Shown piece after piece: positions 1 to 64,000 of a stretch of 64,000 nucleotides of DNA (its first letter is position 1; every line of letters starts with the position of its first letter). The stretch is taken from positions 1-64,000 of the forward strand of contig JAFGHS010000036.1 in assembly GCA_016930075.1 (NCBI GenBank), in the 5' to 3' direction. This stretch comes from Deltaproteobacteria bacterium. Its GTDB lineage: Bacteria > Desulfobacterota > Syntrophia > Syntrophales > JAFGHS01. Both the position numbers and the translations under genes were made by a program. The notes beneath the pieces were generated by a model. The model searched no databases. It was given only the letters and a program-made list of their open reading frames with translations, and had not been told where the DNA came from.

Positions 1-413
1 GGAAGTTTTTTAAGCCGTTTAAAAATATGGCGACCGAGTTCTTCCGCGTGATCGCCCCGGGCGCGCAAAACGGGATCGGGAATTTCGCCGAATATCACCT
101 TGAGATCAAAGGCGGTTTCAACAACCGCATCCTCGGCGGTTCGTCCGTTGCGGACGCGGTCAACCATACTGCCGTGGAATAAGGGATCGGACAGGATGTC
201 GATCATCACAGGGCGGGTTTTGTCCGCCGCCGATTCCTGCAAGGCAAGAGTCACCTCAGCGCATGCCGTTTCAAGACGCACCGCCTCGGCTTCCCTGTGC
301 TCCGGAGCAACCTGCCGCCCCGTGGTTTCAAAAGCCGGCGATGACAAACGAAAGACCGGCGCAACGCCGATTCCCGGCGACAGAGATAAACCCTCGTAAA
401 CGGCTCGATTCAT
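1..413 (-). CDS. PtsI-like PEP-utilising phosphotransferase, N-terminal part (runs off the left edge)
   Basis: This is the first 137 codons of a gene that continues beyond position 1. The translation starts MNRAVYEGLSLSPGIGVAPV, the glycine-rich SPGIGVAP opening of PEP-protein phosphotransferase (enzyme I, PtsI/PtsP) proteins. A helical segment follows (EHREAEAVRLETACAEV), then a stretch ending in LRARGDHAEELGRHIFKRL that matches the R..D..D..R pattern of the PEP-utiliser N-terminal domain. Known role of the family: autophosphorylation from PEP and transfer to HPr. The catalytic His and the PEP-binding barrel would lie off the window. The ATG at 413 is preceded by a purine-rich GGGGAGGGGAGAG ribosome site. 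Whether it serves sugar PTS, nitrogen PTS or a PEP-synthase-like role cannot be told from this fragment. Confidence 0.8.
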   Translation of the reverse strand, partial: MNRAVYEGLSLSPGIGVAPVFRLSSPAFETTGRQVAPEHREAEAVRLETACAEVTLALQESAADKTRPVMIDILSDPLFHGSMVDRVRNGRTAEDAVVETAFDLKVIFGEIPDPVLRARGDHAEELGRHIFKRLKKL

Positions 414-680
414 ACTCTCCCCTCCCCTGGTCCATGATGAGTCCCCTGCCTGAAAGCTTGCGGCCTGATATTCAGCCGATGCGGGAGCGCCGCGTTATCC
501 GGATGCTTCCCGGTCATCATCCACCGGCCTTAACGCGTTCGCCTGTAAAACAATTTCTTCAAGCTTCCGGCCCCTTTTCTGCCATGCAGCCTACATCATG
601 TCAGGCCCTTTGAAAAGACCCAACCTGAGGAAAAGACACGGGAGGCAAAAAACCAACCCTCAAATGATGTCCGCCTATTT
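414..680. other. Intergenic stretch upstream of the PtsI-like gene
   Basis: No convincing gene is visible. On the minus strand there is an open run of about 32 codons ending at a TAA near 508 (containing KLEEIVLQANALRPVDDDRE). It has coding-like composition but no start codon, because an in-frame stop lies just upstream. It could be the 3' remnant of a gene broken by the neighbouring MITE-like element, or chance. Confidence 0.35.
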
Positions 681-834
681 TGATGGCCTCGTAAAAAGTG
701 CGCAACGCACCGCTCATGTCATTTCGACCCCGCATTTTGCGGGGGAGGAATCCTGAAATCATTAAAGATTTCTCGTCGTCCCGCTTCAGCGGGACTCCTC
801 GAAATGACAGAATTTGACTTTTTACGAGGTCGTC
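681..834. mobile_element. 154-bp MITE-like repeat, copy 1
   Basis: The element is bounded by imperfect terminal inverted repeats: TGATGGCCTCGTAAAAAGT at the left and the complement of TGACGACCTCGTAAAAAGT at the right. It contains further internal complementary arms (CATTTCGACCCCGCATTTTG near the left, CGGGACTCCTCGAAATGACA near the right), so a single strand could fold along its whole length. A second copy of exactly the same length lies at 55378-55531 in the opposite orientation. Neither copy carries a transposase, so a non-autonomous element mobilised in trans is the likely explanation. Confidence 0.8.
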
Positions 835-938
835 AATTTTCATGTCCATCTATTTCCTTGACCTCGTGAGGGTCTTCTTTTATGCTTTCTCCCGATAAAA
901 TCTCTGTTTCGATCTTGAAAAAAACGATTTTCAAACAA

Positions 939-973
939 AGTGTAGGGACAGATTCGAAACCTGTCCCCACACA
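939..973. repeat. REP-like palindrome (GGGACAG family), diverged copy
   Basis: TGTAGGGACAG followed after about nine bases by CTGTCCCCACA forms an imperfect hairpin in the short gap before the alcohol dehydrogenase gene. It belongs to the same palindrome family found at 8984, 13109, 41647 and 43210. Confidence 0.6.
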
Positions 974-1004
974 GACAATCACATTCAAAAAGGGGGAATA
1001 AACC

Positions 1005-2198
1005 ATGCCGTATTTTCTAAGTCCCAGGGTCATCTTCGGGAAGGGCGCCATGAAACGATTTGCCGCCGAGCTGGAAGGCAAAGGCGATAGGGCCGTCATT
1101 ATTACAGACCGGGTGTTGAAAGACAAATGTTCGGAACTTGTGGAATCACTGAAGGCCGTGGGCTATGACGTGAAAATCTGGGATGAGGTGGAGGCCGATC
1201 CAACCTTGGACATTGCCCTGGCCGCCAGCCGCTTTCTCCTCGATTGTAATCCCCAATGGGTGATCGGATTCGGCGGCGGGTCCGCCATCGACACGGCCAA
1301 GGCGGCCTGGGTGCTCTATGAACGGCCCGACCTGGCCGGCGGAGACCTGACCAAATCCATCCTGCCGAAAGCCGTCCTGAATCTGCGCCGGAAAGCCCGG
1401 CTGGCGGCGGTGCCGACGACGAGCGGCACGGGGGCCGATGTCACCTGGGTGGCCGTCCTGACGGACCGGGCCATGAACCGCAAAATTGTCTTTGCCCACA
1501 ACGACATAGTCCCCGACCTTTCCGTTCTCGAAACAAGCCTGACCCTCGGCCTGCCCAAGGGGCTCACAGCCAGTACGGGCCTGGACGTCATTGCCCACGC
1601 CATCGACGGCTATACGTCGCGGCAGCAAACGGATTTCAGCGACGGCCCCTGCCTGCAGGCCGCCAGAATGGCCATGGAATGGCTGCCTCAGGTCTGCCGG
1701 GACGGTTCCGATGTAGCGGCGCGGGAAAAGATGCTCAATGCGTCGACCATTGCAGGGCTGGGCTTCGGGAACAGCAACACGGGCCTTTCCCATGCCCTGG
1801 GACACTCGGCGGGTGCGGTCTTCCATATCGGCCACGGACGGGCCATCGGCATCGCCCTGCCCTATTCGCTGGCCTTCATCTCGACGAAACCGCCGTATGA
1901 GGGCGTACCGGACCCGCTGATGCGTCTGGCGGATATTGCCCGTTTTGTGGGCATCGATGCTGCTTCGCCCAGGGCCGCAGCAGATGCTTTAATCGACCGG
2001 ATCAGATCGATCCAGAAAGAAATCGGCGAGCCCATGAGCCTGAAGGAGGCCGGCATTCCCGAAGACCGGATGAATGCGGAGATCGATACGCTCGTAAAGA
2101 TTGCGGAAAAAGACCCGAATATGTTCACCACGCCCTGCGAATGCAAAGGCGAGGCCCTTCGCGACCTCTTCATGAAAATGTGGCGGGGAGATGATTAA
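1005..2198 (+). CDS. Iron-containing alcohol dehydrogenase
   Basis: The 397-residue protein is a full-length member of the iron-dependent (group III) alcohol dehydrogenase family, which interconverts alcohols and aldehydes with NAD(P)H in the cytoplasm. Visible signatures are the nucleotide-binding GFGGGSAIDTAKA (about 88-100), PTTSGTGADVT (137-147), and a C-terminal helical metal-binding half with TGLDVIAHAIDGY (Asp194, His198) and LSHALGHSAGAVFHIGHGRA (His263 to His277). These positions fit the family's Asp/His/His/His metal site. The ATG follows AAGGGGGAAT at good spacing. No partner gene is adjacent: the next gene downstream is an unrelated methyltransferase. The substrate cannot be deduced; primary alcohols, diols or 4-hydroxybutyrate-type substrates are all possible. 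Confidence 0.9.
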   Translation: MPYFLSPRVIFGKGAMKRFAAELEGKGDRAVIITDRVLKDKCSELVESLKAVGYDVKIWDEVEADPTLDIALAASRFLLDCNPQWVIGFGGGSAIDTAKAAWVLYERPDLAGGDLTKSILPKAVLNLRRKARLAAVPTTSGTGADVTWVAVLTDRAMNRKIVFAHNDIVPDLSVLETSLTLGLPKGLTASTGLDVIAHAIDGYTSRQQTDFSDGPCLQAARMAMEWLPQVCRDGSDVAAREKMLNASTIAGLGFGNSNTGLSHALGHSAGAVFHIGHGRAIGIALPYSLAFISTKPPYEGVPDPLMRLADIARFVGIDAASPRAAADALIDRIRSIQKEIGEPMSLKEAGIPEDRMNAEIDTLVKIAEKDPNMFTTPCECKGEALRDLFMKMWRGDD

Positions 2199-2275
2199 TA
2201 GGCATTGGGTCCACTTAAAAATCTCCAGCGGAATGAGTTTGCGGAAGCCATAAAGTATTTGCAGAAGGGGATCAT

Positions 2276-3337
2276 ATGCTTTTTCTATCGGAAAATGAAA
2301 AAAGCCAATGGGGCCGGATGGGAAAAGAGATACTGGCCGGTGGGAAAGGCCCTGATCATTTCAATGGCGATGTGCAGACCCATCTTCTGCCCATGTTTCA
2401 TTATTATGCAGGCACCCTTATGACGGCAAGGGGGCACAAGGAACGCGGGATAGAATGGCTCCGAACGGGCACCATGCTGGAGGAAGAAGGTCTTTTCTTA
2501 AATGCCTTTCTCATCGGCTTTCTGGAGCGTCACCATGGAGAACTGGAACCTCCCACTGTGTGTTTTGAGGACCCCAGGCCTTTTCTGCACTTCGCCGGTG
2601 TCCCCATCATGAAAAAGGCGAGGGGAAATTTCATCAAACACTCGGTGAACGCCATGCCGAAGATCAAAAAACCGTTCAGGTTTATGGACATCGGCTGCGG
2701 CGACGGAGGGCTTACGGCATGGCTGTTAAAGACACTTAGAGAAGCCGGTAAAGTAGATGATATCGGAGAAATATTCCTCATCGATTCCTCTCCCGCCATG
2801 ATCGACCTTGCCCGGCAGACGCTGGAAAAGGATTTTCCTCCTTCCGTCATAAAGACAATAAACAGCAAAATCCAGGATGTTTCCGAAAAGCTCGACGACA
2901 AGTACGACTTGGCCATAAGTTCTCTGGCCTATCACCATATGCCGTTGGAAAAAAAGAGAATCCACCTGAAACAATTGAAACCCTGGATCGATAACTTTAT
3001 CCTTTTTGAACTGGACGCAAATAATGACACGCCGGAGCTCCATTCGCCGGAGCTTGCTGCTTCAACGTATCAGTCCTATGGAAAAATCATCGATTTTGTT
3101 TTCTCCCATGATGGAGATGTTGATGTCGCCCAGGCAAGTGTGGATTCTTTCCTTATGACGGAAAATATATCATTCCTCACGCAGCCCAGAGGCGTCCGGA
3201 GCGATTACCACATGCTCCGTCATCAGTGGAGAGCACTCTTCGACGAGGTTCTGGGAGATGAGTTCACCTGCCGGATGGATTCCACCGCTCATTCGAATGA
3301 ATATATGGATCTCTTTACCATGTATTATGGACGGTAA
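2276..3337 (+). CDS. Class I SAM-dependent methyltransferase
   Basis: The 353-residue protein has a Rossmann-fold methyltransferase core: motif I FMDIGCGDGGLTAWLL (about 138-153), motif II FLIDSSPAMIDLA, and a motif IV-like DLAISSLAYHHMPLEKK. The first 130 residues form a helical N-terminal region (AGTLMTARGHKERGIEWLRTG resembles a TPR-type helix pair) of unknown role. The ATG at 2276 follows AGAAGGGGATC. Just upstream, in another frame, the DNA could encode EFAEAIKYLQKG, which also looks TPR-like, so the original N-terminus may have been longer and frameshifted. The methyl acceptor (small molecule or protein) is not identifiable. Confidence 0.75.
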   Translation: MLFLSENEKSQWGRMGKEILAGGKGPDHFNGDVQTHLLPMFHYYAGTLMTARGHKERGIEWLRTGTMLEEEGLFLNAFLIGFLERHHGELEPPTVCFEDPRPFLHFAGVPIMKKARGNFIKHSVNAMPKIKKPFRFMDIGCGDGGLTAWLLKTLREAGKVDDIGEIFLIDSSPAMIDLARQTLEKDFPPSVIKTINSKIQDVSEKLDDKYDLAISSLAYHHMPLEKKRIHLKQLKPWIDNFILFELDANNDTPELHSPELAASTYQSYGKIIDFVFSHDGDVDVAQASVDSFLMTENISFLTQPRGVRSDYHMLRHQWRALFDEVLGDEFTCRMDSTAHSNEYMDLFTMYYGR

Positions 3338-3411
3338 AAGAGAATATTCGTTCGTCGTTCGGGACGCCCTTAAGTTTTTAAGTTGTTCCTCCATCATCGC
3401 GCTACACCACT

Positions 3412-3472
3412 ACTAACTTAAAATCTTAAGGATGTCCCCAAGGACCCAAGGGTCTCCGTAAGTGGGTTAGGA
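3412..3472 (-). other. Possible degenerate attC site at the 3' end of the array
   Basis: Read on the minus strand, TCCTAAC and GTTAG lie 55 bases apart and can pair. Inside them TCCGTAAG-like and CTTAAGGA-like boxes on the plus strand pair with one mismatch. Position and orientation fit an attC for the zinc-ribbon cassette, but boxes are weaker than in the other two sites. Confidence 0.4.
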
Positions 3473-3475
3473 CTT

Positions 3476-3862
3476 CTATCTACACTGCTTAGCCGAACCG
3501 TGATCTTGGTGATCTGTTAACGGTTCTCTGACTTCTTTAATGACTTTCCCTGTTTTCACATCTTTAATAACCTCAATATAGAGATTGTTATCACGATCTA
3601 TTACGCGTTCCAAATGACGCCATTCAATCTCTTTGACGTAGAAATCCGCGCCGACTCGAGCATCGAAAAAGGGTTTTCCTTTTCCTTCATGCTTTCCTTT
3701 CATACGCATATGGTCATAAATACAGGCTTCTTCATCGAGCACTTCATCATGAATTCTTCCCTTTTCTTCACAAACAGGGCAAGGACTTCTTGGTTCATAC
3801 TTTGGTTCAGATAGGATTGCCCCGCATTTTTTGCACTTTGATACCTGATAATCAGGGTTCAT
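3476..3862 (-). CDS. Hypothetical zinc-ribbon protein (cassette gene)
   Basis: The 128-residue protein begins MNPDYQVSKCKKCGAIL and carries two CxxC knuckles (CKKC at about 10-13, CPVC at about 28-31), a short zinc ribbon. A charged region follows with repeated Lys/Glu and no recognised domain; the segment DARVGADFYVKEIEWRHLERV looks like a small beta/alpha unit. No enzyme motif is visible and I do not recognise the family. It sits alone between two attC-like sites, with its ATG 18 bases from the predicted crossover point, which suggests it is the single gene of one cassette. The function is unknown; a nucleic-acid-binding role is only a guess from the ribbon. Confidence 0.7.
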   Translation of the reverse strand: MNPDYQVSKCKKCGAILSEPKYEPRSPCPVCEEKGRIHDEVLDEEACIYDHMRMKGKHEGKGKPFFDARVGADFYVKEIEWRHLERVIDRDNNLYIEVIKDVKTGKVIKEVREPLTDHQDHGSAKQCR

Positions 3863-3875
3863 TGGTATTCCTTTT

Positions 3876-3938
3876 GCTAACGCTCGGTTTCACCGGCGCG
3901 GGGCTTTTTCCGCGTCCGCGTGGAAACCGTTGTTAGGG
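3876..3938 (-). other. attC-like site between the zinc-ribbon and HNH genes
   Basis: On the minus strand the site opens CCCTAACAACGGTTTCCAC and closes GGTGAAACCGAGCGTTAGC. The outer boxes CTAAC/GTTAG and inner boxes CGGTTTC/GAAACCG pair, with unequal spacers leaving unpaired bases, and a GC-rich centre. The TAACAA...GCGTTAG layout is the canonical attC pattern and orientation. The site lies three bases after the upstream stop codon and 14 bases before the downstream ATG. Confidence 0.75.
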
Positions 3939-3940
3939 GA

Positions 3941-5062
3941 TTACAATGTCAGTTCCTCGAACCGACTGGTTGAGTCCTTGAGAGTCAGCACTCTTATGCC
4001 ACCGTAACCCAACGTGCCATGAGTTGCGTAGCAATATTCAAATAGCAGGATATCCTCGACTCCATCACCGTTAAAGTCCGCCCGAACGACCTCGATCAAT
4101 TGCTGTCCCATGCCCTCATGCTCTTCGATCACAAGAAGGTTATGCGTGATGCGACGCACTACCAACGTGCCATCGGCGATTTTGCTCTGGTAGGTTGGGT
4201 TCGTGTCAGAAGATTCAGGTTCCTCCCCCATATAGGGAAACAAAGAGAACGGAAGCAGATGGAGGTCTACAATGCCGACTCTTGGGTCGGCAATGTGGCT
4301 GACATTGGGCGTGCTCGCGGCCTCAAGGGCTTTGAGCAGGCCACATTGATGCTCAAAAAACGTCGCCATTTTGATATCGAACGTCGTGAGTGCGAAATAA
4401 CCCGCCTCAATCGCAGCGTCATACTCCGTGCAGCTTCTGACATGGATTTGCTCGTCGGCGTCATTGGTGAGAGTGACTCCATCTATATCGTCATTTCTCC
4501 CAAGCCTTATGGGTCTGTTTCTCAATTCTGCTATATCAGCCTTCGCGACCGTGTGGACTTCTGAGTCAGCAAACTTCATTCCCTCTATCAGTTTGAATAT
4601 CTCAGCGGGCTGGTCGACGTACTCTTCCAAAATTCGGACGACCTCGTCGGGCGAAAGCTCTCCCCGCTCAAGGCACTGCTGCAGCAAGATAAGGGCACGG
4701 CCTCGGTTCTTTCGCTGCTCTATTCGGGCGAGATGGCCTTGAACTAAGGCCTTCTTGCTCGCAGCAAGAGCAAGAAAATAGTGAATGGGAGCGGGCTCCA
4801 AGATTACTGAGCCCTTCTGCAGGTTAATTCCCGGCTTACAAGGAAGGAGATTTTCAAACCCCGTGAGTTCGAATTTGTCATCCAAACCCAACTGGGCCTT
4901 CGTCCGGTTCAACTCGTCTGGGCTGTCGGCGAGCTTCTCGGGCAGGACATGATCTATGTGGAAGCTGCTTACGTCTATTAGTTCTCTCGTGTAACCGCAC
5001 TTCTTTTCGTGCGCCAACCAGATGGCTTCTCGTTCTGTCGCCGTAAATCTTTGATCCGCCAT
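3941..5062 (-). CDS. HNH endonuclease-like protein (cassette gene)
   Basis: The 373-residue protein has an N-terminal HNH-type pattern: an early Cys (EKKCGYTREL, about 21-30), then FHIDHVLPEKL (about 34-44) and ENLLPCKPGINLQKGS (about 70-85), matching the H-H...N...N/H order of the beta-beta-alpha-metal nuclease fold. It lacks the paired CxxC zinc knuckles that many HNH proteins have. The rest is unrecognised; the C-terminus contains DFNGDGVEDILLF, an Asp-rich loop like FG-GAP or EF-hand calcium sites. The gene is flanked by attC-like hairpins, and its ATG is 22 bases from the predicted crossover, so it looks like a cassette gene. A nuclease role in defence or mobile DNA is plausible but unproven. 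Confidence 0.65.
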   Translation of the reverse strand: MADQRFTATEREAIWLAHEKKCGYTRELIDVSSFHIDHVLPEKLADSPDELNRTKAQLGLDDKFELTGFENLLPCKPGINLQKGSVILEPAPIHYFLALAASKKALVQGHLARIEQRKNRGRALILLQQCLERGELSPDEVVRILEEYVDQPAEIFKLIEGMKFADSEVHTVAKADIAELRNRPIRLGRNDDIDGVTLTNDADEQIHVRSCTEYDAAIEAGYFALTTFDIKMATFFEHQCGLLKALEAASTPNVSHIADPRVGIVDLHLLPFSLFPYMGEEPESSDTNPTYQSKIADGTLVVRRITHNLLVIEEHEGMGQQLIEVVRADFNGDGVEDILLFEYCYATHGTLGYGGIRVLTLKDSTSRFEELTL

Positions 5063-5078
5063 CGCTCTATTCCTACAC

Positions 5079-5143
5079 CCCGAACGACAAGCTCAGCCGG
5101 AGCGGCCCAGCGGGCCGCGATCGGCTGTAGCGACTGGTTGGGT
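5079..5143 (-). other. attC-like site between the HNH and restriction-like genes
   Basis: On the minus strand it opens with a perfect RYYYAAC box (ACCCAAC) followed by CAGTCGCTACAGCCG, has a GC-rich palindromic centre, and closes CGGCTGAGCTTGTCGTTCGGG. CAGCCG and CGGCTG pair, and the flanking CGCTA/AGCT arms pair with one extra base on one side, the asymmetry typical of attC. The terminal box GTTCGGG departs from GTTRRRY at one base. Confidence 0.75.
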
Positions 5144-5176
5144 TTTCATAACATTGCCATGTTACTTAACTTCTTC

Positions 5177-5989
5177 TTAACTACTTGCTTCTGAACCTTC
5201 TTCAATTGTATTTTCATCAGAAGTGAGATTCTTTTTAGACATTTTGCTTTTTGAAAATTTGGTTAATGCTTTATTAATTTTCTTCTTTGCTTCTTCTGCT
5301 TTTTCACCTTCAACAACTTCTCTTTTCAGGACTTCTTGATAAATGACATTTCTAATTTGATCTGACGTTATTTTTATATCAGGGGATATTTTCTTTAATT
5401 CGCGCCGGAGCAATTCTATAACGGAATCACTCATAATCATTGCGCCCAAAAAGAAACGACTTAAAGCTTGTTTTTGTGAATGGAATTCATATAACGTAGA
5501 TTTTAGCCAACCTTCCTTTGATACTAAAAATAATTTTTCAATATCTTCAGCGTTCTTGTGTGACAATTGTAGAAAATCAATTTCAAATACCATTTCTTGA
5601 TCTATTGGTTTTGTATAAGCGACTTTAAAAGCTTTCCAAATTATTCCATTTGTTAAAACGACAAAATCTATACCTTGATTTACTGCGTAATCTACTGCTT
5701 GCTTGACGTAATTATCTTTTAATTCAAGACCTATAGCTTTTACCTCTATAAATAATTGAACTTTGCCATTTATTTTTGTGGCAAGATCACAATATGTTGA
5801 ACGGATTGTGAACTCTGACGTGATTTCCGAATATTTATCATAGCCGAATATTTCTGAGAGCATGTCAGTGACGATAATTACCGTGTCTGATTCGTTTACG
5901 TCTCTTGATTTTGCATTTGTTAAGATAGTCTGGAATCTTTTAATCCCTTGGGAAAGTCTCTCACTCACTTTTTGCGGTATTGATGCCAT
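5177..5989 (-). CDS. PD-(D/E)XK nuclease-like protein related to type I restriction HsdR N-terminal domains (cassette gene)
   Basis: The 270-residue protein resembles the N-terminal nuclease domain found in type I restriction R subunits and stand-alone homologues. Conserved strands surround TYCDLATKINGKVQLFIEVK, giving Asp68, Glu82 and Lys84 as a D...ExK catalytic set. These are followed by YVKQAVDYAVNQGIDFVVLT and NGIIWKAFKV, typical of that family. No helicase motor follows. The Lys-rich C-terminus (KKKINKALTKFSKSKMSKKN) may bind nucleic acid. The gene is noticeably AT-rich beside its neighbours, a sign of recent transfer, and is followed by an attC-like site. The start ATG follows AAGGAGAAAAACT. 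DNA cleavage is an inference from fold motifs; no methylase partner is near. Confidence 0.7.
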   Translation of the reverse strand: MASIPQKVSERLSQGIKRFQTILTNAKSRDVNESDTVIIVTDMLSEIFGYDKYSEITSEFTIRSTYCDLATKINGKVQLFIEVKAIGLELKDNYVKQAVDYAVNQGIDFVVLTNGIIWKAFKVAYTKPIDQEMVFEIDFLQLSHKNAEDIEKLFLVSKEGWLKSTLYEFHSQKQALSRFFLGAMIMSDSVIELLRRELKKISPDIKITSDQIRNVIYQEVLKREVVEGEKAEEAKKKINKALTKFSKSKMSKKNLTSDENTIEEGSEASS

Positions 5990-6033
5990 AGTTTTTCTCC
6001 TTATAAATATGTTGAAATGTATTTAATATTCAA

Positions 6034-6202
6034 ACCCAACAATTAATATACACAATGCGTAAAATCCGGGTTTTTGGAAAACTCTCACCCTTGTCTGGTA
6101 TTTTCCATAAACTAATATTCAATAGAAATCAAATATTTATTATTGAAAGTATGTGTAAAATATGTTTATTATCAGAAAAAACGCATTGTGTAATATCTGG
6201 GT
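6034..6202 (-). other. Possible long attC-like structure or paired operator repeats
   Basis: On the minus strand GTTGGGT (6040-6034) is a perfect GTTRRRY box. The 12-base arms TACACAATGCGT (6049-6060) and ACGCATTGTGTA (6181-6192) are perfectly complementary, with outer ACCCA/TGGGT pairing. This could be a 169-bp attC closing the array. The same two places also match as direct repeats (AAAATCCGGGTTTTTGG and AATATCTGGGTTTTTTGG), so a regulatory repeat is the alternative. Confidence 0.35.
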
Positions 6203-6243
6203 TTTTTGGCAAACAGGGATCAGGTTTATTGAGATTCATCAAT

Positions 6244-6293
6244 GGGGTAATTCGGGTAATTCGGGTAATTCGGGGTAATTCGGGGGGTAATTC
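6244..6293. repeat. Short tandem array of G(3-6)TAATTC
   Basis: Five consecutive units of TAATTC are separated by runs of three to six G residues, ending in GGGACACTTCCC. The unit is 9-12 bp and nearly perfect. The purpose is unknown; the G-run periodicity could permit G-rich strand structure. Confidence 0.85.
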
Positions 6294-6337
6294 GGGACAC
6301 TTCCCTATTTAGGAGGGGGTACCGCCACCTTGATATA

Positions 6338-6384
6338 CGCAGAAATAAGATTCAATCTTATTGTGATATTCTGCGAGTTTTTTT
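6338..6384 (+). terminator. Hairpin with T-run (terminator-like)
   Basis: CGCAGAA pairs with TTCTGCG, and the inner AATAAGATT pairs perfectly with AATCTTATT around a single C. The stem is followed by AGTTTTTTT on the plus strand. No plus-strand gene lies immediately upstream, so its target transcript is unclear; it may insulate the region from read-through. Confidence 0.5.
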
Positions 6385-6453
6385 AGTGACTTCTACTTTA
6401 GCATCACCGCCGGTATCTTCGAGATCTATGATCAAAACCCCGATTACGTCCTG

Positions 6454-7908
6454 TTACGACTTTCGGTTTACATAGCTGCCGTATTTCACCAGGGCATCCA
6501 GGACACGGGCGGCGGCGCCGGGCATGCGGTAGCAGATGGCGTTCCGTCCTCCCACGGCGTATTCAATGGCAGCCTGCTCATACTGGTTGGCCCACATATG
6601 TTCGGAGGCGACAACAAGGGGCTTCCCGTATTTATCGGCGATGGCGTTGAATTCATCCATGGCGTTGGCGATCGCAACGATCATCTGCTTGCCCCATTCT
6701 TCCCGCTCGACTGCGTTATGGGGCTGATCGAAAGTTTCCTTTCTCATGGCGGGCATGATGCTCAAAAACATCATGGCATCTACGGACGGGCACTGCATGA
6801 CGAGTTCAATCGATTTAAAGATATTGTCAACAGCGGCCCCGGCCACCAGGTCAACGGGGTTTCCACGGTTCCACCAGGCCGGAAGGAGCTTATCCAGTTC
6901 CCGGATCGTTTCATCGGGCAGTTTCACCACATCAAAACCGAGCTCCTCGCAGGCGTCTGCAGCCATGACGCCCCAGCCCCCTCCGGCCGTTACAATGCCC
7001 AGTCCGCGTCCCTTGGGCAGGGGTTGCCGCAGGAAGGCAAGACCCATATGGAGCAACTCATCGAGGCTTCCGGCCCTGATGACGCCGGATTGCCTGCAGA
7101 TGGCGTCAAAAACGGCGTCGGAGCCGGCAATGGCTGCTGTGTGCGATGCCGCCGCCCTGGCTCCGGCTTGCGTTTTGCCGGCCTTCAGCATGACGATGGG
7201 CTTCTTTTTGCCGACCCTCCCCGCGATTTCCATAAAGCGCTCGCCGTCTTTGAATCCTTCAATGTAAGACAAGATGACTTTGGTGTGCGGGTCATCTCCC
7301 AGATATTCCAGATAGTCTTCAGAATGGAGGAGCGCTTCGTTGCCGCTCGCCACGCAGACACTGCAACCAAAGCCGTGCATGCCGATCTGATAAGACAGGG
7401 AGTCCATGACATTGCCGCTCTGGGTGATGATCCCAATGGGACCGGGCGGCACGTAAAACGACGGGAACTGAATATACTGCTTGTTCCGGGGGCTCATCAG
7501 ACCATTGCAATTTGGACCTGTGAAAATCATCCCACCCTCGCGGGCCGTCTCGACGATCTCCTTTTGGAGACGCTCGCCTTCTGCATTCGTCTCCGCAAAG
7601 CCCGCGGTGATGATGATGCCCGCCTTGATGCCTTTGGCGACGCATTCCCGGATGACGGCGGGAACAGCCGGGGGCGGAACGATGATGACGGCCAGGTCCG
7701 GCGTGTCCGGAAGGTCGGTGATGCTTTTGAAAGCGGTCAGTCCCTGAATCTCATTTTCCTTGGGATTGACGGGATAGATATTGCCTTCAAATCCGCCGTC
7801 GATCATATGTTTGAGCGTGCGGAATCCCCATTTGCCCGGATCGTTGGAAGCGCCGACGAATGTCGCCGAGCGTGCATGAAACAATGGTTCGAATATCCTG
7901 ATGGTCAC
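6454..7908 (-). CDS. Acyl-CoA synthetase (NDP-forming), alpha-type CoA-binding subunit
   Basis: The 484-residue protein belongs to the ADP-forming acetyl/acyl-CoA synthetase superfamily, which makes NTP from an acyl-CoA plus phosphate, or the reverse. Residues 1-135 form the CoA-binding Rossmann domain (SATFVGASNDPGKWGFRTL, then AGIIITAGFAETN and GPNCNGLMSP). The next domain has GIITQSGNVMDS and the phospho-histidine loop AAASHTAAIAGSD (His256), and a third flavodoxin-like domain begins LGIVTAGGGWGVMAADA. The ATP-grasp beta domain, fused in about 700-residue homologues, is absent here and not adjacent, so a separate beta subunit would be needed. It stands alone on the minus strand. The likely role is CoA-ester to acid conversion with energy conservation; the acid is not identifiable. 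Confidence 0.85.
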   Translation of the reverse strand: MTIRIFEPLFHARSATFVGASNDPGKWGFRTLKHMIDGGFEGNIYPVNPKENEIQGLTAFKSITDLPDTPDLAVIIVPPPAVPAVIRECVAKGIKAGIIITAGFAETNAEGERLQKEIVETAREGGMIFTGPNCNGLMSPRNKQYIQFPSFYVPPGPIGIITQSGNVMDSLSYQIGMHGFGCSVCVASGNEALLHSEDYLEYLGDDPHTKVILSYIEGFKDGERFMEIAGRVGKKKPIVMLKAGKTQAGARAAASHTAAIAGSDAVFDAICRQSGVIRAGSLDELLHMGLAFLRQPLPKGRGLGIVTAGGGWGVMAADACEELGFDVVKLPDETIRELDKLLPAWWNRGNPVDLVAGAAVDNIFKSIELVMQCPSVDAMMFLSIMPAMRKETFDQPHNAVEREEWGKQMIVAIANAMDEFNAIADKYGKPLVVASEHMWANQYEQAAIEYAVGGRNAICYRMPGAAARVLDALVKYGSYVNRKS

Positions 7909-7926
7909 GACGATTTATCCTTTCAT

Positions 7927-7997
7927 TGATAGGGGTCAGGTCTACACTCTTGACTCCGCCTGAGGCGGAGTCAAGAGTGTAGACCTGACCCCTATCA
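7927..7997. repeat. Near-perfect 34-bp-arm palindrome
   Basis: The arms 7927-7960 and 7964-7997 are perfect inverted repeats separated by TGA. Each arm contains AGGGGTCAGGTCTACACTCT next to a GACTCCGCC core. It lies 18 bp upstream of the acyl-CoA synthetase start and would form an extremely stable hairpin. It resembles REP/BIME-type elements mobilised by tyrosine (RAYT/IS200-like) transposases, by structure only. Confidence 0.9.
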
Positions 7998-8057
7998 TAC
8001 AAAAAAGGCGACCCCTTTGATCGGCGGCCGCCTCATGGTCAAAATTATCTGTTGATT

Positions 8058-8348
8058 TCAATCGGCGTTGCTTTTTGCTGCCGGTTCCGCCTTTACCGAT
8101 TCCTCTTTGGGAGTTGTCGTCGTTTCTTCTTTCACTGTTTCCGTCTTTGTATCCGTTTGATTTGTTTTCTTTCCGCCGTAATCCGTGACATACCAGCCGG
8201 AACCCTTCAGATGAAAAGAGGAAAGAGAGATCAGCTTGCTGACCCGTCCTCTGCAGAATTTACAGGACGTGACGGCAGGATCGGTAATCTTCTGGAATAC
8301 ATCAAATTCCCTTCCGCACTTTTGACATTTATACTCATAGATCGGCAT
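8058..8348 (-). CDS. FmdB-type zinc-ribbon protein
   Basis: The 96-residue protein starts [20 protein letters not shown], the invariant opening of the FmdB/CxxC regulatory family, with a second knuckle CKFC at about 33-36. The C-terminal third is a low-complexity Lys/Thr/Glu tail. Members are widespread in bacteria; FmdB itself was named as a regulator of formamidase, but for most members the role is not established. The ATG follows GGGAGGA at a rather long 12-base spacing. It may form a unit with the HExxH gene just upstream on the same strand (29 bases apart). Confidence 0.85.
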
Positions 8349-8376
8349 ATAAAAAATAATCCTCCCAACACAATAA

Positions 8377-8901
8377 TTAATGATATAAATCGCCTATTTT
8401 GTACCGACTGCTGAAGCAATCGAGTACGAGTCCGAGATCGGCATCCATGACCTGCTGAAGAATTTCCTTCGTAATTTCATGCACCCGGTCTTCTTCCCGC
8501 TCCTTGTCTTCTCTGGAGGCATCAAAATCAATCTCTCCCGCATCGAAGCGGATGACGTGTACCAGCTCGTGTGTGGCGATATACAAGAGCAACGGGTTTA
8601 GCTTGATGAAGGAGTTTGCCCGCTCCACGGCATCGAGTATCCGATGATCCTGGAGGCAGATCTTATAAAAATGCAGCCCTTCAGAATCCACAGGGGCGTC
8701 GGGTTTTTTATATTGATACTTGCAAATGTGGGCAAAGGCCCGGTCATTCACTTCATGCTTCTCGAGATATGCCAGCGTTTTCACATCATACCGGTGGTTT
8801 TTCACGGCCTCCGGGCTGAGCCGAAAATATCGACCCGCTAATCTTTCACCTTGGGCAAACACACTGTTGGCGAGAGACACCTGTGAAAGATTAAAATACA
8901 T
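8377..8901 (-). CDS. Hypothetical protein with HExxH metallopeptidase motif
   Basis: The 174-residue protein contains [13 protein letters not shown] (about 106-118), a classical HExxH zinc-peptidase helix with a hydrophobic context, followed by an acidic helix ([19 protein letters not shown]) that could supply a third ligand (Glu or His). There is no signal peptide. Outside the motif the family is not recognised. The start ATG follows AGAAGGG. It lies directly upstream of the FmdB-like gene and downstream of the mla cluster on the same strand, but the gap to the latter contains a palindromic repeat, so co-transcription with mla is uncertain. Protease activity is an inference from the motif only. 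Confidence 0.7.
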
Positions 8902-8983
8902 ATCCCTTCTCCCTTTGAAAATAACCCCTTATAGCGGCCGTAATATATTCATTGCCGGTTTTGCTGTCAAGTCCTGTTTTGAT

Positions 8984-9028
8984 TGGTTTGATGGGGGACA
9001 GATTTGAAATGTGTCCCCCATCAAACCA
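8984..9028. repeat. REP-like palindrome (GGGGACAGATTT family)
   Basis: Seventeen-base arms (TGGTTTGATGGGGGACA and its complement) flank an 11-base loop GATTTGAAATG. It lies in the gap between mlaD and the HExxH gene, immediately after the mlaD stop, where it could also act as a transcript-end hairpin. Confidence 0.85.
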
Positions 9029-9032
9029 GAAA

Positions 9033-10514
9033 TTATTTGGGGATCGGCGTCGTTGTCAGGAGATATTTCAGATCGTCGTCTTCGAAGCGGATGGCAATGC
9101 CGGCGAAGGGCGATTTGCTGCCTTTCTTGCCGATGAAGTCATCCCAACCGGCGGTCAGGTATAAATGCTTGAACAGTTGATATTCCGCAGACGCCTTCAG
9201 ATGGGTTTTGTTATCGGTGGAAAAATCAAAGGCCTCGAAACTGAACTTCAATTTGTCGTTAAAGGCCATATAATCCAGTCCTACGCCGCCCGTCGATTCC
9301 AGCAAACCGCCCCGGATGATCACGTCTTTATAGCGTTTGCCGATCTGGGCATTGAAAAGCAGGCCGTCTCTGTCCCATTCCTCCGTCCGGGTCGTCACGC
9401 CGCCGACGGTCGTATCACGGGTTTTCAGCTTTCCCTTGGGGTCGCTGACCAGACCTATGAGGTAAAATTTGTCCTGATTCGGCTGAATCTTGATATCCAG
9501 ATAATTTTTCGCCTCACTCCTGTCGAAAAGATACTCGCCCCGGTAGTTGAGAAAAGTCCGGTACTGCTCCGCTTTGCTGACGTACCGGTTGATGCCCGCC
9601 AGGCCTTCGTTGAGATTATTGACGGTTTCCTCGTCATTGATCAGCTTTCCGATGGAGCCTTTGCCCTGATTGATCTTATCGGCGACATCCTTGAGCGAAT
9701 CGATGGTCTGCGTGAGCTTCACAGCCATATCCTTATCCTTGACCAACTGCCCAACCGTGCCTTCTCCTTTTTTAATGCTGTCTGTAATCTCGCTCAAAGA
9801 GGCAAACGTTTTTTCCATCTCCCTGGATGCGCCTTTTAAGTTCTCAATGGTCTGGGCCATTTTTTCATCATTTTTTACAACGACATTGTTGAGGTTTTCT
9901 GTAAGCTGTTTTATGTTTTCCAGGACTACCCGGAGGGTCTCTTCATTGCTTTTGACGACCATGTTAAGATTATGCGTCAGCCGGCGGGTATTTTCCAGGA
10001 TGTCTTTGATGGATCCCTGGCCCTCCTTGCCGCCAAGGACCGTGCTCAGAGATCCCGTTACTTGCTTAATATCATCCGCAATCAGGCCGATTTGATTTAA
10101 GAGTTTATCCAAATCCGCCTGCCGCTCCACCTGGGTAATCTCCCCGCCCTCAGGGATATGAGCGACGCCGGAGGTGCCGGGAACAAGTTCTATATATTTA
10201 TCTCCCAGGACGCCGTGCGTTTTGATGGCCGCTTTAACATCCTTTTCCAGTTTTACATTTGGTGAGATACGAAGCGTAACCAAAGCCCTGCCGTTTATTA
10301 ACGCGATCTTTTCCACCCTGCCCATATCAACGCCGGCAATCTGCACCGACGCATCCCGCTCCAGACCGGAGACATTGTCGAATGTGACATTGACCAGATA
10401 CCCTTTTCTAAGGCCGAGTCCTTTCTGACCTGCCTGGAAAGACATATATGCGAGGATGATCAATCCGATAAGAACGAATATCCCGACTTTTGCTTCCGAA
10501 CTGATTGACGACAT
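9033..10514 (-). CDS. mlaD: MlaD-family MCE protein with C-terminal beta-barrel-like extension
   Basis: The 493-residue protein opens with an inner-membrane anchor (VGIFVLIGLIILAYMSF) and one MCE domain (about 40-115: VTFDNVSGLERDASVQIAGV, ending GDKYIELVPGT). A long heptad-rich helical region follows (about 140-310). The last 180 residues alternate polar and apolar residues like outer-membrane strands (YLFDRSEAKNYLDIKIQP, GGVGLDYMAFNDKLKFSF, FAGIAIRFEDDDLKYLL). Known role of the family: lipid-binding component of Mla/MCE phospholipid transport. The tail suggests this form may reach or insert in the outer membrane. The ATG at 10514 sits five bases after CCGGAGG, so the in-frame TTG at 10529 is not needed. 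It follows mlaF by 18 bases. Confidence 0.85.
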   Translation of the reverse strand: MSSISSEAKVGIFVLIGLIILAYMSFQAGQKGLGLRKGYLVNVTFDNVSGLERDASVQIAGVDMGRVEKIALINGRALVTLRISPNVKLEKDVKAAIKTHGVLGDKYIELVPGTSGVAHIPEGGEITQVERQADLDKLLNQIGLIADDIKQVTGSLSTVLGGKEGQGSIKDILENTRRLTHNLNMVVKSNEETLRVVLENIKQLTENLNNVVVKNDEKMAQTIENLKGASREMEKTFASLSEITDSIKKGEGTVGQLVKDKDMAVKLTQTIDSLKDVADKINQGKGSIGKLINDEETVNNLNEGLAGINRYVSKAEQYRTFLNYRGEYLFDRSEAKNYLDIKIQPNQDKFYLIGLVSDPKGKLKTRDTTVGGVTTRTEEWDRDGLLFNAQIGKRYKDVIIRGGLLESTGGVGLDYMAFNDKLKFSFEAFDFSTDNKTHLKASAEYQLFKHLYLTAGWDDFIGKKGSKSPFAGIAIRFEDDDLKYLLTTTPIPK

Positions 10515-10532
10515 GAAAACCTCCGGCAAATA

Positions 10533-11279
10533 CTATATGATCTTTATCGGCCCCTCAATGCTCCCGGAGAGAAACTGTTCCATCACGGGATTTTTTGATG
10601 CCTGAATTGCGTCCGGCGTGCCGTATTCGATAATTTCCCCTTCATACAGCATGGCAATTTTATGGCTGATTTTAAAGATGGATTGTATATCATGGCTGAT
10701 CACGATGCAAGTGGCGTTCAATGCCTTTTGCGTATCCATAATCAGTTGATTGATGGCTTCCGTCATGACAGGGTCGAGCCCCGTTGTCGGTTCATCAAAC
10801 AAAACGATTTCCGGTTGCAGGGCTATGGCCCTGGCAAGTCCCACCCGCTTTCTCATGCCGCCGCTCAATTCGGAGGGCATTTTATTTTCTACGCCGGAAA
10901 GCCCGACGGATTTCAATTTATCCGCCACCGTATCCGTAATTTCGGCTTCGCTCATCTTTGTGTGTTCCCGCAAAGGGAAGGCGACATTTTCTTTGACATT
11001 CATGGAATCAAAAAGAGCCGCCTCCTGAAAAAGCATGCCGAATTTTTCCCTGACCTGATCGAGATCTCTGTCGTTGAGTTTTGTAATATCCACGCCGTTT
11101 ATCAAAACCTCGCCCCTGTCGGGTTTCAGCAAACCGATGATGTGTTTTAAAAGGACGCTCTTGCCCCCGCCGCTCCGGCCGATAATCACCGTTGTTTTGC
11201 CGTCTTCGATCTTGAGATTAAGACCGTTTAAGACCTTATTTTTTCTAAATGACTTATGTATATCAACCAGTTCGATCAT
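10533..11279 (-). CDS. mlaF: ABC transporter ATPase of the Mla/MCE lipid transporter
   Basis: The 248-residue ATPase is the usual length for MlaF. It has Walker A GRSGGGKSVLLKHI (about 34-47), a Q-loop (MLFQEAALFDSM), the ABC signature LSGGMRKRVGLARA (about 138-151), Walker B IVLFDEPTTGLDP and the switch histidine in CIVISHDIQS. The family drives lipid extraction or delivery by MlaE at the cytoplasmic face of the inner membrane. It lies between mlaE (one base upstream) and mlaD (18 bases downstream), so the three are clearly one operon. No mlaC or mlaA homologue is in the window. Confidence 0.95.
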   Translation of the reverse strand: MIELVDIHKSFRKNKVLNGLNLKIEDGKTTVIIGRSGGGKSVLLKHIIGLLKPDRGEVLINGVDITKLNDRDLDQVREKFGMLFQEAALFDSMNVKENVAFPLREHTKMSEAEITDTVADKLKSVGLSGVENKMPSELSGGMRKRVGLARAIALQPEIVLFDEPTTGLDPVMTEAINQLIMDTQKALNATCIVISHDIQSIFKISHKIAMLYEGEIIEYGTPDAIQASKNPVMEQFLSGSIEGPIKII

Positions 11280-11280
11280 A

Positions 11281-12060
11281 TTAAAACATGATGGCCGTCA
11301 AGAAGTAATTGGCGATGAGGATCGTGATGGAGGACAAAACCACCGATTCCGTCGTCGCCCTGCCGACGCCCTCGGCGCCGCCCCGCGTATTAAAGCCTTT
11401 ATAACAGCCGACCAGAGACAGGATGAGACCAAAGACGGCGGCTTTGACCAGACCGTTGTAGATATCGTTCAGGTCGACAATGGTAGTAATATTTTTTATA
11501 AATATGCCGGAATTGATATGGAGGACATGAACGCCGACAAAATATCCGCCGAGGATGCCCACAAAATCCGCAACAATCGTCAAGACAGGGAGCATCAAAA
11601 CTGCGGCAATCACCCGTGGTACAATTAAATGTTTTATCGGGTTGGCCGCCATAACGGAAAGGGCGTCAATCTGTTCCGTAACGCGCATCGTGCCGAGTTC
11701 TGCGGCCATGGCCGATCCGGCCCTTGCCGTCACCATCAGGCCCGTCATGACAGGGCCCAGTTCCCTCACCATGCCCAGGGCTACGACAGAGCCGACCATG
11801 CTCTCGGCGCTGAAAAGCTTAAACCCGTGATACCCTTGCAGCGCCATAACCATTCCTTCGAAGGCGCCCGTTAAGACCACAACAAATATGGACTTGTTGC
11901 CGACGAATTCCATCTGTTTGAAAATCAGGCGGGACTTCAAAGGAGGCCGGAACATCCACCTCAGGACGGAGAAAAACAGCAAAACAATTCTCCCCATCTC
12001 TTCGACGCTTTCAAGCACCGTTCTGCCGAGTTTATCGACGGCAATAGAAACCCTGTTCAT
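11281..12060 (-). CDS. mlaE: MlaE-family permease
   Basis: The 259-residue integral membrane protein has five or six hydrophobic segments and the MlaE signature region ALGMVRELGPVMTGLMVTAR followed by GSAMAAELGTMRVTEQIDAL (about 94-135). The closing segments are GILGGYFVGVHVL and TESVVLSSITILIANYFLTA. It is the inner-membrane permease of the Mla phospholipid transporter and pairs with the adjacent ATPase. It is the first gene of the mlaEFD operon on the minus strand. The start is the ATG shortly downstream of AAAAGGACCG. No feature departs from the family. Confidence 0.95.
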   Translation of the reverse strand: MNRVSIAVDKLGRTVLESVEEMGRIVLLFFSVLRWMFRPPLKSRLIFKQMEFVGNKSIFVVVLTGAFEGMVMALQGYHGFKLFSAESMVGSVVALGMVRELGPVMTGLMVTARAGSAMAAELGTMRVTEQIDALSVMAANPIKHLIVPRVIAAVLMLPVLTIVADFVGILGGYFVGVHVLHINSGIFIKNITTIVDLNDIYNGLVKAAVFGLILSLVGCYKGFNTRGGAEGVGRATTESVVLSSITILIANYFLTAIMF

Positions 12061-12297
12061 CGATAACGGTCCTTTTGAGGTTGCATGAGTCTTTTGTGCT
12101 TTCTATTTATAACGCGTCAAGCTAAGGGCTTAAAAGAACGGAAACACGATGTGCTTGTTATTCTTCAATTTATCCTGTTTTTCCATTACCCGCAGCAAAT
12201 GACAACCGGAATGATTCGGGAGACGTCAAGGATACCCATCATCTTCTGACGACAGCCTGATCCATTCCGGATAAATCATCTTCATTGCATGATGACA

Positions 12298-13077
12298 TTA
12301 AAAACCAACACTCAGGCCTAAATAGGGTCCTGAAAACTGGGAATCCATAAAAAAGGATTTGCGGTCGACTTTCATTTTCAGATGCCGATAACCGCCGTGA
12401 ATATCCAAAAAAGGAAACGGCGTCACGGAAATCTCAGCCAGTCCTTCGTAAATCATATTGTCCCCGCCATAACCCATGCCGGTCACTTTCGCCCTTGCCT
12501 CCAGAAGGTTGGCCAGGAGACCGATATGGGCGCCCGCGCCGACCATGGGGATAAAATACTGAAGGGTGTCCTTCGATTCTCCAACGGTCGGGGCAATTAA
12601 TTGAGCCTCGCAATCCAGGTATTTTACCTTCCCGATGAGGCCTATTGAAAAACCGGCTAACAAGTTTTCCAGATTAATCAGATCATACTGGTACTCCAGA
12701 TCCAGCATCTTCGATTTCAAATCCGTGTTGATCACACTGCCTGCGGCGTAGTTTACGCCGTTGAAGATGATATTTTTAGTCACGTTTTTCAGTCCGGAAT
12801 GATCCATGGATGTATACATGAGGCTCAGGTGGTGCTTTCCGATGCCGCCATATACCTCCACTTCCGGATAGATTTCATTCCCCAGCCCCAGGTCGTCTAC
12901 GGCATTGATGGCGCTTCCCGCCAGGTTGTCGCTGTCAATTTTCATATCGCCCTTGTATTGAGGAAACCAGACAAATGCGCGCGCCCCTATTTCAAAGGCG
13001 TAAGCCGGCGCTGTTGCCGTCGCCGCAAACAGGATGCCTGTTAACATGATCACTCCGACCCAAGATACTTTCTTCAT
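12298..13077 (-). CDS. Outer-membrane beta-barrel protein of unknown function
   Basis: The 259-residue protein starts with a signal peptide (MKKVSWVGVIMLTGILFAAT, cleavage likely after APAYA). The mature part shows alternating beta strands typical of an eight-strand barrel (FEIGARAFVWFPQYKGDMKI, HLSLMYTSMDHSG, LDLEYQYDLINLENLLAGFS) and ends in SGPYLGLSVGF with the terminal Phe needed for BAM insertion. It resembles OmpW-size barrels, but I cannot assign the family. A strong promoter lies just upstream at 13150-13178, so it is probably transcribed alone. Confidence 0.75.
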   Translation of the reverse strand: MKKVSWVGVIMLTGILFAATATAPAYAFEIGARAFVWFPQYKGDMKIDSDNLAGSAINAVDDLGLGNEIYPEVEVYGGIGKHHLSLMYTSMDHSGLKNVTKNIIFNGVNYAAGSVINTDLKSKMLDLEYQYDLINLENLLAGFSIGLIGKVKYLDCEAQLIAPTVGESKDTLQYFIPMVGAGAHIGLLANLLEARAKVTGMGYGGDNMIYEGLAEISVTPFPFLDIHGGYRHLKMKVDRKSFFMDSQFSGPYLGLSVGF

Positions 13078-13108
13078 TGGAAGCCTCCTTTAGCTGTTGA
13101 TGAATGAC

Positions 13109-13135
13109 CGGGGACAGATTTGAAATCTGTCCCCG
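13109..13135. repeat. REP-like palindrome, canonical copy
   Basis: This is a perfect palindrome of 13-base arms, CGGGGACAGATTT and AAATCTGTCCCCG, around one G. It lies between the promoter at 13150-13178 and the start of the outer-membrane protein gene, so it would be in the 5' untranslated leader. Confidence 0.9.
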
Positions 13136-13149
13136 AATTAATACGGGGA

Positions 13150-13178
13150 ATTATAATGCCATTTCATGCTTTTGTAAA
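13150..13178 (-). promoter_or_regulatory. Sigma-70-type promoter for the outer-membrane protein gene
   Basis: On the minus strand TTTACA (13178-13173) and TATAAT (13155-13150) are separated by exactly 17 bases. Transcription would start near 13143 and run into the palindrome at 13109-13135 before the ATG at 13077. Confidence 0.7.
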
Positions 13179-13275
13179 GCCAATATAAGTCAATAAAAGG
13201 ACCGGCGTTTTCTTGACAAGGGCTTCGTTTTTCCCGAATCGCGGATGTTTTTCAATGAAAGGCCTGTCCATGATT

Positions 13276-15234
13276 TCATAAATCCCAGACAAAGGTGACG
13301 CCACTGGTGGGGAATATCCATTCGCCGTCGTTGAGCTTGAGATGGATCGATTTTCCTCTTTCTTTGGTAATGACCGGCTGGGGATGTTTTCCTGCAAAGA
13401 AGCTGATCTCCCGAACGTTTTTCATCTTTGTCCCCTCATAATCGAAGGACAGTTGGATACCCCGCGTCGGGTAAACCAGATAGACGGGAAAGAAATTGTT
13501 GATTTTCAATTTCCGGCTGACAATTTCAATTTCCAGTTTGACGGGCCTGTTTAATTTGTCCTTCAACGTTTTGCCGCCGCACCAGACTTCGTAGCCGCGA
13601 TTTGTGTTTTCGGCCCGAATAATGGGGACGTCATGGTCGTCAATGCGGATGCCCTTGATGTTAAAATCGCGGTCAACGACGAAATCTTCCGCCTGGTTTA
13701 ACAGCAACCGGTATTCGCACTGTTTGTCCTCAAACAGGGCGGCGAGTTGCTCATTGTTACGGGCGCAGCCGATCATGAAAACAGGGTCCCGGATGATCTT
13801 GATATATTCGATGTGCGTTGTGAGCTTGAAGTAATCTTTGGCGATATTTTTCGGGAGTCCTTCGCGCTCCGGAAAGTCGGCAACCTTGATATCGTAACGG
13901 AAGTTCGTTCTCAGCTCCAACTGACGGTCGTCCTTGCCGAAGAGGGTTTCAAACATTTCATAGTAGATGGCGTCGCCGAACTCAACGTCTTTCGCACGGG
14001 TCTGAAAGCAGCGTCGGATAATGTTGTCCATACGGGCAATGGATTTTTCTTCGTCGGGAATAAATACCCGCCTTAACCGCGGCTCGATAATGTCGGCCCG
14101 GCCCTTGTGCAGGAAAACCCTGGGCGCCCGCTTTCCCAGGGCGCACAAAATCTCATAACTGATGGTATTCACGCGGCCGGCAATATCGTTGGCGCTGATG
14201 CTCTCGTCGCCCTGGCTCCCCAGCAGAACCGCTTCATCGCCGACCTCGCAGTCGCTGATGTGGCTCACATCAACGGTGCACATATCCATGGAAATGCGTC
14301 CGACGATCCGGGCCCGCTTCCCCCGGATCAAGACCTCTCCCTGGTTGGATAGAATGAGGCCGTAACCGTCGCCGTAACCCACAGGCAGCGTTGCAATTCT
14401 CATGGGCCTGTCGGTGATGTAAGACCGGCCGTAGCCGATGCCCGCGCCTTCGGGGAATTCCTTGATCAGGACGATCCGGGTTTTAAAGCTCATGACCGGC
14501 GCCAGCGTTGCCTTTCCCGCTGTTTCCCCGGACGGATAGATGCCATAAGTCATGATGCCCGGTCTGACCATGTCGAGATGCATTTTGGGGTAATTCAAAA
14601 TTGCGCCGCTGTTGGACATGTGTTTAAGAGGGATAGAGATTCCTTCTTGCGTGAGTTTGTCGAGGAGCGCCTTAAATCTCTGCCATTGCGCTTCGTTATG
14701 ATCGTTGACCGTTTCGCTTACGGCCAAATGGGTAAATATTCCTTCAATAACGATATTGGGCAGCGTCAGGATCTCCCGGATCATTTCGAAGGCCTCTTCA
14801 CACATCGTTCCGCCTCTGCCCATGCCCGTATCGACTTCGATATGGATGGGCGCCCGCCGGTTCGCTTTTAGATAACGGTCCTGCAGCAGGCGGGCAAAAG
14901 GCAGATCGGACACGGAGGGAATCAAATCGTATTTAATGATATCGCTGATTTCCGATTCCGACGAAGGGCTTAGAATGAGAATCGGGGCCGTGATGCCGCT
15001 CACCCGAAGCTGAATGCCTTCATCGGCGTTGGCGATGCCCAGATAGGCAGCGCCGTTTTGCAAAGCGATGTTGGATATTTCAATCGCCCCGTGTCCATAG
15101 GCATCGGCTTTGACAGCCTGAAGGATCTTGACGGAGGGTCCAACCAGTCTTTTGACCTCATCCCAGTTTTTTGAGAAATTATCGAGGTCGACCTCGACCC
15201 AGCTTCGGTATTTTTGTTCTTCTTTTGATGCCAT
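13276..15234 (-). CDS. alr: Alanine racemase with a large unknown C-terminal domain
   Basis: Residues 1-375 are a complete PLP-dependent alanine racemase, which makes D-alanine for peptidoglycan. They include the PLP lysine loop ILQAVKADAYGHGA (Lys42), the barrel segment IHIEVDTGMGRGG, the catalytic Tyr region GAGIGYGRSYIT, PVGYGDGYG, and RISMDMCTVDVS. Normal racemases end here at about 370 residues. This protein continues for about 268 residues with an alpha/beta region and a final beta-rich part (FFPVYLVYPTRGIQLSFDY, ISFFAGKHPQPVITKE, GEWIFPTSGVTFVWDL) that I do not recognise. The ATG at 15234 is preferred; an in-frame TTG at 15249 is possible. It lies 57 bases after the cyclase gene on the same strand. 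Racemase activity is near certain; the tail's role is unknown. Confidence 0.9.
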   Translation of the reverse strand: MASKEEQKYRSWVEVDLDNFSKNWDEVKRLVGPSVKILQAVKADAYGHGAIEISNIALQNGAAYLGIANADEGIQLRVSGITAPILILSPSSESEISDIIKYDLIPSVSDLPFARLLQDRYLKANRRAPIHIEVDTGMGRGGTMCEEAFEMIREILTLPNIVIEGIFTHLAVSETVNDHNEAQWQRFKALLDKLTQEGISIPLKHMSNSGAILNYPKMHLDMVRPGIMTYGIYPSGETAGKATLAPVMSFKTRIVLIKEFPEGAGIGYGRSYITDRPMRIATLPVGYGDGYGLILSNQGEVLIRGKRARIVGRISMDMCTVDVSHISDCEVGDEAVLLGSQGDESISANDIAGRVNTISYEILCALGKRAPRVFLHKGRADIIEPRLRRVFIPDEEKSIARMDNIIRRCFQTRAKDVEFGDAIYYEMFETLFGKDDRQLELRTNFRYDIKVADFPEREGLPKNIAKDYFKLTTHIEYIKIIRDPVFMIGCARNNEQLAALFEDKQCEYRLLLNQAEDFVVDRDFNIKGIRIDDHDVPIIRAENTNRGYEVWCGGKTLKDKLNRPVKLEIEIVSRKLKINNFFPVYLVYPTRGIQLSFDYEGTKMKNVREISFFAGKHPQPVITKERGKSIHLKLNDGEWIFPTSGVTFVWDL

Positions 15235-15291
15235 TTTTATATTCGTCAACGTTTCGCAATCCCCGATTTATGACTCAACAACTACGTCCTG

Positions 15292-17538
15292 TTACTTCTT
15301 TGTCATGGTGAAGACGCCGTCCCAGGGACCTGACGGCGGATTTTCCTTCAGCTCCCGGCATCGGTTTATATATAATTTCGACGGCGGATCATCGGGCCTT
15401 GCTTCCAGTACTTTCCTGAAGGTTTCAATCGCTTCATCCCATTTTGCTTCTTTATATTTTACCAGCCCCTCTTCAAACAGCCTGACAAAGTCCTGCCACT
15501 TTCGGGCGTCTTTCTGTTCGCCGAGAAGCTCGTAAATCATGACGGGCAGCGCCTTACCCTTTACCCTGACGGAATCAAGCTCCCGGCAAAACAGGACATC
15601 TTTGACCGCCTGATAAGTAAACTCACTGATCACGATATTTGTGCCGTATTCCTTGTTGAGGCCTTCCAGGCGGGAGCCCAGATTCACGGAATCCCCCATA
15701 ACGGTGTAGTCGAAGCGCATTTGCGACCCCATATTGCCGACGACCATATCGCCGGAGTTGACGCCGATGCCGATATTAAGAACCGGCCGGCCTTCTTCAG
15801 CCCACTTCTTTTGCAATTGATATAACTCGGCCATCATATCGAGGGCTGTCCTGCAGGCCCGCAGCGCGTGATCGGGCTGATCGAGGGGGGCGCCGTATAC
15901 GGCCATGACAGCATCCCCCATATACTTGTCGAGCAGGCCGTCATACTTAAAGACAATATCCGTCATGGCCGTTAAGTATTCATTCAATAGATGGACAAGT
16001 TCCTCCGGGGATAATTTTTCCGATACGGTTGTAAATCCCCGAATATCGGAGAAGAGAACGGACAAATCTTTCTTATCGCCGCCCAGTTTCAGCTTTGAGG
16101 GGTTTTTGAGCATTTCATTGATTACCGAGGCGGTCAGATAATATTGGAAAGCGCCGCGGATCTTTCTCTTTTCCCGTTCCTCCGTAACATATCGATAGAC
16201 CGTAATGCCGAGATAAATGGTCATCATGGTCAGGACGGGATAGATGAGATTGAGCCACGTCTTGAAAAGGGTAAAGATATAGACATTGACGGCTACAAAC
16301 GCGCCGATGAGGGCAAGACATAAGGCAACGCCGGGCATTGCCCTGAGCCTGGGGATAAAGATGCCGATGATCAGGCCAAAGGCGACAATAGACAAAAAGT
16401 CAATGAATTTCGTCCAGTTTGAATGCACCAGAAAATTTTGATGCAATATATTGTCAATCACCGTTGCATGGATTTCCACCCCCGGATAAACAGGGCTGAA
16501 CGGGGTGACGCGCATATCAAAAATGCCGATGGCGGTAGCTCCGATAATGACGATTTTATCGCGCAGGGAATCAGGCGCCAGGCGATCGTTGATCACGTCG
16601 GATGCCGAGTAATGGGGAAACGTCTTGGCAGGGCCAAGGTAATTGATGAGAAGCCGGCCCGATTCATCAACCGGGATATCCGTATCGTTGATGGTGATCC
16701 CCTCGACGCCCACTTCGCTGATCCTGAGCATGCACAGGGGTGAACCAAGAGATTGCATCAACAAGGCAACGCTCAGGGACGGGTAATAGTTGTCCCCGTT
16801 TTTAACCACGAGCAGGGAATGCCGGTACGTCCCGTCCCGATCGGGAAAGGCATTAAAATAACCGCCGTTTACCCCGGCCTCGGAGATGATGCCGATATTG
16901 GAAACCGGGGCCAATGCCTTTAAAATGGCGGCATCATTGGCCTTCGCTTCGAATTGAACCATGGGATATTTGTATCCGTCGATGCTTTCTTTTGCTTTTT
17001 CAATATCCTCCGGGGCAAGGTGCTCCGTTTCCGTCGGGGACAGATGGAAAAAGTATCCGAGGGTGACGTTATCGGCCTTGCGGATCGTATCCGCCAAGGC
17101 AGCATCCCCATTCGCTGTCGCCATTTTCTGCGTCAGAAGTTTCTCCAGCCGCGCATCCCCGATGCCCTTTTCCCTTGTTTCCCGGGCGATGTCCTGCAGG
17201 GTTTTAAGGCCGGCGTTTTGTTCCGGCTCGGCAAATACAATATCGAACCCGATTGCCTTGACGCCATATTGTTGCAACTTGTTGACCAGCCCGGCCAGGG
17301 TTGCTCTCGGCCACGGCCATTGGCCCAGTTCGCCGAGGCTCTTCTCATCGACCGTGACAATGACCGTCTCGCCTCCGGAGGAGACATTGCCTCTTGAGAG
17401 CATGCGCATATCGAGGGCTTTGTACTCCATAAACTGAAGGAAAGAAACGTCCATGAAAAACAAAAACAGCGCTATAAAAATGACAAAAAGCGCTATCTTT
17501 ATCGGTGAGATGATGAACAGCTTTTTCAGTCTTCCCAT
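15292..17538 (-). CDS. CHASE2-domain class III adenylate/guanylate cyclase with C-terminal TPR
   Basis: The 748-residue protein has an N-terminal membrane anchor (IKIALFVIFIALFLFFMDVS), then a periplasmic CHASE2 sensor (about 45-365: VIVTVDEKSLGELGQWPWPR, IGFDIVFAEPEQN). Two or three membrane segments follow at about 370-445. The class III nucleotide cyclase domain (about 485-660) has LSVLFSDIRGFTTVSEKLSP for the metal-binding Asp, GDAVMAVYGAPL, and FDYTVMGDSVNLGSRLEGL. The final 60 residues look like a TPR pair (AKWDEAIETFRKVLEARPDD). It should make a cyclic nucleotide in response to a periplasmic signal. Whether it uses ATP or GTP cannot be fixed by eye. It lies upstream of alr on the same strand. 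Confidence 0.9.
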   Translation of the reverse strand: MGRLKKLFIISPIKIALFVIFIALFLFFMDVSFLQFMEYKALDMRMLSRGNVSSGGETVIVTVDEKSLGELGQWPWPRATLAGLVNKLQQYGVKAIGFDIVFAEPEQNAGLKTLQDIARETREKGIGDARLEKLLTQKMATANGDAALADTIRKADNVTLGYFFHLSPTETEHLAPEDIEKAKESIDGYKYPMVQFEAKANDAAILKALAPVSNIGIISEAGVNGGYFNAFPDRDGTYRHSLLVVKNGDNYYPSLSVALLMQSLGSPLCMLRISEVGVEGITINDTDIPVDESGRLLINYLGPAKTFPHYSASDVINDRLAPDSLRDKIVIIGATAIGIFDMRVTPFSPVYPGVEIHATVIDNILHQNFLVHSNWTKFIDFLSIVAFGLIIGIFIPRLRAMPGVALCLALIGAFVAVNVYIFTLFKTWLNLIYPVLTMMTIYLGITVYRYVTEEREKRKIRGAFQYYLTASVINEMLKNPSKLKLGGDKKDLSVLFSDIRGFTTVSEKLSPEELVHLLNEYLTAMTDIVFKYDGLLDKYMGDAVMAVYGAPLDQPDHALRACRTALDMMAELYQLQKKWAEEGRPVLNIGIGVNSGDMVVGNMGSQMRFDYTVMGDSVNLGSRLEGLNKEYGTNIVISEFTYQAVKDVLFCRELDSVRVKGKALPVMIYELLGEQKDARKWQDFVRLFEEGLVKYKEAKWDEAIETFRKVLEARPDDPPSKLYINRCRELKENPPSGPWDGVFTMTKK

Positions 17539-17655
17539 CAGGGCTGTTTCTCCTTATAAATCGCGACGGATCATATCAAACCCGTATCCAAAGTCAAGGC
17601 AAACGTCTGTCTTTACAGATTAATTTATCATTGCGATGTCTCAGAAGTTAAGACC

Positions 17656-17684
17656 TTGACAATCTGTATGGGTTAAGATAAATA
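17656..17684 (+). promoter_or_regulatory. Promoter for tRNA-Thr
   Basis: TTGACA (17656-17661) and TAAATA (17679-17684) are 17 bases apart and end about 23 bases before the tRNA, ideal placement for a stable-RNA promoter. Confidence 0.7.
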
Positions 17685-17707
17685 CGGCTGCGAATGCAAT
17701 CCATCAA

Positions 17708-17783
17708 GCCGATGTAGCTCAGCCGGTAGAGCAGTCGATTCGTAATCGACAGGTCGCCAGTTCGATCCTGGCCATCGGCTCCA
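17708..17783 (+). tRNA. tRNA-Thr (anticodon CGT)
   Basis: The 76-base gene folds as a normal cloverleaf. The acceptor stem is GCCGATG with CATCGGC, the D arm is GCTCAGCCGGTAGAGC, and the anticodon stem GTCGA/TCGAC encloses TTCGTAA with anticodon CGT. The T arm contains GTTCGATCC, and the 3' CCA is encoded. It decodes the threonine codon ACG. No integrated element is visible at its 3' end. Confidence 0.95.
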
Positions 17784-17798
17784 GTCATTTACAGCGAA

Positions 17799-18554
17799 TC
17801 AGTACACCCACTGGTAAAACACCAAGCCTATATATTCGCGCATGGCCGCGCTTACGGTTTCCAGCGCCCGGATGTCGGGCAGGAAATCATCCCAGTAATA
17901 TCGGCAATGCTTTGCCGTCCGGAAATTTGCGGGATACGGGATGACGTCCATGCCGACCTTTTGAAAACTGAGAATTGATCTCTTCATGTGGTATGCGGAG
18001 GTGACCACAATCGGTGTTTTAAATCCGAATTGCCTGCACAGTTGTTTCGAATACCTTGCGTTTTCAATCGTATCGCGGCTTTGGGCCTCGACGATAATCT
18101 TACTATGAGGAATTCCGATGTCCACGAGGATTCTTTTGGCTATGGGGGCTTCTGCATGCCTCTGCGGATAAACCTGACCGGATGAATATATGATGGGAAC
18201 TTTCATCATCTTTTGCAGTCGGGCTGCCGTCACCAACCTTCCTAACGACTCCGGCATGAGGAATCCGTCGCCCGACAGGTCCCGGACTTGATCATCCGCC
18301 CCACCCCCCAGAACGATGATGACATCGCCCCTCGGATTTTGCGGTACGGATAAATCGCCTTCCAGCGGTTTCATCATAAACTCACCGACAGGCGCCATGC
18401 AAACAAGCCACAGAATGATGCCGATCAATACGTTAAAGATGCCTGCCTTGAATTTTCTTCTTTTGATGAGCCATAGCCCCGCAATGATAAAAATGCCGAC
18501 GAATAATCCCGGCGGTATCAAAAAAGGGGTTACTATTTTTTTTAAGATGAACAT
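17799..18554 (-). CDS. YdcF/ElyC/SanA-like DUF218 membrane protein
   Basis: The 251-residue protein has two N-terminal membrane helices (PFLIPPGLFVGIFIIAGLWL and FNVLIGIILWLVCMAPVG) followed by the DUF218 domain: GDVIIVLGGGADD (about 78-90), IIYSSGQVYPQ, IIVEAQSRDTIENARYSKQL and IVVTSAYHMKRSILSFQKVG. These are the conserved blocks of the YdcF/ElyC/SanA family, linked in enterobacteria to envelope integrity and cell-wall precursor metabolism. The reaction is not established. The ATG at 18554 has GCAGGG eight bases upstream and is preferred over the in-frame GTG at 18563. It is transcribed away from the PFK2-like gene and converges on tRNA-Thr. Confidence 0.85.
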   Translation of the reverse strand: MFILKKIVTPFLIPPGLFVGIFIIAGLWLIKRRKFKAGIFNVLIGIILWLVCMAPVGEFMMKPLEGDLSVPQNPRGDVIIVLGGGADDQVRDLSGDGFLMPESLGRLVTAARLQKMMKVPIIYSSGQVYPQRHAEAPIAKRILVDIGIPHSKIIVEAQSRDTIENARYSKQLCRQFGFKTPIVVTSAYHMKRSILSFQKVGMDVIPYPANFRTAKHCRYYWDDFLPDIRALETVSAAMREYIGLVFYQWVY

Positions 18555-18649
18555 AAAAGGCACCCTGCTCTTTTTTTAATTTCCACGGCGCAAACGCACT
18601 GCGGAAGATAATCAAGTCTATAGACACCGAAAACCCTGGATCATTGTAC

Positions 18650-18678
18650 TTGACACATCATTACCTTTCTCTTATATC
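18650..18678 (+). promoter_or_regulatory. Promoter for the PFK2/FBPase2-like gene
   Basis: TTGACA (18650-18655) and TATATC (18673-18678) are separated by 17 bases, about 30-40 bases before the start codon. Confidence 0.65.
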
Positions 18679-18716
18679 TCAATTTTAAAGGCAAATCCAG
18701 ACGGATTTGATAAAAA

Positions 18717-19949
18717 ATGGGGATCATCATGCCGACAAAAGACGAAAAACTGTATATCGTGGCCATGGGTCTGCCGGCCAGGGGTAAATCCACCGTGGTC
18801 ATACGTCTCAAGGATACCTTTATCAAAAACGGGATAACCACCCGGATTTTTAATAATGGCAATATCAGGCGTAAATACCGGGCCATGAACACCACCATCG
18901 CCGAATTCTATGACCCTGAGAATAAGCCCGCCGCAGAGTTGCGGAAACACTTTGCCCTCGCCAATATGAAGCGGGCAAAGGACTTTTTGGAGGGCAAAGG
19001 ACAGGTCGCCGTCCTGGACGCCACCAACGTCAGCCGTGAACGCCGGGAACTCATCGAGGCATATCTCACGGATCATCCCATTCTTTACATCGAATGCATC
19101 AACCAGGATGAAGATATCCTGCATCTGTCAATCCTGGAGAAGATCAAATTGCCGGAGTTTGCCCATTTCACGCCGGACGACGCGGCCTACGAGTTTCGCA
19201 AGCGCATCGAGTATTATAAGATGATCTACGCGCCGCTGCATGGGGAGCGCAACTATATTCGCATGGATTCTCTTTACAATCGCATTTTGGAGGAAAAACT
19301 TCTCGATTCCATTCCGCTGTATTCCCGCATCCGCGACTTTCTTGTTACCGATGTGGTCAAGAACCTCTATCTCATCCGGCATACGGAAACGTATTTCAAT
19401 CTGGAAGACCGCATCGGCGGGAACTCCCTGCTGACGCCGCAGGGCATAAGTCAGGCCAAAGCCCTCGGCCGGTTCTTCGCGAAGCGCAAAATATCGTATA
19501 TTTTCACAAGCAGAAAAACGCGCACCATCTCCACCGCCGAACCCATCGCCGACATACAGCGCGCATGCACCATCATCCCCCTTGGAGAATTCGACGAAAT
19601 CAACGGCGGGTGCTGTGATTCCATGACCTATCAGGAGATCAAGGAAAAGATGCCTCACGTCCATTCCGCCCGCGAGGCCGATAAGTATCATTACGTCTAT
19701 CCCGGCGGAGAAGGTTATGTGACCATGAAAAAGCGCGTCGAGATGGGGATAAAAAAGGCTTTTTACTTAAACAGGCACGCCGATAACATCATGATCATCG
19801 GCCATCGGGCCGTTAACCGCATGATTCTTTCCCATTTCCTCTACCGCCGCGAGGAAGACGTCCCGTATATTTACGTACCCCAGGATAAATTCTACCACAT
19901 TACAGCCACCCAGGACAGGAAGCTGTTTGAACTGCAAAAATTCGACTGA
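18717..19949 (+). CDS. Bifunctional 6-phosphofructo-2-kinase/fructose-2,6-bisphosphatase homologue
   Basis: The 410-residue protein fuses two domains in the order of eukaryotic PFKFB enzymes. An N-terminal kinase domain has P-loop GLPARGKST (18-26), FNNGNIRRKYR in place of the eukaryotic FNVGxYRR, and VLDATNVSRERR. A phosphoglycerate-mutase-like phosphatase has LIRHTET (His near 221), GNSLLTPQGISQAKALG and a second histidine in IMIIGHRAVNRMIL. Known role in eukaryotes: making and removing the glycolytic regulator fructose 2,6-bisphosphate. In bacteria the family is sparse and the substrate is not proven. The start may instead be the ATG at 18729, which has GGGGAT just upstream. A good promoter lies at 18650-18678, and the gene is divergent from the YdcF-like gene. 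Confidence 0.85.
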   Translation: MGIIMPTKDEKLYIVAMGLPARGKSTVVIRLKDTFIKNGITTRIFNNGNIRRKYRAMNTTIAEFYDPENKPAAELRKHFALANMKRAKDFLEGKGQVAVLDATNVSRERRELIEAYLTDHPILYIECINQDEDILHLSILEKIKLPEFAHFTPDDAAYEFRKRIEYYKMIYAPLHGERNYIRMDSLYNRILEEKLLDSIPLYSRIRDFLVTDVVKNLYLIRHTETYFNLEDRIGGNSLLTPQGISQAKALGRFFAKRKISYIFTSRKTRTISTAEPIADIQRACTIIPLGEFDEINGGCCDSMTYQEIKEKMPHVHSAREADKYHYVYPGGEGYVTMKKRVEMGIKKAFYLNRHADNIMIIGHRAVNRMILSHFLYRREEDVPYIYVPQDKFYHITATQDRKLFELQKFD

Positions 19950-19979
19950 TACTCATGCCTGTGAGGCACAACAACTCAC

Positions 19980-20030
19980 GAGAATACAGGAGCCAGAATA
20001 ACCAGGATATTGTTTTTCTTCTGTATTCTC
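19980..20030. terminator. Inverted repeat between convergent genes
   Basis: GAGAATACAG and CTGTATTCTC are perfect 10-base arms separated by 31 bases in the gap between the PFK2-like and porin-like genes. There is no clean T-run, so termination is only a possibility. Confidence 0.35.
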
Positions 20031-20041
20031 AGATAAATTTC

Positions 20042-21460
20042 TCAGAACGTCAACGTCAGTTTGTGCGTCAGCAAATAGTTGTTCGACAGTTTCGCATGGG
20101 GATTGGTTCCCTTGAAATAATCCCCCGTCCAGAGATAGGCGGCGCCCACCATGTATTCCAGATTTTCGTAAATTTTATATTTCACGATAAAATCCAGTTC
20201 ACTGCCGATTTTGTCGCTTACAAACACCGGATTTGAGGCGCTGACCGGTTGCGCCATGTTCATGGTCGGCTTTTTATCTGCGTAGGCAAATGTATAAGAT
20301 AGATGAACATACATTTTGGGTGTCACATTATAATTTCCGTAGATCTGATACATCCAGACGTTGTCCAGGTAGGTTTTTATGCCTTTGCTGCCGGCATTGC
20401 CGGAAATCGTGCCTGTGTTGACGGTTCCCTCCGTATCGCCGCCCAGCCAGTGCATGTAATCCTCGTTCCAGAGAAGCAGGCAGGGATTAAAAGACCGGTC
20501 ATAATCCAGGACTTCCCGGAAAGTGCCTTCCTTCTTGTCCAATGTAGCGGGATCATCGCCCTGGTTGTAGACAAAATAGGCGCCAACGCCGGCAGGGGCC
20601 ATATCGAAATGAAGCTTCAGGCGTGAATTGATTCCTTGCGTGATCTTGATGTCCGTGTTCCCTGGCGGCGGTGCATCGTTATATTTTCTGCTCCAACCCA
20701 GAGATACGAAGTTAGCATCCCAGTCGAAGGAAAAAATGCCGATTTTTTGTCTGATGATCGGCGAAAAGACATAATAATTGCTTTTGTAAGAACCGACGGG
20801 CAGACCATTGTTCGTTCGGCTGTGAACATCGCTGAATCTGAGATAAAATAAACCCTTGTCCCATTTATATTGCCCGACCAGGGAGTATGTATTTGAGTCG
20901 TTATTCGTACCCGTGCCGATTTCACTGGGCTCCGAGCCTTTTTTTGCAGCAGCTGATAAAAGCCAGGGACCGTGCAGGTATGTCCATGCGATGGAGTTCG
21001 TCACGCCCCCCAATCCTGTCGAGTATGACGACCCGCCCGCATGGGTACCCGCCGTCCATCGGCCAATGGGCGTGTCGAAAACGGCATAGGCCACTTCAAA
21101 GCCGATATTTTCCTGTTCACTGTCCGTTGAACTTCTCAAGGTTGTGGATGTCGGAACCGGCCTCCGGGCGGCCATCCATTTGCGGTCCAGGGCATCGAAC
21201 CTTGTTCCGAGCATCAGGCCCCGGGCGACTTTCAGATCAACACCCATCCTGAGACGCTGGGTATAAAAAGCCGATGATCCCCGATTTTCCAAAGTCGAAT
21301 CAGGGGGTGCGCCGCCATCTCTCGCCAGTAGGGAATGGTTCTTCTCATACCAGCCCTGGAGATAATATTCTCCATAAATCTTGGCATCAGCGGCAAAACC
21401 CGGTGCAGCAAAAAACACGATAAACATGATCAACAAAAAAATGGGGCGGCTTTTCGTCAT
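20042..21460 (-). CDS. Porin-like outer-membrane protein (paralogue 1)
   Basis: The 472-residue protein has a signal peptide ending at PGFAADA and a long series of amphipathic strands (KIYGEYYLQGWYEKNHSLLA, YTQRLRMGVDLKVARGLMLG). It ends DYFKGTNPHAKLSNNYLLTH then KLTLTF with the terminal Phe of outer-membrane barrels. It is clearly paralogous to the protein at 35438-36781: both share RGSSAFYTQRLRMG, GTRFDAL.RKWMAAR, EQENIGFE and AAYLWTGDYFKGTN. By size and pattern it is probably a 16-strand porin-like channel, but no named family is recognised and the solute is unknown. It lies alone on the minus strand between two plus-strand genes. Confidence 0.8.
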   Translation of the reverse strand: MTKSRPIFLLIMFIVFFAAPGFAADAKIYGEYYLQGWYEKNHSLLARDGGAPPDSTLENRGSSAFYTQRLRMGVDLKVARGLMLGTRFDALDRKWMAARRPVPTSTTLRSSTDSEQENIGFEVAYAVFDTPIGRWTAGTHAGGSSYSTGLGGVTNSIAWTYLHGPWLLSAAAKKGSEPSEIGTGTNNDSNTYSLVGQYKWDKGLFYLRFSDVHSRTNNGLPVGSYKSNYYVFSPIIRQKIGIFSFDWDANFVSLGWSRKYNDAPPPGNTDIKITQGINSRLKLHFDMAPAGVGAYFVYNQGDDPATLDKKEGTFREVLDYDRSFNPCLLLWNEDYMHWLGGDTEGTVNTGTISGNAGSKGIKTYLDNVWMYQIYGNYNVTPKMYVHLSYTFAYADKKPTMNMAQPVSASNPVFVSDKIGSELDFIVKYKIYENLEYMVGAAYLWTGDYFKGTNPHAKLSNNYLLTHKLTLTF

Positions 21461-21747
21461 GGATTCTTTCGTCTCCTCTTTGATTGATATACATGCGTTT
21501 TACAAATCAAAAAAAAAACAATAAATCAATGCATAATTAGGGGGCGTCGGCGTTTTTATGATGCATCAGGTTGTGTTTCCCTGCCTTTTTCTCCTCTTCA
21601 TACTTGAATGGAAAAACACCTTGTGCCATAATATCCGCGCCTTGGTGACAGAGTTTTTTCTTTGAAGTTCATCTATGGCCCTGCTGTTGCACAATCAGCA
21701 AGGTTCGACATTTATTCTGACGGGAAAGGGGTAAGGGAGCAAACATC

Positions 21748-22995
21748 GTGAATTTCAATACGCCATTTAATAAACCAACAACACTCCTCATGATCCTGTT
21801 TGCGTGCATCGTTTTTTTTGACGCCGCAAAGGCGGCAGATAGGGAAGCGCCCCGATTTCATAACGCCGCCCCGCTCGATGTGCCGCAGACAGCCTTCGCC
21901 CATAAAGCATCCGGTGATCCCCACAAAATCGGCCTTATCCTGCCTTTGACGGGGGAAAATGAAGCATTCGGCAGGAGGGCGCTGGATGCCGTTCTTCTGG
22001 GCTCCGGCGTCTTTGATGCCGGCAGCAACAACCCTCTTACATTGATTATTGAAGATTCCAAAAGCCGTCGCGAAGCGGCGGAAAAGGCCGTGGCCAAGCT
22101 TGCCGATGTGGACGGCGTCATCGGAATCATCGGCCCCCTGGAAGGATTGGGGGACGAGGCCGCCGCTCAAAAAGCGCAACAGCTCCGAATTCCCATCCTG
22201 ACCCTCACCGCCAAGAAAGGAATCACGGATGTGGGGGAATATGTCTTTAGAAATTTTATGACTGACGAAATGCAGGTCAAGTCCCTCGTTAAATATGCGA
22301 CAGGTGAGCTGGGTTCGATCCGATTTGCCGTTCTGTATCCTGATAATTTTTACGGCCAGGAAATGAAGGAACTCTTCAGAAGCGAGGTCCTTCATTCAGG
22401 TGGGAAAATAATGATCATGCAAAGCTATAACGCATCTCAGACGGACTTCCGCGACGTAATCCCTGCGCTGACGGCAGGAAAAAACACGCCGGATGATCCA
22501 AAAGAGACATTGCTCAAGAGGGCCATCCCTTTCGACACGCTTTTCATCCCCGATTCTTATGCCAACTTCAGGCTGATCGCCGCCCAATTGATGATGCAGG
22601 GTATCCAAGGGATCCAATTGCTCGGAACAAATGCCTTGCATCATCCCGATATGTTGAAGGCCGGTCAGGCGCATCTGGAAGGGGTCATATTTACGGACGG
22701 TTTCTTCCTGAACAGCTATCGCCCGGAGGTAAATGACTTCAGTGATTTATATTATGCCTCTTATGGGCGGGAACCGGATTTTATCGATGCAATTGCCTTT
22801 GATACCATAAAAATTTTTACAGGAATCCTCCGTGGGAGGAAAACCGATACAAGGGAAAAATTCCGGGAAGAGCTTTTGAAGTTGAATAGTCATCACGGCG
22901 TAACAGGCACGATATCCTCGATGAAACAAAGAAGCGCTAAAAAAGAGGCCTTTATTTTGTCGGTCACGAATGGACAGATCATCCAGGTTAAGTAA
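21748..22995 (+). CDS. Type I periplasmic binding protein (LivJ/LpoA-like)
   Basis: The 415-residue protein has an N-terminal hydrophobic signal (TTLLMILFACIVFFDAAKA) and a bilobed periplasmic-binding fold: KIGLILPLTGENEAFGRRAL (about 52-71), VDGVIGIIGPLEGLGDEAAA, IPILTLTAKKGITDVGEYVF and FAVLYPDNFYGQEMKELF. These match branched-chain amino acid receptors and the penicillin-binding-protein activators derived from them. No ABC permease or ATPase gene is next to it, which slightly favours an envelope or sensor role over transport. The start is the GTG at 21748, eight bases after AAGGGAG. The following gene is convergent. Confidence 0.8.
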   Translation: MNFNTPFNKPTTLLMILFACIVFFDAAKAADREAPRFHNAAPLDVPQTAFAHKASGDPHKIGLILPLTGENEAFGRRALDAVLLGSGVFDAGSNNPLTLIIEDSKSRREAAEKAVAKLADVDGVIGIIGPLEGLGDEAAAQKAQQLRIPILTLTAKKGITDVGEYVFRNFMTDEMQVKSLVKYATGELGSIRFAVLYPDNFYGQEMKELFRSEVLHSGGKIMIMQSYNASQTDFRDVIPALTAGKNTPDDPKETLLKRAIPFDTLFIPDSYANFRLIAAQLMMQGIQGIQLLGTNALHHPDMLKAGQAHLEGVIFTDGFFLNSYRPEVNDFSDLYYASYGREPDFIDAIAFDTIKIFTGILRGRKTDTREKFREELLKLNSHHGVTGTISSMKQRSAKKEAFILSVTNGQIIQVK

Positions 22996-23046
22996 AGCAT
23001 GCTGTGAATCATAAAACGTCCCAGGCAATATGGCATCGGCAAAGGG

Positions 23047-23724
23047 CTACTTCTTATCAAAATCGCCCAGATTTTTGAGAATATCATCATAAGCCTTATG
23101 ATCAATATCGTCGCCGTCATAGAACAAAGAAGTCATCTCCTCATCGTCGACAATCTCCGCAGCAGCATCCTTTTCCGGAAAAGTCATGAAGGGTCCTTTA
23201 AGTTTTCCCTTGACGTATGCGGCCTGTTCCTTCATACGACCGCTGCGGTAATATGACGTGAATTCTCCGTCTCTCTTATCATCCTGAAAGCAGCCCTTTT
23301 CTCTTATCTGCCCGTCTTTGTAATAGGAAATGTATTCGCCGTGGAATTTGCCGTTTTTAAATGTTTCCCGATCCTTGATCCGGCCGTTTCGGAAGTACAG
23401 GATATACTCGCCGTCCAGCTTGCCGTTGACATAATTTTCCTTTTCCCGCATTTGGCCGCTTTCATAAAAGCAGACATATTCACCATCTAATTTATCCTTT
23501 ATGAAGGTCCCTTTTTCTTTGATCTGACCGTCTCGATAGTACGCGACGGCCTCACCGTGACGAAGACCTTCATGGAAGTGCATCCTCACCAAGATTTGAC
23601 CGTTGGTGTAATAGGATGTATATTCACCTTCCAGTTTCTTATTCAAACAGGTCCTCTTTTCCTTAATCTGTCCGTCGCCGTAATAAACGACTTCTTCGGT
23701 GACGTCTTCTTTTTTCAGCGGCAT
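23047..23724 (-). CDS. MORN-repeat protein
   Basis: The 225-residue protein is built from about seven repeats of roughly 23 residues of the YwqK/MORN_2 type (YYRDGQIKEKGTFIKDKLDG, YFRNGRIKDRETFKNGKFHG, YYKDGQIREKGCFQDDKRDG), with the pattern Y-x-x-G-x-[IM]-K-E. There is no signal peptide or membrane segment. The acidic end (VDDEEMTSLFYDGDDIDHKA) is outside the repeats. Such repeats form a flat beta sheet used for binding, and their partners in bacteria are mostly unknown; some occur as immunity-like proteins, but no toxin gene is adjacent here. Confidence 0.85.
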   Translation of the reverse strand: MPLKKEDVTEEVVYYGDGQIKEKRTCLNKKLEGEYTSYYTNGQILVRMHFHEGLRHGEAVAYYRDGQIKEKGTFIKDKLDGEYVCFYESGQMREKENYVNGKLDGEYILYFRNGRIKDRETFKNGKFHGEYISYYKDGQIREKGCFQDDKRDGEFTSYYRSGRMKEQAAYVKGKLKGPFMTFPEKDAAAEIVDDEEMTSLFYDGDDIDHKAYDDILKNLGDFDKK

Positions 23725-23811
23725 GCGGATTCCTTCATCATCATAATGACGTTATTCTATATTCGGCAAACATCGCTGTCAAGCAAACTTCAAGAATCTT
23801 CTACATATTTC

Positions 23812-23842
23812 TTGACAAGAACACCCGATTATAAGATAAGAT
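23812..23842 (+). promoter_or_regulatory. Probable promoter for the thiolase gene
   Basis: TTGACA at 23812-23817 is followed 17-19 bases later by overlapping GATAAG/TAAGAT (-10-like) sequences. A strong AGGAGG ribosome site precedes the ATG at 23879. Confidence 0.45.
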
Positions 23843-23878
23843 CACATTCATCTAAAATCCAACAGGAGGTATTTTTTT

Positions 23879-25069
23879 ATGAAGGAATGCGTTATTGTCG
23901 ATGGTGTGAGAAGTCCGAACTTTCGCGCCCACGCCGAAAAAGGCTGGGCCAGAAATTTAAGGATAGATGAGATTTTGACCCAGGTCTATGACGGCCTTTT
24001 TGCAAGACACACAAAATTCAAGCCTGAGGATGTCGATGCGGTGTTCTGCGGTTCGGCGAATCAGTCCGGCCCACAGGCCGATATTGCACGGCTCGGCTGG
24101 CTGGCCGGCGGTTACCCCGAATCCGTCGCGACCTGTTCCCTCGGGCAGCAGTGTCCCTCAGCTATGGCTGCAGTGGAATTCGGCGCCAGAACGATTATCA
24201 ACGGCGAGGCCGATATTATCATTGCTTCCGGCGCGGAAGATATGCTGATCGGGCGCCGGGGCGGCGGCGGCGGCATGGATATGGCCCCCCGTCTGGCCCA
24301 GCGTTACAACGTGGCGGATTTCCCCATGGGCATGACGGCGGAAAAAGTCGGCACCATGTGGAATGTCAACAAAACGGATGCCCACAAGATGGCCTACTAC
24401 AGCAATAAAGCGGCTGCCGCGGCCCAGGCTGCGGGAAAATTCAAGGATGAGATCATTCCCATTAAAGGCTGTGTGAAAGACGACGGCACCCCCTTCGTGT
24501 GCGATCAGGACCAATGGGTCCGGCCGGACGTATCCATGGAAAAGATGGAAGCCATGCAGCCTGCCTTCAAACCGGGCGGACTGGTAACCGCAGCCGGTTC
24601 TTCTCCTCTGACCTCCGGCGCCTGCGCCGCCCTGCTCATGAGCCGGGACAAAGCGGACGAGCTCGGTTATGACTACCATCTGAAATACGTCTTCGGCGCC
24701 ATGGCCGGATGCGATCCCACCGTCATGGGCATCGGTCCTCTGTATGCGGCCCAGAAGCTCCTCAAGAGAACCGGCAAGACCATTAAAGACATCGATGTCT
24801 GGGAACTCAATGAGGCTTTCGGCACCCAGGCCGTAGCCGTTTGCCGGGAACTGGGTCTGGGCAAAGAGCCCCCCTTCGAGAATGTCAACTTGTGGGGCGG
24901 CGCTCTCGCACTGGGTCATCCCCTGGGAGAATCAGGCGGGCGCATCATCATCACGCTCAATAACATCATGAAAAAAGACCGCCCGGACGCCAAATACGGC
25001 GTGTGTTTCCTCTGCGGCGGCTTCGGCAACGCAAACGCCTCGCTATGGCAAAATGTAAATAAATCATAA
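23879..25069 (+). CDS. Thiolase family protein (acetyl-CoA acyltransferase)
   Basis: The 396-residue protein has the normal length for thiolases, which cleave 3-ketoacyl-CoA or condense two acyl-CoAs. The N-terminal nucleophile region reads SLGQQCPSAMAAV (Cys92) instead of the usual CGSG. The later catalytic blocks are present: WELNEAFG, GGALALGHPLGESGG (His347) and VCFLCGGFGNA (Cys379). The Gly-rich RRGGGGGMD loop is typical. It stands alone between a promoter-like site and a clear terminator (25147-25194), so it is a single-gene unit. The divergent Cys92 surroundings make the exact chain-length or acyl preference uncertain; beta-oxidation in a fatty-acid-degrading anaerobe is likely. Confidence 0.9.
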   Translation: MKECVIVDGVRSPNFRAHAEKGWARNLRIDEILTQVYDGLFARHTKFKPEDVDAVFCGSANQSGPQADIARLGWLAGGYPESVATCSLGQQCPSAMAAVEFGARTIINGEADIIIASGAEDMLIGRRGGGGGMDMAPRLAQRYNVADFPMGMTAEKVGTMWNVNKTDAHKMAYYSNKAAAAAQAAGKFKDEIIPIKGCVKDDGTPFVCDQDQWVRPDVSMEKMEAMQPAFKPGGLVTAAGSSPLTSGACAALLMSRDKADELGYDYHLKYVFGAMAGCDPTVMGIGPLYAAQKLLKRTGKTIKDIDVWELNEAFGTQAVAVCRELGLGKEPPFENVNLWGGALALGHPLGESGGRIIITLNNIMKKDRPDAKYGVCFLCGGFGNANASLWQNVNKS

Positions 25070-25146
25070 CTTTAAAAGGCGGTCCCATATCCGATCGAAA
25101 GTTGATCGGCATATATGAACTGATCAAAAAGGTTTTGAAAAGCAAC

Positions 25147-25194
25147 AAAAAGCTTAGTCATATTGACCGTGGTTGGTATGACTAAGCTTTTTTT
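25147..25194 (+). terminator. Rho-independent terminator after the thiolase gene
   Basis: AAAAAGCTTAGTCATA pairs with TATGACTAAGCTTTTTTT around a 14-base loop. The stem ends in a run of seven T residues. Confidence 0.9.
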
Positions 25195-25280
25195 ATAAAT
25201 ACGGTTTTTCTTTATTCGATTGAAAATAGAGGGTTGCCTATGCTATGCGAAATCATAGAAGCGAAAGGAGTATTGATGTC

Positions 25281-26744
25281 ATGAGCCTGGGGGAGATGCT
25301 GGAGGAAAGCTGCCGCTTTCACAGAGACCGGGTGGCGCTTATTCATGAAGGGCAGAGATTAACCTATGGTGAGTTAAATCATGCCGTCAACGCTGTCGGC
25401 AATTTGCTCAGAAAGCTTGGCATTCAGAAGGGCGATAAGGTTGCCCTGATGCTTCCTAATTGTCCTGCCTTTGTCATATCCTATTTTGCCGCACAAAAAA
25501 TTGGGGCCGTCGCTGTTACCTTAAACGTCATGTCTACGTCCTATGAATTGATTCATTTTCTCGGCAACAGCGAGGCGAAGGTGTTTTTAACAACCTCAGC
25601 TCTGGCAAAAAGATATGAGGAAATTAAAGGCCAGGTACCCCTTTGCCGCTATCTGATTGTGGCGGACAGCGAAAAAGGTGATTCGCCTTTTCGAATGGCT
25701 GTTGCGGATGGCCCTTTCGACCTGGATATGCCGGCAATCTCAGACGATGATCCGGCCGTCATCATCTATACATCAGGCCTGACCAGCAAATCCCTCGGCG
25801 CCGTGTTGACCCACGGCAATCTGACCGGCCAGTCCGAACTACTCAAGATATTGTTCGGTACGGCAAAAGAAGACCGGGGTTTGTCGATTATTCCCTTATT
25901 CCATTCCTTCGGAGCGGTAGTTAACATGCTTTGCCCCATCCGGGTGGGGGCGAGCCTCGTTTTACTGGAGCGTTTCACCCTGGAAGGCATCATGTCAACC
26001 ATCGGCAGGGAGAAGGTGACCTTTATCGCCGCCGTGCCCCGTGTGTTTCTGGGGATGGTGCTTTATGATAAGGATGACGCGGATTGCAGTTCACTCAAAT
26101 ACTGCATAACGGGAGGCGCTCCCATGCCGCCGGAGTACATTGCTCCGTTTGAACAGCGATTCGGTATTAAAATCAGGGAAGGCTACGGCCTGACGGAGGC
26201 CTCCCCCGTGTGCTCCGTCGGCAGGCCTGAAATGCCCCATAAACCGGGTTCCATAGGCATTATGGTTCCCCGCGTAGAGGCAAAGATCGTTGATGACCAT
26301 GATCAGGACTTGCCCGTAAATGAAATTGGCGAACTTATTGTCAGGGGTTATAATGTAATGAAAGGTTACTATGGCGATTCAGACGCGACGGCGGAAGTAA
26401 TCCGGGGAGGATGGCTCCACACGGGTGACTTGGCGAAGATTGACGCCGACGGTTATATCTTTATCACAGGAAGAAAGAAGCGGATGATCCTGACCAGCGG
26501 TTTTAATGTGTATCCCCGGGACGTGGAGAAGGTGCTTGAGATGCACCCTGCCGTTAAAGCAGCAAAAGCCTTGAGTAAAGAGGATTTGATGCGGGGCGAA
26601 GTTGTCAAAGCCCTTGTCGTAAAAAGAGAAAACGTGGAGGCCGATGAGAAAGACATTTTGAGGCATTGCCGGGCCTATCTGTCGTCTTACAAGGTGCCGC
26701 GGGAACTGGAATTTGTCGATGACATTGACGAAACACAACCATGA
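25281..26744 (+). CDS. AMP-forming acyl-CoA ligase family protein, degenerate and C-terminally short
   Basis: The 487-residue protein is an ANL-superfamily (fatty acid/acyl-CoA ligase) homologue: RVALIHEGQRLTYGEL, IREGYGLTEASPVCS (A5), HTGDLAKIDADGYIFITGRK (A7-A8). Two catalytic features depart from the family. The P-loop reads YTSGLTSKSLGAVLTH where TSGTTGxPKG is normal. The protein also stops at DDIDETQP, just before the SGK(I/V) block that carries the A10 lysine, so the last 15-20 residues are missing. It may be inactive or have lost the adenylation half-reaction. The ATG at 25281 follows AAAGGAG at 10 bases; an upstream in-frame ATG at 25245 lacks a ribosome site. The phosphoglycerate mutase gene starts 16 bases later, so the two are probably co-transcribed. 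Confidence 0.8.
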   Translation: MSLGEMLEESCRFHRDRVALIHEGQRLTYGELNHAVNAVGNLLRKLGIQKGDKVALMLPNCPAFVISYFAAQKIGAVAVTLNVMSTSYELIHFLGNSEAKVFLTTSALAKRYEEIKGQVPLCRYLIVADSEKGDSPFRMAVADGPFDLDMPAISDDDPAVIIYTSGLTSKSLGAVLTHGNLTGQSELLKILFGTAKEDRGLSIIPLFHSFGAVVNMLCPIRVGASLVLLERFTLEGIMSTIGREKVTFIAAVPRVFLGMVLYDKDDADCSSLKYCITGGAPMPPEYIAPFEQRFGIKIREGYGLTEASPVCSVGRPEMPHKPGSIGIMVPRVEAKIVDDHDQDLPVNEIGELIVRGYNVMKGYYGDSDATAEVIRGGWLHTGDLAKIDADGYIFITGRKKRMILTSGFNVYPRDVEKVLEMHPAVKAAKALSKEDLMRGEVVKALVVKRENVEADEKDILRHCRAYLSSYKVPRELEFVDDIDETQP

Positions 26745-26759
26745 AGGGATGCAAGGCAT

Positions 26760-27968
26760 ATGACAACGAACCTGATTGACAAACTCATCATTGGCAATTC
26801 AACCAAAATCGTCTTCTTGATCATGGACGGCCTGGGAGGTCTGCCGATCAAAGCCGATGGTCCCACGGAGCTGGAAGCAGCGCAAACCCCTTATCTGGAC
26901 GAACTGGCAGCCGCATCCGTCTGCGGACTGCTGGATCCCATAGGTTACGGCATCACGCCGGGAAGCGGACCCGCACACTTCGCTTTGTTCGGATACGATC
27001 CCATTGAAAATAACTGTGGACGCGGTCTCCTGACGGCGGCGGGAGTCAATTTTCCCATGACGGATAAAGACCTCTTTATCCGCGCGAACTTTGCGACCAT
27101 GGATGCGGGCGGTTTAATTATCGATAGAAGGGCGGGACGGATCGATACGGAGACCAATCGGCGGATCTGCCTGAAACTCAGAGGCAATGTGAAGCTATCG
27201 GAGAATATCGAGGTATTTTTTGAGACAGAGCGGGAGCACCGCGCCCTGATTGCCCTGCGCGGCGATGGTTTAAATGAAAACATCGAGGAGACGGATCCTC
27301 AGGCGACGGGAAAGCCTTTGGTTCAGGCCAGGGCCCTTGTCCCTGAGGCGCAAAAAGCAGCCCGCGCCATCGCCGAATTGACGGAGAAGGTCAAAGCAGC
27401 TCTGGCCGACGAACCCAAGGCCAATACCATACTCCTGCGGGGTTACGCCAAACACAGGACCTATCCGAGTTTGACGGAGCGCTTCGGTCTCAAGGCCATG
27501 GGTATTGCCAATTATCCTATGTACAGAGGCATTGCGAAACTGTTGGGTATGACCGTGGCGGAGGAGACAAATTCCATAGAAGAGGAATTTGCCGTACTGG
27601 AAAAGACCTATCAAAACTGCGATTTCTTTTTTGTTCACATTAAACCGACCGATTCACGGGGGGAAGACGGAAATTTCGACGCAAAAGTCGAGGCCATCGA
27701 GATGATCGACCGCATGATTCCCATCATTACAGACCTGAATCCGGACGTTCTGGTCGTCACGGGCGATCATTCCACGCCCGCCGCTCTGGCCGCCCATAGC
27801 TGGCATCCCGTGCCGGTCCTTCTTTCGGCAAAAACCTGCCGGCCCGACCGGGTGAAATCCTTCGGCGAGAGGGATTGCCTCTTCGGCGGCTTAGGGAGAA
27901 TGCCGACGGCGGCCCTCATGGGTGTTGCCCTGGCACATGCCGGACGGCTGGCTAAATTCGGGGCTTAG
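26760..27968 (+). CDS. apgM: Archaeal-type cofactor-independent phosphoglycerate mutase
   Basis: The 402-residue protein matches the ApgM family of 2,3-bisphosphoglycerate-independent mutases, metalloenzymes of the alkaline phosphatase superfamily that interconvert 3- and 2-phosphoglycerate. Visible motifs are FLIMDGLGGLP (metal Asp), GYGITPGSGPAHFALFGYDP, GVNFPMTDKDLFIRANFAT, HIKPTDSRGEDGNFDAKVEA and VVTGDHSTPAALAAHSWHPV. The length and motif order agree with archaeal and bacterial ApgM and not with the larger GpmI. The ATG follows AAGGGATGCAAGGC. It is immediately downstream of the CoA ligase-like gene and followed by a terminator at 28141-28165. Confidence 0.93.
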   Translation: MTTNLIDKLIIGNSTKIVFLIMDGLGGLPIKADGPTELEAAQTPYLDELAAASVCGLLDPIGYGITPGSGPAHFALFGYDPIENNCGRGLLTAAGVNFPMTDKDLFIRANFATMDAGGLIIDRRAGRIDTETNRRICLKLRGNVKLSENIEVFFETEREHRALIALRGDGLNENIEETDPQATGKPLVQARALVPEAQKAARAIAELTEKVKAALADEPKANTILLRGYAKHRTYPSLTERFGLKAMGIANYPMYRGIAKLLGMTVAEETNSIEEEFAVLEKTYQNCDFFFVHIKPTDSRGEDGNFDAKVEAIEMIDRMIPIITDLNPDVLVVTGDHSTPAALAAHSWHPVPVLLSAKTCRPDRVKSFGERDCLFGGLGRMPTAALMGVALAHAGRLAKFGA

Positions 27969-28140
27969 CCTTTCATCTTGTCATTTCTGCGTCATATCGA
28001 CCGAAGGGAAATATGAATTTACGGCTTAAGTCTGTTCAGATGTCCCACTCCGTTCGAAATAACAATACATAACCGAATTTTGAAATACTGTACTTGGTAC
28101 AGGGGCGACTTCTTGAAAAAGCCCGGATGCTGAAAACAGA

Positions 28141-28165
28141 AAAGCCCCTGTTGCCGGGGGCTTTT
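28141..28165. terminator. Bidirectional terminator between apgM and the FeS oxidoreductase
   Basis: AAAAGCCCC pairs with GGGGCTTTT around TGTTGCCG. T-runs exist on both strands, so it can serve both convergent transcripts. Confidence 0.85.
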
Positions 28166-28193
28166 CCTTATTGAATATGCTCAGTCGAAACGA

Positions 28194-30305
28194 TTAGGCG
28201 GCTTCGCCTTGGGGTTTCGCGTCTTCCATATCCATAGCTTTCCAGACGATTTCCGCGATATCCGCGGCATCCATCTTTTCCGACATTTCCTTGTCTTTGA
28301 TTCCGTCCACCATCATGGTAAGGCAGAAGGGACAACCGACAGCGACATGATCGGCCTTGGCTTCCATCGCCTGCTCGGTCCTTGCGACGTTGATGCGCTT
28401 GCCGATATCCTCTTCCATCCACATCCTCGCACCGCCGGCGCCGCAGCAGAAGCTCTTGGCAAGATTGCGTTCCATTTCCGTGAGCTGCAAACCTGGAATA
28501 GCCTTAAGGATCTTGCGGGGCTGATCGTAAATTTGATTATACCTGCCGAGGAAGCAGGAATCATGATACGCGAAGAGGCCATCGACAGGTTTCTTAAGGT
28601 TGATCCTGCCTTTGGCAATCAGGTCGGCGATGATCTCCGTGTGGTGGTAAACCTCGAACTCGCCGCCGAAATGGGGGTAATCTTTCTTCAGGGCGTTGTA
28701 GCCGTGCGGACAAGTGGCGATAATTTTCTTCACGCCATAGCCTTTTATCACTTCGATGTTGGTCTGGGCCAGGGTCTGATAGAGATACTCGTTTCCGCCA
28801 CGCATGGCCGAATCGCCACAGCAGCCTTCTTCCGTTCCCAGAATCCCGAAGCTGACACCGGCCGCCTGGAGAATCTTGGCAAACGCCGTCGATACCTTTT
28901 TGCCCCGGTCATCAAATGATCCGGCACAGCCGACATAGAAGAGATATTCCACATTGGGATCTTCCGCGAGTGTCTTGACGCCGATCTCTTTAGCCCAGTC
29001 GGCCCGCATGTGGGCGCCGATGCCCCAGGGGTTGGAGTTGTTTTCCATGTTGCGGTACGTCAACTGCAACTCGGGCGCGAAGTCCGCTTCCGTCAGGACC
29101 TTGTACTGTCTCATGCCGATGATCTTTGGCACATGCTCGATGGCGGCTGAGCAGTTCTCCATACAGTACATACAGTTTGTACAGGCCCACAGTTCGTGGA
29201 GGTCGATGACCTCGCCGACCATGGCCTTTTGAGCTTCCGGGATTTGCACTTCGCCCTCAGGCCCGGCGGCCTTTTTTGCCGCAGCGAACTGAGGCGCTCT
29301 TTCGAGCCAGTAGGTCTTGAGATCCTGGACGAGTTTCTTGGGAGACAGAGGCTTGCCCGTTAGATAGGCGGGGCAGCCGTCTTGACATCTGCCGCATTTT
29401 GTACACGCATCGGAATCGAAGATCTGCTTCCAGGTGAATTCCTCCAACTGACCGACGCCGAAGGATTCGGCCGTCTCGAAATCGCGGATCGGCTCAATAT
29501 TGCCGACAGGCTGCAAAGACGTCATATAATAATTGGCCGGCACGGTGATCATGTGAAGCAGTCTCGAATAAGGAATGTAGGCAATGAATCCCAGGGCGAT
29601 GAACGTGTGAATCCACCACAAGGCCTTATGCATCGCCTTGGCTGTTCCGTGATCGACGCCCACAAACGCTTTGGAAATCGTCCAGCCGACAAATGACCAG
29701 TGTTCCCAGGGTGGATTGGTGACATAAATTCTCAGGGCTTCAATGAGGAAACCGGTGATGACGATCCCGCCGATGAGGAGAAGGACAATGGCGTCATCCG
29801 GCGTATTGTCCGGTTTGCCTTTATAGCCCAGGCGGTCGGGTTTCTGCAGGTACCTCCTGTCCAGGGCCATGAAAACGCCGATCAGGACCAGCAAACCAAA
29901 CAAGTCCATGAGCAGGGAAAAGACGAGATAAAATTTGCCTCTCAGGAAAGCCCAGCCGAGGGGTTCCGTAATGTGAAACTCCGTCGCATCGAAAGCCGCC
30001 CCAAAGATGAGAACGCAAAACCCAAAAAAGATAAAGCCGTGCATGAGGCCGGGGTAGATATCTTTAAAGGTTCTAAACTGCAGGAGACCGTCTTTCAAAA
30101 GAATCTTGATCCGCTCCTTCATATTGTCCGTTCTTATTTCGGGTTTGCCCATGGCTTTCCACATCTGCCATCGCCTGTATACACCATAGCCGAATATAGC
30201 CAGGGCAACAAAAGTGAATAAGAACAGGAGCGCTTCAAAGTATTCCGCATTCCAGAAGACCTGTCTTCCTTCGTTACCGCCAAGAGAAAATGTTGTGTGT
30301 TCCAT
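28194..30305 (-). CDS. Membrane-bound FeS oxidoreductase (DUF224/HdrD-like, ETF-linked)
   Basis: The 703-residue protein starts with a nitrate-reductase-gamma-like cytochrome domain of about five membrane helices (FEALLFLFTFVALAIFGYGV, GLMHGFIFFGFCVLIFGAAF, LLVLIGVFMAL, IVITGFLIEALRIYV). A two-cluster ferredoxin domain follows (CTKCGRCQDGCP; CTNCMYCMENC), then two cysteine-rich CCG domains (VGCAGS...EGCCGDSAMRGG; HDSCFLGRYN...SFCCGAGGARM). Known relatives pass electrons from electron-transfer flavoprotein to menaquinone in fatty-acid- and benzoate-degrading anaerobes. EtfA and EtfB are encoded just upstream on the same strand, supporting that role. A terminator at 30613-30648 separates them, so this gene has its own promoter or is reached by read-through. 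The ATG at 30305 follows ATGGAGGAACT. Confidence 0.92.
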   Translation of the reverse strand: MEHTTFSLGGNEGRQVFWNAEYFEALLFLFTFVALAIFGYGVYRRWQMWKAMGKPEIRTDNMKERIKILLKDGLLQFRTFKDIYPGLMHGFIFFGFCVLIFGAAFDATEFHITEPLGWAFLRGKFYLVFSLLMDLFGLLVLIGVFMALDRRYLQKPDRLGYKGKPDNTPDDAIVLLLIGGIVITGFLIEALRIYVTNPPWEHWSFVGWTISKAFVGVDHGTAKAMHKALWWIHTFIALGFIAYIPYSRLLHMITVPANYYMTSLQPVGNIEPIRDFETAESFGVGQLEEFTWKQIFDSDACTKCGRCQDGCPAYLTGKPLSPKKLVQDLKTYWLERAPQFAAAKKAAGPEGEVQIPEAQKAMVGEVIDLHELWACTNCMYCMENCSAAIEHVPKIIGMRQYKVLTEADFAPELQLTYRNMENNSNPWGIGAHMRADWAKEIGVKTLAEDPNVEYLFYVGCAGSFDDRGKKVSTAFAKILQAAGVSFGILGTEEGCCGDSAMRGGNEYLYQTLAQTNIEVIKGYGVKKIIATCPHGYNALKKDYPHFGGEFEVYHHTEIIADLIAKGRINLKKPVDGLFAYHDSCFLGRYNQIYDQPRKILKAIPGLQLTEMERNLAKSFCCGAGGARMWMEEDIGKRINVARTEQAMEAKADHVAVGCPFCLTMMVDGIKDKEMSEKMDAADIAEIVWKAMDMEDAKPQGEAA

Positions 30306-30656
30306 AGTTCCTCCATGAAATTCAGATGCGGGCTGCAGCCCATCGCCCTTAAGCGATGTATGCAGCCATATATTTATATATAACACCGCACGACATGATA
30401 CGGTTTTACTTGCTCATTAATGTTTTAGAAAACAATTTATTTATTTGTATCACCCAATTGCCTGCTTCCTCCGGAAAGAACCATAAGGGCGGCATAAAAA
30501 GCAAGAACTTTTTTACGCATTTTTTATCATGGGAATGGATTTAAATCCGCGGATGCGTAAAAGGCAGCCCTTTTATACAGCGGTGACGGTTTGCCGATCA
30601 GATCATCTTTTATAAAAAAAATGAGGGCGGTTAAGGCCGCCCTCATTTAAAACATT
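30306..30656. other. Leader region of the FeS oxidoreductase gene
   Basis: This 351-base non-coding gap holds the etfA terminator at its upper end. The rest, AT-rich near 30360-30480, probably contains the promoter for the FeS oxidoreductase, but I could not pick a convincing -35/-10 pair. No gene is visible. Confidence 0.5.
30613..30648 (-). terminator. Terminator after etfA
   Basis: On the minus strand AAATGAGGGCGGC pairs with GCCGCCCTCATTT, separated by a short loop (CTTAA) and followed by a run of eight T residues, 10-45 bases after the etfA stop codon. Confidence 0.92.
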
Positions 30657-31634
30657 CTAAGCAAGAAGTTTCTTGCATTCTTTGGTCAGTTCAGGAACGA
30701 CGGCGAACAGATCGTCCACAACGCCGTAATCGGCTTTCGTGAAGATCGGCGCTTCTGAATCCTTATTGATGGCCACAATGTATTTTGATGAACTCATACC
30801 GGCCATATGCTGCAGGGCGCCGGAAATACCGCAGGCGACATACAGATTCGGAGATACGGTTTTCCCCGTCTGCCCGACCTGATCCGTGACCGGCCGCCAG
30901 CCGGCATCAACGGCGGCGCGCGATGCGCCGACGGTTGCGCCCAACACGGCCGCCAGTTCTTCCAGAATGCCGTAGCCTTCCGGTCCCTTCATGCCGCGTC
31001 CGCCGGATACGATGATATTGGCTTCCGTCAGATCCACTTTACCGCTCGAATCTTTCTGGACTTCGAGGACCTTGGTTTTCAGTTTGGCGGCATCCAGGGC
31101 CACGTCGACTTTTTCAACAGCGCCGGCCTTTGCGTTTTCCACTGCCGCAAAAACATTGGGGCGAAGCGACGCCATCTGGGGCGATCCCGCAACAACAACT
31201 TCCCCATAGCATTTGCCCGCATACATAGGCCGAACGGCGACTAATTTGCCGTCGGCGATTTTGACATCCGTACAGTCCGACGCCATGCCCGTTGCGAGAG
31301 ATCCGACCAGTCTTGAAGAGAGGTCTTTCCCGAGAACCGATGCGCCCAGAAGCAAAATCGCGGGATCTTTTTCCTTAACGATCTTGGTAATCGCCTGGGC
31401 GTAGGCATCCGTCGTATAGGGTTCAAAAGCAGCGTTATCGGCTACATAAACCTTATCAACACCGTATTTTCCTAATTGTCCGGCAATGCCTTCAACGCCG
31501 GAACCCAACACGACCGCGCTGACCTCATCACCCAACTCATCGGCCAGTTTTCTGGCCGCGCTGGCAAGCTCAAAGGAGATCTTGCGAAGAGCGCCGTCTC
31601 TTTGTTCTGCTACAATCATTACACCTTTTGCCAT
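30657..31634 (-). CDS. etfA: Electron transfer flavoprotein alpha subunit
   Basis: The 325-residue protein matches EtfA in length and motifs. The N-terminal domain begins [20 protein letters not shown]. The C-terminal FAD domain has [40 protein letters not shown], the cofactor-binding [20 protein letters not shown], and a closing [20 protein letters not shown]. EtfAB takes electrons from acyl-CoA dehydrogenases; here it should donate to the adjacent membrane FeS oxidoreductase. It lies 27 bases after etfB on the minus strand and is followed by a strong terminator. Confidence 0.96.
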
Positions 31635-31661
31635 TTTATATTCCTCCGTGTCGAATGATGA

Positions 31662-32432
31662 TTAAATAACCTTTGCTTCTTCTCTCAGCAGTTTTGCAAC
31701 CTGAGCGGCCTTTGCTGCAGCATCGGCCCCATCGATGATCTTTCCGGGAGGCCTGCTGGGGGGCGCAGTCGTTTTGGCAACCTTGGCCTTCCCTTCGGTG
31801 GAGACGCCCAGCGCTGCGGCATTCTTCACATCGAGGGGCTTCTTTTTGGCCTTCATCACGCCCGGCAGAGATGCATAGCGCGGCTCATTCAAGCCCTTCT
31901 GCGCCGTAATGACACAGGGGAGGGAGCTTTCAATCAAGAGCTGAGCGCCTTCAATGGGTTTTACAACCTTAACGGTTGTGCCTTCAATATCGACCTTCGT
32001 CACAATGGTCAACTGGGGAAGATCGAGCAGTTCGGCCAGAATGGAGCCGACCTGACCGGAGTCATCATCAATGGCCCTCTGTCCACAAAAAATAACATCA
32101 TGAGGAATGCCCTTAATGGCAGCAGCCAAAGCAGCCGCTGTTGTATAGGCATCTGCGCTGTTCAGTGCGGGATCATCAATCTGAATTCCCTTGTCGGCGC
32201 CCATGGCCAGGGCTGTCCTGATGGTTTCCACCACCCTTGCAGGACCGACGGATACAATCGTGACATCGCCGCCGAACTTTTCTTTCAGTTTCAGGGCTTC
32301 TTCAACACCGTATTCATCATAAGGATTCATGACCCATTTGATACCGCTGTCGTCGATTCCCGAACCATCGGGTTTCACCCTGATCTGGGCTTCCGTATCC
32401 GGAACCTGTTTTACACATGCAACAATATTCAC
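31662..32432 (-). CDS. etfB: Electron transfer flavoprotein beta subunit
   Basis: The 256-residue protein begins (V)NIVACVKQVPDTEAQIRV and shows the EtfB features MNPYDEYGVEEALKLKEKFG, ALAMGADKGIQIDDPAL, VIFCGQRAIDDDSGQVGSIL and a central SLPCVITAQKGLNEPRYASL, followed by a longer-than-usual Lys-rich linker (MKAKKKPLDVKNAAALGVST). The start is taken as the GTG at 32432 because GGAGGAGA lies immediately upstream; an upstream in-frame ATG at 32474 would add 14 untypical residues. It forms a heterodimer with the product of etfA, encoded 27 bases downstream. Confidence 0.95.
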   Translation of the reverse strand: MNIVACVKQVPDTEAQIRVKPDGSGIDDSGIKWVMNPYDEYGVEEALKLKEKFGGDVTIVSVGPARVVETIRTALAMGADKGIQIDDPALNSADAYTTAAALAAAIKGIPHDVIFCGQRAIDDDSGQVGSILAELLDLPQLTIVTKVDIEGTTVKVVKPIEGAQLLIESSLPCVITAQKGLNEPRYASLPGVMKAKKKPLDVKNAAALGVSTEGKAKVAKTTAPPSRPPGKIIDGADAAAKAAQVAKLLREEAKVI

Positions 32433-32581
32433 ACTCTCCTCCTTCCTGGAAGCATGCCGGCAGAAGATCTTCATCTCTCTGCCGGATCATGCAGCCACTT
32501 GTAATATGGTAAATTTTAGGATTTCCTCCCTTCACTTTTCCGATTCCCCATCGGGCTCAAAAAAGAACGGGAGCATAAAAA

Positions 32582-34555
<1,974 letters not shown>

Positions 34556-35437
34556 CTTTCCTTCATACCTCCCTTTTTTATTATCGTTATTATCACTATT
34601 ATTTTAACAGTTTACGTTACAATTCGTCATGATGCATGATTTAAAACGAGCAATGATCCTGCTTAAGTAGGGGCAAAAATGCGTTGGTCTTCCCTGATGA
34701 ACAAAGAAGAAAGCGCCCAATGCTTTTCCAAGATGAGCAAGCGTTAAGGCTGTCCGTGGTTAGCGAGAGCAGGAACCTTAAAAACAACTGCAAGTCATGA
34801 TACGACGCGATTTGAACTATCTCAATATTTGTTTGATGTCAAGAAATATTTTAAATTGTTCGGCTATCTCCGCAGAAAAAGATCAATGGCCGTCGTTGCA
34901 AAAAAACAACGCTCTTTGCGTGCAGTGTGATTTTCTTAATACACCATCAATACGCATCATGCAGGCAACGGCCTATGCGCAATCGTCTGACGAAAAGGTA
35001 TTTGTTTCTTATATCGATGAATTTATGCAGGAATACCATCATACAAACGGTTGTGAACGGAGGATGGTATGCTTCATGCAGATTAGCATGCAGATTTGGC
35101 AGAACAAAGCGGGCCATATTCGGGAATGGACATAAGGCTTTATCTTTACGGCCCGTTGACTTTAAAGTTTCTTGACTTTGATGTGTGATGGTGTTAGTGG
35201 AGTCGCGTTGGCCATACCAAGATGTGGCGGAAGGGGGGTGATGCTTGAGATAAGGGGCAATTCCGGTTATGGCAGAGCCTGTGTTTTGCCGCGTCGGAGC
35301 TGATGCTGCGCCGCTTTTCCCGGGTGCCCGTTGTTGCAGATGTGCAGCAAGTTTTTTATAGAAATTGAAATGATTTCCCAATGTCCGGGGAAATCAAATT
35401 TTAAAACACAAACACAAACAATTTTAGGAGGAAACAA
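34556..35437. other. 882-base gap between acs and the second porin gene
   Basis: I find no convincing gene. Open frames here have no family resemblance, poor ribosome sites and odd composition. The region must hold divergent promoters for acs and for the porin gene, whose ATG is preceded by AGGAGGAAACAA. A small RNA or long leader is possible; nothing in the sequence decides this. Confidence 0.5.
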
Positions 35438-36781
35438 ATGAAGAGATTTTGGATCGTATTACTATCGTTAGGCCTGATCGTGGCCTTCGGTACAACAGTG
35501 TTCGCCGCGGATGCCAAATTCAACGGCGAATTCAAAATGCAGGGCTGGTATAACAAGAATGCCTCCCTGATCGACCAGGATTCAACGGTCGGTTCATCTT
35601 ATCGCGGCTCGTCGGCGTTTTACACCCAGCGCCTGAGAATGGGAATCGACATCGAAGTCGCCAAAGGCCTCAAGCTCGGAACGCGTTTTGACGCCCTCGA
35701 AAGAAAATGGATGGCCGCAAGGAAAGCCGTACTTCCCAACAACGGCATTGCAACGACAGACAACGAACAGGAGAATATCGGGTTTGAAATCGCCTATGTT
35801 CAGTTCTTCCTGCCCTTCGGCATCATCACCGCCGGCAATGTGCCTGCGAGCCAGTTCGGCACGCCGTTTAACGATTACGTTGCCTATGACAACCCCATCA
35901 TCGCCTACACCTTCATGAAGGGCCCCTGGGTGATATCGGCATCGCTTAAGAAGAGTCAGGATGGCGTTGCGTATCCCGGCACCGCGATCGGCGGCGGGAC
36001 GGATTTCGACTCCGATTCCTACACCATGCAGGTTCAGAACAGATGGAAGACCGGTAATGCCGGCGCCCAGTTGACTTATGTCCGGAGCCGGACGTCATCT
36101 ACGGCCTACACGACCGACATCCCGTTCAGCGTTCTGTTCGTCAGGCAGAAACTCGGCAAGCTCTTTATCGAAGATGAAGCGCTTATCATCCTTGGCTTTC
36201 AAAAATATTTAGACATGGTCAATCCTGCCGCCACGGATGTGAAGAATGGTCTTAGCATCAGCAACTACTTCAACATCAATGTCGATCTGTCTCCTGCCAA
36301 GATCGGGTTCATGTTTGTTTACAGCCCGGGCGATGATCCTACGACCCTCGACAAAAGAGAAGGCGGCTACCACCAAACGCTGGGCAACGATAAGACCTTC
36401 AACCCCGCCCTCATCCTCTTCAACAATGATTACGTGACTTGGATGGGCGGCGGACCTGCCGGCAATGCCGTCGGTTTAACCACGCATTTCGACAATGTCT
36501 GGTTCTACCAGATCTATGGCGACTTCAACATAACCCCGAAACTGAATCTCGGTACATCCTTCACTTATGCCTATGCGGATGAGAAACCGTCTGCGGCCTA
36601 TATCGACAAAGACTATGGTTATGAATTGGACGTCACCATGAAGTACAAGATTTTCGCCAACCTGGAGTACATGATCGGCGCCGCCTATCTGTGGACCGGC
36701 GATTACTTCAAGGGCACCAACTCCAATGTGAAACTTTTCAACAACTACCTGATTACACACAAATTGACCTTGACCTTCTAA
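35438..36781 (+). CDS. Porin-like outer-membrane protein (paralogue 2)
   Basis: The 447-residue protein has a signal peptide (MKRFWIVLLSLGLIVAFGTT, cleavage likely after VFAADA) and a barrel made of amphipathic strands, ending KLTLTF. It shares strong blocks with the protein at 20042-21460: RGSSAFYTQRLRMG, GTRFDALERKWMAAR, GDDPTTLDKREG and AAYLWTGDYFKGTN. The strong AGGAGG site and the dedicated terminator at 36816-36848 suggest a highly expressed single gene. Its position next to acs, etf and por may reflect uptake of acids, but that is conjecture; the solute is unknown. Confidence 0.82.
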   Translation: MKRFWIVLLSLGLIVAFGTTVFAADAKFNGEFKMQGWYNKNASLIDQDSTVGSSYRGSSAFYTQRLRMGIDIEVAKGLKLGTRFDALERKWMAARKAVLPNNGIATTDNEQENIGFEIAYVQFFLPFGIITAGNVPASQFGTPFNDYVAYDNPIIAYTFMKGPWVISASLKKSQDGVAYPGTAIGGGTDFDSDSYTMQVQNRWKTGNAGAQLTYVRSRTSSTAYTTDIPFSVLFVRQKLGKLFIEDEALIILGFQKYLDMVNPAATDVKNGLSISNYFNINVDLSPAKIGFMFVYSPGDDPTTLDKREGGYHQTLGNDKTFNPALILFNNDYVTWMGGGPAGNAVGLTTHFDNVWFYQIYGDFNITPKLNLGTSFTYAYADEKPSAAYIDKDYGYELDVTMKYKIFANLEYMIGAAYLWTGDYFKGTNSNVKLFNNYLITHKLTLTF

Positions 36782-36815
36782 GAAAACCACCGGTCATAAG
36801 TTAGTTGCTGAAACG

Positions 36816-36848
36816 AAAAAGCCCCGGAGAGCAATCTCCGGGGCTTTT
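36816..36848 (+). terminator. Terminator after the second porin gene
   Basis: AAAAAGCCCCGGAGA pairs with TCTCCGGGGCTTTT around GCAA, giving a 14-base GC-rich stem with T-tail; it can act in both directions. Confidence 0.92.
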
Positions 36849-36907
36849 GACTATTCCCCCCCGCATGGCCCCATTCCTCCCCTTGACCGGCTCCGGATAA
36901 TTATGCT

Positions 36908-38656
36908 ATGAGGGCTAAACTGGCGTTGCCGCCGGAAATATCATGTTTAGAGGCTTTTTTCGCAATCAATAAAATATTCGGCAATCTGAGCGGCCTGAAG
37001 GCAGAACAAATCAAAAGAATCGGCCAGATTTACCGGCGGAGAGTACCTGCGGATCGCGTCGTTACACAGGAACTGGCCCGTCTGTTGACGGAAATTTCGC
37101 GGGAGATCAACCGCCAGATCGGGATATTGATCAGCCGCAGGGGAGAGATTGCCTATGTCATTGTCGGATCGCACCGGGACATCCTGATCCCCGATCTCAC
37201 GGACTTTCGGTCTTCTTCCATCCGCTTCAAGGGGCTTCGGTTGATTCACACACATTTGAATGGAGAGGCGTTGTCGTCGGATGATCTGACGGACCTGGCC
37301 TTGCTCCGCCTTGATCTTGTCTGCGCCCTCGATGTCGGTCAGGACGGTCTTCCCGGATTCGGTCATACGGCTTATCTTATTCCGGAAAATCCCGAGGGCA
37401 ATTTCTGGTCGATCTTGGAGCCCGTCAGGCCATCGGAGATGTCTCAGGATTTCAGCGCTTTCATTCAGGCCCTGGAGTCGGAATTCGCCGGAAAGCAAAG
37501 GACAAGGAAAGTCGATTCCACAGATCGGGCAATCCTGGTTCGCGTGGAGACGAATCCCCAATCCGACAGCGATGTCTCGATGAATGAATTAAAGGATTTG
37601 TGCCGTACCTGCGGTGTCGAGGTTTTTGACTGCGTCATTCAGCATCGGCATCAGGCCGATCCCCGCTATGTTTTGGGGAAAGGGAAATTGTCCGATCTGG
37701 TCATCCATGCCCTGCAGATCGGCGCCAACCTGCTCATTTTCGACCAGGAGCTGCATCCGGCCCAGGTGAGATCGATCACCGACTTTACCCAACTGAAAGT
37801 TATCGACCGCACCCAGGTCATCCTCGACATTTTTGCCCGGCGCGCCCAGAGCCGGGAGGGCAGGATTCAGGTGGAACTGGCCCAGTTGAAGTACCTTCTG
37901 CCCCGGCTGGTCATGAAAAACACGGCCATGTCCCGCTTAACCGGCGGCATCGGCGGCAGAGGACCGGGGGAAACAAAACTGCAGATCAACCGCCGCCTGG
38001 TTCGCGACCGCATCCACCATCTGGAGCAGGATTTGCGCGCCGTCGGGAAGGCGCGGGACCAGCGCCGCGTCAAGCGGGGAAAGACAGGGCTGCCGGTTGT
38101 CTCCATTGTCGGTTATACGAATGCGGGGAAGTCGACCCTTTTAAACACAATGACCAAGAGTGTTGTCCTGACGGAAGACCGCCTTTTCGCCACCCTCGAT
38201 CCCAAGAGCGCACGACTCCGTTTTCCGCAGGACACGGAGGTCGTGATTACGGATACGGTCGGATTTATCCGCGATCTGCCGCCGGACCTTTTTACGGCCT
38301 TCCGGGCAACCCTCGACGAACTTCAGGAGGCCGATGTGCTGTTGCATGTCATCGACGTGAGCAACCCGAATTTTGAAAATCATATCCGCGCCGTGGAAAC
38401 AATTCTGGAAGAGTTGGACCTCAATCATAAACCGCAGATTCGCGTTTTTAATAAGGAAGACCGCTTTCCCGATAAAGCCGTGCTGGAAAATCTCTGCCGG
38501 CGCTTTGATGCCGTTGCCATATCGGCGATGAATACGAAAACGCTGGCGGCGCTCATGGAGAAACTGGAATCAACGGTCAGAAGGAGCATGCCATCCGGTT
38601 ATGGAAAACAGGAACCCTTTGCTACGGGGAAATATACAGCCGATGCAGAACCATGA
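36908..38656 (+). CDS. hflX: Ribosome-associated GTPase HflX
   Basis: The 582-residue protein is the long form of HflX, a GTPase that binds and can split ribosomes. The N-terminal extension contains LKAEQIKRIGQIYRRRVPAD. The HflX-specific domain includes QHRHQADPRYVLGKGKLSDL, LIFDQELHPAQVRSI and the Gly-rich GGIGGRGPGETKLQINRRLV. The G domain has GYTNAGKSTLLNTM (G1), DTVGFIRDLP (G3) and NKED (G4). The ATG at 36908 has no good ribosome site and gives about 20 unfamiliar residues, so the true start may be slightly different. The end overlaps the next gene, linking it to the por operon. Confidence 0.93.
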   Translation: MRAKLALPPEISCLEAFFAINKIFGNLSGLKAEQIKRIGQIYRRRVPADRVVTQELARLLTEISREINRQIGILISRRGEIAYVIVGSHRDILIPDLTDFRSSSIRFKGLRLIHTHLNGEALSSDDLTDLALLRLDLVCALDVGQDGLPGFGHTAYLIPENPEGNFWSILEPVRPSEMSQDFSAFIQALESEFAGKQRTRKVDSTDRAILVRVETNPQSDSDVSMNELKDLCRTCGVEVFDCVIQHRHQADPRYVLGKGKLSDLVIHALQIGANLLIFDQELHPAQVRSITDFTQLKVIDRTQVILDIFARRAQSREGRIQVELAQLKYLLPRLVMKNTAMSRLTGGIGGRGPGETKLQINRRLVRDRIHHLEQDLRAVGKARDQRRVKRGKTGLPVVSIVGYTNAGKSTLLNTMTKSVVLTEDRLFATLDPKSARLRFPQDTEVVITDTVGFIRDLPPDLFTAFRATLDELQEADVLLHVIDVSNPNFENHIRAVETILEELDLNHKPQIRVFNKEDRFPDKAVLENLCRRFDAVAISAMNTKTLAALMEKLESTVRRSMPSGYGKQEPFATGKYTADAEP

Positions 38657-39224
38657 TTTTATGTATCAAGTGATCTGGCACGGCCGGGGCGGCCAGGGGG
38701 TCGTCGTCGCCTCTCAGATTCTGGCGGAATCGGCCTATTTGCAGGGATTCAAAGGCGTCACGTCGGCGCCGACCTTCGGTCCTGAGAGGCGGGGGGCGCC
38801 GGTGACGGCATCGACAAAAATCTCAACGGCGCCGATTCGGACATTCGCCCAGATTGATCACGCCGATTGCGCTGTCGTTCTTGATCCAACGCTGATAAAA
38901 AGCGTCGATATATGGGTGACCCTCAAAGAGGGAGGGATGGTCATCATGAACGCGCCCGTTGCGGAAGATTATGAAACAGCCGCGAATCCGGGCCTGAAGG
39001 TGGCTGTCATAGATGCCGCGGGGATCGCCTTAAAACATCATCTGATGCGGGAGGGCGCGCCCATCGTCAATACGCCGCTGTTGGGGGCTTTTGCCCGGGC
39101 GACCGGCCTTGTAACGATGGAATATCTTGAGATGGGTTTGAAATGGAAGCTATCCGGGACGGTGGCGGAGACAAATATTGCGGCATTGAGGGCAGCCTAC
39201 GCAGAAACGCGCCTGCTTTTTTAG
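38643..39224 (+). CDS. porG: 2-oxoacid:ferredoxin oxidoreductase gamma subunit
   Basis: The 193-residue protein carries the gamma-domain signature VIWHGRGGQGVVVASQILAE and TFGPERRGAPVTASTKIS, typical of PorG/KorC subunits of pyruvate or 2-ketoacid ferredoxin oxidoreductases. With the three following genes it forms a gamma-delta-alpha-beta operon, the order of archaeal-type PorGDAB. The ATG at 38643 overlaps the hflX end by 14 bases and follows GGGGAAA; an upstream in-frame ATG at 38601 would overlap by 56 bases. The complex oxidises a 2-oxoacid with CoA to acyl-CoA and CO2, reducing ferredoxin, or works in reverse as a synthase. Confidence 0.9.
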   Translation: MQNHDFMYQVIWHGRGGQGVVVASQILAESAYLQGFKGVTSAPTFGPERRGAPVTASTKISTAPIRTFAQIDHADCAVVLDPTLIKSVDIWVTLKEGGMVIMNAPVAEDYETAANPGLKVAVIDAAGIALKHHLMREGAPIVNTPLLGAFARATGLVTMEYLEMGLKWKLSGTVAETNIAALRAAYAETRLLF

Positions 39225-39235
39225 TGAGGATTCAA

Positions 39236-39529
39236 ATGGAAGACAAAGATCATCATATTTCGGCCATGTGCAAGCCTGCCCCCGGAGAGGCGGGCAAAAC
39301 CGGCGATTGGCGCGACGTGCGGCCCGTCATCAATCACGAAAAATGCACGCCGTTTATTAAAAAAAAGCCGTCCTGTTTTCTCTGCTGGCTCTACTGCCCG
39401 GAAGGCGTCATACGGGATACAATCCCTGTTCAAATCGACCTCGATTATTGCAAGGGCTGCGGGATATGCGCCGAGGAATGTCCCGTGGGCGCCATTACCA
39501 TGGTGAGCGAGGGCAAACATGACGGATAA
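39236..39529 (+). CDS. porD: 2-oxoacid:ferredoxin oxidoreductase delta subunit (ferredoxin-like)
   Basis: The 97-residue protein is a two-cluster 4Fe-4S subunit: a first Cys group around CTPFIKKKPSCFLCWLYCPE and a second classical CKGCGICAEECPVGAI. The length agrees with PorD. The ATG at 39236 follows GTGAGGATTCAA; the frame is open further upstream but that part overlaps porG. It transfers electrons from the catalytic subunits to soluble ferredoxin. Its last 11 bases overlap the alpha subunit start. Confidence 0.92.
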   Translation: MEDKDHHISAMCKPAPGEAGKTGDWRDVRPVINHEKCTPFIKKKPSCFLCWLYCPEGVIRDTIPVQIDLDYCKGCGICAEECPVGAITMVSEGKHDG

Positions 39530-40736
39530 CTGTCAAATTCTTACGGGGAATCAGGCCGCGGCCATAGGGGTGAAACTCAGCGGGGTGCAGGTCGTTTCGG
39601 CTTATCCCATTACGCCCCAGACATCATTGACGGAAACGCTTTCCCAGTATATCGAAGGGGGCGAGTTGGAAGCCGAATATGTCAGGGTTGAAAGCGAGCA
39701 CTCGGCCATGACGGTGTGTATCGCCGCATCGACAGTGGGCGCCCGTGTGTTTACGTCCACCAGTTCCCACGGCTTGCTCTACATGCACGAACAGCTCCAT
39801 TGGGCCGCCGGATCCCGCCTGCCTGTCGTCATGTGCTGCGTCAACCGCGGCGTCGGCGCACCCTGGTCGATTTTCAACGATCAGCAGGATTCCATCGCCC
39901 AGCGCGACACGGGCTGGATACAAATCTACTGCCGGGACAATCAGGAGATCATCGATACGGTCATTCAGGCTTACCGGATCGCCGAAGCGGTTTATGCGCC
40001 CGTCATGGTCTGTTACGACGGCTTTGTCCTGTCCCATACGACCATGCCCGTCGAGGTGCCGGACGAAGAAGCTGTGCGGGCGTTTCTGCCGCCCTATAAA
40101 CCCCATACGATTCTTGATCCCCACGACCCGAGGAATATCAATCCCGTCATTTTCCCCTGGCGCAGGATGGATGCGGAAGGATGTCTGCGCGACGGGTATA
40201 TGGAACTCCGATACAAGCTGCAAAAGGCCCTGGAAGAGGCCAAGCCGGTCATAGCTGATGTGAGCCGTGCATATGGCCGTATTTTCGGGCGCGACCACGG
40301 GGGCTTTCTCTGGCAATATCGACTGGACGATGCCGACGTGATCCTGGCCGGCATGGGATCCATCGCCACGGAGGCAACTATGGCGACAGACATGCTCCGG
40401 AAGGAAGGCATCAAGGCAGGGGTGTTGGGGATCCGTCTTTACCGGCCCTTCCCGCGTGAAGAGATCAGAGAGGCCATCGGCAATATCAAGGCCAAAGCCC
40501 TCCTGATTTTCGAGAAGGACATCAGCTATGGCTATGAGGGCGCCCTGTGTTCCGATGTGAAGGCAGCCCTGTATGGATCAGCCGTGCAGCCGCCGATCCA
40601 TGATTTCATTTGCGGCCTTGGCGGCAGAGACGTGAAGGCGTCGGAAATAGCAGACGGCGTGAAAGCGTCTCTGAATACGGTGGATGAGGGCGATTCCCGC
40701 CCGCAGACGATTTGGCTCAACTGCCGCAAAGGATAG
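39519..40736 (+). CDS. porA: 2-oxoacid:ferredoxin oxidoreductase alpha subunit
   Basis: The 405-residue protein is the PorA-type alpha subunit: GNQAAAIGVKLSGVQVVSAY then PITPQTSLTETLSQYIEGGE, VRVESEHSAMTVCIAASTVG, TSTSSHGLLYMHEQLHWAAG, and the C-terminal transketolase-like domain (VILAGMGSIATEATMATDML, VLGIRLYRPFP). It provides part of the thiamine diphosphate and substrate pocket. The ATG follows GAGGGCAAAC and overlaps porD. The subunit order and the beta subunit sequence favour pyruvate as substrate, but 2-ketoisovalerate-type enzymes share this layout. Confidence 0.93.
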   Translation: MTDNCQILTGNQAAAIGVKLSGVQVVSAYPITPQTSLTETLSQYIEGGELEAEYVRVESEHSAMTVCIAASTVGARVFTSTSSHGLLYMHEQLHWAAGSRLPVVMCCVNRGVGAPWSIFNDQQDSIAQRDTGWIQIYCRDNQEIIDTVIQAYRIAEAVYAPVMVCYDGFVLSHTTMPVEVPDEEAVRAFLPPYKPHTILDPHDPRNINPVIFPWRRMDAEGCLRDGYMELRYKLQKALEEAKPVIADVSRAYGRIFGRDHGGFLWQYRLDDADVILAGMGSIATEATMATDMLRKEGIKAGVLGIRLYRPFPREEIREAIGNIKAKALLIFEKDISYGYEGALCSDVKAALYGSAVQPPIHDFICGLGGRDVKASEIADGVKASLNTVDEGDSRPQTIWLNCRKG

Positions 40737-40741
40737 AATAA

Positions 40742-41641
40742 ATGGGTGAGAATATATTTAAGATTGATGAAAGAGAATATATCCTGCCGGGGAGCCGGGC
40801 CTGCCAGGGCTGCGGCCTGTCGCTTGCGTACCGGCATGCCTTGAAGGCCCTGGGGCAAAATACGATTCTTACCATTCCGGCAAGCTGTCTCACCGTGCTG
40901 CATGGTTTGTATCCCATTACATCCGTCGAGATTCCCTGTCTTAACTGCACCTTTGCCAGTACGGCCGCTTCGGCCTCCGGTTTGGTTGCCGGCCTGAAGG
41001 CCATCAAGCGCACCGGTTTGACTGTCGTGGCCGTGGCCGGAGATGGAGGGACTTACGACATCGGCATTCAGGCCTTAAGCGGCGCAGCGGAAAGAGGGAC
41101 GGATTTCATCTTTGTCTGTTATGACAACGAAGGCTATATGAACACGGGAACACAGCGTTCCAGCGCCACGCCGCCGGGCGCCCTGACGACGACCACGCCG
41201 GTTTTAACCAAGCTGGAACCGAAGAAAGACATGCTGAAGATCATGGAGGCCCACAGCCTGCCTTACATCGCTTCCGTGAATCCTTCCTATCCCCGGGATC
41301 TCTATGAAAAGTTTACGAAGGCGAAGTTATTCAAGGGGACAAGATATATTCAAATATACGCCCCGTGTCCGCCCGGCTGGGCCTATCTGCCCAAGGATAC
41401 GGTCAAAATCGGGAGAATGGCCGTAGAGACGGGAATATGCGTCCTGTTTGAAATTGAAAACGGCCGATTCCGTTTTACGGGCCGCAGCAAGGTTTTGGCA
41501 AAGAAAGGCAAGCGCCTCTCCGTTGCCGATTATCTGGATGCGCAAGGCCGCTTCAGACAAATGTCCCGGGATCAGGCCGTGCAACTCCAGCAGTCCGTCG
41601 ATGAAAAGTGGGAGGAATACGTCAGACGGGCGGTTGAATAA
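40742..41641 (+). CDS. porB: 2-oxoacid:ferredoxin oxidoreductase beta subunit
   Basis: The 299-residue protein is the thiamine-diphosphate subunit. It has GSRACQGCGLSLAYRHAL near the N-terminus (a CxxC for the intra-subunit cluster, with further Cys in EIPCLNC), the ThDP motif VAVAGDGGTYDIGIQALSGA and FVCYDNEGYMNTGTQRSSAT. The last motif, with N-E-(A/G)-Y-M-N-T-G-x-Q-R-S, is typical of pyruvate oxidoreductases. It ends the operon, five bases after porA; no terminator is obvious, but a palindromic repeat follows at 41647. Confidence 0.94.
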   Translation: MGENIFKIDEREYILPGSRACQGCGLSLAYRHALKALGQNTILTIPASCLTVLHGLYPITSVEIPCLNCTFASTAASASGLVAGLKAIKRTGLTVVAVAGDGGTYDIGIQALSGAAERGTDFIFVCYDNEGYMNTGTQRSSATPPGALTTTTPVLTKLEPKKDMLKIMEAHSLPYIASVNPSYPRDLYEKFTKAKLFKGTRYIQIYAPCPPGWAYLPKDTVKIGRMAVETGICVLFEIENGRFRFTGRSKVLAKKGKRLSVADYLDAQGRFRQMSRDQAVQLQQSVDEKWEEYVRRAVE

Positions 41642-41646
41642 AATTT

Positions 41647-41696
41647 TGGGGACAGATTTCAAATCTGTCCCCAGCAATCTCAGGAATCTGTCCCCA
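41647..41696. repeat. REP-like palindrome with an extra half copy
   Basis: TGGGGACAGATTT and AAATCTGTCCCCA form a perfect 13-base palindrome around one C (41647-41673), followed by a half unit AATCTGTCCCCA (41685-41696). It lies between the convergent porB and waaA genes. Confidence 0.9.
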
Positions 41697-41709
41697 GCTC
41701 ATGAGGCGA

Positions 41710-43020
41710 TCAACCTTGTGATGCTTTATGGGAAAGGCTTTGCATGATAAGGCCGGTATATTTTTCCGCCGCGCCCTTGTTTGCAATGATGACTTCACGT
41801 CCCTTTTCTTCTAACGCGGCAAGCACCGTTTGATCTTGTATCAGCCTGACCATTCTTTCAAACAGTTCGTTGCCGTCACGGATGGTGATGCCGGCGCCCG
41901 ATGCCTCGAGGAGTGTTTTTTCATCCTGAAAGTCCTCCATGTGGGGCCCGAAGAAAACAACCTTGCCCCATGCCGCGGGCTCCAGGATATTCTGTCCGCC
42001 TTTGGGAACGAGGCTGCCCCCGCAATAAACCATCGCGGCCAGACTGTAAATTCTGAAGAGTTCCCCGATGACGTCCACGATAATGACCTTTTCGGTGGTG
42101 CGCCTTTTCCCGCCGTTGATTTCGCTCATCATGATGATGTCTTCCAGCCCCTCTTTTTGTGCCATGACGGCAACCGCCTGCGCCCTTTCCGGGTGCCGCG
42201 GGACCGAGATGAGTTTGAAATCCGGATAGACATTGAGGAGTTTTTTGTAAACGCTCAGGATAACCTGCTCCTCTCCGTCATGCGTACTTCCCGCCACCAG
42301 AACTTTTTCGCCCGTCCTGATATCGAGTTTTTCGGAAATCATCTTCTGCAAATCCGGCGAGGCTTTCGCGGCAAAGCTGTCGTATTTGGCGTTGCCGAAA
42401 ACATGGATGCGGGACGGGGACAAACCGAGGTCGATCAGGCGCCGGGCATCGGTGTCGGAAATGACGCCTGCAACGTCAATCTTGTCGAGGACAGGCATCC
42501 AGAAGAAACGGGTCATGGCATAGCGCCTGAACGAGCGGGGCGAAATGCGTCCGTTGACGAGGACTATTTTTACCGACCTTTTATGACATGCACGGATGAA
42601 ATTGGGCCACAGTTCCGTCTCGATCATGGCAAATACGTCGGGTTTCACCAAAGCGATGACCTTCCTCACCACAAAAGGGATGTCGAGGGGGAAGTACACC
42701 ATGGCGGTCGCTTCCGTAATCATTTTCTCGGCCATTTCCCGGCCTGTTTCCGTGCTGGTGGAAAGAACGATGCAGGCCCCGGGCAAACGCGATCTGAGAT
42801 TGACGACAACTGGCGCAGCGGCCGTTACTTCGCCGACCGATACGGCATGAATCCATATCCTCGGCGAACCCCTCATCACCGTTATGCTGCCGGGTGGAAT
42901 CAAACCGAACTTCTGGCCGAGGCTTTTCCGGTACTTGCCGGTCAGGAGCATGCGCAAAAGGTAATAAGGGAGAAGCAACAGGGCAGCAATAGCAAGAATG
43001 ATGTTATATAAGAAATACAT
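41710..43020 (-). CDS. waaA: 3-deoxy-D-manno-octulosonic acid (Kdo) transferase
   Basis: The 436-residue protein is the membrane-associated glycosyltransferase that adds Kdo to lipid A. It begins with one N-terminal membrane helix (NIILAIAALLLLPYYLLRML), has the family's catalytic region WIHAVSVGEVTAAAPVV with the proposed base Glu, DIPFVVRKVIALVKPDVF, NGRISPRSFRRY and the donor-binding GTHDGEEQ-like GSTHDGEEQVIL and YCGGSLVPKGGQNILEPAAW. Its presence shows the organism makes LPS. It stands alone, convergent with porB and divergent from rpe. Confidence 0.95.
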   Translation of the reverse strand: MYFLYNIILAIAALLLLPYYLLRMLLTGKYRKSLGQKFGLIPPGSITVMRGSPRIWIHAVSVGEVTAAAPVVVNLRSRLPGACIVLSTSTETGREMAEKMITEATAMVYFPLDIPFVVRKVIALVKPDVFAMIETELWPNFIRACHKRSVKIVLVNGRISPRSFRRYAMTRFFWMPVLDKIDVAGVISDTDARRLIDLGLSPSRIHVFGNAKYDSFAAKASPDLQKMISEKLDIRTGEKVLVAGSTHDGEEQVILSVYKKLLNVYPDFKLISVPRHPERAQAVAVMAQKEGLEDIIMMSEINGGKRRTTEKVIIVDVIGELFRIYSLAAMVYCGGSLVPKGGQNILEPAAWGKVVFFGPHMEDFQDEKTLLEASGAGITIRDGNELFERMVRLIQDQTVLAALEEKGREVIIANKGAAEKYTGLIMQSLSHKASQG

Positions 43021-43209
43021 AAACGGTGTCCATTCCGCCCCTTTGAGATATGGCGGCGATCATGTGCTTTTTTACCTGGCCTGTCAAGCCTTTTTCGATG
43101 ACCGGAGCCGACGGGATGACCTTGATGAAGCATGTGTAAATACTACAAAAGATTGACAAAGCATCCTCAAAAGTGTAAGGGTTGGACACAGGATGTGGCA
43201 GCGGCATGC

Positions 43210-43257
43210 CTGGGCAGAAATGGAGGCAGATTTGAAATCAGTCCCCATTCCTGCCCC
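43210..43257. repeat. REP-like palindrome, diverged long copy
   Basis: GCAGATTTGAAATCAGTCCCC forms the core, and the arms extend outward imperfectly through GGGCAG...CTGCCC. It lies in the gap between waaA and rpe, about 30 bases before the rpe ribosome site. Confidence 0.65.
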
Positions 43258-43289
43258 ACCCTCATTAAATAATATTTTAAGGGAAACTC

Positions 43290-43949
43290 ATGATGAAAAA
43301 AATTGCGCCGTCGATACTGTCCGCCGATTTCAGCAGGCTGGGCGAGGAAATCAGGGCCGTGGAAAAGGCCGGGGCCGATTGGATCCATATTGATGTCATG
43401 GACGGCCATTTCGTTCCCAATATCACGATCGGGCCGCCGGTTGTCGCATCCTTAAGAAAGGCGACGACGCTGCCGTTTGACGTTCATTTGATGATTGAAA
43501 CACCGGATAAGTACATCAAGGCCTTTGCCGACGCGGGGAGCGACGTCATCACGGTTCATGCGGAAGCGGCTGTACATTTACATCGCACCGTGGGCTTTAT
43601 CCGTGAAGCGGGCGCCAAGGCAGGCGTGACGATCAACCCGGCAACACCCCTGGTGACGATCGAACCGATTCTTCCCGACTGCGACCTGCTTTTGCTCATG
43701 TCCGTCAATCCGGGTTTCGGCGGTCAGAAATTTATCAGGAGCAGTCTTGAGAAAATCAGGGAAGCCCGCAAGCTCATCGACCGGATCGCTCCGGCCGTCC
43801 TGCTTGAAGTGGATGGCGGCGTCACCCTGGATAACATACAATCGATCGCCGGGGCCGGCGCCGACGTCATGGTCGCCGGGGCCGCCGTTTTCGGGAGCGG
43901 CGATTATACGGAAACGATCAAGGTCATGAAGGAAAAGATACGAGGATAA
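43290..43949 (+). CDS. rpe: Ribulose-phosphate 3-epimerase
   Basis: The 219-residue TIM-barrel enzyme of the pentose phosphate pathway interconverts ribulose 5-phosphate and xylulose 5-phosphate. Family motifs are complete: APSILSADFSRLGEE, IHIDVMDGHFVPNITIGPPV with catalytic Asp and metal His, LMSVNPGFGGQKFI and LLEVDGGVTLDNI with the second catalytic Asp. Two ATG codons are in tandem (43290 and 43293) after AAGGGAAACTC; either is possible. A NYN-domain gene follows 12 bases later, so the two form a unit. Confidence 0.97.
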   Translation: MMKKIAPSILSADFSRLGEEIRAVEKAGADWIHIDVMDGHFVPNITIGPPVVASLRKATTLPFDVHLMIETPDKYIKAFADAGSDVITVHAEAAVHLHRTVGFIREAGAKAGVTINPATPLVTIEPILPDCDLLLLMSVNPGFGGQKFIRSSLEKIREARKLIDRIAPAVLLEVDGGVTLDNIQSIAGAGADVMVAGAAVFGSGDYTETIKVMKEKIRG

Positions 43950-43961
43950 CGGCAGGGGCGT

Positions 43962-44483
43962 GTGCATATCATTGTTGACGGCTATAATATGATCAGGCAA
44001 TCGGATGCGCTCAAACGTGCCGAAAAACAAAGCCTCGAGACGGGGCGCCATGCGCTCATCCGGCTGGTTTCGCTATATAAAACAAAGAAGGGGCATAAGC
44101 TGACGGTCGTATTTGACGGGTGGGTAAACGGATCTCCTGCTGAAGAACGTGAATTTTCATCAGGCATTGATATTATTTATTCCAAGCTGGGGGAAAAGGC
44201 GGACGATGTGATTAAAAGAATCGCCCGAACATCAGGAGAAGAGGTTGTCGTCGTTACGTCGGACCGTGATATTAGGGCTTCCGTCGAACGAAAAGAAGGC
44301 GTTGTTATTTCACCCCGGGAGTTTGAAGCAAGAATCAAGGCCGCTCAAGATGGATGGAATGCATTCATGGGTCGCAAAGACGACGAAAATAACGAATCTC
44401 CCGTTGGCCTCAGCAAGAGAGGTCCCGCAAAGCGTCTTTCCCGTAAACAGAAAAACGATCAGGCCCGATTGAAAAAATTGTAG
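43962..44483 (+). CDS. NYN-domain protein (YacP-like, DUF901)
   Basis: The 173-residue protein begins (V)HIIVDGYNMIRQSDALKRAE, the acidic first motif of the YacP/NYN family, a PIN-like nuclease fold. KLTVVFDGW and VVVVTSDRDIRASVERKEGV complete the acidic active site. The C-terminus is basic (RLSRKQKNDQARLKKL), consistent with RNA binding. The family includes Rae1/YacP, a ribosome-associated mRNA endonuclease in Bacillus; function in this organism is inferred. The start is the GTG at 43962 after CAGGGGC. It lies 12 bases after rpe and is tail-to-tail with holA, three bases apart. Confidence 0.85.
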   Translation: MHIIVDGYNMIRQSDALKRAEKQSLETGRHALIRLVSLYKTKKGHKLTVVFDGWVNGSPAEEREFSSGIDIIYSKLGEKADDVIKRIARTSGEEVVVVTSDRDIRASVERKEGVVISPREFEARIKAAQDGWNAFMGRKDDENNESPVGLSKRGPAKRLSRKQKNDQARLKKL

Positions 44484-44486
44484 GGA

Positions 44487-45869
44487 TCACTCACAGAATT
44501 TAACGATGAATCTTTCCAGGAGCAGTTTGGGGTCCCGTGCTGTTGTTTTCAAGGCAATATCTATGTCAACAAGTTCATCAAGATGCGCGATGAGGGCGTC
44601 TTTGGAAAACCGGCCCGAACCCCTCAACGTATTATAAATCACGTAAGGGTGCATGCCGGCCAGATGCTTGGCTTCCCTGCTTTTCCCGGCGGCCATCTCT
44701 TTGACGGCGGGATAAACGGCTTTCTGGAAGCGGTTGTAGTCCATTTTTTGATCGAAGGATTTTAAAACGCCGGAAGTCAAATAAATTTTTCCGTGCAGAA
44801 GCAAACGGATTTCCCTGACCATCATAGATAAAATCTGCACATGATTGGTGCCGCGGTCGAGAAGTTCATCGAGGCTCATCAGGGCGGCGGCCAGATCTTT
44901 TTTTATTAGAGATCCCGTTAAATCAAAAACGGTGTCTTCCTTCGTCTTGCCGATCACATCATCGACGTCGGCATCCTGAATGACCGCCCTGTCTCCCGTA
45001 TAGGTAATCAGCTTATCCAGGGCCTCCATGGATCCCCGCAGACTGAAGCCGGTTTTCCGGCCAATTGCCGTCCAGGCGCCGGGTGTCATCTTCTTCTCCG
45101 CTACTTCGAGGCGCTCCCGCGCCATCTCCATGACCAGAAACCGTTGCTTTGCTTCACCTTTGGCTTGCGTGAAGGTAAGCACTTTCCCGATCTGGGTGAT
45201 GATTTTATATATTTTTTTCCGTTTGTCTATGGCGTCCGTCGTCAGAATAAGGTGATTATCCTGCGGGATGCCCCGTGACAAAACATCGCCCAATAACTCC
45301 GTCTGATCTGCTTTCGCTGTCGCCTTCAGTCCGTGATCCATGCAAAATTCAACAATTTTAGGCAGCCAGGATTTTCTTTCTTCAGCGTTTTCTCTTTCCC
45401 CGATAAGCTCGGACCATTCATCATCGGTTATCTTTTCCCATCCGCTGTGGGCCAGTTCATCCAAAGACCAACCCGCAATGGTCAGCAGAAGGCAGAAATC
45501 CTTGGCAGCCTTCAACAGATCGCTATCCAGATTTATACGAATTTGTCCGATCAGTTGAGAAGTTGTCCCGCGGGAATGGAATATGCGGGTGTTTCTCACC
45601 AGAATCACTTTTTTACCGCCAAGAAGAGGCGCTGTCATGAGGGAGTTGCAAAGATTGTCGATGTTTTCGTTGTCGCCATCCATGAAGAAAAGATTCAAGT
45701 CATTTGCTGAAGACGGCAGGATGGCGGCGGCAATCTTGTCGGCGGCTTTTCTGATCAGGTATTCCTCTTCGCCGCAGATAAGATAGCAGGGATGGGGCTG
45801 ACCCCGTTCAATGGCCCGCAACATATCGTCCAGTAATTCACCCGAGTCTGGAGATGGGCGGGGTTCCAT
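44487..45869 (-). CDS. holA: DNA polymerase III delta subunit with a long insertion
   Basis: The 460-residue protein matches HolA, the clamp-loader delta subunit: PCYLICGEEEYLIRKAADKI, MTAPLLGGKKVILVRNTRIF, then TDAIDKRKKIYKIITQIGKV, GFSLRGSMEALDKLITYTGD, DVIGKTKEDTVFDLTGSLIK and LLDRGTNHVQILSMMVREIR. Typical members have about 340 residues. The extra length is a roughly 90-residue helical insertion (about residues 100-195, e.g. DFCLLLTIAGWSLDELAHSG) within the AAA+-like first half. The ATG at 45869 has AAAGG six bases upstream and is preferred over 45884. The clamp-loader role should be intact. Confidence 0.88.
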   Translation of the reverse strand: MEPRPSPDSGELLDDMLRAIERGQPHPCYLICGEEEYLIRKAADKIAAAILPSSANDLNLFFMDGDNENIDNLCNSLMTAPLLGGKKVILVRNTRIFHSRGTTSQLIGQIRINLDSDLLKAAKDFCLLLTIAGWSLDELAHSGWEKITDDEWSELIGERENAEERKSWLPKIVEFCMDHGLKATAKADQTELLGDVLSRGIPQDNHLILTTDAIDKRKKIYKIITQIGKVLTFTQAKGEAKQRFLVMEMARERLEVAEKKMTPGAWTAIGRKTGFSLRGSMEALDKLITYTGDRAVIQDADVDDVIGKTKEDTVFDLTGSLIKKDLAAALMSLDELLDRGTNHVQILSMMVREIRLLLHGKIYLTSGVLKSFDQKMDYNRFQKAVYPAVKEMAAGKSREAKHLAGMHPYVIYNTLRGSGRFSKDALIAHLDELVDIDIALKTTARDPKLLLERFIVKFCE

Positions 45870-45911
45870 GGTTTGACCTTTCATCTGTGAGATCAGGAAT
45901 CAGGATATTAA

Positions 45912-46565
45912 TTAAAGGATAATGAACTTCTGGATATGCTTGACGACCTCTTCGGGGTCATCGATGATCTGAATCAGATCGATATCTTCCGGCAGCAACT
46001 TGCCCTCACGGAGCATGGTATTTTTCATCCAGTCGAGAAGACCTGCCCAATATTCGCTTCCCATCATAATGACGGGAAAACTTCTGATCTTCTTTGTCTG
46101 GATGAGCGTCAGGGCTTCAAAAAGTTCGTCCATCGTGCCGTAACCGCCCGGCATAATGACATAGGCAACGGCATATTTGACGAACATGACCTTGCGGATG
46201 AAAAAATATTTATAATCAAGACTGACGTTTGCGTAAGGGTTCGGTTTCTGTTCAAAGGGCAGGCGGATGTTCATCCCGACGGATTTACCGCCCCCCTCAG
46301 CGGCGCCTTTATTGGCCGCCTCCATGATGCCTGGACCGCCGCCGGTAATGACGCTGAATCCTTTTTCGGCCAGACGGTGCGCAAGAAACTCGGCTTTTTT
46401 GTAGTAAGGATCATCGGGATGAACCCTTGCGGAACCGAAAATCGTCACGGCACGATCCAGTTTGGACAGCGCCTCAATGGACTCTACAAATTCCGCCATA
46501 ATACGGAATATCCGCCAGGATTCCTCGATAGACAAGGCATCTACCAGATATTGTTTTTCTTCCAT
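45912..46565 (-). CDS. LOG-family protein (TIGR00730 type)
   Basis: The 217-residue protein contains TIFGSARVHPDDPYY, the nucleotide-binding GGGPGIMEAANKGAAEGGGK and PGGYGTMDELFEALTLIQTK, the two signature motifs of LOG proteins. Characterised members are cytokinin riboside 5'-monophosphate phosphoribohydrolases or nucleotide 5'-monophosphate nucleosidases; many are misnamed lysine decarboxylases. The start is taken as the ATG at 46565 after ATAAGGTG; an in-frame ATG at 46607 is possible. It lies between rpsU and holA on the same strand. Confidence 0.88.
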   Translation of the reverse strand: MEEKQYLVDALSIEESWRIFRIMAEFVESIEALSKLDRAVTIFGSARVHPDDPYYKKAEFLAHRLAEKGFSVITGGGPGIMEAANKGAAEGGGKSVGMNIRLPFEQKPNPYANVSLDYKYFFIRKVMFVKYAVAYVIMPGGYGTMDELFEALTLIQTKKIRSFPVIMMGSEYWAGLLDWMKNTMLREGKLLPEDIDLIQIIDDPEEVVKHIQKFIIL

Positions 46566-46643
46566 ATTGAGCACCTTATGCCGGAAATCTTTCTTTGCTT
46601 CAAGCATCCTTGCGTGATGATGACAGGGGCAAACGGGTGATGA

Positions 46644-46835
46644 TTATGAGAATCTTCGGCGCTGAACCTTGGCAAACCGCCTGCGTGCCTCAATGGACTT
46701 CCTTTTCTTTTTGACCGATGGTTTCTCATAGGCCCTGCGCAATTTCAATTCCTTGAACAAGCCGCTTTTTGAGAGCTTGTTTTTAAGAATTTTCAAGGCC
46801 TTTTCCACGTCGTTGTCGAATACTTTTACTTCCAA
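46644..46835 (-). CDS. rpsU: 30S ribosomal protein bS21
   Basis: The 63-residue basic protein begins MEVKVFDNDVEKALKILKNK and continues through a Lys/Arg-rich helix (LRRAYEKPSVKKKRKSIEAR) to RRRFS, matching bS21 across its whole length. It binds the small ribosomal subunit near the anti-Shine-Dalgarno sequence. The ATG follows GAAAGGAAGGAATG. A structured hairpin lies upstream at 46911-46966. Confidence 0.96.
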   Translation of the reverse strand: MEVKVFDNDVEKALKILKNKLSKSGLFKELKLRRAYEKPSVKKKRKSIEARRRFAKVQRRRFS

Positions 46836-47184
46836 ATCATTCCTTCCTTTCTGTTTGTTCGATCAATGAAACTAAACCGTATTGCTGCCGTGTGTAATGA
46901 AATCGGCATAAAAAAGGGGCAGTACGGCACCGGACATCCGATTCGCGCCGTATACTACCCCGTTTTGTATCCTTGAGAATTAGATCACGCTCCTTACTTC
47001 ACTGTCCCGCTAAACTACTTATTCATTGTCGGGAATCCCTTATTATAACAAGTACGTCGCTGCGATTTTCTGAAATTCGCTTATCGACGCTTATCGGAAA
47101 GGACCATATACGTGATCTGCAGGGAAATCTCAACAAAAAAATTCATTTTATTTCAAAGGTTCATACATTATCTTGATCGACGGC
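46836..47184. other. Gene-free region upstream of rpsU
   Basis: This 349-base gap contains one strong hairpin (listed separately) and otherwise AT-rich sequence without a supported gene. It should hold the promoter for rpsU and the end of the gcvH-lplA transcript. Confidence 0.5.
46911..46966 (-). terminator. Long hairpin with T-run upstream of rpsU
   Basis: On the minus strand GGGGTAGTATACGGC pairs imperfectly with GCCGTACTGCCCC, followed by TTTTTT. It may terminate the lplA transcript about 220 bases after its stop codon or act as an attenuator in the rpsU leader. Confidence 0.6.
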
Positions 47185-48012
47185 TTATGTAAACGTCGTT
47201 ATTCCTCCCTCCATTGTCCATCGGAGATCCTGATACTTTTTTAACAACCGCTTTTTGAGAACCTCTTCCCCCGCTGTGAGTTGCCCTTCAATCAGACGGA
47301 TGTTCAGGGCCGTTTCCATACCCTCTTTCAAGACGCAACAGATAGTCGGCACATCCATATCAACCTTGGTGCAGTCCGCAATGGATGTTGCAGATCGCAG
47401 AAGTTCTGAAACCTGCTTGTCCCGATCAAGGTGGGGCAGCAAAACAGCCTGTGTTTTTACGGCATCGAAGCTGATCATCAGGGAGCCATGCTGGAGAAAC
47501 GATCCATGGGATCGTACCTGGGCGCTTCCGCATATTTTTTTCCCGTCAACCAGCAACTCATACCGGGAGGGAACGGAAAAACAGAAGGCCTCCATGGCAT
47601 TGTCGTCAATATCCCGTTTTTTTTCGGCCATCTGTGCTTTGATGTTGACTTTTTCCAATCCCCTGGCAAGGCAATGACTGATAACCTTGTATGTGCCTAA
47701 GATATCATCCGTGAAGGGGGGGGTTCTTGATCTTGCAACAATGGCGTACGTCAAATCATTGTAGTGGAATACGGCCTTCCCCCCCGTGGGGCGCCTTACA
47801 ACATCGTAACGGTTTTTCCGGCAGGCCTCCAGATCCACTTCCTTTGACATATCCTGGAAATAACCGACAGAGACGGAAGGGCTCCTCCATCCATAAAACC
47901 GCAGGGTGGGGGGATTGTCTTTACACTGGTTTTCACGAAAAATGGCCTCATCAATGGCCATGTTTTCAAATGCGCTGAATTCCCCGTACGAAAGAAATCT
48001 CCATTGATCCAC
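47185..48012 (-). CDS. lplA: Lipoate-protein ligase A family protein
   Basis: The 275-residue protein has the LplA-type catalytic fold: AIDEAIF near the start, VVRRPTGGKAVFHYNDLTYA (about 70-89) in place of the RR.TGGGAVYHD block, and the substrate lysine region GKKICGSAQVRSHGSFLQHG. These proteins attach lipoic acid, or transfer octanoate, to lipoyl domains. The adjacent gcvH encodes the likely target. The start is GTG; the nearest good ribosome site (GGAGG) is about 14 bases upstream inside gcvH, so translational coupling is likely. Ligase versus octanoyltransferase activity cannot be separated by eye. Confidence 0.88.
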   Translation of the reverse strand: MDQWRFLSYGEFSAFENMAIDEAIFRENQCKDNPPTLRFYGWRSPSVSVGYFQDMSKEVDLEACRKNRYDVVRRPTGGKAVFHYNDLTYAIVARSRTPPFTDDILGTYKVISHCLARGLEKVNIKAQMAEKKRDIDDNAMEAFCFSVPSRYELLVDGKKICGSAQVRSHGSFLQHGSLMISFDAVKTQAVLLPHLDRDKQVSELLRSATSIADCTKVDMDVPTICCVLKEGMETALNIRLIEGQLTAGEEVLKKRLLKKYQDLRWTMEGGITTFT

Positions 48013-48018
48013 GCCGGA

Positions 48019-48417
48019 TTATTCAACCTCCAACTCCTGAACCAGAAAGTCGTGATACCCTCTCGCATCCAGGAGCTCGTCAAGCTCTGCCATATCCCTT
48101 ATTTCAACGACGATGAGCCACCCCGTATCATGGGGATCGCTGTTGATAATACCGATGTCGTCAATAATATCTTCATTAATGTTGACGATATCCCCGCTGA
48201 CGGGCGAGATAAGTTCGACAACGCCTTTTGCCGATTCGATGTTGCCGAAGGGCTCATCCATTTCGACGCTGGAATCCTCCTCCGGAAGTTCGATATTGAG
48301 AACTTCTCCCAAATGCTCCTGGGCGTAGTCGGTAATGCCGATAATGCCCAGATCGCCGTCAACCCTTATCCAAATATGTTCCCGGCTGTACAGGAGATCG
48401 TCAGGAAAAACTTTCAT
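48019..48417 (-). CDS. gcvH: Glycine cleavage system H protein
   Basis: The 132-residue protein contains REHIWIRVDGDLGIIGITDY, the lipoyl attachment motif GNIESAKGVVELISPVSGDI with Lys64, and the closing GWLIVVEIRDMAELDELLDA. Length and lysine position match GcvH. It shuttles the aminomethyl group in glycine cleavage, and in some bacteria is also an obligate carrier for lipoate biosynthesis. No gcvT or gcvP is in the window; lplA follows immediately (six bases), so the pair is a lipoylation unit. Confidence 0.95.
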   Translation of the reverse strand: MKVFPDDLLYSREHIWIRVDGDLGIIGITDYAQEHLGEVLNIELPEEDSSVEMDEPFGNIESAKGVVELISPVSGDIVNINEDIIDDIGIINSDPHDTGWLIVVEIRDMAELDELLDARGYHDFLVQELEVE

Positions 48418-48482
48418 ATTCTATTATCCTATTCATGTATCCTATGGTGAATTTATTTTGGTCATGCGGTTTCGGGGATCGG

Positions 48483-49574
48483 TTAGTCCAATACCCGGAA
48501 ATTTTTCGACGTCCTGGTCAGGACATCGCAGCCGTCGTCCCTGATCAACGCCATATCTTCAATTCTCATGCCCCACAGATCGGGAATGTAGATGCCCGGC
48601 TCTATGGTGACGACCATACCGGCCTTCAGAACCGCTTCGGATTGGGCCGCTATGCGCGGCGATTCATGGACGTCCAGCCCGATGCCGTGGCCGGTGCTGT
48701 GGGGAAAAAAATCACCGAACCCGCCTTTTTCTATACACGTCCTCGCAATTAAATCAATGTCTTTGCATAGCAACCCGCTTCGCAATTTGTCAAGCGCTCT
48801 GTCGTGGGCATCTTTTACCAGCGCATATACGTCTTTCTGTTTTTTGTCCGCATGCCCGATAACACATGTCCATGTTTCATCGGAACGATACCCGCCGTAA
48901 GCAGCGCCGTAATCGATGACCAGGACGTCTCCATCTTGAAGCCTGCGATTGCCGGGGGATGCATGAGGCAATGCCGAATTCGGGCCCGACGCTGCAATCG
49001 TCGGAAAAGACACCTGCTCTGCGCCCCGCGCCCTCATCTTATATTCCAACTCGAGAGCGATATCCATTTCACTTGCCCCCGGCTTCAGGAGTCCTTCAAT
49101 ATCCTTTAGAGCATCGGCGGATATGTCAATCGCTTTTTTCATAAAGCGGATTTCCTCCTCGCTTTTGACCGCCCGCAAAGAATAGAATTGATCCGCTATG
49201 GGCTGAAGAGAAATGCCGTCAAGCTTATCCTGCATCTTTAAATACGTGTCAACCGTCATGGATGCAGGTTCAAATCCGACGGCCTTTACATTTTTATCTT
49301 TCATGACAGCCATAAGACCGGTCATCTTATCGCGGTATTCATAGATCGCCGCGCCTTGCGATTCCCGCTTGGCCTGGGTGATATATCGCCCGTCAACCAA
49401 CAGGACGGTATCCGTCGTACCGACAAGAAGGGCGCCGTCGCTTCCCTTAAAGCCGGTTAAATAACGGATGTTTTTCATATCCAAAAAAAGGAAGGCGTCC
49501 ATGCCGGAATCCAGAAGATATGCCCGGACGAAAGCCATTTTATTCTGAATGCTCATCTTTACATCAGGCTGCAT
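48483..49574 (-). CDS. M24 family aminopeptidase (Xaa-Pro peptidase)
   Basis: The 363-residue protein has an N-terminal creatinase-like domain (FLFLDMKNIRYLTGFKGSDG) and the M24 catalytic pita-bread fold. The five metal ligands are visible: Asp in LVIDYGAAYGGYRSDETWTC (two Asp), His in HSTGHGIGLDVHES, Glu in VVTIEPGIYI and Glu in WGMRIEDM. Known members remove N-terminal residues before proline. The ATG at 49574 overlaps the upstream TPR gene by 11 bases, with a second possible ATG at 49556. It is cytoplasmic, without a signal peptide. Confidence 0.93.
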   Translation of the reverse strand: MQPDVKMSIQNKMAFVRAYLLDSGMDAFLFLDMKNIRYLTGFKGSDGALLVGTTDTVLLVDGRYITQAKRESQGAAIYEYRDKMTGLMAVMKDKNVKAVGFEPASMTVDTYLKMQDKLDGISLQPIADQFYSLRAVKSEEEIRFMKKAIDISADALKDIEGLLKPGASEMDIALELEYKMRARGAEQVSFPTIAASGPNSALPHASPGNRRLQDGDVLVIDYGAAYGGYRSDETWTCVIGHADKKQKDVYALVKDAHDRALDKLRSGLLCKDIDLIARTCIEKGGFGDFFPHSTGHGIGLDVHESPRIAAQSEAVLKAGMVVTIEPGIYIPDLWGMRIEDMALIRDDGCDVLTRTSKNFRVLD

Positions 49575-50259
49575 GGGTCTTCATTCTTCTTACATTCTTC
49601 GTCCACTTTTCAAGTTCTGCGATGATCTTTGTCGCTTTCACATTCTTTTGATGGCCCATTTCAGGATTGGCGCCGCCCGTTATCTCGCGAAGCCGCTGTA
49701 CCGCCGAATCATTGCCGGGATCGTTCTTCAGAATTTCTTTTAATATATCGGCTGCCGCATCGATATGTCCCTGACGAATGTACAAGTCGGCCATGGTGAT
49801 GGTTCGAAAATGCGGGGTTACAGGCGCCGTGTCTTCCCCAGCGTCTTTGCCTGCTGCAATCTTCGCCTCTTCCGTTTTCCGGTTGCGGAGGAGAGCTTCC
49901 ATTTTCCGCTCAATTTCTTGGGAAAGAGGCGAGTCAGGATTCAGGAAAAGGAATTTTTTGTAAAATGAGGCGGCGCTTTGATGAGACCCTTTTCCCGCAT
50001 GAATGTCTCCTATGTGGACATATATTCCGGACAACTTAAGGAGGGTGTCTTCCAGTTCCCTGATTAATTCATATGCCTCATCCGTCTTTCCCATCTTCAT
50101 CAGGATATTGCAATAGACTATTTTCAGTTCTGCATCGAAAGGGAAGCGATTCAGCCTTTCGACGGTCTGGGAAAGGGCCATCTGGTCCAATCCCCGCTCC
50201 AGATACCGGTCAAGGTTTGACAGAAAAGACGCCCTTTCTTTTTGATCGCTTTCTCTCAA
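49564..50259 (-). CDS. TPR-repeat protein
   Basis: The 231-residue protein is helical and contains TPR-like units (MALSQTVERLNRFPFDAELK, YVHIGDIHAGKGSHQSAASF, FRTITMADLYIRQGHIDAAA followed by DILKEILKNDPGNDSAVQRL). A Lys/Glu-rich linker divides the two halves. No signal peptide is visible, so it is probably a cytoplasmic scaffold. It overlaps the M24 peptidase gene and is the first gene of that minus-strand unit. The partner is not identifiable. Confidence 0.8.
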   Translation of the reverse strand: MRESDQKERASFLSNLDRYLERGLDQMALSQTVERLNRFPFDAELKIVYCNILMKMGKTDEAYELIRELEDTLLKLSGIYVHIGDIHAGKGSHQSAASFYKKFLFLNPDSPLSQEIERKMEALLRNRKTEEAKIAAGKDAGEDTAPVTPHFRTITMADLYIRQGHIDAAADILKEILKNDPGNDSAVQRLREITGGANPEMGHQKNVKATKIIAELEKWTKNVRRMKTHAA

Positions 50260-50707
50260 GGATGCCCCTTTTATGGTAAGAACTTCAGATCATGGGAAAA
50301 ACGCAGGAAAGCTAACACAGCGTCTATAGCGTGTCAAGAAGGAAAATATTGCGGTATTGTACAGACAATTGGGTGAATTTGCATATGGGCAACGTAAAAT
50401 CCATGGACGCTCCATGTGCATTTAAATCGCCATTATCCCGTGAATGAATTACTGCGAAATAATTAATCCAACTAAAGGGAAAAAATCGAAGGTACAAAAA
50501 AGGGATTGTAAATTACTAATGTTTCTGGTAAAAAGTTCAATATTACATAATAAATCAGCCGACGTTATCAGGGAGTGAATGCAAAAAGGTTAAGTCAAAT
50601 ATGGCAAAGTTTTTCTTGACATACAAGACTGCGTTTCCATATACTTCGCCCCACAAAAAGGACGTTATCGAACAATAAAACCATTGACATGGGGGGAAGG
50701 CTTTGCA
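50260..50707. other. Gene-free region before the fibronectin-III genes
   Basis: This 448-base AT-rich gap contains no supported gene. Its right end holds a good promoter (50616-50645). The centre has no clear repeat or hairpin beyond short chance arms. Confidence 0.5.
50616..50645 (+). promoter_or_regulatory. Promoter for the fibronectin-III lipoprotein genes
   Basis: TTGACA (50616-50621) and TATACT (50640-50645) are separated by 18 bases, about 60 bases before the first start codon. Both hexamers are close to the sigma-70 consensus. Confidence 0.7.
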
Positions 50708-51088
50708 ATGAAGGGGTCAGGCAGGTATAATCAATGTTTCATTTATCTTTTGGTGTTGAGTATGCTGATTCTTGTTGGAAGTTGCACCTGTGATAAAAAC
50801 GGAGGAAAACCTTCGGACGGCGTTCCTCCCACGGTCCCCAACGGCCTGTCCATAACGGGTGTCTCCATGACGGAAATCAAAGTTGCCTGGAAACAGTCCG
50901 TTGATAACCAGTCTGGCGTCAAGGAATATAAGGTTTACCGGAATGGGACATTTCTTAAGGCCACGAAGGAAACTTCATTTTCTGACACCGGTCTGACACC
51001 AAAAGTGAAGACCTGCTACAACATCTCTGCCCTGGATGGGGCGGGAAATGAATCCGGCCGGAGTACGGAAGTTTGCGCCATTTTGTAA
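50708..51088 (+). CDS. Small fibronectin type III lipoprotein
   Basis: The 126-residue protein has a lipoprotein signal (FIYLLVLSMLILVGSC with the lipobox LVGSC) followed by one fibronectin type III domain: VPNGLSITGVSMTEIKVAWK, KEYKVYRNGTFLKATKETSF and TCYNISALDGAGNESGRSTE. The same domain type recurs seven times in the next gene, 47 bases downstream, so they are probably co-transcribed from the promoter at 50616. The ATG at 50708 follows GGGGGAAGG. It is likely exposed on a membrane surface; binding partners are unknown. Confidence 0.8.
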   Translation: MKGSGRYNQCFIYLLVLSMLILVGSCTCDKNGGKPSDGVPPTVPNGLSITGVSMTEIKVAWKQSVDNQSGVKEYKVYRNGTFLKATKETSFSDTGLTPKVKTCYNISALDGAGNESGRSTEVCAIL

Positions 51089-51135
51089 ATCAAAAAACGG
51101 ATGTCTCATGTCTTATGGAGGAGGAGATCGTCGCC

Positions 51136-54100
51136 ATGAAAAAGTCTGCTGCCATTCAAGTAACCTTGTTCATCTGGTTCCTGCTTATCATCTTAACCGG
51201 GTGCGGGGGCGATGTTAATTCGAGCGATTCGTCCGGATCAGCGGCAGTACCCGTTCCGACAGGACTGACCGTGACTGCAGCGTCATATTCGCAGATTGAC
51301 CTGTCGTGGACGGCCTCGGACGGTGCTACCGGCTACAAGATTTACAGGGGAGGGACATATCTCAAATCGGTGACGACAACCTCGACGTCGGATACGGAGC
51401 TGACGGCCAGCACGAATTATTGCTACAGCGTCTCCGCCTATAATTCGGAGGGAAACGATTCGGCCCAGACAAGCCAGCGATGCGCCACGACGAATAACCC
51501 GCCTCCGCCTGTTCCGACCGGATTAACCGTTACTGCCGCAACATCTTCACAGATCAACCTGTCATGGACGGCCTCAGCCGGCGCAGCTGGTTACAAGGTT
51601 TACAAAAACGGGGCGTATCTCAAATCTGTGACGGCGACCGCGACCTCGGCATCGGATACAGGTCTGACGGCCAGTACGGTGTATTGCTACAGCGTATCCG
51701 CCTATGATTCGGAGAATAATGAATCGGCCCAAACGAGCCAGTTGTGCGCCACGACGTATGGCCCGCCTCCGCCTGTTCCCACGGGAGTAACGGCCGGCGC
51801 CATATCGCCCACAAAAGTAGATCTTTCCTGGACGGCTTCTTCCGGGGCTGCGGAGTACAGGATCTACCGCAACGGCGTGCTTCTCGGAACATCGATAGAA
51901 ACCTATTTTTCGGATACGACGGCGGCGGCAAATACGGCCTATACTTATAGGATAGCAGCGGTGGACGCAACGGGCAGCGAATCGGGTCAGAGCACACAGG
52001 CTTCCGCCAATACAGGATTGACGGTGCCGGCAGCCGTCACTGTAACGGTAAACTCCAAAACCCAGATTACCGTTTCGTGGACAAACTCCGGAGGTACTAA
52101 TGTAACAGGTTACAAACTTTACAGGAATGGCGTATTACAAAAACCCGTGACGACGACTTTTTTTGCCGATACGGGACTCACCCCGGACACCCAGTATTGT
52201 TACAGCGTCTCCTCCACAGACGCTTCAGGAAATGAGTCGGCAAAAAGCAGTCAGATTTGTGTGACAACCACGAATGCCGCGCCGCCGGTTCCAACCGAAC
52301 TGACAGTGACGGCAGCTACGTCTTCGCAGATCAACCTGTCCTGGACTGCCTCGGTCGGCGCTGCCGGCTATAAAGTTTACAGAGACGGAACATATCTCAG
52401 ATCCGTAACGACGACCTCGGCCTCAGATACGACACTGGCTGCCAGTACAGCTTATTGCTACAGCGTATCCGCCTATGATTTGGCGAATAATGAATCGGCC
52501 CAGACAAGCCAGTTGTGCGCCACGACCTACGGCCCGCCTCCGCCTGTTCCCACGGGAGTGACGGCCAGCGCCGTATCACCCACACAGGTTGATCTTTCCT
52601 GGACGGCTTCTTCCGGAGCTGCAGCGTACAGAATCTACCGGGACGGCGTGCTTCTCGGAACATCGACGGCAGCGTATTTTTCGGATACGACAGCGGCCCC
52701 AAATACGGCCTATACATATACGGTGACGGCGGTGGACGCCACGGGCAGCGAATCGAGTCAGAGCGCACAGTCTTCTGCCGACACGGGATTGACGGTGCCG
52801 GCAAACGTAACGGCGATAGTGGACTCTGCGACACAGATCAGCCTCTCCTGGAATGCCGCTACGGGCGCCACAGGAGGCTATAAAGTCTATCGGAACGGGG
52901 CGCTCCTCGGTTCCGTCAATACCACATCCCTTGTAGACGGAGGACTGGATGCAAATACGCAATACTGCTACAGCGTGTCCTCGGTTAACAGTGTCGGTGC
53001 GGAATCCGCTAAAAGCAGCCAGCTTTGCGTTGCCACTATGTCGCCTCCGACGGCTGCTACTCTTGATCTTTCCGCCGTACCTACAACCGTCAAATCCGAC
53101 AACTCAACGATTTCAACCATTACCGTCATGGCATTGAATGCCCAGAATGCCGTGCTGCCTGATGTCACCGTAACGATGGCTACCGATGAAGGAATCCTAG
53201 GGGCGGCAACCGTTACAACGGACGATACAGGGAAGGCGACACTAACCTTCCGCAGCGGGGCAAACCCCATCAATCGTACGGCAACAATTACGGCAAAAGC
53301 GGGAAGCGTATCGGCGCAGATACCCGTGCAGATAGTAGGCAGCACCGTCGAGATGACGTCAAACAAAACGAATCTCCCTGCTGACGGCAGTACGTCGGCC
53401 ACCGTCACCGTGACAGCAAAGAATGCGGGCGGCATTGCCGTTTCGGGGGCAGCCGTGACACTGACCCAAACAGGTGCGGAAGGGGGAAGCCTAAACATTT
53501 CACCGGCAACGGGGACAACCAACGGAAACGGTATCTTTACGGCTACAATTACAGGTGCCAATGCAGGTTTGGTCACTTTGACCGCGGAAGCTCTGGGGGC
53601 AAAGGCAACAAAAGATATCACGATAAATCCCTCTACCGAGGCTTTCGGTATAGACCAGCAAAGGTTAAACGGCACAGACATCGGGAACCCCAACCCCACA
53701 GCCATGAGAATCGGCGACGAGTTGGTTGTTCGGGTTAATGCGCCCGGCGGCATCACCAACATAACTTTCGCAACCACGACAGGCAACTGGAATGGCGGCG
53801 GCAAGGTCGTGACGGTAGCCGTCATCGACGGCAAGGCAGAGGCTGCACTGACCACAGTTCAAGCAGGAATGGCTACGGTTCAGGTATATGATCCGGCAGA
53901 ACCGGGAACGGTTGACACACTTTCCGTGGCGATGATATCCGTCAATCCCGCCAGCATTTCGATCCAGGCAACCCCCACGGTAATACCGAGAAGTGTGGGT
54001 ACGACAACGGGTTCCTCGACCGTCATTGCAACCGTGCGCGACATCAACGGGTTCCCCGTGGGCGGCGCGCCGGTATTGTTTGAAATTGTCAATCCCACAG

Positions 54101-54960
54101 GCGGTGGAGAGACGATTTCGCCCGTCGTGGTCATGAGTGCGGCTACCACGTCCGGCGGCCTCAACCTGGGCGAAGCGCGGGCGACCTTCACATCCGGTTC
54201 CCTGTCTTCCGACACGTCGGGAGTTGAAATCCGCGCCTCCGTCGTCGGCACCGGCATCGCGACATCGCCGAACGCAAAAGTGGTCATCGGCGGCACGGCA
54301 GGGTCGGTGGCTTTCGGTAAAGCCACCGTCGTTGGCGTAAATGAAAATGCGACGCAATATATCCTTCCCATGTCCATCCTGGTTTCCGACTCCAACGGCA
54401 ATCCGGCGCCTGCAGGAACGCAGGTCAGCTTGAGCGCATGGCCCGAAGCCTGGAGCACCGGAGAAGATTGCGCGTATCACATTGATCTTAACGCCGATAC
54501 AGCCTTGCTCGATCAGGATTGGATTTCTGGCAACGATGATGATGATGATGGAATTCCCGGCACCGATCCTTTCGTCAGTTTCGGTACCTTCTGGAGCGAA
54601 GACGCCAATGAAAATCTTGTTCTTGATCCCGGCGAGGACGGCAAAAGACACTATTATGCGGACAGCACAAGGATCAACCCGGCTTACGAGGCTTCAATGC
54701 CTGGGACGATCGACGGCTTCATCACACCCACGAACGCTTCCGGCGGCGTTGTGCCGGCAACGGTGACCACCGATGCAAACGGCGTAGCCAACTTTGACCT
54801 GACGTATCCCAAGCACTGCGCCATCTGGACGATCACGCGAATCAGGGCCAGTACGATTGTTATGGGATCCGAGACGGTCGGTCAGACATTATTCCGTCTG
54901 CCCCCGTTGTCTTCGGATGTCACGCCTGTTTGCCGTCTGCAGAATCCTCACCAATATTAG
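51136..54960 (+). CDS. Large multi-domain lipoprotein with seven fibronectin III domains and Ig-like domains
   Basis: The 1274-residue protein begins with a lipoprotein signal (LFIWFLLIILTGC, lipobox LTGC). Seven fibronectin III domains occupy about 40-635 (each with a LSWTAS-type strand and GYK(V/I)Y(R/K)(D/N)G). Two invasin-like Ig (Big_1) domains follow at about 638-835, a further beta region, another Ig-like domain at about 940-1058, and a C-terminal region with acidic calcium-type loops (GNDDDDDGIPGTDP, EDANENLVLDPGED). Domains 2-4 and 5-7 are a 771-777 bp tandem duplication. It is surface-anchored and probably adhesive or structural; the position beside the pilus operon is suggestive only. 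The ATG at 51136 follows GGAGGAG. Confidence 0.85.
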   Translation: MKKSAAIQVTLFIWFLLIILTGCGGDVNSSDSSGSAAVPVPTGLTVTAASYSQIDLSWTASDGATGYKIYRGGTYLKSVTTTSTSDTELTASTNYCYSVSAYNSEGNDSAQTSQRCATTNNPPPPVPTGLTVTAATSSQINLSWTASAGAAGYKVYKNGAYLKSVTATATSASDTGLTASTVYCYSVSAYDSENNESAQTSQLCATTYGPPPPVPTGVTAGAISPTKVDLSWTASSGAAEYRIYRNGVLLGTSIETYFSDTTAAANTAYTYRIAAVDATGSESGQSTQASANTGLTVPAAVTVTVNSKTQITVSWTNSGGTNVTGYKLYRNGVLQKPVTTTFFADTGLTPDTQYCYSVSSTDASGNESAKSSQICVTTTNAAPPVPTELTVTAATSSQINLSWTASVGAAGYKVYRDGTYLRSVTTTSASDTTLAASTAYCYSVSAYDLANNESAQTSQLCATTYGPPPPVPTGVTASAVSPTQVDLSWTASSGAAAYRIYRDGVLLGTSTAAYFSDTTAAPNTAYTYTVTAVDATGSESSQSAQSSADTGLTVPANVTAIVDSATQISLSWNAATGATGGYKVYRNGALLGSVNTTSLVDGGLDANTQYCYSVSSVNSVGAESAKSSQLCVATMSPPTAATLDLSAVPTTVKSDNSTISTITVMALNAQNAVLPDVTVTMATDEGILGAATVTTDDTGKATLTFRSGANPINRTATITAKAGSVSAQIPVQIVGSTVEMTSNKTNLPADGSTSATVTVTAKNAGGIAVSGAAVTLTQTGAEGGSLNISPATGTTNGNGIFTATITGANAGLVTLTAEALGAKATKDITINPSTEAFGIDQQRLNGTDIGNPNPTAMRIGDELVVRVNAPGGITNITFATTTGNWNGGGKVVTVAVIDGKAEAALTTVQAGMATVQVYDPAEPGTVDTLSVAMISVNPASISIQATPTVIPRSVGTTTGSSTVIATVRDINGFPVGGAPVLFEIVNPTGGGETISPVVVMSAATTSGGLNLGEARATFTSGSLSSDTSGVEIRASVVGTGIATSPNAKVVIGGTAGSVAFGKATVVGVNENATQYILPMSILVSDSNGNPAPAGTQVSLSAWPEAWSTGEDCAYHIDLNADTALLDQDWISGNDDDDDGIPGTDPFVSFGTFWSEDANENLVLDPGEDGKRHYYADSTRINPAYEASMPGTIDGFITPTNASGGVVPATVTTDANGVANFDLTYPKHCAIWTITRIRASTIVMGSETVGQTLFRLPPLSSDVTPVCRLQNPHQY
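51490..53040 (+). repeat. Tandem duplication of a three-domain block within the large lipoprotein gene
   Basis: The block encoding domains 2-4 (about 51490-52265) recurs as domains 5-7 (about 52266-53040). Matching landmarks such as GCCCGCCTCCGCCTGTTCCC recur 771 bases apart at 51761 and 52532. Similarity remains at the DNA level, pointing to a fairly recent event. Confidence 0.85.
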
Positions 54961-54982
54961 CATGTAAAATTTCTACAGTGAT

Positions 54983-55019
54983 AAAAAGGGGAGCAGGATA
55001 GAAACCTGCTCCCCTTTTT
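54983..55019 (+). terminator. Terminator after the large lipoprotein gene
   Basis: AAAAAGGGGAGCAGG pairs with CCTGCTCCCCTTTTT around ATAGAAA, 23 bases after the stop codon. Confidence 0.93.
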
Positions 55020-55377
55020 CTATTATCACATGATGGATTTCCCGCCGTCTGTCGCCTTAGCCCGCGAATTGAAATAATAAAAGAGGGAACATTGAGGCTT
55101 TTTACCGTTTTAAAATCAATATTATATTATCCCGGCTTCCTTCTTGTGACGTTTAATTTGCTGTCTTTTCCAGGATAACTTTTGAATACTACCTTAAATA
55201 TAGGATTGGACGATGATGTTTTTTCAAGGTTGGCATGAAGGGTTCTTGCCGGCAGGTCCAAGTAATAAACCCGCCTTTTGTTATTGAGAAAGAATCTGAT
55301 TGCTGCTTGTCTGTCCTCAGCTGCCCTACCCCGTTGTTTAGCCGACGCGAATACGGTGACGTCGGCCGGAGAAGAAT

Positions 55378-55531
55378 TGACAACCTCTTAAAAAGTCGAA
55401 TTCTGTCATTTCGAGGAGTCCCGCTGAAGCGGAACGACGAGAATTATTTAATGATTTCAGGATTTCTTCCCCGCAAAATGCGGGGTCGAAATGACATGAA
55501 CGGTGCGTTACGACTTATTACGAAGGCATCA
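55378..55531. mobile_element. 154-bp MITE-like repeat, copy 2
   Basis: This copy is the same length as that at 681-834 but reversed, with close to 90 percent identity by eye. Its ends are TGACAACCTCTTAAAAAGT and, at the right, the complement of TGATGCCTTCGTAATAAGT, so the right terminal repeat has decayed more. No transposase is encoded. Confidence 0.8.
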
Positions 55532-55543
55532 GAGTTTCATCCA

Positions 55544-55584
55544 TAAAAAAATCAGAGAAGTTATTTGAACCTCTCTGATTTTAT
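55544..55584 (-). terminator. Terminator of the pil operon
   Basis: On the minus strand AAAATCAGAGA pairs with TCTCTGATTTTTTT around a 13-15-base loop, about 60 bases after the pilQ stop codon. Confidence 0.9.
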
Positions 55585-55643
55585 TCCACACAAGAAAAAA
55601 AATGAAGTATCGTCAAAATGATTAACTAAACTTCAGAACGTCT

Positions 55644-57302
55644 TTACGTTTTCGATTTTTCTTCCGTCCTGTCGTCACTGATGATTTTCGGCGTCACAAA
55701 TATCAACAGGTGCTTCTTGGTCTTTGTTATACTTTCCTGTTTGAAGAGCCAGCCCAGAACAGGAATTTTATACAACCAGGGGACGCCGGAGACGGACTTT
55801 GCCTCGTCCGATTTCAAGACGCCGCCGATAACAATGGTTTCCCCGTCATTGACAACAACAGTGGAATCCACTTCATTTTTTACTATGGGCACATTCCCCT
55901 TGAGTTCCGTAACCCTCGAATAATCGCCCCGGTCGTTGGTTGCCTTAATAACCATGGATATCTTATTTTCCTGTGTAATCTTGGGCGTCACTTCCAGTTT
56001 AAGGACGGCTTCCTTAAAGCTCACGCTGGGATTGCCTGAACTGTCGTAAGTCGTATAGGGGATGTCCTCGCCCTGCTTGATGGTCGCTTTAACGTTATCC
56101 ATGGTTGTTATTTTGGGAGCAGAAATGATTTGCCCCTGAGCCGATGATTCAAGGGCCGACAGTTGGGCATCCAAAATAGCCTTCGTGCCGCCGATGAGTA
56201 TTCCGATGCCGGGCGTGCCCGGCAGCGAGGACGGGAAATTCACGGCAAGGTTGCTTTGCGTCAAACCGATGTTATTGGGAAGCGTTGCCGATGCAAATCC
56301 CACGGATGGATTTGTCCCCCCCATAACGCCATAGGGCGTAGTGCCCAGGGTTGACACGTTTGCGGCCCCCCATTGAACGCCCAGTTTTCGGACAAAGTCT
56401 TCCGACGCCTCGACGATTTTTGCTTCAATATTTATCTGTCTCAGTTTGCCTTGTTCAATCATGCTGGCCTGCTCAATCTTTTTGCGGGCGTCTTCCGCCG
56501 CCTTGAGCGCCGCCTCTTCCTTTTTAAACCTGTCCGTGGCCATGACGGTGATGATATTGCCTTCCTGTTTTTTAGACAGACCTCTGATGCTCAGTATCGT
56601 GTCAAAGGCCTTTGTCCAGGGAACGCGTTTTAAGGTAACCGTTACGTTTCCCTTCACGTCATCACCGGACACAATGTTCACGCCCCCCGTCTCCGCAAAA
56701 AGACTAAGAACGCTCTTGATGCCGGCATTCTGGAAATCAACAGTGATCTTGGGCTCCGAATCGGTGCCCAGAGCGTTCTTGGCGCCGGGCTCCGCCGCCG
56801 CTTTCTCCCCCGTCGCCGGTTGACCGGCGGGGGATGCGGCTGTCGGCGCATCTCCGCTTGTCTTTGCAGCAGCAAGATTAAAATCAAGATAAATGTTTTG
56901 CCCTTCCTGCTTGACGTTGTAAGGAACGCGCTGTTTGACGTCCGCTCTGATCACGACCCATTGTTTCCCGTCAATGGCTTCCTGGTATGGTACGACGCCT
57001 GTGATGTTCTCCATTTGACCTTCGCCGACGGCGCGTTTCAAATCATCCGGGAGCAGCATGCCTTCCAGTTTTATCAAAACGGAATTAGCTCCCTGAGATT
57101 CGATCTTGAGAACCGGCTGCTTTGAAACCAAAATGGAGACACGCTCTTTTCCCTCCATTTTTTCCAGGGCAATATCCCTGATATGACCAATCGTCGGGTC
57201 CTGCTGATTTGAGGCCTCAGCCCCTGTCGCTTTGTAATTTCCGGTAAGCGCCAAAGAAAAGATTATCAGCACCATCACCAGCCATTGCTTATTTGTTCTC
57301 AT
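55644..57302 (-). CDS. pilQ: Type IV pilus secretin PilQ
   Basis: The 552-residue protein has a signal peptide (WLVMVLIIFSLALTGNYKAT), an AMIN-type N-terminal domain (ERVSILVSKQPVLKIESQGA), a secretin/TonB short domain (KITVDFQNAGIKSVLSLFAE), an N1 domain (KIEQASMIEQGKLRQINIEA) and the C-terminal secretin beta domain (LDAQLSALESSAQGQIISAP, VPIVKNEVDSTVVVNDGETI, PVLGWLFKQESITKTKKHLL). It is shorter than many PilQ proteins because only one AMIN domain is evident. It forms the outer-membrane pore for the pilus fibre. It closes the pilMNOPQ operon. Confidence 0.95.
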   Translation of the reverse strand: MRTNKQWLVMVLIIFSLALTGNYKATGAEASNQQDPTIGHIRDIALEKMEGKERVSILVSKQPVLKIESQGANSVLIKLEGMLLPDDLKRAVGEGQMENITGVVPYQEAIDGKQWVVIRADVKQRVPYNVKQEGQNIYLDFNLAAAKTSGDAPTAASPAGQPATGEKAAAEPGAKNALGTDSEPKITVDFQNAGIKSVLSLFAETGGVNIVSGDDVKGNVTVTLKRVPWTKAFDTILSIRGLSKKQEGNIITVMATDRFKKEEAALKAAEDARKKIEQASMIEQGKLRQINIEAKIVEASEDFVRKLGVQWGAANVSTLGTTPYGVMGGTNPSVGFASATLPNNIGLTQSNLAVNFPSSLPGTPGIGILIGGTKAILDAQLSALESSAQGQIISAPKITTMDNVKATIKQGEDIPYTTYDSSGNPSVSFKEAVLKLEVTPKITQENKISMVIKATNDRGDYSRVTELKGNVPIVKNEVDSTVVVNDGETIVIGGVLKSDEAKSVSGVPWLYKIPVLGWLFKQESITKTKKHLLIFVTPKIISDDRTEEKSKT

Positions 57303-57316
57303 GGTTTTCCCTCATC

Positions 57317-57946
57317 TTAGTTGGTATGAAGCATCATTGTCACAAGATTAACTGCTGTTTTTCCGGAATCTTTCGACTTTTCTTCAACAATAATTCGATC
57401 GGCGAGGATTTCTTTTATGACGCCGTTATTTCTTCCGATATACATCCCCACGCGGACGGGATAGAACTTCCGTTGCCTGTCTTCTACAATGGCCTTTCTT
57501 TGAGCGCCTTCGCCGGCAATTCCAACAACCTTAATTGCCGTGATTTCAAGCCTCTGCAGCGGAGATATGGGAAGAGAACTCTCTTTGGCCTTCTTTGCTG
57601 CGGCTGCGGCTGCGGCAGCCGCCATAGCTTTTCTGACTGCCGGATCAAGTTCGACAAAAGGTTTGAAAGGGTCATTTTTCCCTACCCGCTCATAACGATA
57701 ATCCTTTGTGCTGGGGACCTGGGATTTTACTTCTTTTGCGGCAGCCTCGGGTGATTCGACCTCCTTCGAGACGGCTGCCTGGGATGCGATTTTTTTTGCA
57801 ACGCCCAGCGGGGTTTTGCCTTCTTTTGTTATTACTGCACCGTAAATCTTAACCGTAAAAACGGGAGAAAGGGCAAGAAAAAGCGCAATACCGCCGATGA
57901 GACAACCAATTCCCGCTTTTTTCATGGCATTATTTCTTTTTTTCAT
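57317..57946 (-). CDS. pilP: Type IV pilus assembly lipoprotein PilP
   Basis: The 209-residue protein has an N-terminal hydrophobic segment with a Cys (KKAGIGCLIGGIALFLALSP), a Lys/Glu/Ala-rich linker and the PilP fold: RVGKNDPFKPFVELDPAV, SPLQRLEITAIKVVGIAGEG and YIGRNNGVIKEILADRIIVE. PilP links the inner-membrane PilMNO complex to the PilQ secretin. It overlaps pilO by 17 bases. The Cys early in the hydrophobic segment is not in a perfect lipobox, so lipidation is uncertain. Confidence 0.9.
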   Translation of the reverse strand: MKKRNNAMKKAGIGCLIGGIALFLALSPVFTVKIYGAVITKEGKTPLGVAKKIASQAAVSKEVESPEAAAKEVKSQVPSTKDYRYERVGKNDPFKPFVELDPAVRKAMAAAAAAAAAKKAKESSLPISPLQRLEITAIKVVGIAGEGAQRKAIVEDRQRKFYPVRVGMYIGRNNGVIKEILADRIIVEEKSKDSGKTAVNLVTMMLHTN

Positions 57947-58592
57947 CCTTTTTCCCCAGAAACATATAAGTTTTCATCACACAGGATGTTGCAACCGTAT
58001 CCCTGTCACCTTTTCCTTTGGCATTCCGGCCTCCGGCCATAGATACATTTTCAACGTTGATGATGCGGGGCAAGTTTGCCACCTTTTCAAAAAACTGGAC
58101 GGTGTTATGAAAACCGCCTTTTATGGATATCCTTAAAGGCACTTCTTCGTATAATTTTTCCTCCGCGGCAGGCTTTGGAGGCGCTTTTTTACCTTTTGCC
58201 GGCGCTTTTTGCGCAACAGGCTTCGGTTTGGGCACCGCTTGGGGCTGAAAAAGGAGAAACTCTATTCCCGTACCTTTGCCGGACACGGAAACGGATTGAA
58301 AAAGTTCCGGTATCTCGCGCTCGTTGGGGAGTTTCATCAAAACGGTTTTGAGATCTTCCTCCAACTGCTCCACTTCTTTAAGATACTGGCCCTTCTGGGA
58401 CGCCAGACGCGACTTTTCGGTGATCTGCTGGTCAAGCTGAACTTTCTTTGCAGCCAGGGTTGACCTTTCATTCATGGCTTTTTGCAGAAAAACGGCATAA
58501 TAGGCATAACCGAGCAAAACGAGGATGACCACCAATGCGATGGCTTTGTATTGGGGAGGCAATTGTTTGATCGTATCCAGATTGATATCCAT
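57930..58592 (-). CDS. pilO: Type IV pilus assembly protein PilO
   Basis: The 220-residue bitopic protein has one membrane helix (YKAIALVVILVLLGYAYYAV, about 15-34), a coiled-coil (KKVQLDQQITEKSRLASQKG) and a ferredoxin-like C-terminal domain (GTGIEFLLFQPQAVPKPKPV, VPLRISIKGGFHNTVQFFEK, LPRIINVENVSMAGG). A Lys/Pro/Ala-rich loop interrupts the domain. It forms a heterodimer with PilN in the inner membrane. It lies three bases after pilN. Confidence 0.92.
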   Translation of the reverse strand: MDINLDTIKQLPPQYKAIALVVILVLLGYAYYAVFLQKAMNERSTLAAKKVQLDQQITEKSRLASQKGQYLKEVEQLEEDLKTVLMKLPNEREIPELFQSVSVSGKGTGIEFLLFQPQAVPKPKPVAQKAPAKGKKAPPKPAAEEKLYEEVPLRISIKGGFHNTVQFFEKVANLPRIINVENVSMAGGRNAKGKGDRDTVATSCVMKTYMFLGKKDEKKK

Positions 58593-58595
58593 GTA

Positions 58596-59144
58596 TCAGA
58601 TCCCCTTCCTCAGTACGCATGAGAATGTAAATTCCTGTAATTTCATTTCGGCCAGGTTAACCTGTTTCGAAGATAAAATTTCGACGGATTCGACGAATTT
58701 TGATGTTTCGACGGTTTTCATGAAACGGCTGATCGCGATATTGTCCCTGCCGACGCCTTGAAGCTGCAAACTGTTTCCCGTCTGCGTTACTTTATCTAGC
58801 CAGATGTCTTGCGCCGGCACAAGAGACGTTATTTCATCCAGCAGACGGACTGGGTAAAGGCGGTTTTTTTCAAGGGCTGTCACGGCGCTTAATTTCAACT
58901 CCAGCAGCTTTTTATCCGCCTTCGCTTTATCAATATCGCCGATGATTTTCGTCAAAACCGCCAACTGCGCTTCTTTCTCTTTAATATCCGATTTGAGGCT
59001 GTAAATGCTTGCCATCATGACAGCTTGAATAACGGCTACGATGAAAAGGAATATGCTTAAAGAACCGACGATGATGATGACTTGACGTGCGAGGTTCGCT
59101 TTCTTTGCTTTTTCATGGTATGGAAGAAGGTTGATTCGGATCAT
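58596..59144 (-). CDS. pilN: Type IV pilus assembly protein PilN
   Basis: The 182-residue protein starts MIRINLLPYHEKAKKANLAR, the conserved cytoplasmic peptide (INLLP) that binds PilM. One membrane helix (IIIVGSLSIFLFIVAVIQAV) and a periplasmic coiled-coil/ferredoxin-like domain (LYPVRLLDEITSLVPAQDIW, NSLQLQGVGRDNIAISRFMK) follow. It partners PilO and PilM. The start overlaps the pilM stop by four bases. Confidence 0.94.
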   Translation of the reverse strand: MIRINLLPYHEKAKKANLARQVIIIVGSLSIFLFIVAVIQAVMMASIYSLKSDIKEKEAQLAVLTKIIGDIDKAKADKKLLELKLSAVTALEKNRLYPVRLLDEITSLVPAQDIWLDKVTQTGNSLQLQGVGRDNIAISRFMKTVETSKFVESVEILSSKQVNLAEMKLQEFTFSCVLRKGI

Positions 59145-60226
59145 TTGTCACCTATTCTTCTTAAAGCCAACCCGACCCCGACACCGACAGCAGGACCGAT
59201 TTGCTCTATGATCGTTTCATCCAAATTCTTTTTATTGTAATCAATCTTCTTGAAAGGATCGATGATCTCCGTATCAATGTTCAACCTTTGCGTAAGATCG
59301 ACGGCAATCCCGGGAATTTTGGCGCCACCCCCCGACAGTAGAACTTGCTTGATATCTTCTCCGCCTGATGTGGATCGGAAGTAATCAACGGACCTTTCAA
59401 TTTCCAGACAAATCACTTCCGCATAACTGAGCAGACTGTCCCTGAATTCCTTCTCCGACATTTTATCATCGGCTGTCCCTTCCACTTTCATCCTTTCCGC
59501 CTCTTCAAAGGATACGCCGAATTTTTCCTGGATGGCCTCTGTCACGGCGTTTCCCCCCAGATTAAAATCCCTGAGAAAAATCGAAGCGCCGTTCTTTACA
59601 ACATTGATATTGGTGATGCTTGCCCCGATGTTGATCAGCACCACCAGGTCATTTTCATCGGGTTCGTAATTCTCCTCGAACATGTTTTCGATGGCGAAAG
59701 AATCGACATCCATGATGTCTACGGAAACCCCCGCATTTTCAACGGCTTCAACAAACGGTTCAATATAATCCTTTTTTACGGCGACAATGAGGATATCCAT
59801 CTGGTTGGGATTGTATTCGTTAACGCCCAGTATCTGAAAATCAAAATTGACGTCGTCCATGTTGTCAAAGGGCAAGTACTTGCTGGCCTCATCATGGATC
59901 ATATCACGGACTTCATTTTCTTCCATGGTGGGAATATTGACCCTTTTGACGATGACCGACTGGCCGGAAAGAGATGTGACGATATGCTTGGGATTCAATT
60001 TGGATTGTTTGAACAACTCCTTGATGGTTTGCGTCAGCACATCATGTTCTACAAGCAAACCGTCAACGATAACGCCTTTCGGCAGGGAAATTTGTGAAAA
60101 CTGATTGAGAAGATATCCGCTTGGTGTTTCCAATATCTCGGCTACCTTGAGCGCGCTGGAACCGATGTCAAGCCCAACCAGCTTCTTGGTGCTGCCAAAC
60201 AAATCATTTATATCGATATTAAACAT
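59141..60226 (-). CDS. pilM: Type IV pilus assembly ATPase-fold protein PilM
   Basis: The 361-residue actin-like protein contains KKLVGLDIGSSALKVAEILE, SLSGQSVIVKRVNIPTMEEN, ILIVAVKKDYIEPFVEAVEN, VVLINIGASITNINVVKNGA and VLLSGGGAKIPGIAVDLTQR, in the FtsA/actin order. It binds nucleotide and recruits the PilN tail on the cytoplasmic face. It opens the pilMNOPQ operon; the AT-rich leader at 60227-60352 probably carries the promoter. No other pil genes are in the window. Confidence 0.95.
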   Translation of the reverse strand: MFNIDINDLFGSTKKLVGLDIGSSALKVAEILETPSGYLLNQFSQISLPKGVIVDGLLVEHDVLTQTIKELFKQSKLNPKHIVTSLSGQSVIVKRVNIPTMEENEVRDMIHDEASKYLPFDNMDDVNFDFQILGVNEYNPNQMDILIVAVKKDYIEPFVEAVENAGVSVDIMDVDSFAIENMFEENYEPDENDLVVLINIGASITNINVVKNGASIFLRDFNLGGNAVTEAIQEKFGVSFEEAERMKVEGTADDKMSEKEFRDSLLSYAEVICLEIERSVDYFRSTSGGEDIKQVLLSGGGAKIPGIAVDLTQRLNIDTEIIDPFKKIDYNKKNLDETIIEQIGPAVGVGVGLALRRIGDK

Positions 60227-60352
60227 GGGATCACCGCTTTATTAAAAATTAAATCTGAATTAACGTTAATCAATCATTCCAAATTCAAATTTTTCTATAA
60301 AATTGATGAGAATTGCGCTGTCTGTATATTTAACATAATCTCCCATCAAATA

Positions 60353-60667
60353 TTATCTCGCGGACCGGTAGACAACATCCCCTTCTTTTACCATGCCGAG
60401 TTCGTTTCGCGCGATGGTCTCGATATATGTCGGATCACTCCTCAGAAGCATGATTTTGGATTTTAATTGCTTATTTTGGACGGCAATATCACGGTTGACT
60501 TGTTTGAGAGATGCCAGTTTTTCTTTCATCGTGTAGTTATCCACAATGCCCCTGTTGCCGAACGTAATGAGAGCCAATACAAAAAAAATTAACATAACGA
60601 CGTATCTGCCCAGCTTCATTCTCAAAGACGCCTTTCTGCGATACAGGAAGGAACTTAAGCGTTTCAT
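60353..60667 (-). CDS. FtsB/DivIC-like septum formation initiator
   Basis: The 104-residue bitopic protein has a basic N-terminus, a membrane helix (YVVMLIFFVLALITFGNRGI), a coiled-coil (MKEKLASLKQVNRDIAVQNK) and the DivIC/FtsB ending (SDPTYIETIARNELGMVKEG then DVVYR), where YIE..AR.ELGMV..GE is the family mark. It should join FtsL and FtsQ at the division septum. It lies 126 bases before pilM on the same strand. Confidence 0.88.
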   Translation of the reverse strand: MKRLSSFLYRRKASLRMKLGRYVVMLIFFVLALITFGNRGIVDNYTMKEKLASLKQVNRDIAVQNKQLKSKIMLLRSDPTYIETIARNELGMVKEGDVVYRSAR

Positions 60668-60737
60668 ATAGCAAATATTGATTTATTGCAATATAAAAAA
60701 TGAAATATAAAGCAAATATTCTTTTAAAAGCAGCCTT

Positions 60738-61919
60738 CTATAGATCAACGGACGGCAGATTTTGTTGCGGTTCGCCCAGCAAGAAGGTCCCTTTCTCGAT
60801 CCATTCCTTCAGGATATGGGCGATATCCCGGGCCTTGTAGTAACTGGACAGGGGCGCTGTTGTTACCTTTTTGCCGTTGAATGTAATTTCACCGCTTCGG
60901 AGATCCTGATAATTGACCTCGCCGAGACTTTTTGCCGTCCCTTTTGGAACATCCATGCTGTAATCGTAAATCTGCGTGTAAATATCTGCATCCTTTATGG
61001 CTGTGTAACGGGCGATTTCTTCGTTAAGCAGAGGAATGGGTACGCCTATCCCCACATACAGGGAAACACCGTATCCCAGCATGCTTGCCCCGACAAGCCA
61101 ATGGGCGCTCATTTCCTTTAAGTTGCCTATGGCGGCAATGGTCCCGGCCCCTTCTCTCGGCACGCCGTTTTTCCCTCTCGGCGCATCGGGGTTGTGCTGG
61201 GTGCCGTGCCAGGCGACAAAGCCCTGGGCGCCGCCCAAGAATATCCTCGTTCCGATGCCGATCGTTCGATAGAAAGGATCATTCAAGAGAGGACTTAACT
61301 GGCCGGACGTTGCATAGTTTGCATTTGCCATGCGCGGCCTCAACATGCCCATATAGGTATAAATCGTTTTGTCGGACAAATTGACGGCGCAACTGTAGTT
61401 TTGGTAGGCATTCCGCGGATTGAACAGGATTGCGCTCCCGAGATCGTTGATGGTAATATTTTTTTCGTGCTTTCTTGCCGGATAGCAATCGGTGCCGTAG
61501 CCTTCCATCCTTAGCCGGATGACATTGCCCGCAACAAGGTCTTCAATCACATGTCCGCCGCCGTAATTGAATTCTCCGGGATAAACACTGTTGAGCGGAT
61601 CGCCTTCCGCCACTTCCGTTGCGCCAAGATAGCAGTCCACGGCGGCAATCCCTCCATAGGCAGGAACATCGTTAAGCCAGACCTTGGAGGCCCTTATCCG
61701 GGGAGCCGTGTGACCGACGTTCAAAAAAACGCCTGAGGAACACATGGGGCTGAATGTTCCTGTTGTAACGACATCAACCCTTCGCGCCGCCTCCACATCG
61801 CCGTGCCGCTCCACGATATCGATGATTTCTTCTGCCGTGACGACAACGGCTTTGCCTTCTTTGATCTTTGCATTGATCTGTGCGTATGTCTTATTGACGG
61901 CGTGTTTTTTCATATTCAT
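60738..61919 (-). CDS. Homocysteine biosynthesis protein (DUF39/HcyBio)
   Basis: The 393-residue protein matches the DUF39 family: DVVTTGTFSPMCSSGVFLNV, YLGATEVAEGDPLNSVYPGE, YGGGHVIEDLVAGNVIRLRM, GYGTDCYPARKHEKNITIND and TRIFLGGAQGFVAWHGTQHN. Genetic work on methanogens links the family to forming homocysteine from aspartate semialdehyde and sulfide, using a partner protein with NIL and ferredoxin domains. That partner is not adjacent here. Cysteines in the conserved blocks could take part in sulfur transfer. It follows dut by 18 bases, so it is in the pnp-M16-dut unit. Confidence 0.9.
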   Translation of the reverse strand: MNMKKHAVNKTYAQINAKIKEGKAVVVTAEEIIDIVERHGDVEAARRVDVVTTGTFSPMCSSGVFLNVGHTAPRIRASKVWLNDVPAYGGIAAVDCYLGATEVAEGDPLNSVYPGEFNYGGGHVIEDLVAGNVIRLRMEGYGTDCYPARKHEKNITINDLGSAILFNPRNAYQNYSCAVNLSDKTIYTYMGMLRPRMANANYATSGQLSPLLNDPFYRTIGIGTRIFLGGAQGFVAWHGTQHNPDAPRGKNGVPREGAGTIAAIGNLKEMSAHWLVGASMLGYGVSLYVGIGVPIPLLNEEIARYTAIKDADIYTQIYDYSMDVPKGTAKSLGEVNYQDLRSGEITFNGKKVTTAPLSSYYKARDIAHILKEWIEKGTFLLGEPQQNLPSVDL

Positions 61920-61937
61920 ACCATAGATGACATTTCG

Positions 61938-62387
61938 CTATTTTGTGTGACCAAATCCTCCCGCGCCTCTTGCGGTCATATCAAGGTTGCTCCTTTCGTC
62001 CCATGTGACCTTGCACACCGGACGGACCAATATCTGGGCTATGCGGTCGCCCCTTCTTACGATAAAAGGTTCTTTCCCATGATTGATCATGATAATGCCG
62101 ATTTCGCCCCGGTAGTCCGCATCAATGGTGCCCGGCGCGTTCATCAGCGTTACGCCGTGCTTGACGGCAAGCCCGCTCCTCGGCCTGACCTCGCCTTCGT
62201 ATCCTTCGGGAATCGCCATGACGATGCCTGAGGGAATCAGTCGGCGCTCCCCGGGCAATATCACAATCTCCTCGGTCAAGGCAGCAAAAATATCCATTCC
62301 CGCTGCATGCTCGGTCATATATTTCGGAAGCGGCAGATCATCATGGCCCGCCAGCCTCTGAATTTGCACCTTTAATTCATCAGTCAT
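61938..62387 (-). CDS. dut: Deoxyuridine 5'-triphosphate nucleotidohydrolase
   Basis: The 149-residue protein has all five dUTPase motifs: AAGMDIFAAL, PRSGLAVKHGV, NAPGTIDADYRGEI, RGDRIAQILV and the C-terminal RGAGGFGHTK. It hydrolyses dUTP to dUMP, keeping uracil out of DNA and feeding thymidylate synthesis. The length is normal for the homotrimeric class. It lies 26 bases after the M16 peptidase gene and 18 bases before the DUF39 gene. Confidence 0.97.
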   Translation of the reverse strand: MTDELKVQIQRLAGHDDLPLPKYMTEHAAGMDIFAALTEEIVILPGERRLIPSGIVMAIPEGYEGEVRPRSGLAVKHGVTLMNAPGTIDADYRGEIGIIMINHGKEPFIVRRGDRIAQILVRPVCKVTWDERSNLDMTARGAGGFGHTK

Positions 62388-62413
62388 GTGAAAAATCTTT
62401 TTCCAATGGCTCT

Positions 62414-63670
62414 TTATGCCCTCATGACATCCATGACCAAATCGTTTTCCGAAATGGGTCCCATGGCAGCAATGGATATGTGGCCGGGATTGAATATTTC
62501 CTCTGCGAGTGCCCGGATGTCGTCGGAATCGATTGCTTCTATGGCGTTGATGATTTCCTCCATGGGAATATTGCGCCCGAAGCAGAGTTCGTTTTTCGCC
62601 AGTTTGATCATCTGATTGTCCGTACTTTCCATACTCAGCAGGTAGTTGCCCTTCAGCAATTCCTTTGCGGATAGAAGCTCCTTATCTGTTAAGGAATCCT
62701 TGCAGATACGGTGCAGTTCATCGAAAATCAGTGAAATCGTTTCATGAAGTTTATCATCCGCAACGCCCGCATAGATGGCAAACATGCCACAATCCATATA
62801 TTGGGCCAGATAGGAATGGATGGAATAGGCCAGACCTCTTTGCTCACGGATGTTCTGAAACAGCCGCGAACTCATGCTTCCGCCTAGAACGGCATTAAGC
62901 ACGAAGCCGGAATAACGCTTCGGACTTACTGCTGAAGGAGCAGGCGTTCCCATGACAAGATGGACCTGGCCCAAATCCTTTTCCATCACAGCGATATTGG
63001 AGGATATGTCGGGTATGGCGGGTTCATCTTGGATGGAACTGACTTCCAGCCTATCGAATGCATTTTTTACCAGGGCCACCAGGCCATCATGATTGAGGTT
63101 GCCGGCGGCGGTCACAACAAGACCTTTCCCCCGGTACCGGGCATTGAAAAACCTGATCAGGTCCTCTTTATCAATGGCGCTGACCAGACATTTTGTTCCC
63201 AAAATAGGAAGACCGAGAGGATTTTCTTTCCAGAATACGGTCTCAAAAAAATCGTGGACATACTCATCGGGCGTATCTTCCAGCATACTGATTTCCTGCA
63301 GGATCACCGATTTTTCTTTTGCAATTTCTGCATCTTCGAAAAGAGAATTTTTAAAAATATCGGCCAGGAGGTCTATTGCCAGAGCGAGATGATAATCCGG
63401 TATCTTGACATAAAAAGAGGTCAACTCTTTACCCGTGAAGGCATTCATGACGCCGCCCACGGAATCGATAGCCGATGCGATATCGAAAGCCGAGCGTGTT
63501 TTCGTCCCCTTAAAGAGCATGTGTTCAATAAAGTGGGCAAATCCGTTGGTGCTGCCGTCTTCATAACGGGACCCGGAGCGGACCCAAACGCCGATGGATA
63601 TAGATCTGACATGGCCGATCTGCTCGGAGATAACCCGAATGCCATTATCCAAAACACTCTTATTGTACAT
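62414..63670 (-). CDS. M16 family zinc peptidase
   Basis: The 418-residue protein has the inverted zinc motif [11 protein letters not shown] (HxxEH) with a downstream Glu in the [18 protein letters not shown] region. It has the two-lobed M16B layout of processing-peptidase-like proteins ([31 protein letters not shown]-type C-terminal lobe with [20 protein letters not shown]). It is encoded directly after pnp, an arrangement common in bacteria (ymfH/mpp-like next to pnp). The ATG overlaps the pnp stop region by 11 bases. The physiological substrate is unknown. Confidence 0.94.
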
Positions 63671-64000
63671 CGGCGCCCAGCGCTTCCTTTCGGCTCAGGC
63701 GGATTTTCCCCTGCTTGTCGATTTCCAGGACCTTTACCATGACTTCATCGCCTTCACTCAAAACATCCGTCACTTTATTGACGCGCTCTTTTGCCAGTTG
63801 GGAGATATGAACCAGGCCTTCCGTCCCGGGAATAATCTCCACGAAGGCCCCGAAATCGACGATCTTTTTAACGGTTCCCTTATAGATTTTGCCGATCTCC
63901 GCTTCCTCCGTCAACCACTTGACCATGGCAACGGCCCTTAAGGCGGCGTCGGCGTCGCTGGACGCAATCGTCACGGTTCCGTCGTCTTCCACATCGATCG
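63660..64000 (-). CDS. pnp: Polyribonucleotide nucleotidyltransferase, C-terminal part (runs off the right edge)
   Basis: The visible 113 codons encode the end of the KH domain ([20 protein letters not shown]) and the S1 RNA-binding domain ([60 protein letters not shown]). These are the closing domains of PNPase, the phosphorolytic 3'-5' exonuclease of the RNA degradosome. The catalytic RNase PH domains lie off the window to the right. The M16 peptidase and dut follow in the same operon. Confidence 0.95.

Follow-up and report, generated by a model that had tools for sequence, protein, structure and literature searches.

A probable decapitated chromosomal integron with three cassettes, and dispersed, mostly integrase-free attI modules in its order, Syntrophales

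Integrons are described as one attI site beside one integrase gene, intI, while the clusters of attC sites known as CALINs have an origin that is argued over. In formal terms, a CALIN has at least two attC sites and no integrase (IntegronFinder 2.0, PMC9024848), and degraded integrons are their proposed source (PMC9024848). In Xanthomonas, the integrase was inactivated and the arrays were retained (PMC12444791). Here, we analyse a cassette island in the window, by which we mean the whole stretch of 64,000 nucleotides that was studied (C94:1-64000 of genome G000, a 3.81-Mb draft in 192 contigs that is 92% complete). Comparisons drew on 119 genomes at the level of the order and 155 at that of the class. 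We conclude that the island is probably a decapitated chromosomal integron with three cassettes that lost the intI beside its attI, because attI and cassettes are kept while the neighbouring intI is gone and only fragments are found elsewhere.

Three minus-strand open reading frames occupy the island, as a sequence-only reading had proposed, and attC-like hairpins lie between them in the orientation it claimed. The hairpins were scored with covariance models from which the window sites were excluded. The first model, R1, comprises 12 attC sites of the order, taken from the other contigs of the genome, from its sister genome, and from other genomes. As R1 misses the site at 3938-3875, a second, cross-phylum model, R2, was built from 28 attC sites, of which 21 lie on integrase-bearing contigs from several other phyla. 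The R2 helix covaries (score 0.296, shuffles 0.119), and the covariation is lost when the partners are slid. The array reads as follows, with scores and E values that refer to searches of the window.

3354-3445, no strand: REP/BIME-type inverted repeat closing the island, arms 3354-3384 and 3415-3445
3446-3880, minus strand: gene cassette 3, terminal, 41% GC, no attC match with R1 or R2
3476-3862, minus strand: gene of a 128-aa zinc-ribbon protein, homologues found in other genomes
3875-3938, minus strand: attC of cassette 2, R2 match of 53.2 bits, E 4e-10
3881-5084, minus strand: gene cassette 2, between attC crossovers, 52% GC
3941-5062, minus strand: gene of a 373-aa HNH-type protein, DFNGDG in its C-terminal part
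5079-5143, minus strand: attC of cassette 1, R1 match at 5142-5080 of 59.4 bits, E 3.7e-17
5085-6039, minus strand: gene cassette 1, from attI crossover to attC crossover, 34% GC
5177-5989, minus strand: gene of a 270-aa HsdR_N-type PD-(D/E)XK protein (HSDR_N_2, PF13588, 6e-7)

Both intervals that had been singled out as attC-like, 3876-3938 and 5079-5143, are significant with these models. When the whole genome is searched, the site of cassette 1 (5142-5080) is the second-best R1 match (E 2.2e-15), and that of cassette 2 (3938-3875) is the top R2 match (E 2.4e-8); the former is also matched by R2 in the window (5143-5079, 26.7 bits). Folded as single-stranded DNA, the two sites reach z scores of -2.8 (5079-5143) and -3.8 (3875-3938) against shuffles. 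Both are read on the same strand as the cassette genes, and the crossovers at 3880/3881 and 5084/5085 and the start-codon distances of 18 and 22 nt agree with those first reported. A search of Rfam gave no match for the attC sites at gathering thresholds, and BLAST of the 3938 site against plasmids returned chance matches only. On another contig of the same genome, four attC sites in one orientation lie within about 2 kb at the contig start (G000:C42:323-2365); this is a longer cassette array than any other seen in the genome.

A third attC had been proposed at 3412-3463, and this proposal fails. Neither R1 nor R2 matches there, the fold is no better than that of shuffles (z +0.55), and the GTTAG taken as its R box terminates a 31-nt inverted repeat of REP type, a unit with 10 copies in the genome versus 0 for a reversed control. 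A terminal attC is not demonstrable; at best a truncated left half (R'' at 3463-3469) remains beside the REP-type repeat that cuts into it and probably destroyed the last attC of the array. Elsewhere in the window, a near-perfect palindromic repeat at 7927-7997 (TAGGGGTCAGGTCTACACTCTTGACTCC...) has more than 10 further copies in the genome.

Among the cassette products, the PD-(D/E)XK protein shares D68, E82, and K84, invariant in 6 homologues, and helicase and methylase domains are absent from its 270 residues. The 373-aa HNH-type protein gave no Pfam match above the cut-off in its own search; its homologues match HNH (1e-4) and HNH_4 (8e-4) and have C22, D37-H38, N71, and N80 in common with it. 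It shares 61% identity with a Vibrio cholerae plasmid protein and 56% with a Pantoea protein. A PDB sequence search gave no match for either nuclease.

Could the three genes form a phage-defence unit, with the island as a defence array? Nuclease-type domains with conserved catalytic residues occur in two of the three proteins (for HNH, the match comes mainly through homologues), and a DUF4365 gene and a DNA methyltransferase gene are found close to the HNH homologue on the V. cholerae plasmid. The PADLOC matches, however, are weak (E 0.005-0.03), and with a best E of 0.005 none amounts to a match to a known defence family profile. The genes, moreover, sit in separate cassettes of differing GC content (34, 52, and 41%) and are unrelated in their occurrence. 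A defence unit is thus an unlikely reading; of the earlier suggestion of defence cassettes, the nuclease-like domains stand, and a defence role of the cassettes is conjectural.

The occurrence of the cassette genes is patchy: among the 155 genomes of the class, the PD-(D/E)XK gene is found in 10, the HNH gene in 2, and the zinc-ribbon gene in 4, and none of the three is in the sister genome, G001. One PD-(D/E)XK homologue has a significant attC about 280 bp downstream (R1 E 8e-7), and two other genomes show weak attC matches directly downstream of their zinc-ribbon homologues. In the window, the island is flanked by Fe-ADH/methyltransferase on one side and a CoA-ligase gene on the other. The corresponding flanks in the sister, CoA-ligase and Fe-ADH, are 80-81% identical to these, and at that syntenic locus the island is absent, with ABC-transporter and lipase genes there instead. 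Together with sequences that diverge exactly at the crossover, the patchy genes and the island-free sister locus support the mobility that had been proposed for the cassettes.

Upstream of the first cassette, the window holds an attI and what would be the remains of an integrase-proximal region.

6034-6247, minus strand: module of attI, putative cassette promoter, and putative intI promoter, 214 bp, 76% identical to G000:C41:6572-6786
6035-6051, minus strand: attI core GTATATTAATTG^TTGGG, crossover at 6040 (G)/6039 (TT), exact pattern match
6143-6172, plus strand: promoter-like TTGAAA-18-TATTAT, a possible Pint remnant directed toward the missing intI, consensus match only
6242-6243, no strand: presumed deletion junction; in the C70 homologue the intI ATG follows 12 nt further, and here GGTAATTCGGG repeats follow

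When the attI regions of the window, of C41 in the same genome, and of the sister (G001:C56) are aligned, they match as far as GTATAnTAAnTG^TT; the divergence beyond it marks the integron crossover. The window attI joins the first cassette exactly at G^TT, and the GTTGGGT at 6040, formerly read as an attC crossover, is instead that of attI. In other genera of the order, the same core, GTATATTAATTG, is found upstream of complete intI. These observations bear on a reading of the island as an ordinary CALIN, formed by insertion of cassettes at non-specific attG sites with no attI involved. Genomic attG insertions are indeed known (PMC12901181), and they too place cassettes away from intI on the chromosome. 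Their target, however, is a divergent genomic sequence, whereas the target here resembles attI, with a conserved core and flank: ahead of the first cassette lies a 214-bp attI-homologous segment, and its core exactly matches that of attI sites adjacent to intact intI. We find this origin scarcely credible. Cassettes of the Delta-attI type in class 1 and 2 integrons (PMC12901181) resemble the island in having attI pieces separated from intI, but there a truncated attI replaces attC downstream of the gene, whereas here attI lies upstream and its flank is kept.

A perfect 12-nt inverted repeat at 6049-6060/6181-6192 (TACACAATGCGT/ACGCATTGTGTA) overlaps the attI core with one arm, and motifs resembling it also occur upstream of attI at two other loci (L068, L071); it is a possible second IntI site or regulator site. 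With this repeat at 6049/6192 in view, a MITE was considered for the attI region, but the conserved part tracks attI homology. The C41 locus (L034:5027-6810), a second intI-less attI with cassettes in this genome, stands directly beside a DinB-type polymerase gene with a GAACGTACGTTC LexA-like box in its upstream region. That attI normally lies beside dinB, as in C41, was rejected, as no dinB is near the other intI loci.

Only 403 bp separate the window attI from the CoA-ligase gene, and no intI lies between them. Positions 6190-6242 are identical over 53 bp to the start of another contig (C70:1-53), which then runs into an intI N-terminus at C70:65-343 (E 1e-28 to the sister integrase) that is truncated near residue 85. 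The homology between window and C70 ends 12-13 nt short of the intI start codon, and five imperfect GGGTAATTCGGG repeats occupy 6244-6303, right at the presumed junction. Two further fragments score above the TIGR02249 family cut-off, one without the N-terminal part at C70:23436-24203 (323 bits) and a C-terminal one at C185:2251-2850 (270 bits), and another intI remnant is on C57 (L253). An intact IntI over the TIGR02249 cut-off was not found in the contigs of this genome, only fragments; since the assembly is a 192-contig draft, 92% complete, an intact intI may be missing from it. In the sister, a complete IntI of 443 aa (404 bits) is encoded, with cassettes and attC sites of its own on the other side. 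The absence of an integrase, as first stated, therefore holds beside the array, but 'no integrase in genome' is wrong, given the fragments on C70 and C185. The two C70 fragments (L009/L035) lie at opposite ends of the contig, the N-terminal one on the plus strand and the C-terminal one on the minus strand, as might be left by an inversion with its breakpoint inside intI.

The shared 53 bp and the intI start on C70 also invite the view that the island is an assembly artefact, a complete integron split or misjoined at the attI repeat, and draft assemblies are known to inflate CALIN counts (PMC9024848). Yet the intI on C70 is itself truncated near residue 85, and the attI flank in the window leads directly into a CoA-ligase gene common to the sister. 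The C41 locus, next to the DinB gene, also combines attI and cassettes without intI, and intI-less attI sites are found in many independent assemblies, including one 940-kb contig. An artefact is thus very unlikely. C70:1 is probably an assembly-graph neighbour of the window, in which case two strain variants might exist, the intI-less joint being one of them.

How the island should be classed follows from these features. Like a complete integron, it has a first cassette joined to attI at G^TT and attC-ended cassettes in one orientation, with two attC sites recognized by two models; no intI adjoins its attI. Like a CALIN (PMC9024848), it has at least two attC sites, by our own models, cassette genes in one orientation, and no integron integrase nearby, the nearest fragments being those on C70 and C185. 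Unlike a CALIN, it keeps attI and the intI-side flank and belongs to a dispersed attI family. Its earlier description as a CALIN-type array is therefore apt as to the attC sites and the lack of an adjoining intI but incomplete, as attI had been missed; with attI present, the island is more than a CALIN. Xanthomonas integrons (PMC12444791) are similar in that the array is kept after truncation or deletion of intI and that CALINs occur at other loci. In Xanthomonas, however, intI has one ancestral place (ilvD), whereas here attI modules occupy many loci per genome, mostly without a trace of intI.

To place the window attI among its relatives, the order was searched with the core pattern GTATATTAATTGTTRGR, allowing at most 1 mismatch, with the reversed pattern as a control. 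The pattern occurs at 112 sites in 48 of the 119 genomes, compared with 2 for the control, and the most cores per genome are 13 (G110) and 11 (G086 and G095 each). Integrases are common in the order as well, with intI in 45 of the 119 genomes, and the host group is therefore not integron-poor. At the 68 distinct sites examined in detail, conservation extends over about 90 nt upstream of the core. The first open reading frame begins a median of 27 nt past the crossover. Matches to attC (R1 and R2 at E<=0.1, equal sequence amounts compared, leaving out one site whose matches belonged to a neighbouring site) lie downstream on the same strand at 31 sites, upstream at 2, and on the opposite strand at 0. 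Similarity between the downstream regions is mostly limited to stretches of 40-60 bp at attC positions. We found no description of an order with many dispersed, mostly intI-less attI modules in the open-access literature, and to our knowledge this family is undescribed so far.

A profile search of the available upstream DNA, mostly 1.5 kb (best control, 5.2 bits), found a complete intI at 5 of these 68 sites, a remnant at 5, and no trace at 58. With 58 sites lacking any trace, deletion of intI is demonstrated for a minority only, and duplication or some other dispersal is therefore needed for the remaining sites. Two congeneric species share an orthologous intI-less attI (L222/L224) with 1.5 kb of upstream sequence that is 87% identical, and the sequences differ from the crossover onward, with different cassettes. 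A helicase gene follows this attI at a distance of 148 nt; in the sister, a gene of that type is located 2 kb downstream of intI. One of the two genomes also has a partial copy of this attI together with the first ~40 codons of the helicase gene (L246), so attI modules can be copied elsewhere.

The dispersed attI copies, that of the window included, might instead be working landing pads, with one IntI encoded elsewhere or in other strains acting in trans, and cassettes would then keep coming and going at many places on the chromosome. The order would then, on a tentative view, hold distributed integrons with many attI pads, each with its own promoter and 1-3 cassettes, and cassettes spread over the chromosome rather than aligned in a single array; the single integrase acting in trans could conceivably be foreign in some cases, or later lost. 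Such an arrangement would suit G095, which has up to 11 core sites and one intI over the cut-off, and the strong conservation of the core across intI-less sites. The different cassettes at L222/L224 are also in keeping with it, but these differences could predate intI loss. Further, half of the motif-bearing genomes (24 of 48) lack an intI at E<=1e-60, including G110 with its 13 sites and G086 with its 11, and every intI found in the genome studied here is broken. We regard working pads served in trans as possible but doubtful.

According to the preferred reading, a decapitated integron, an integron integrase would have inserted the cassettes into attI at 6040/6039. The adjacent intI would have been deleted later, with a breakpoint 12-13 nt upstream of the start codon, and the attI module would have stayed before the PD-(D/E)XK, HNH, and zinc-ribbon cassettes, now fixed there, in an array that a REP-type repeat would have closed on the far side. 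As in other integrons, the attI module may also hold the cassette promoter, and its retention makes sense if it does. From these comparisons we infer the order of events, the loss of activity, and selection for a promoter-cassette unit. Across the order, the intI-less modules would stem from intI deletion, of which remnants are seen, and at least once from partial duplication, and the dispersed sites are best explained, in our view, by intI loss that left the attI/promoter module in place.

An order in which attI sites outnumber integrases and occupy many loci lets one see directly how CALINs originate, and the dispersed attI make the idea of independent landing pads used in trans testable. 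The signature GTATATTAATTG^TTRG with its upstream module, moreover, annotates the first cassette of arrays that attC-only searches leave startless.

Among the integrases encountered, some of ~440 aa carry an extra N-terminal SAM-like (PF13495) domain, so that two stand in tandem (L041:1982-3313 on G001:C56, L061-L071, L085, L086). A literature search found no description of integrases with tandem SAM-like N-terminal domains. Within the order, at least 11 genomes encode them, and they also occur on Thermodesulfovibrionales/Nitrospiraceae contigs.
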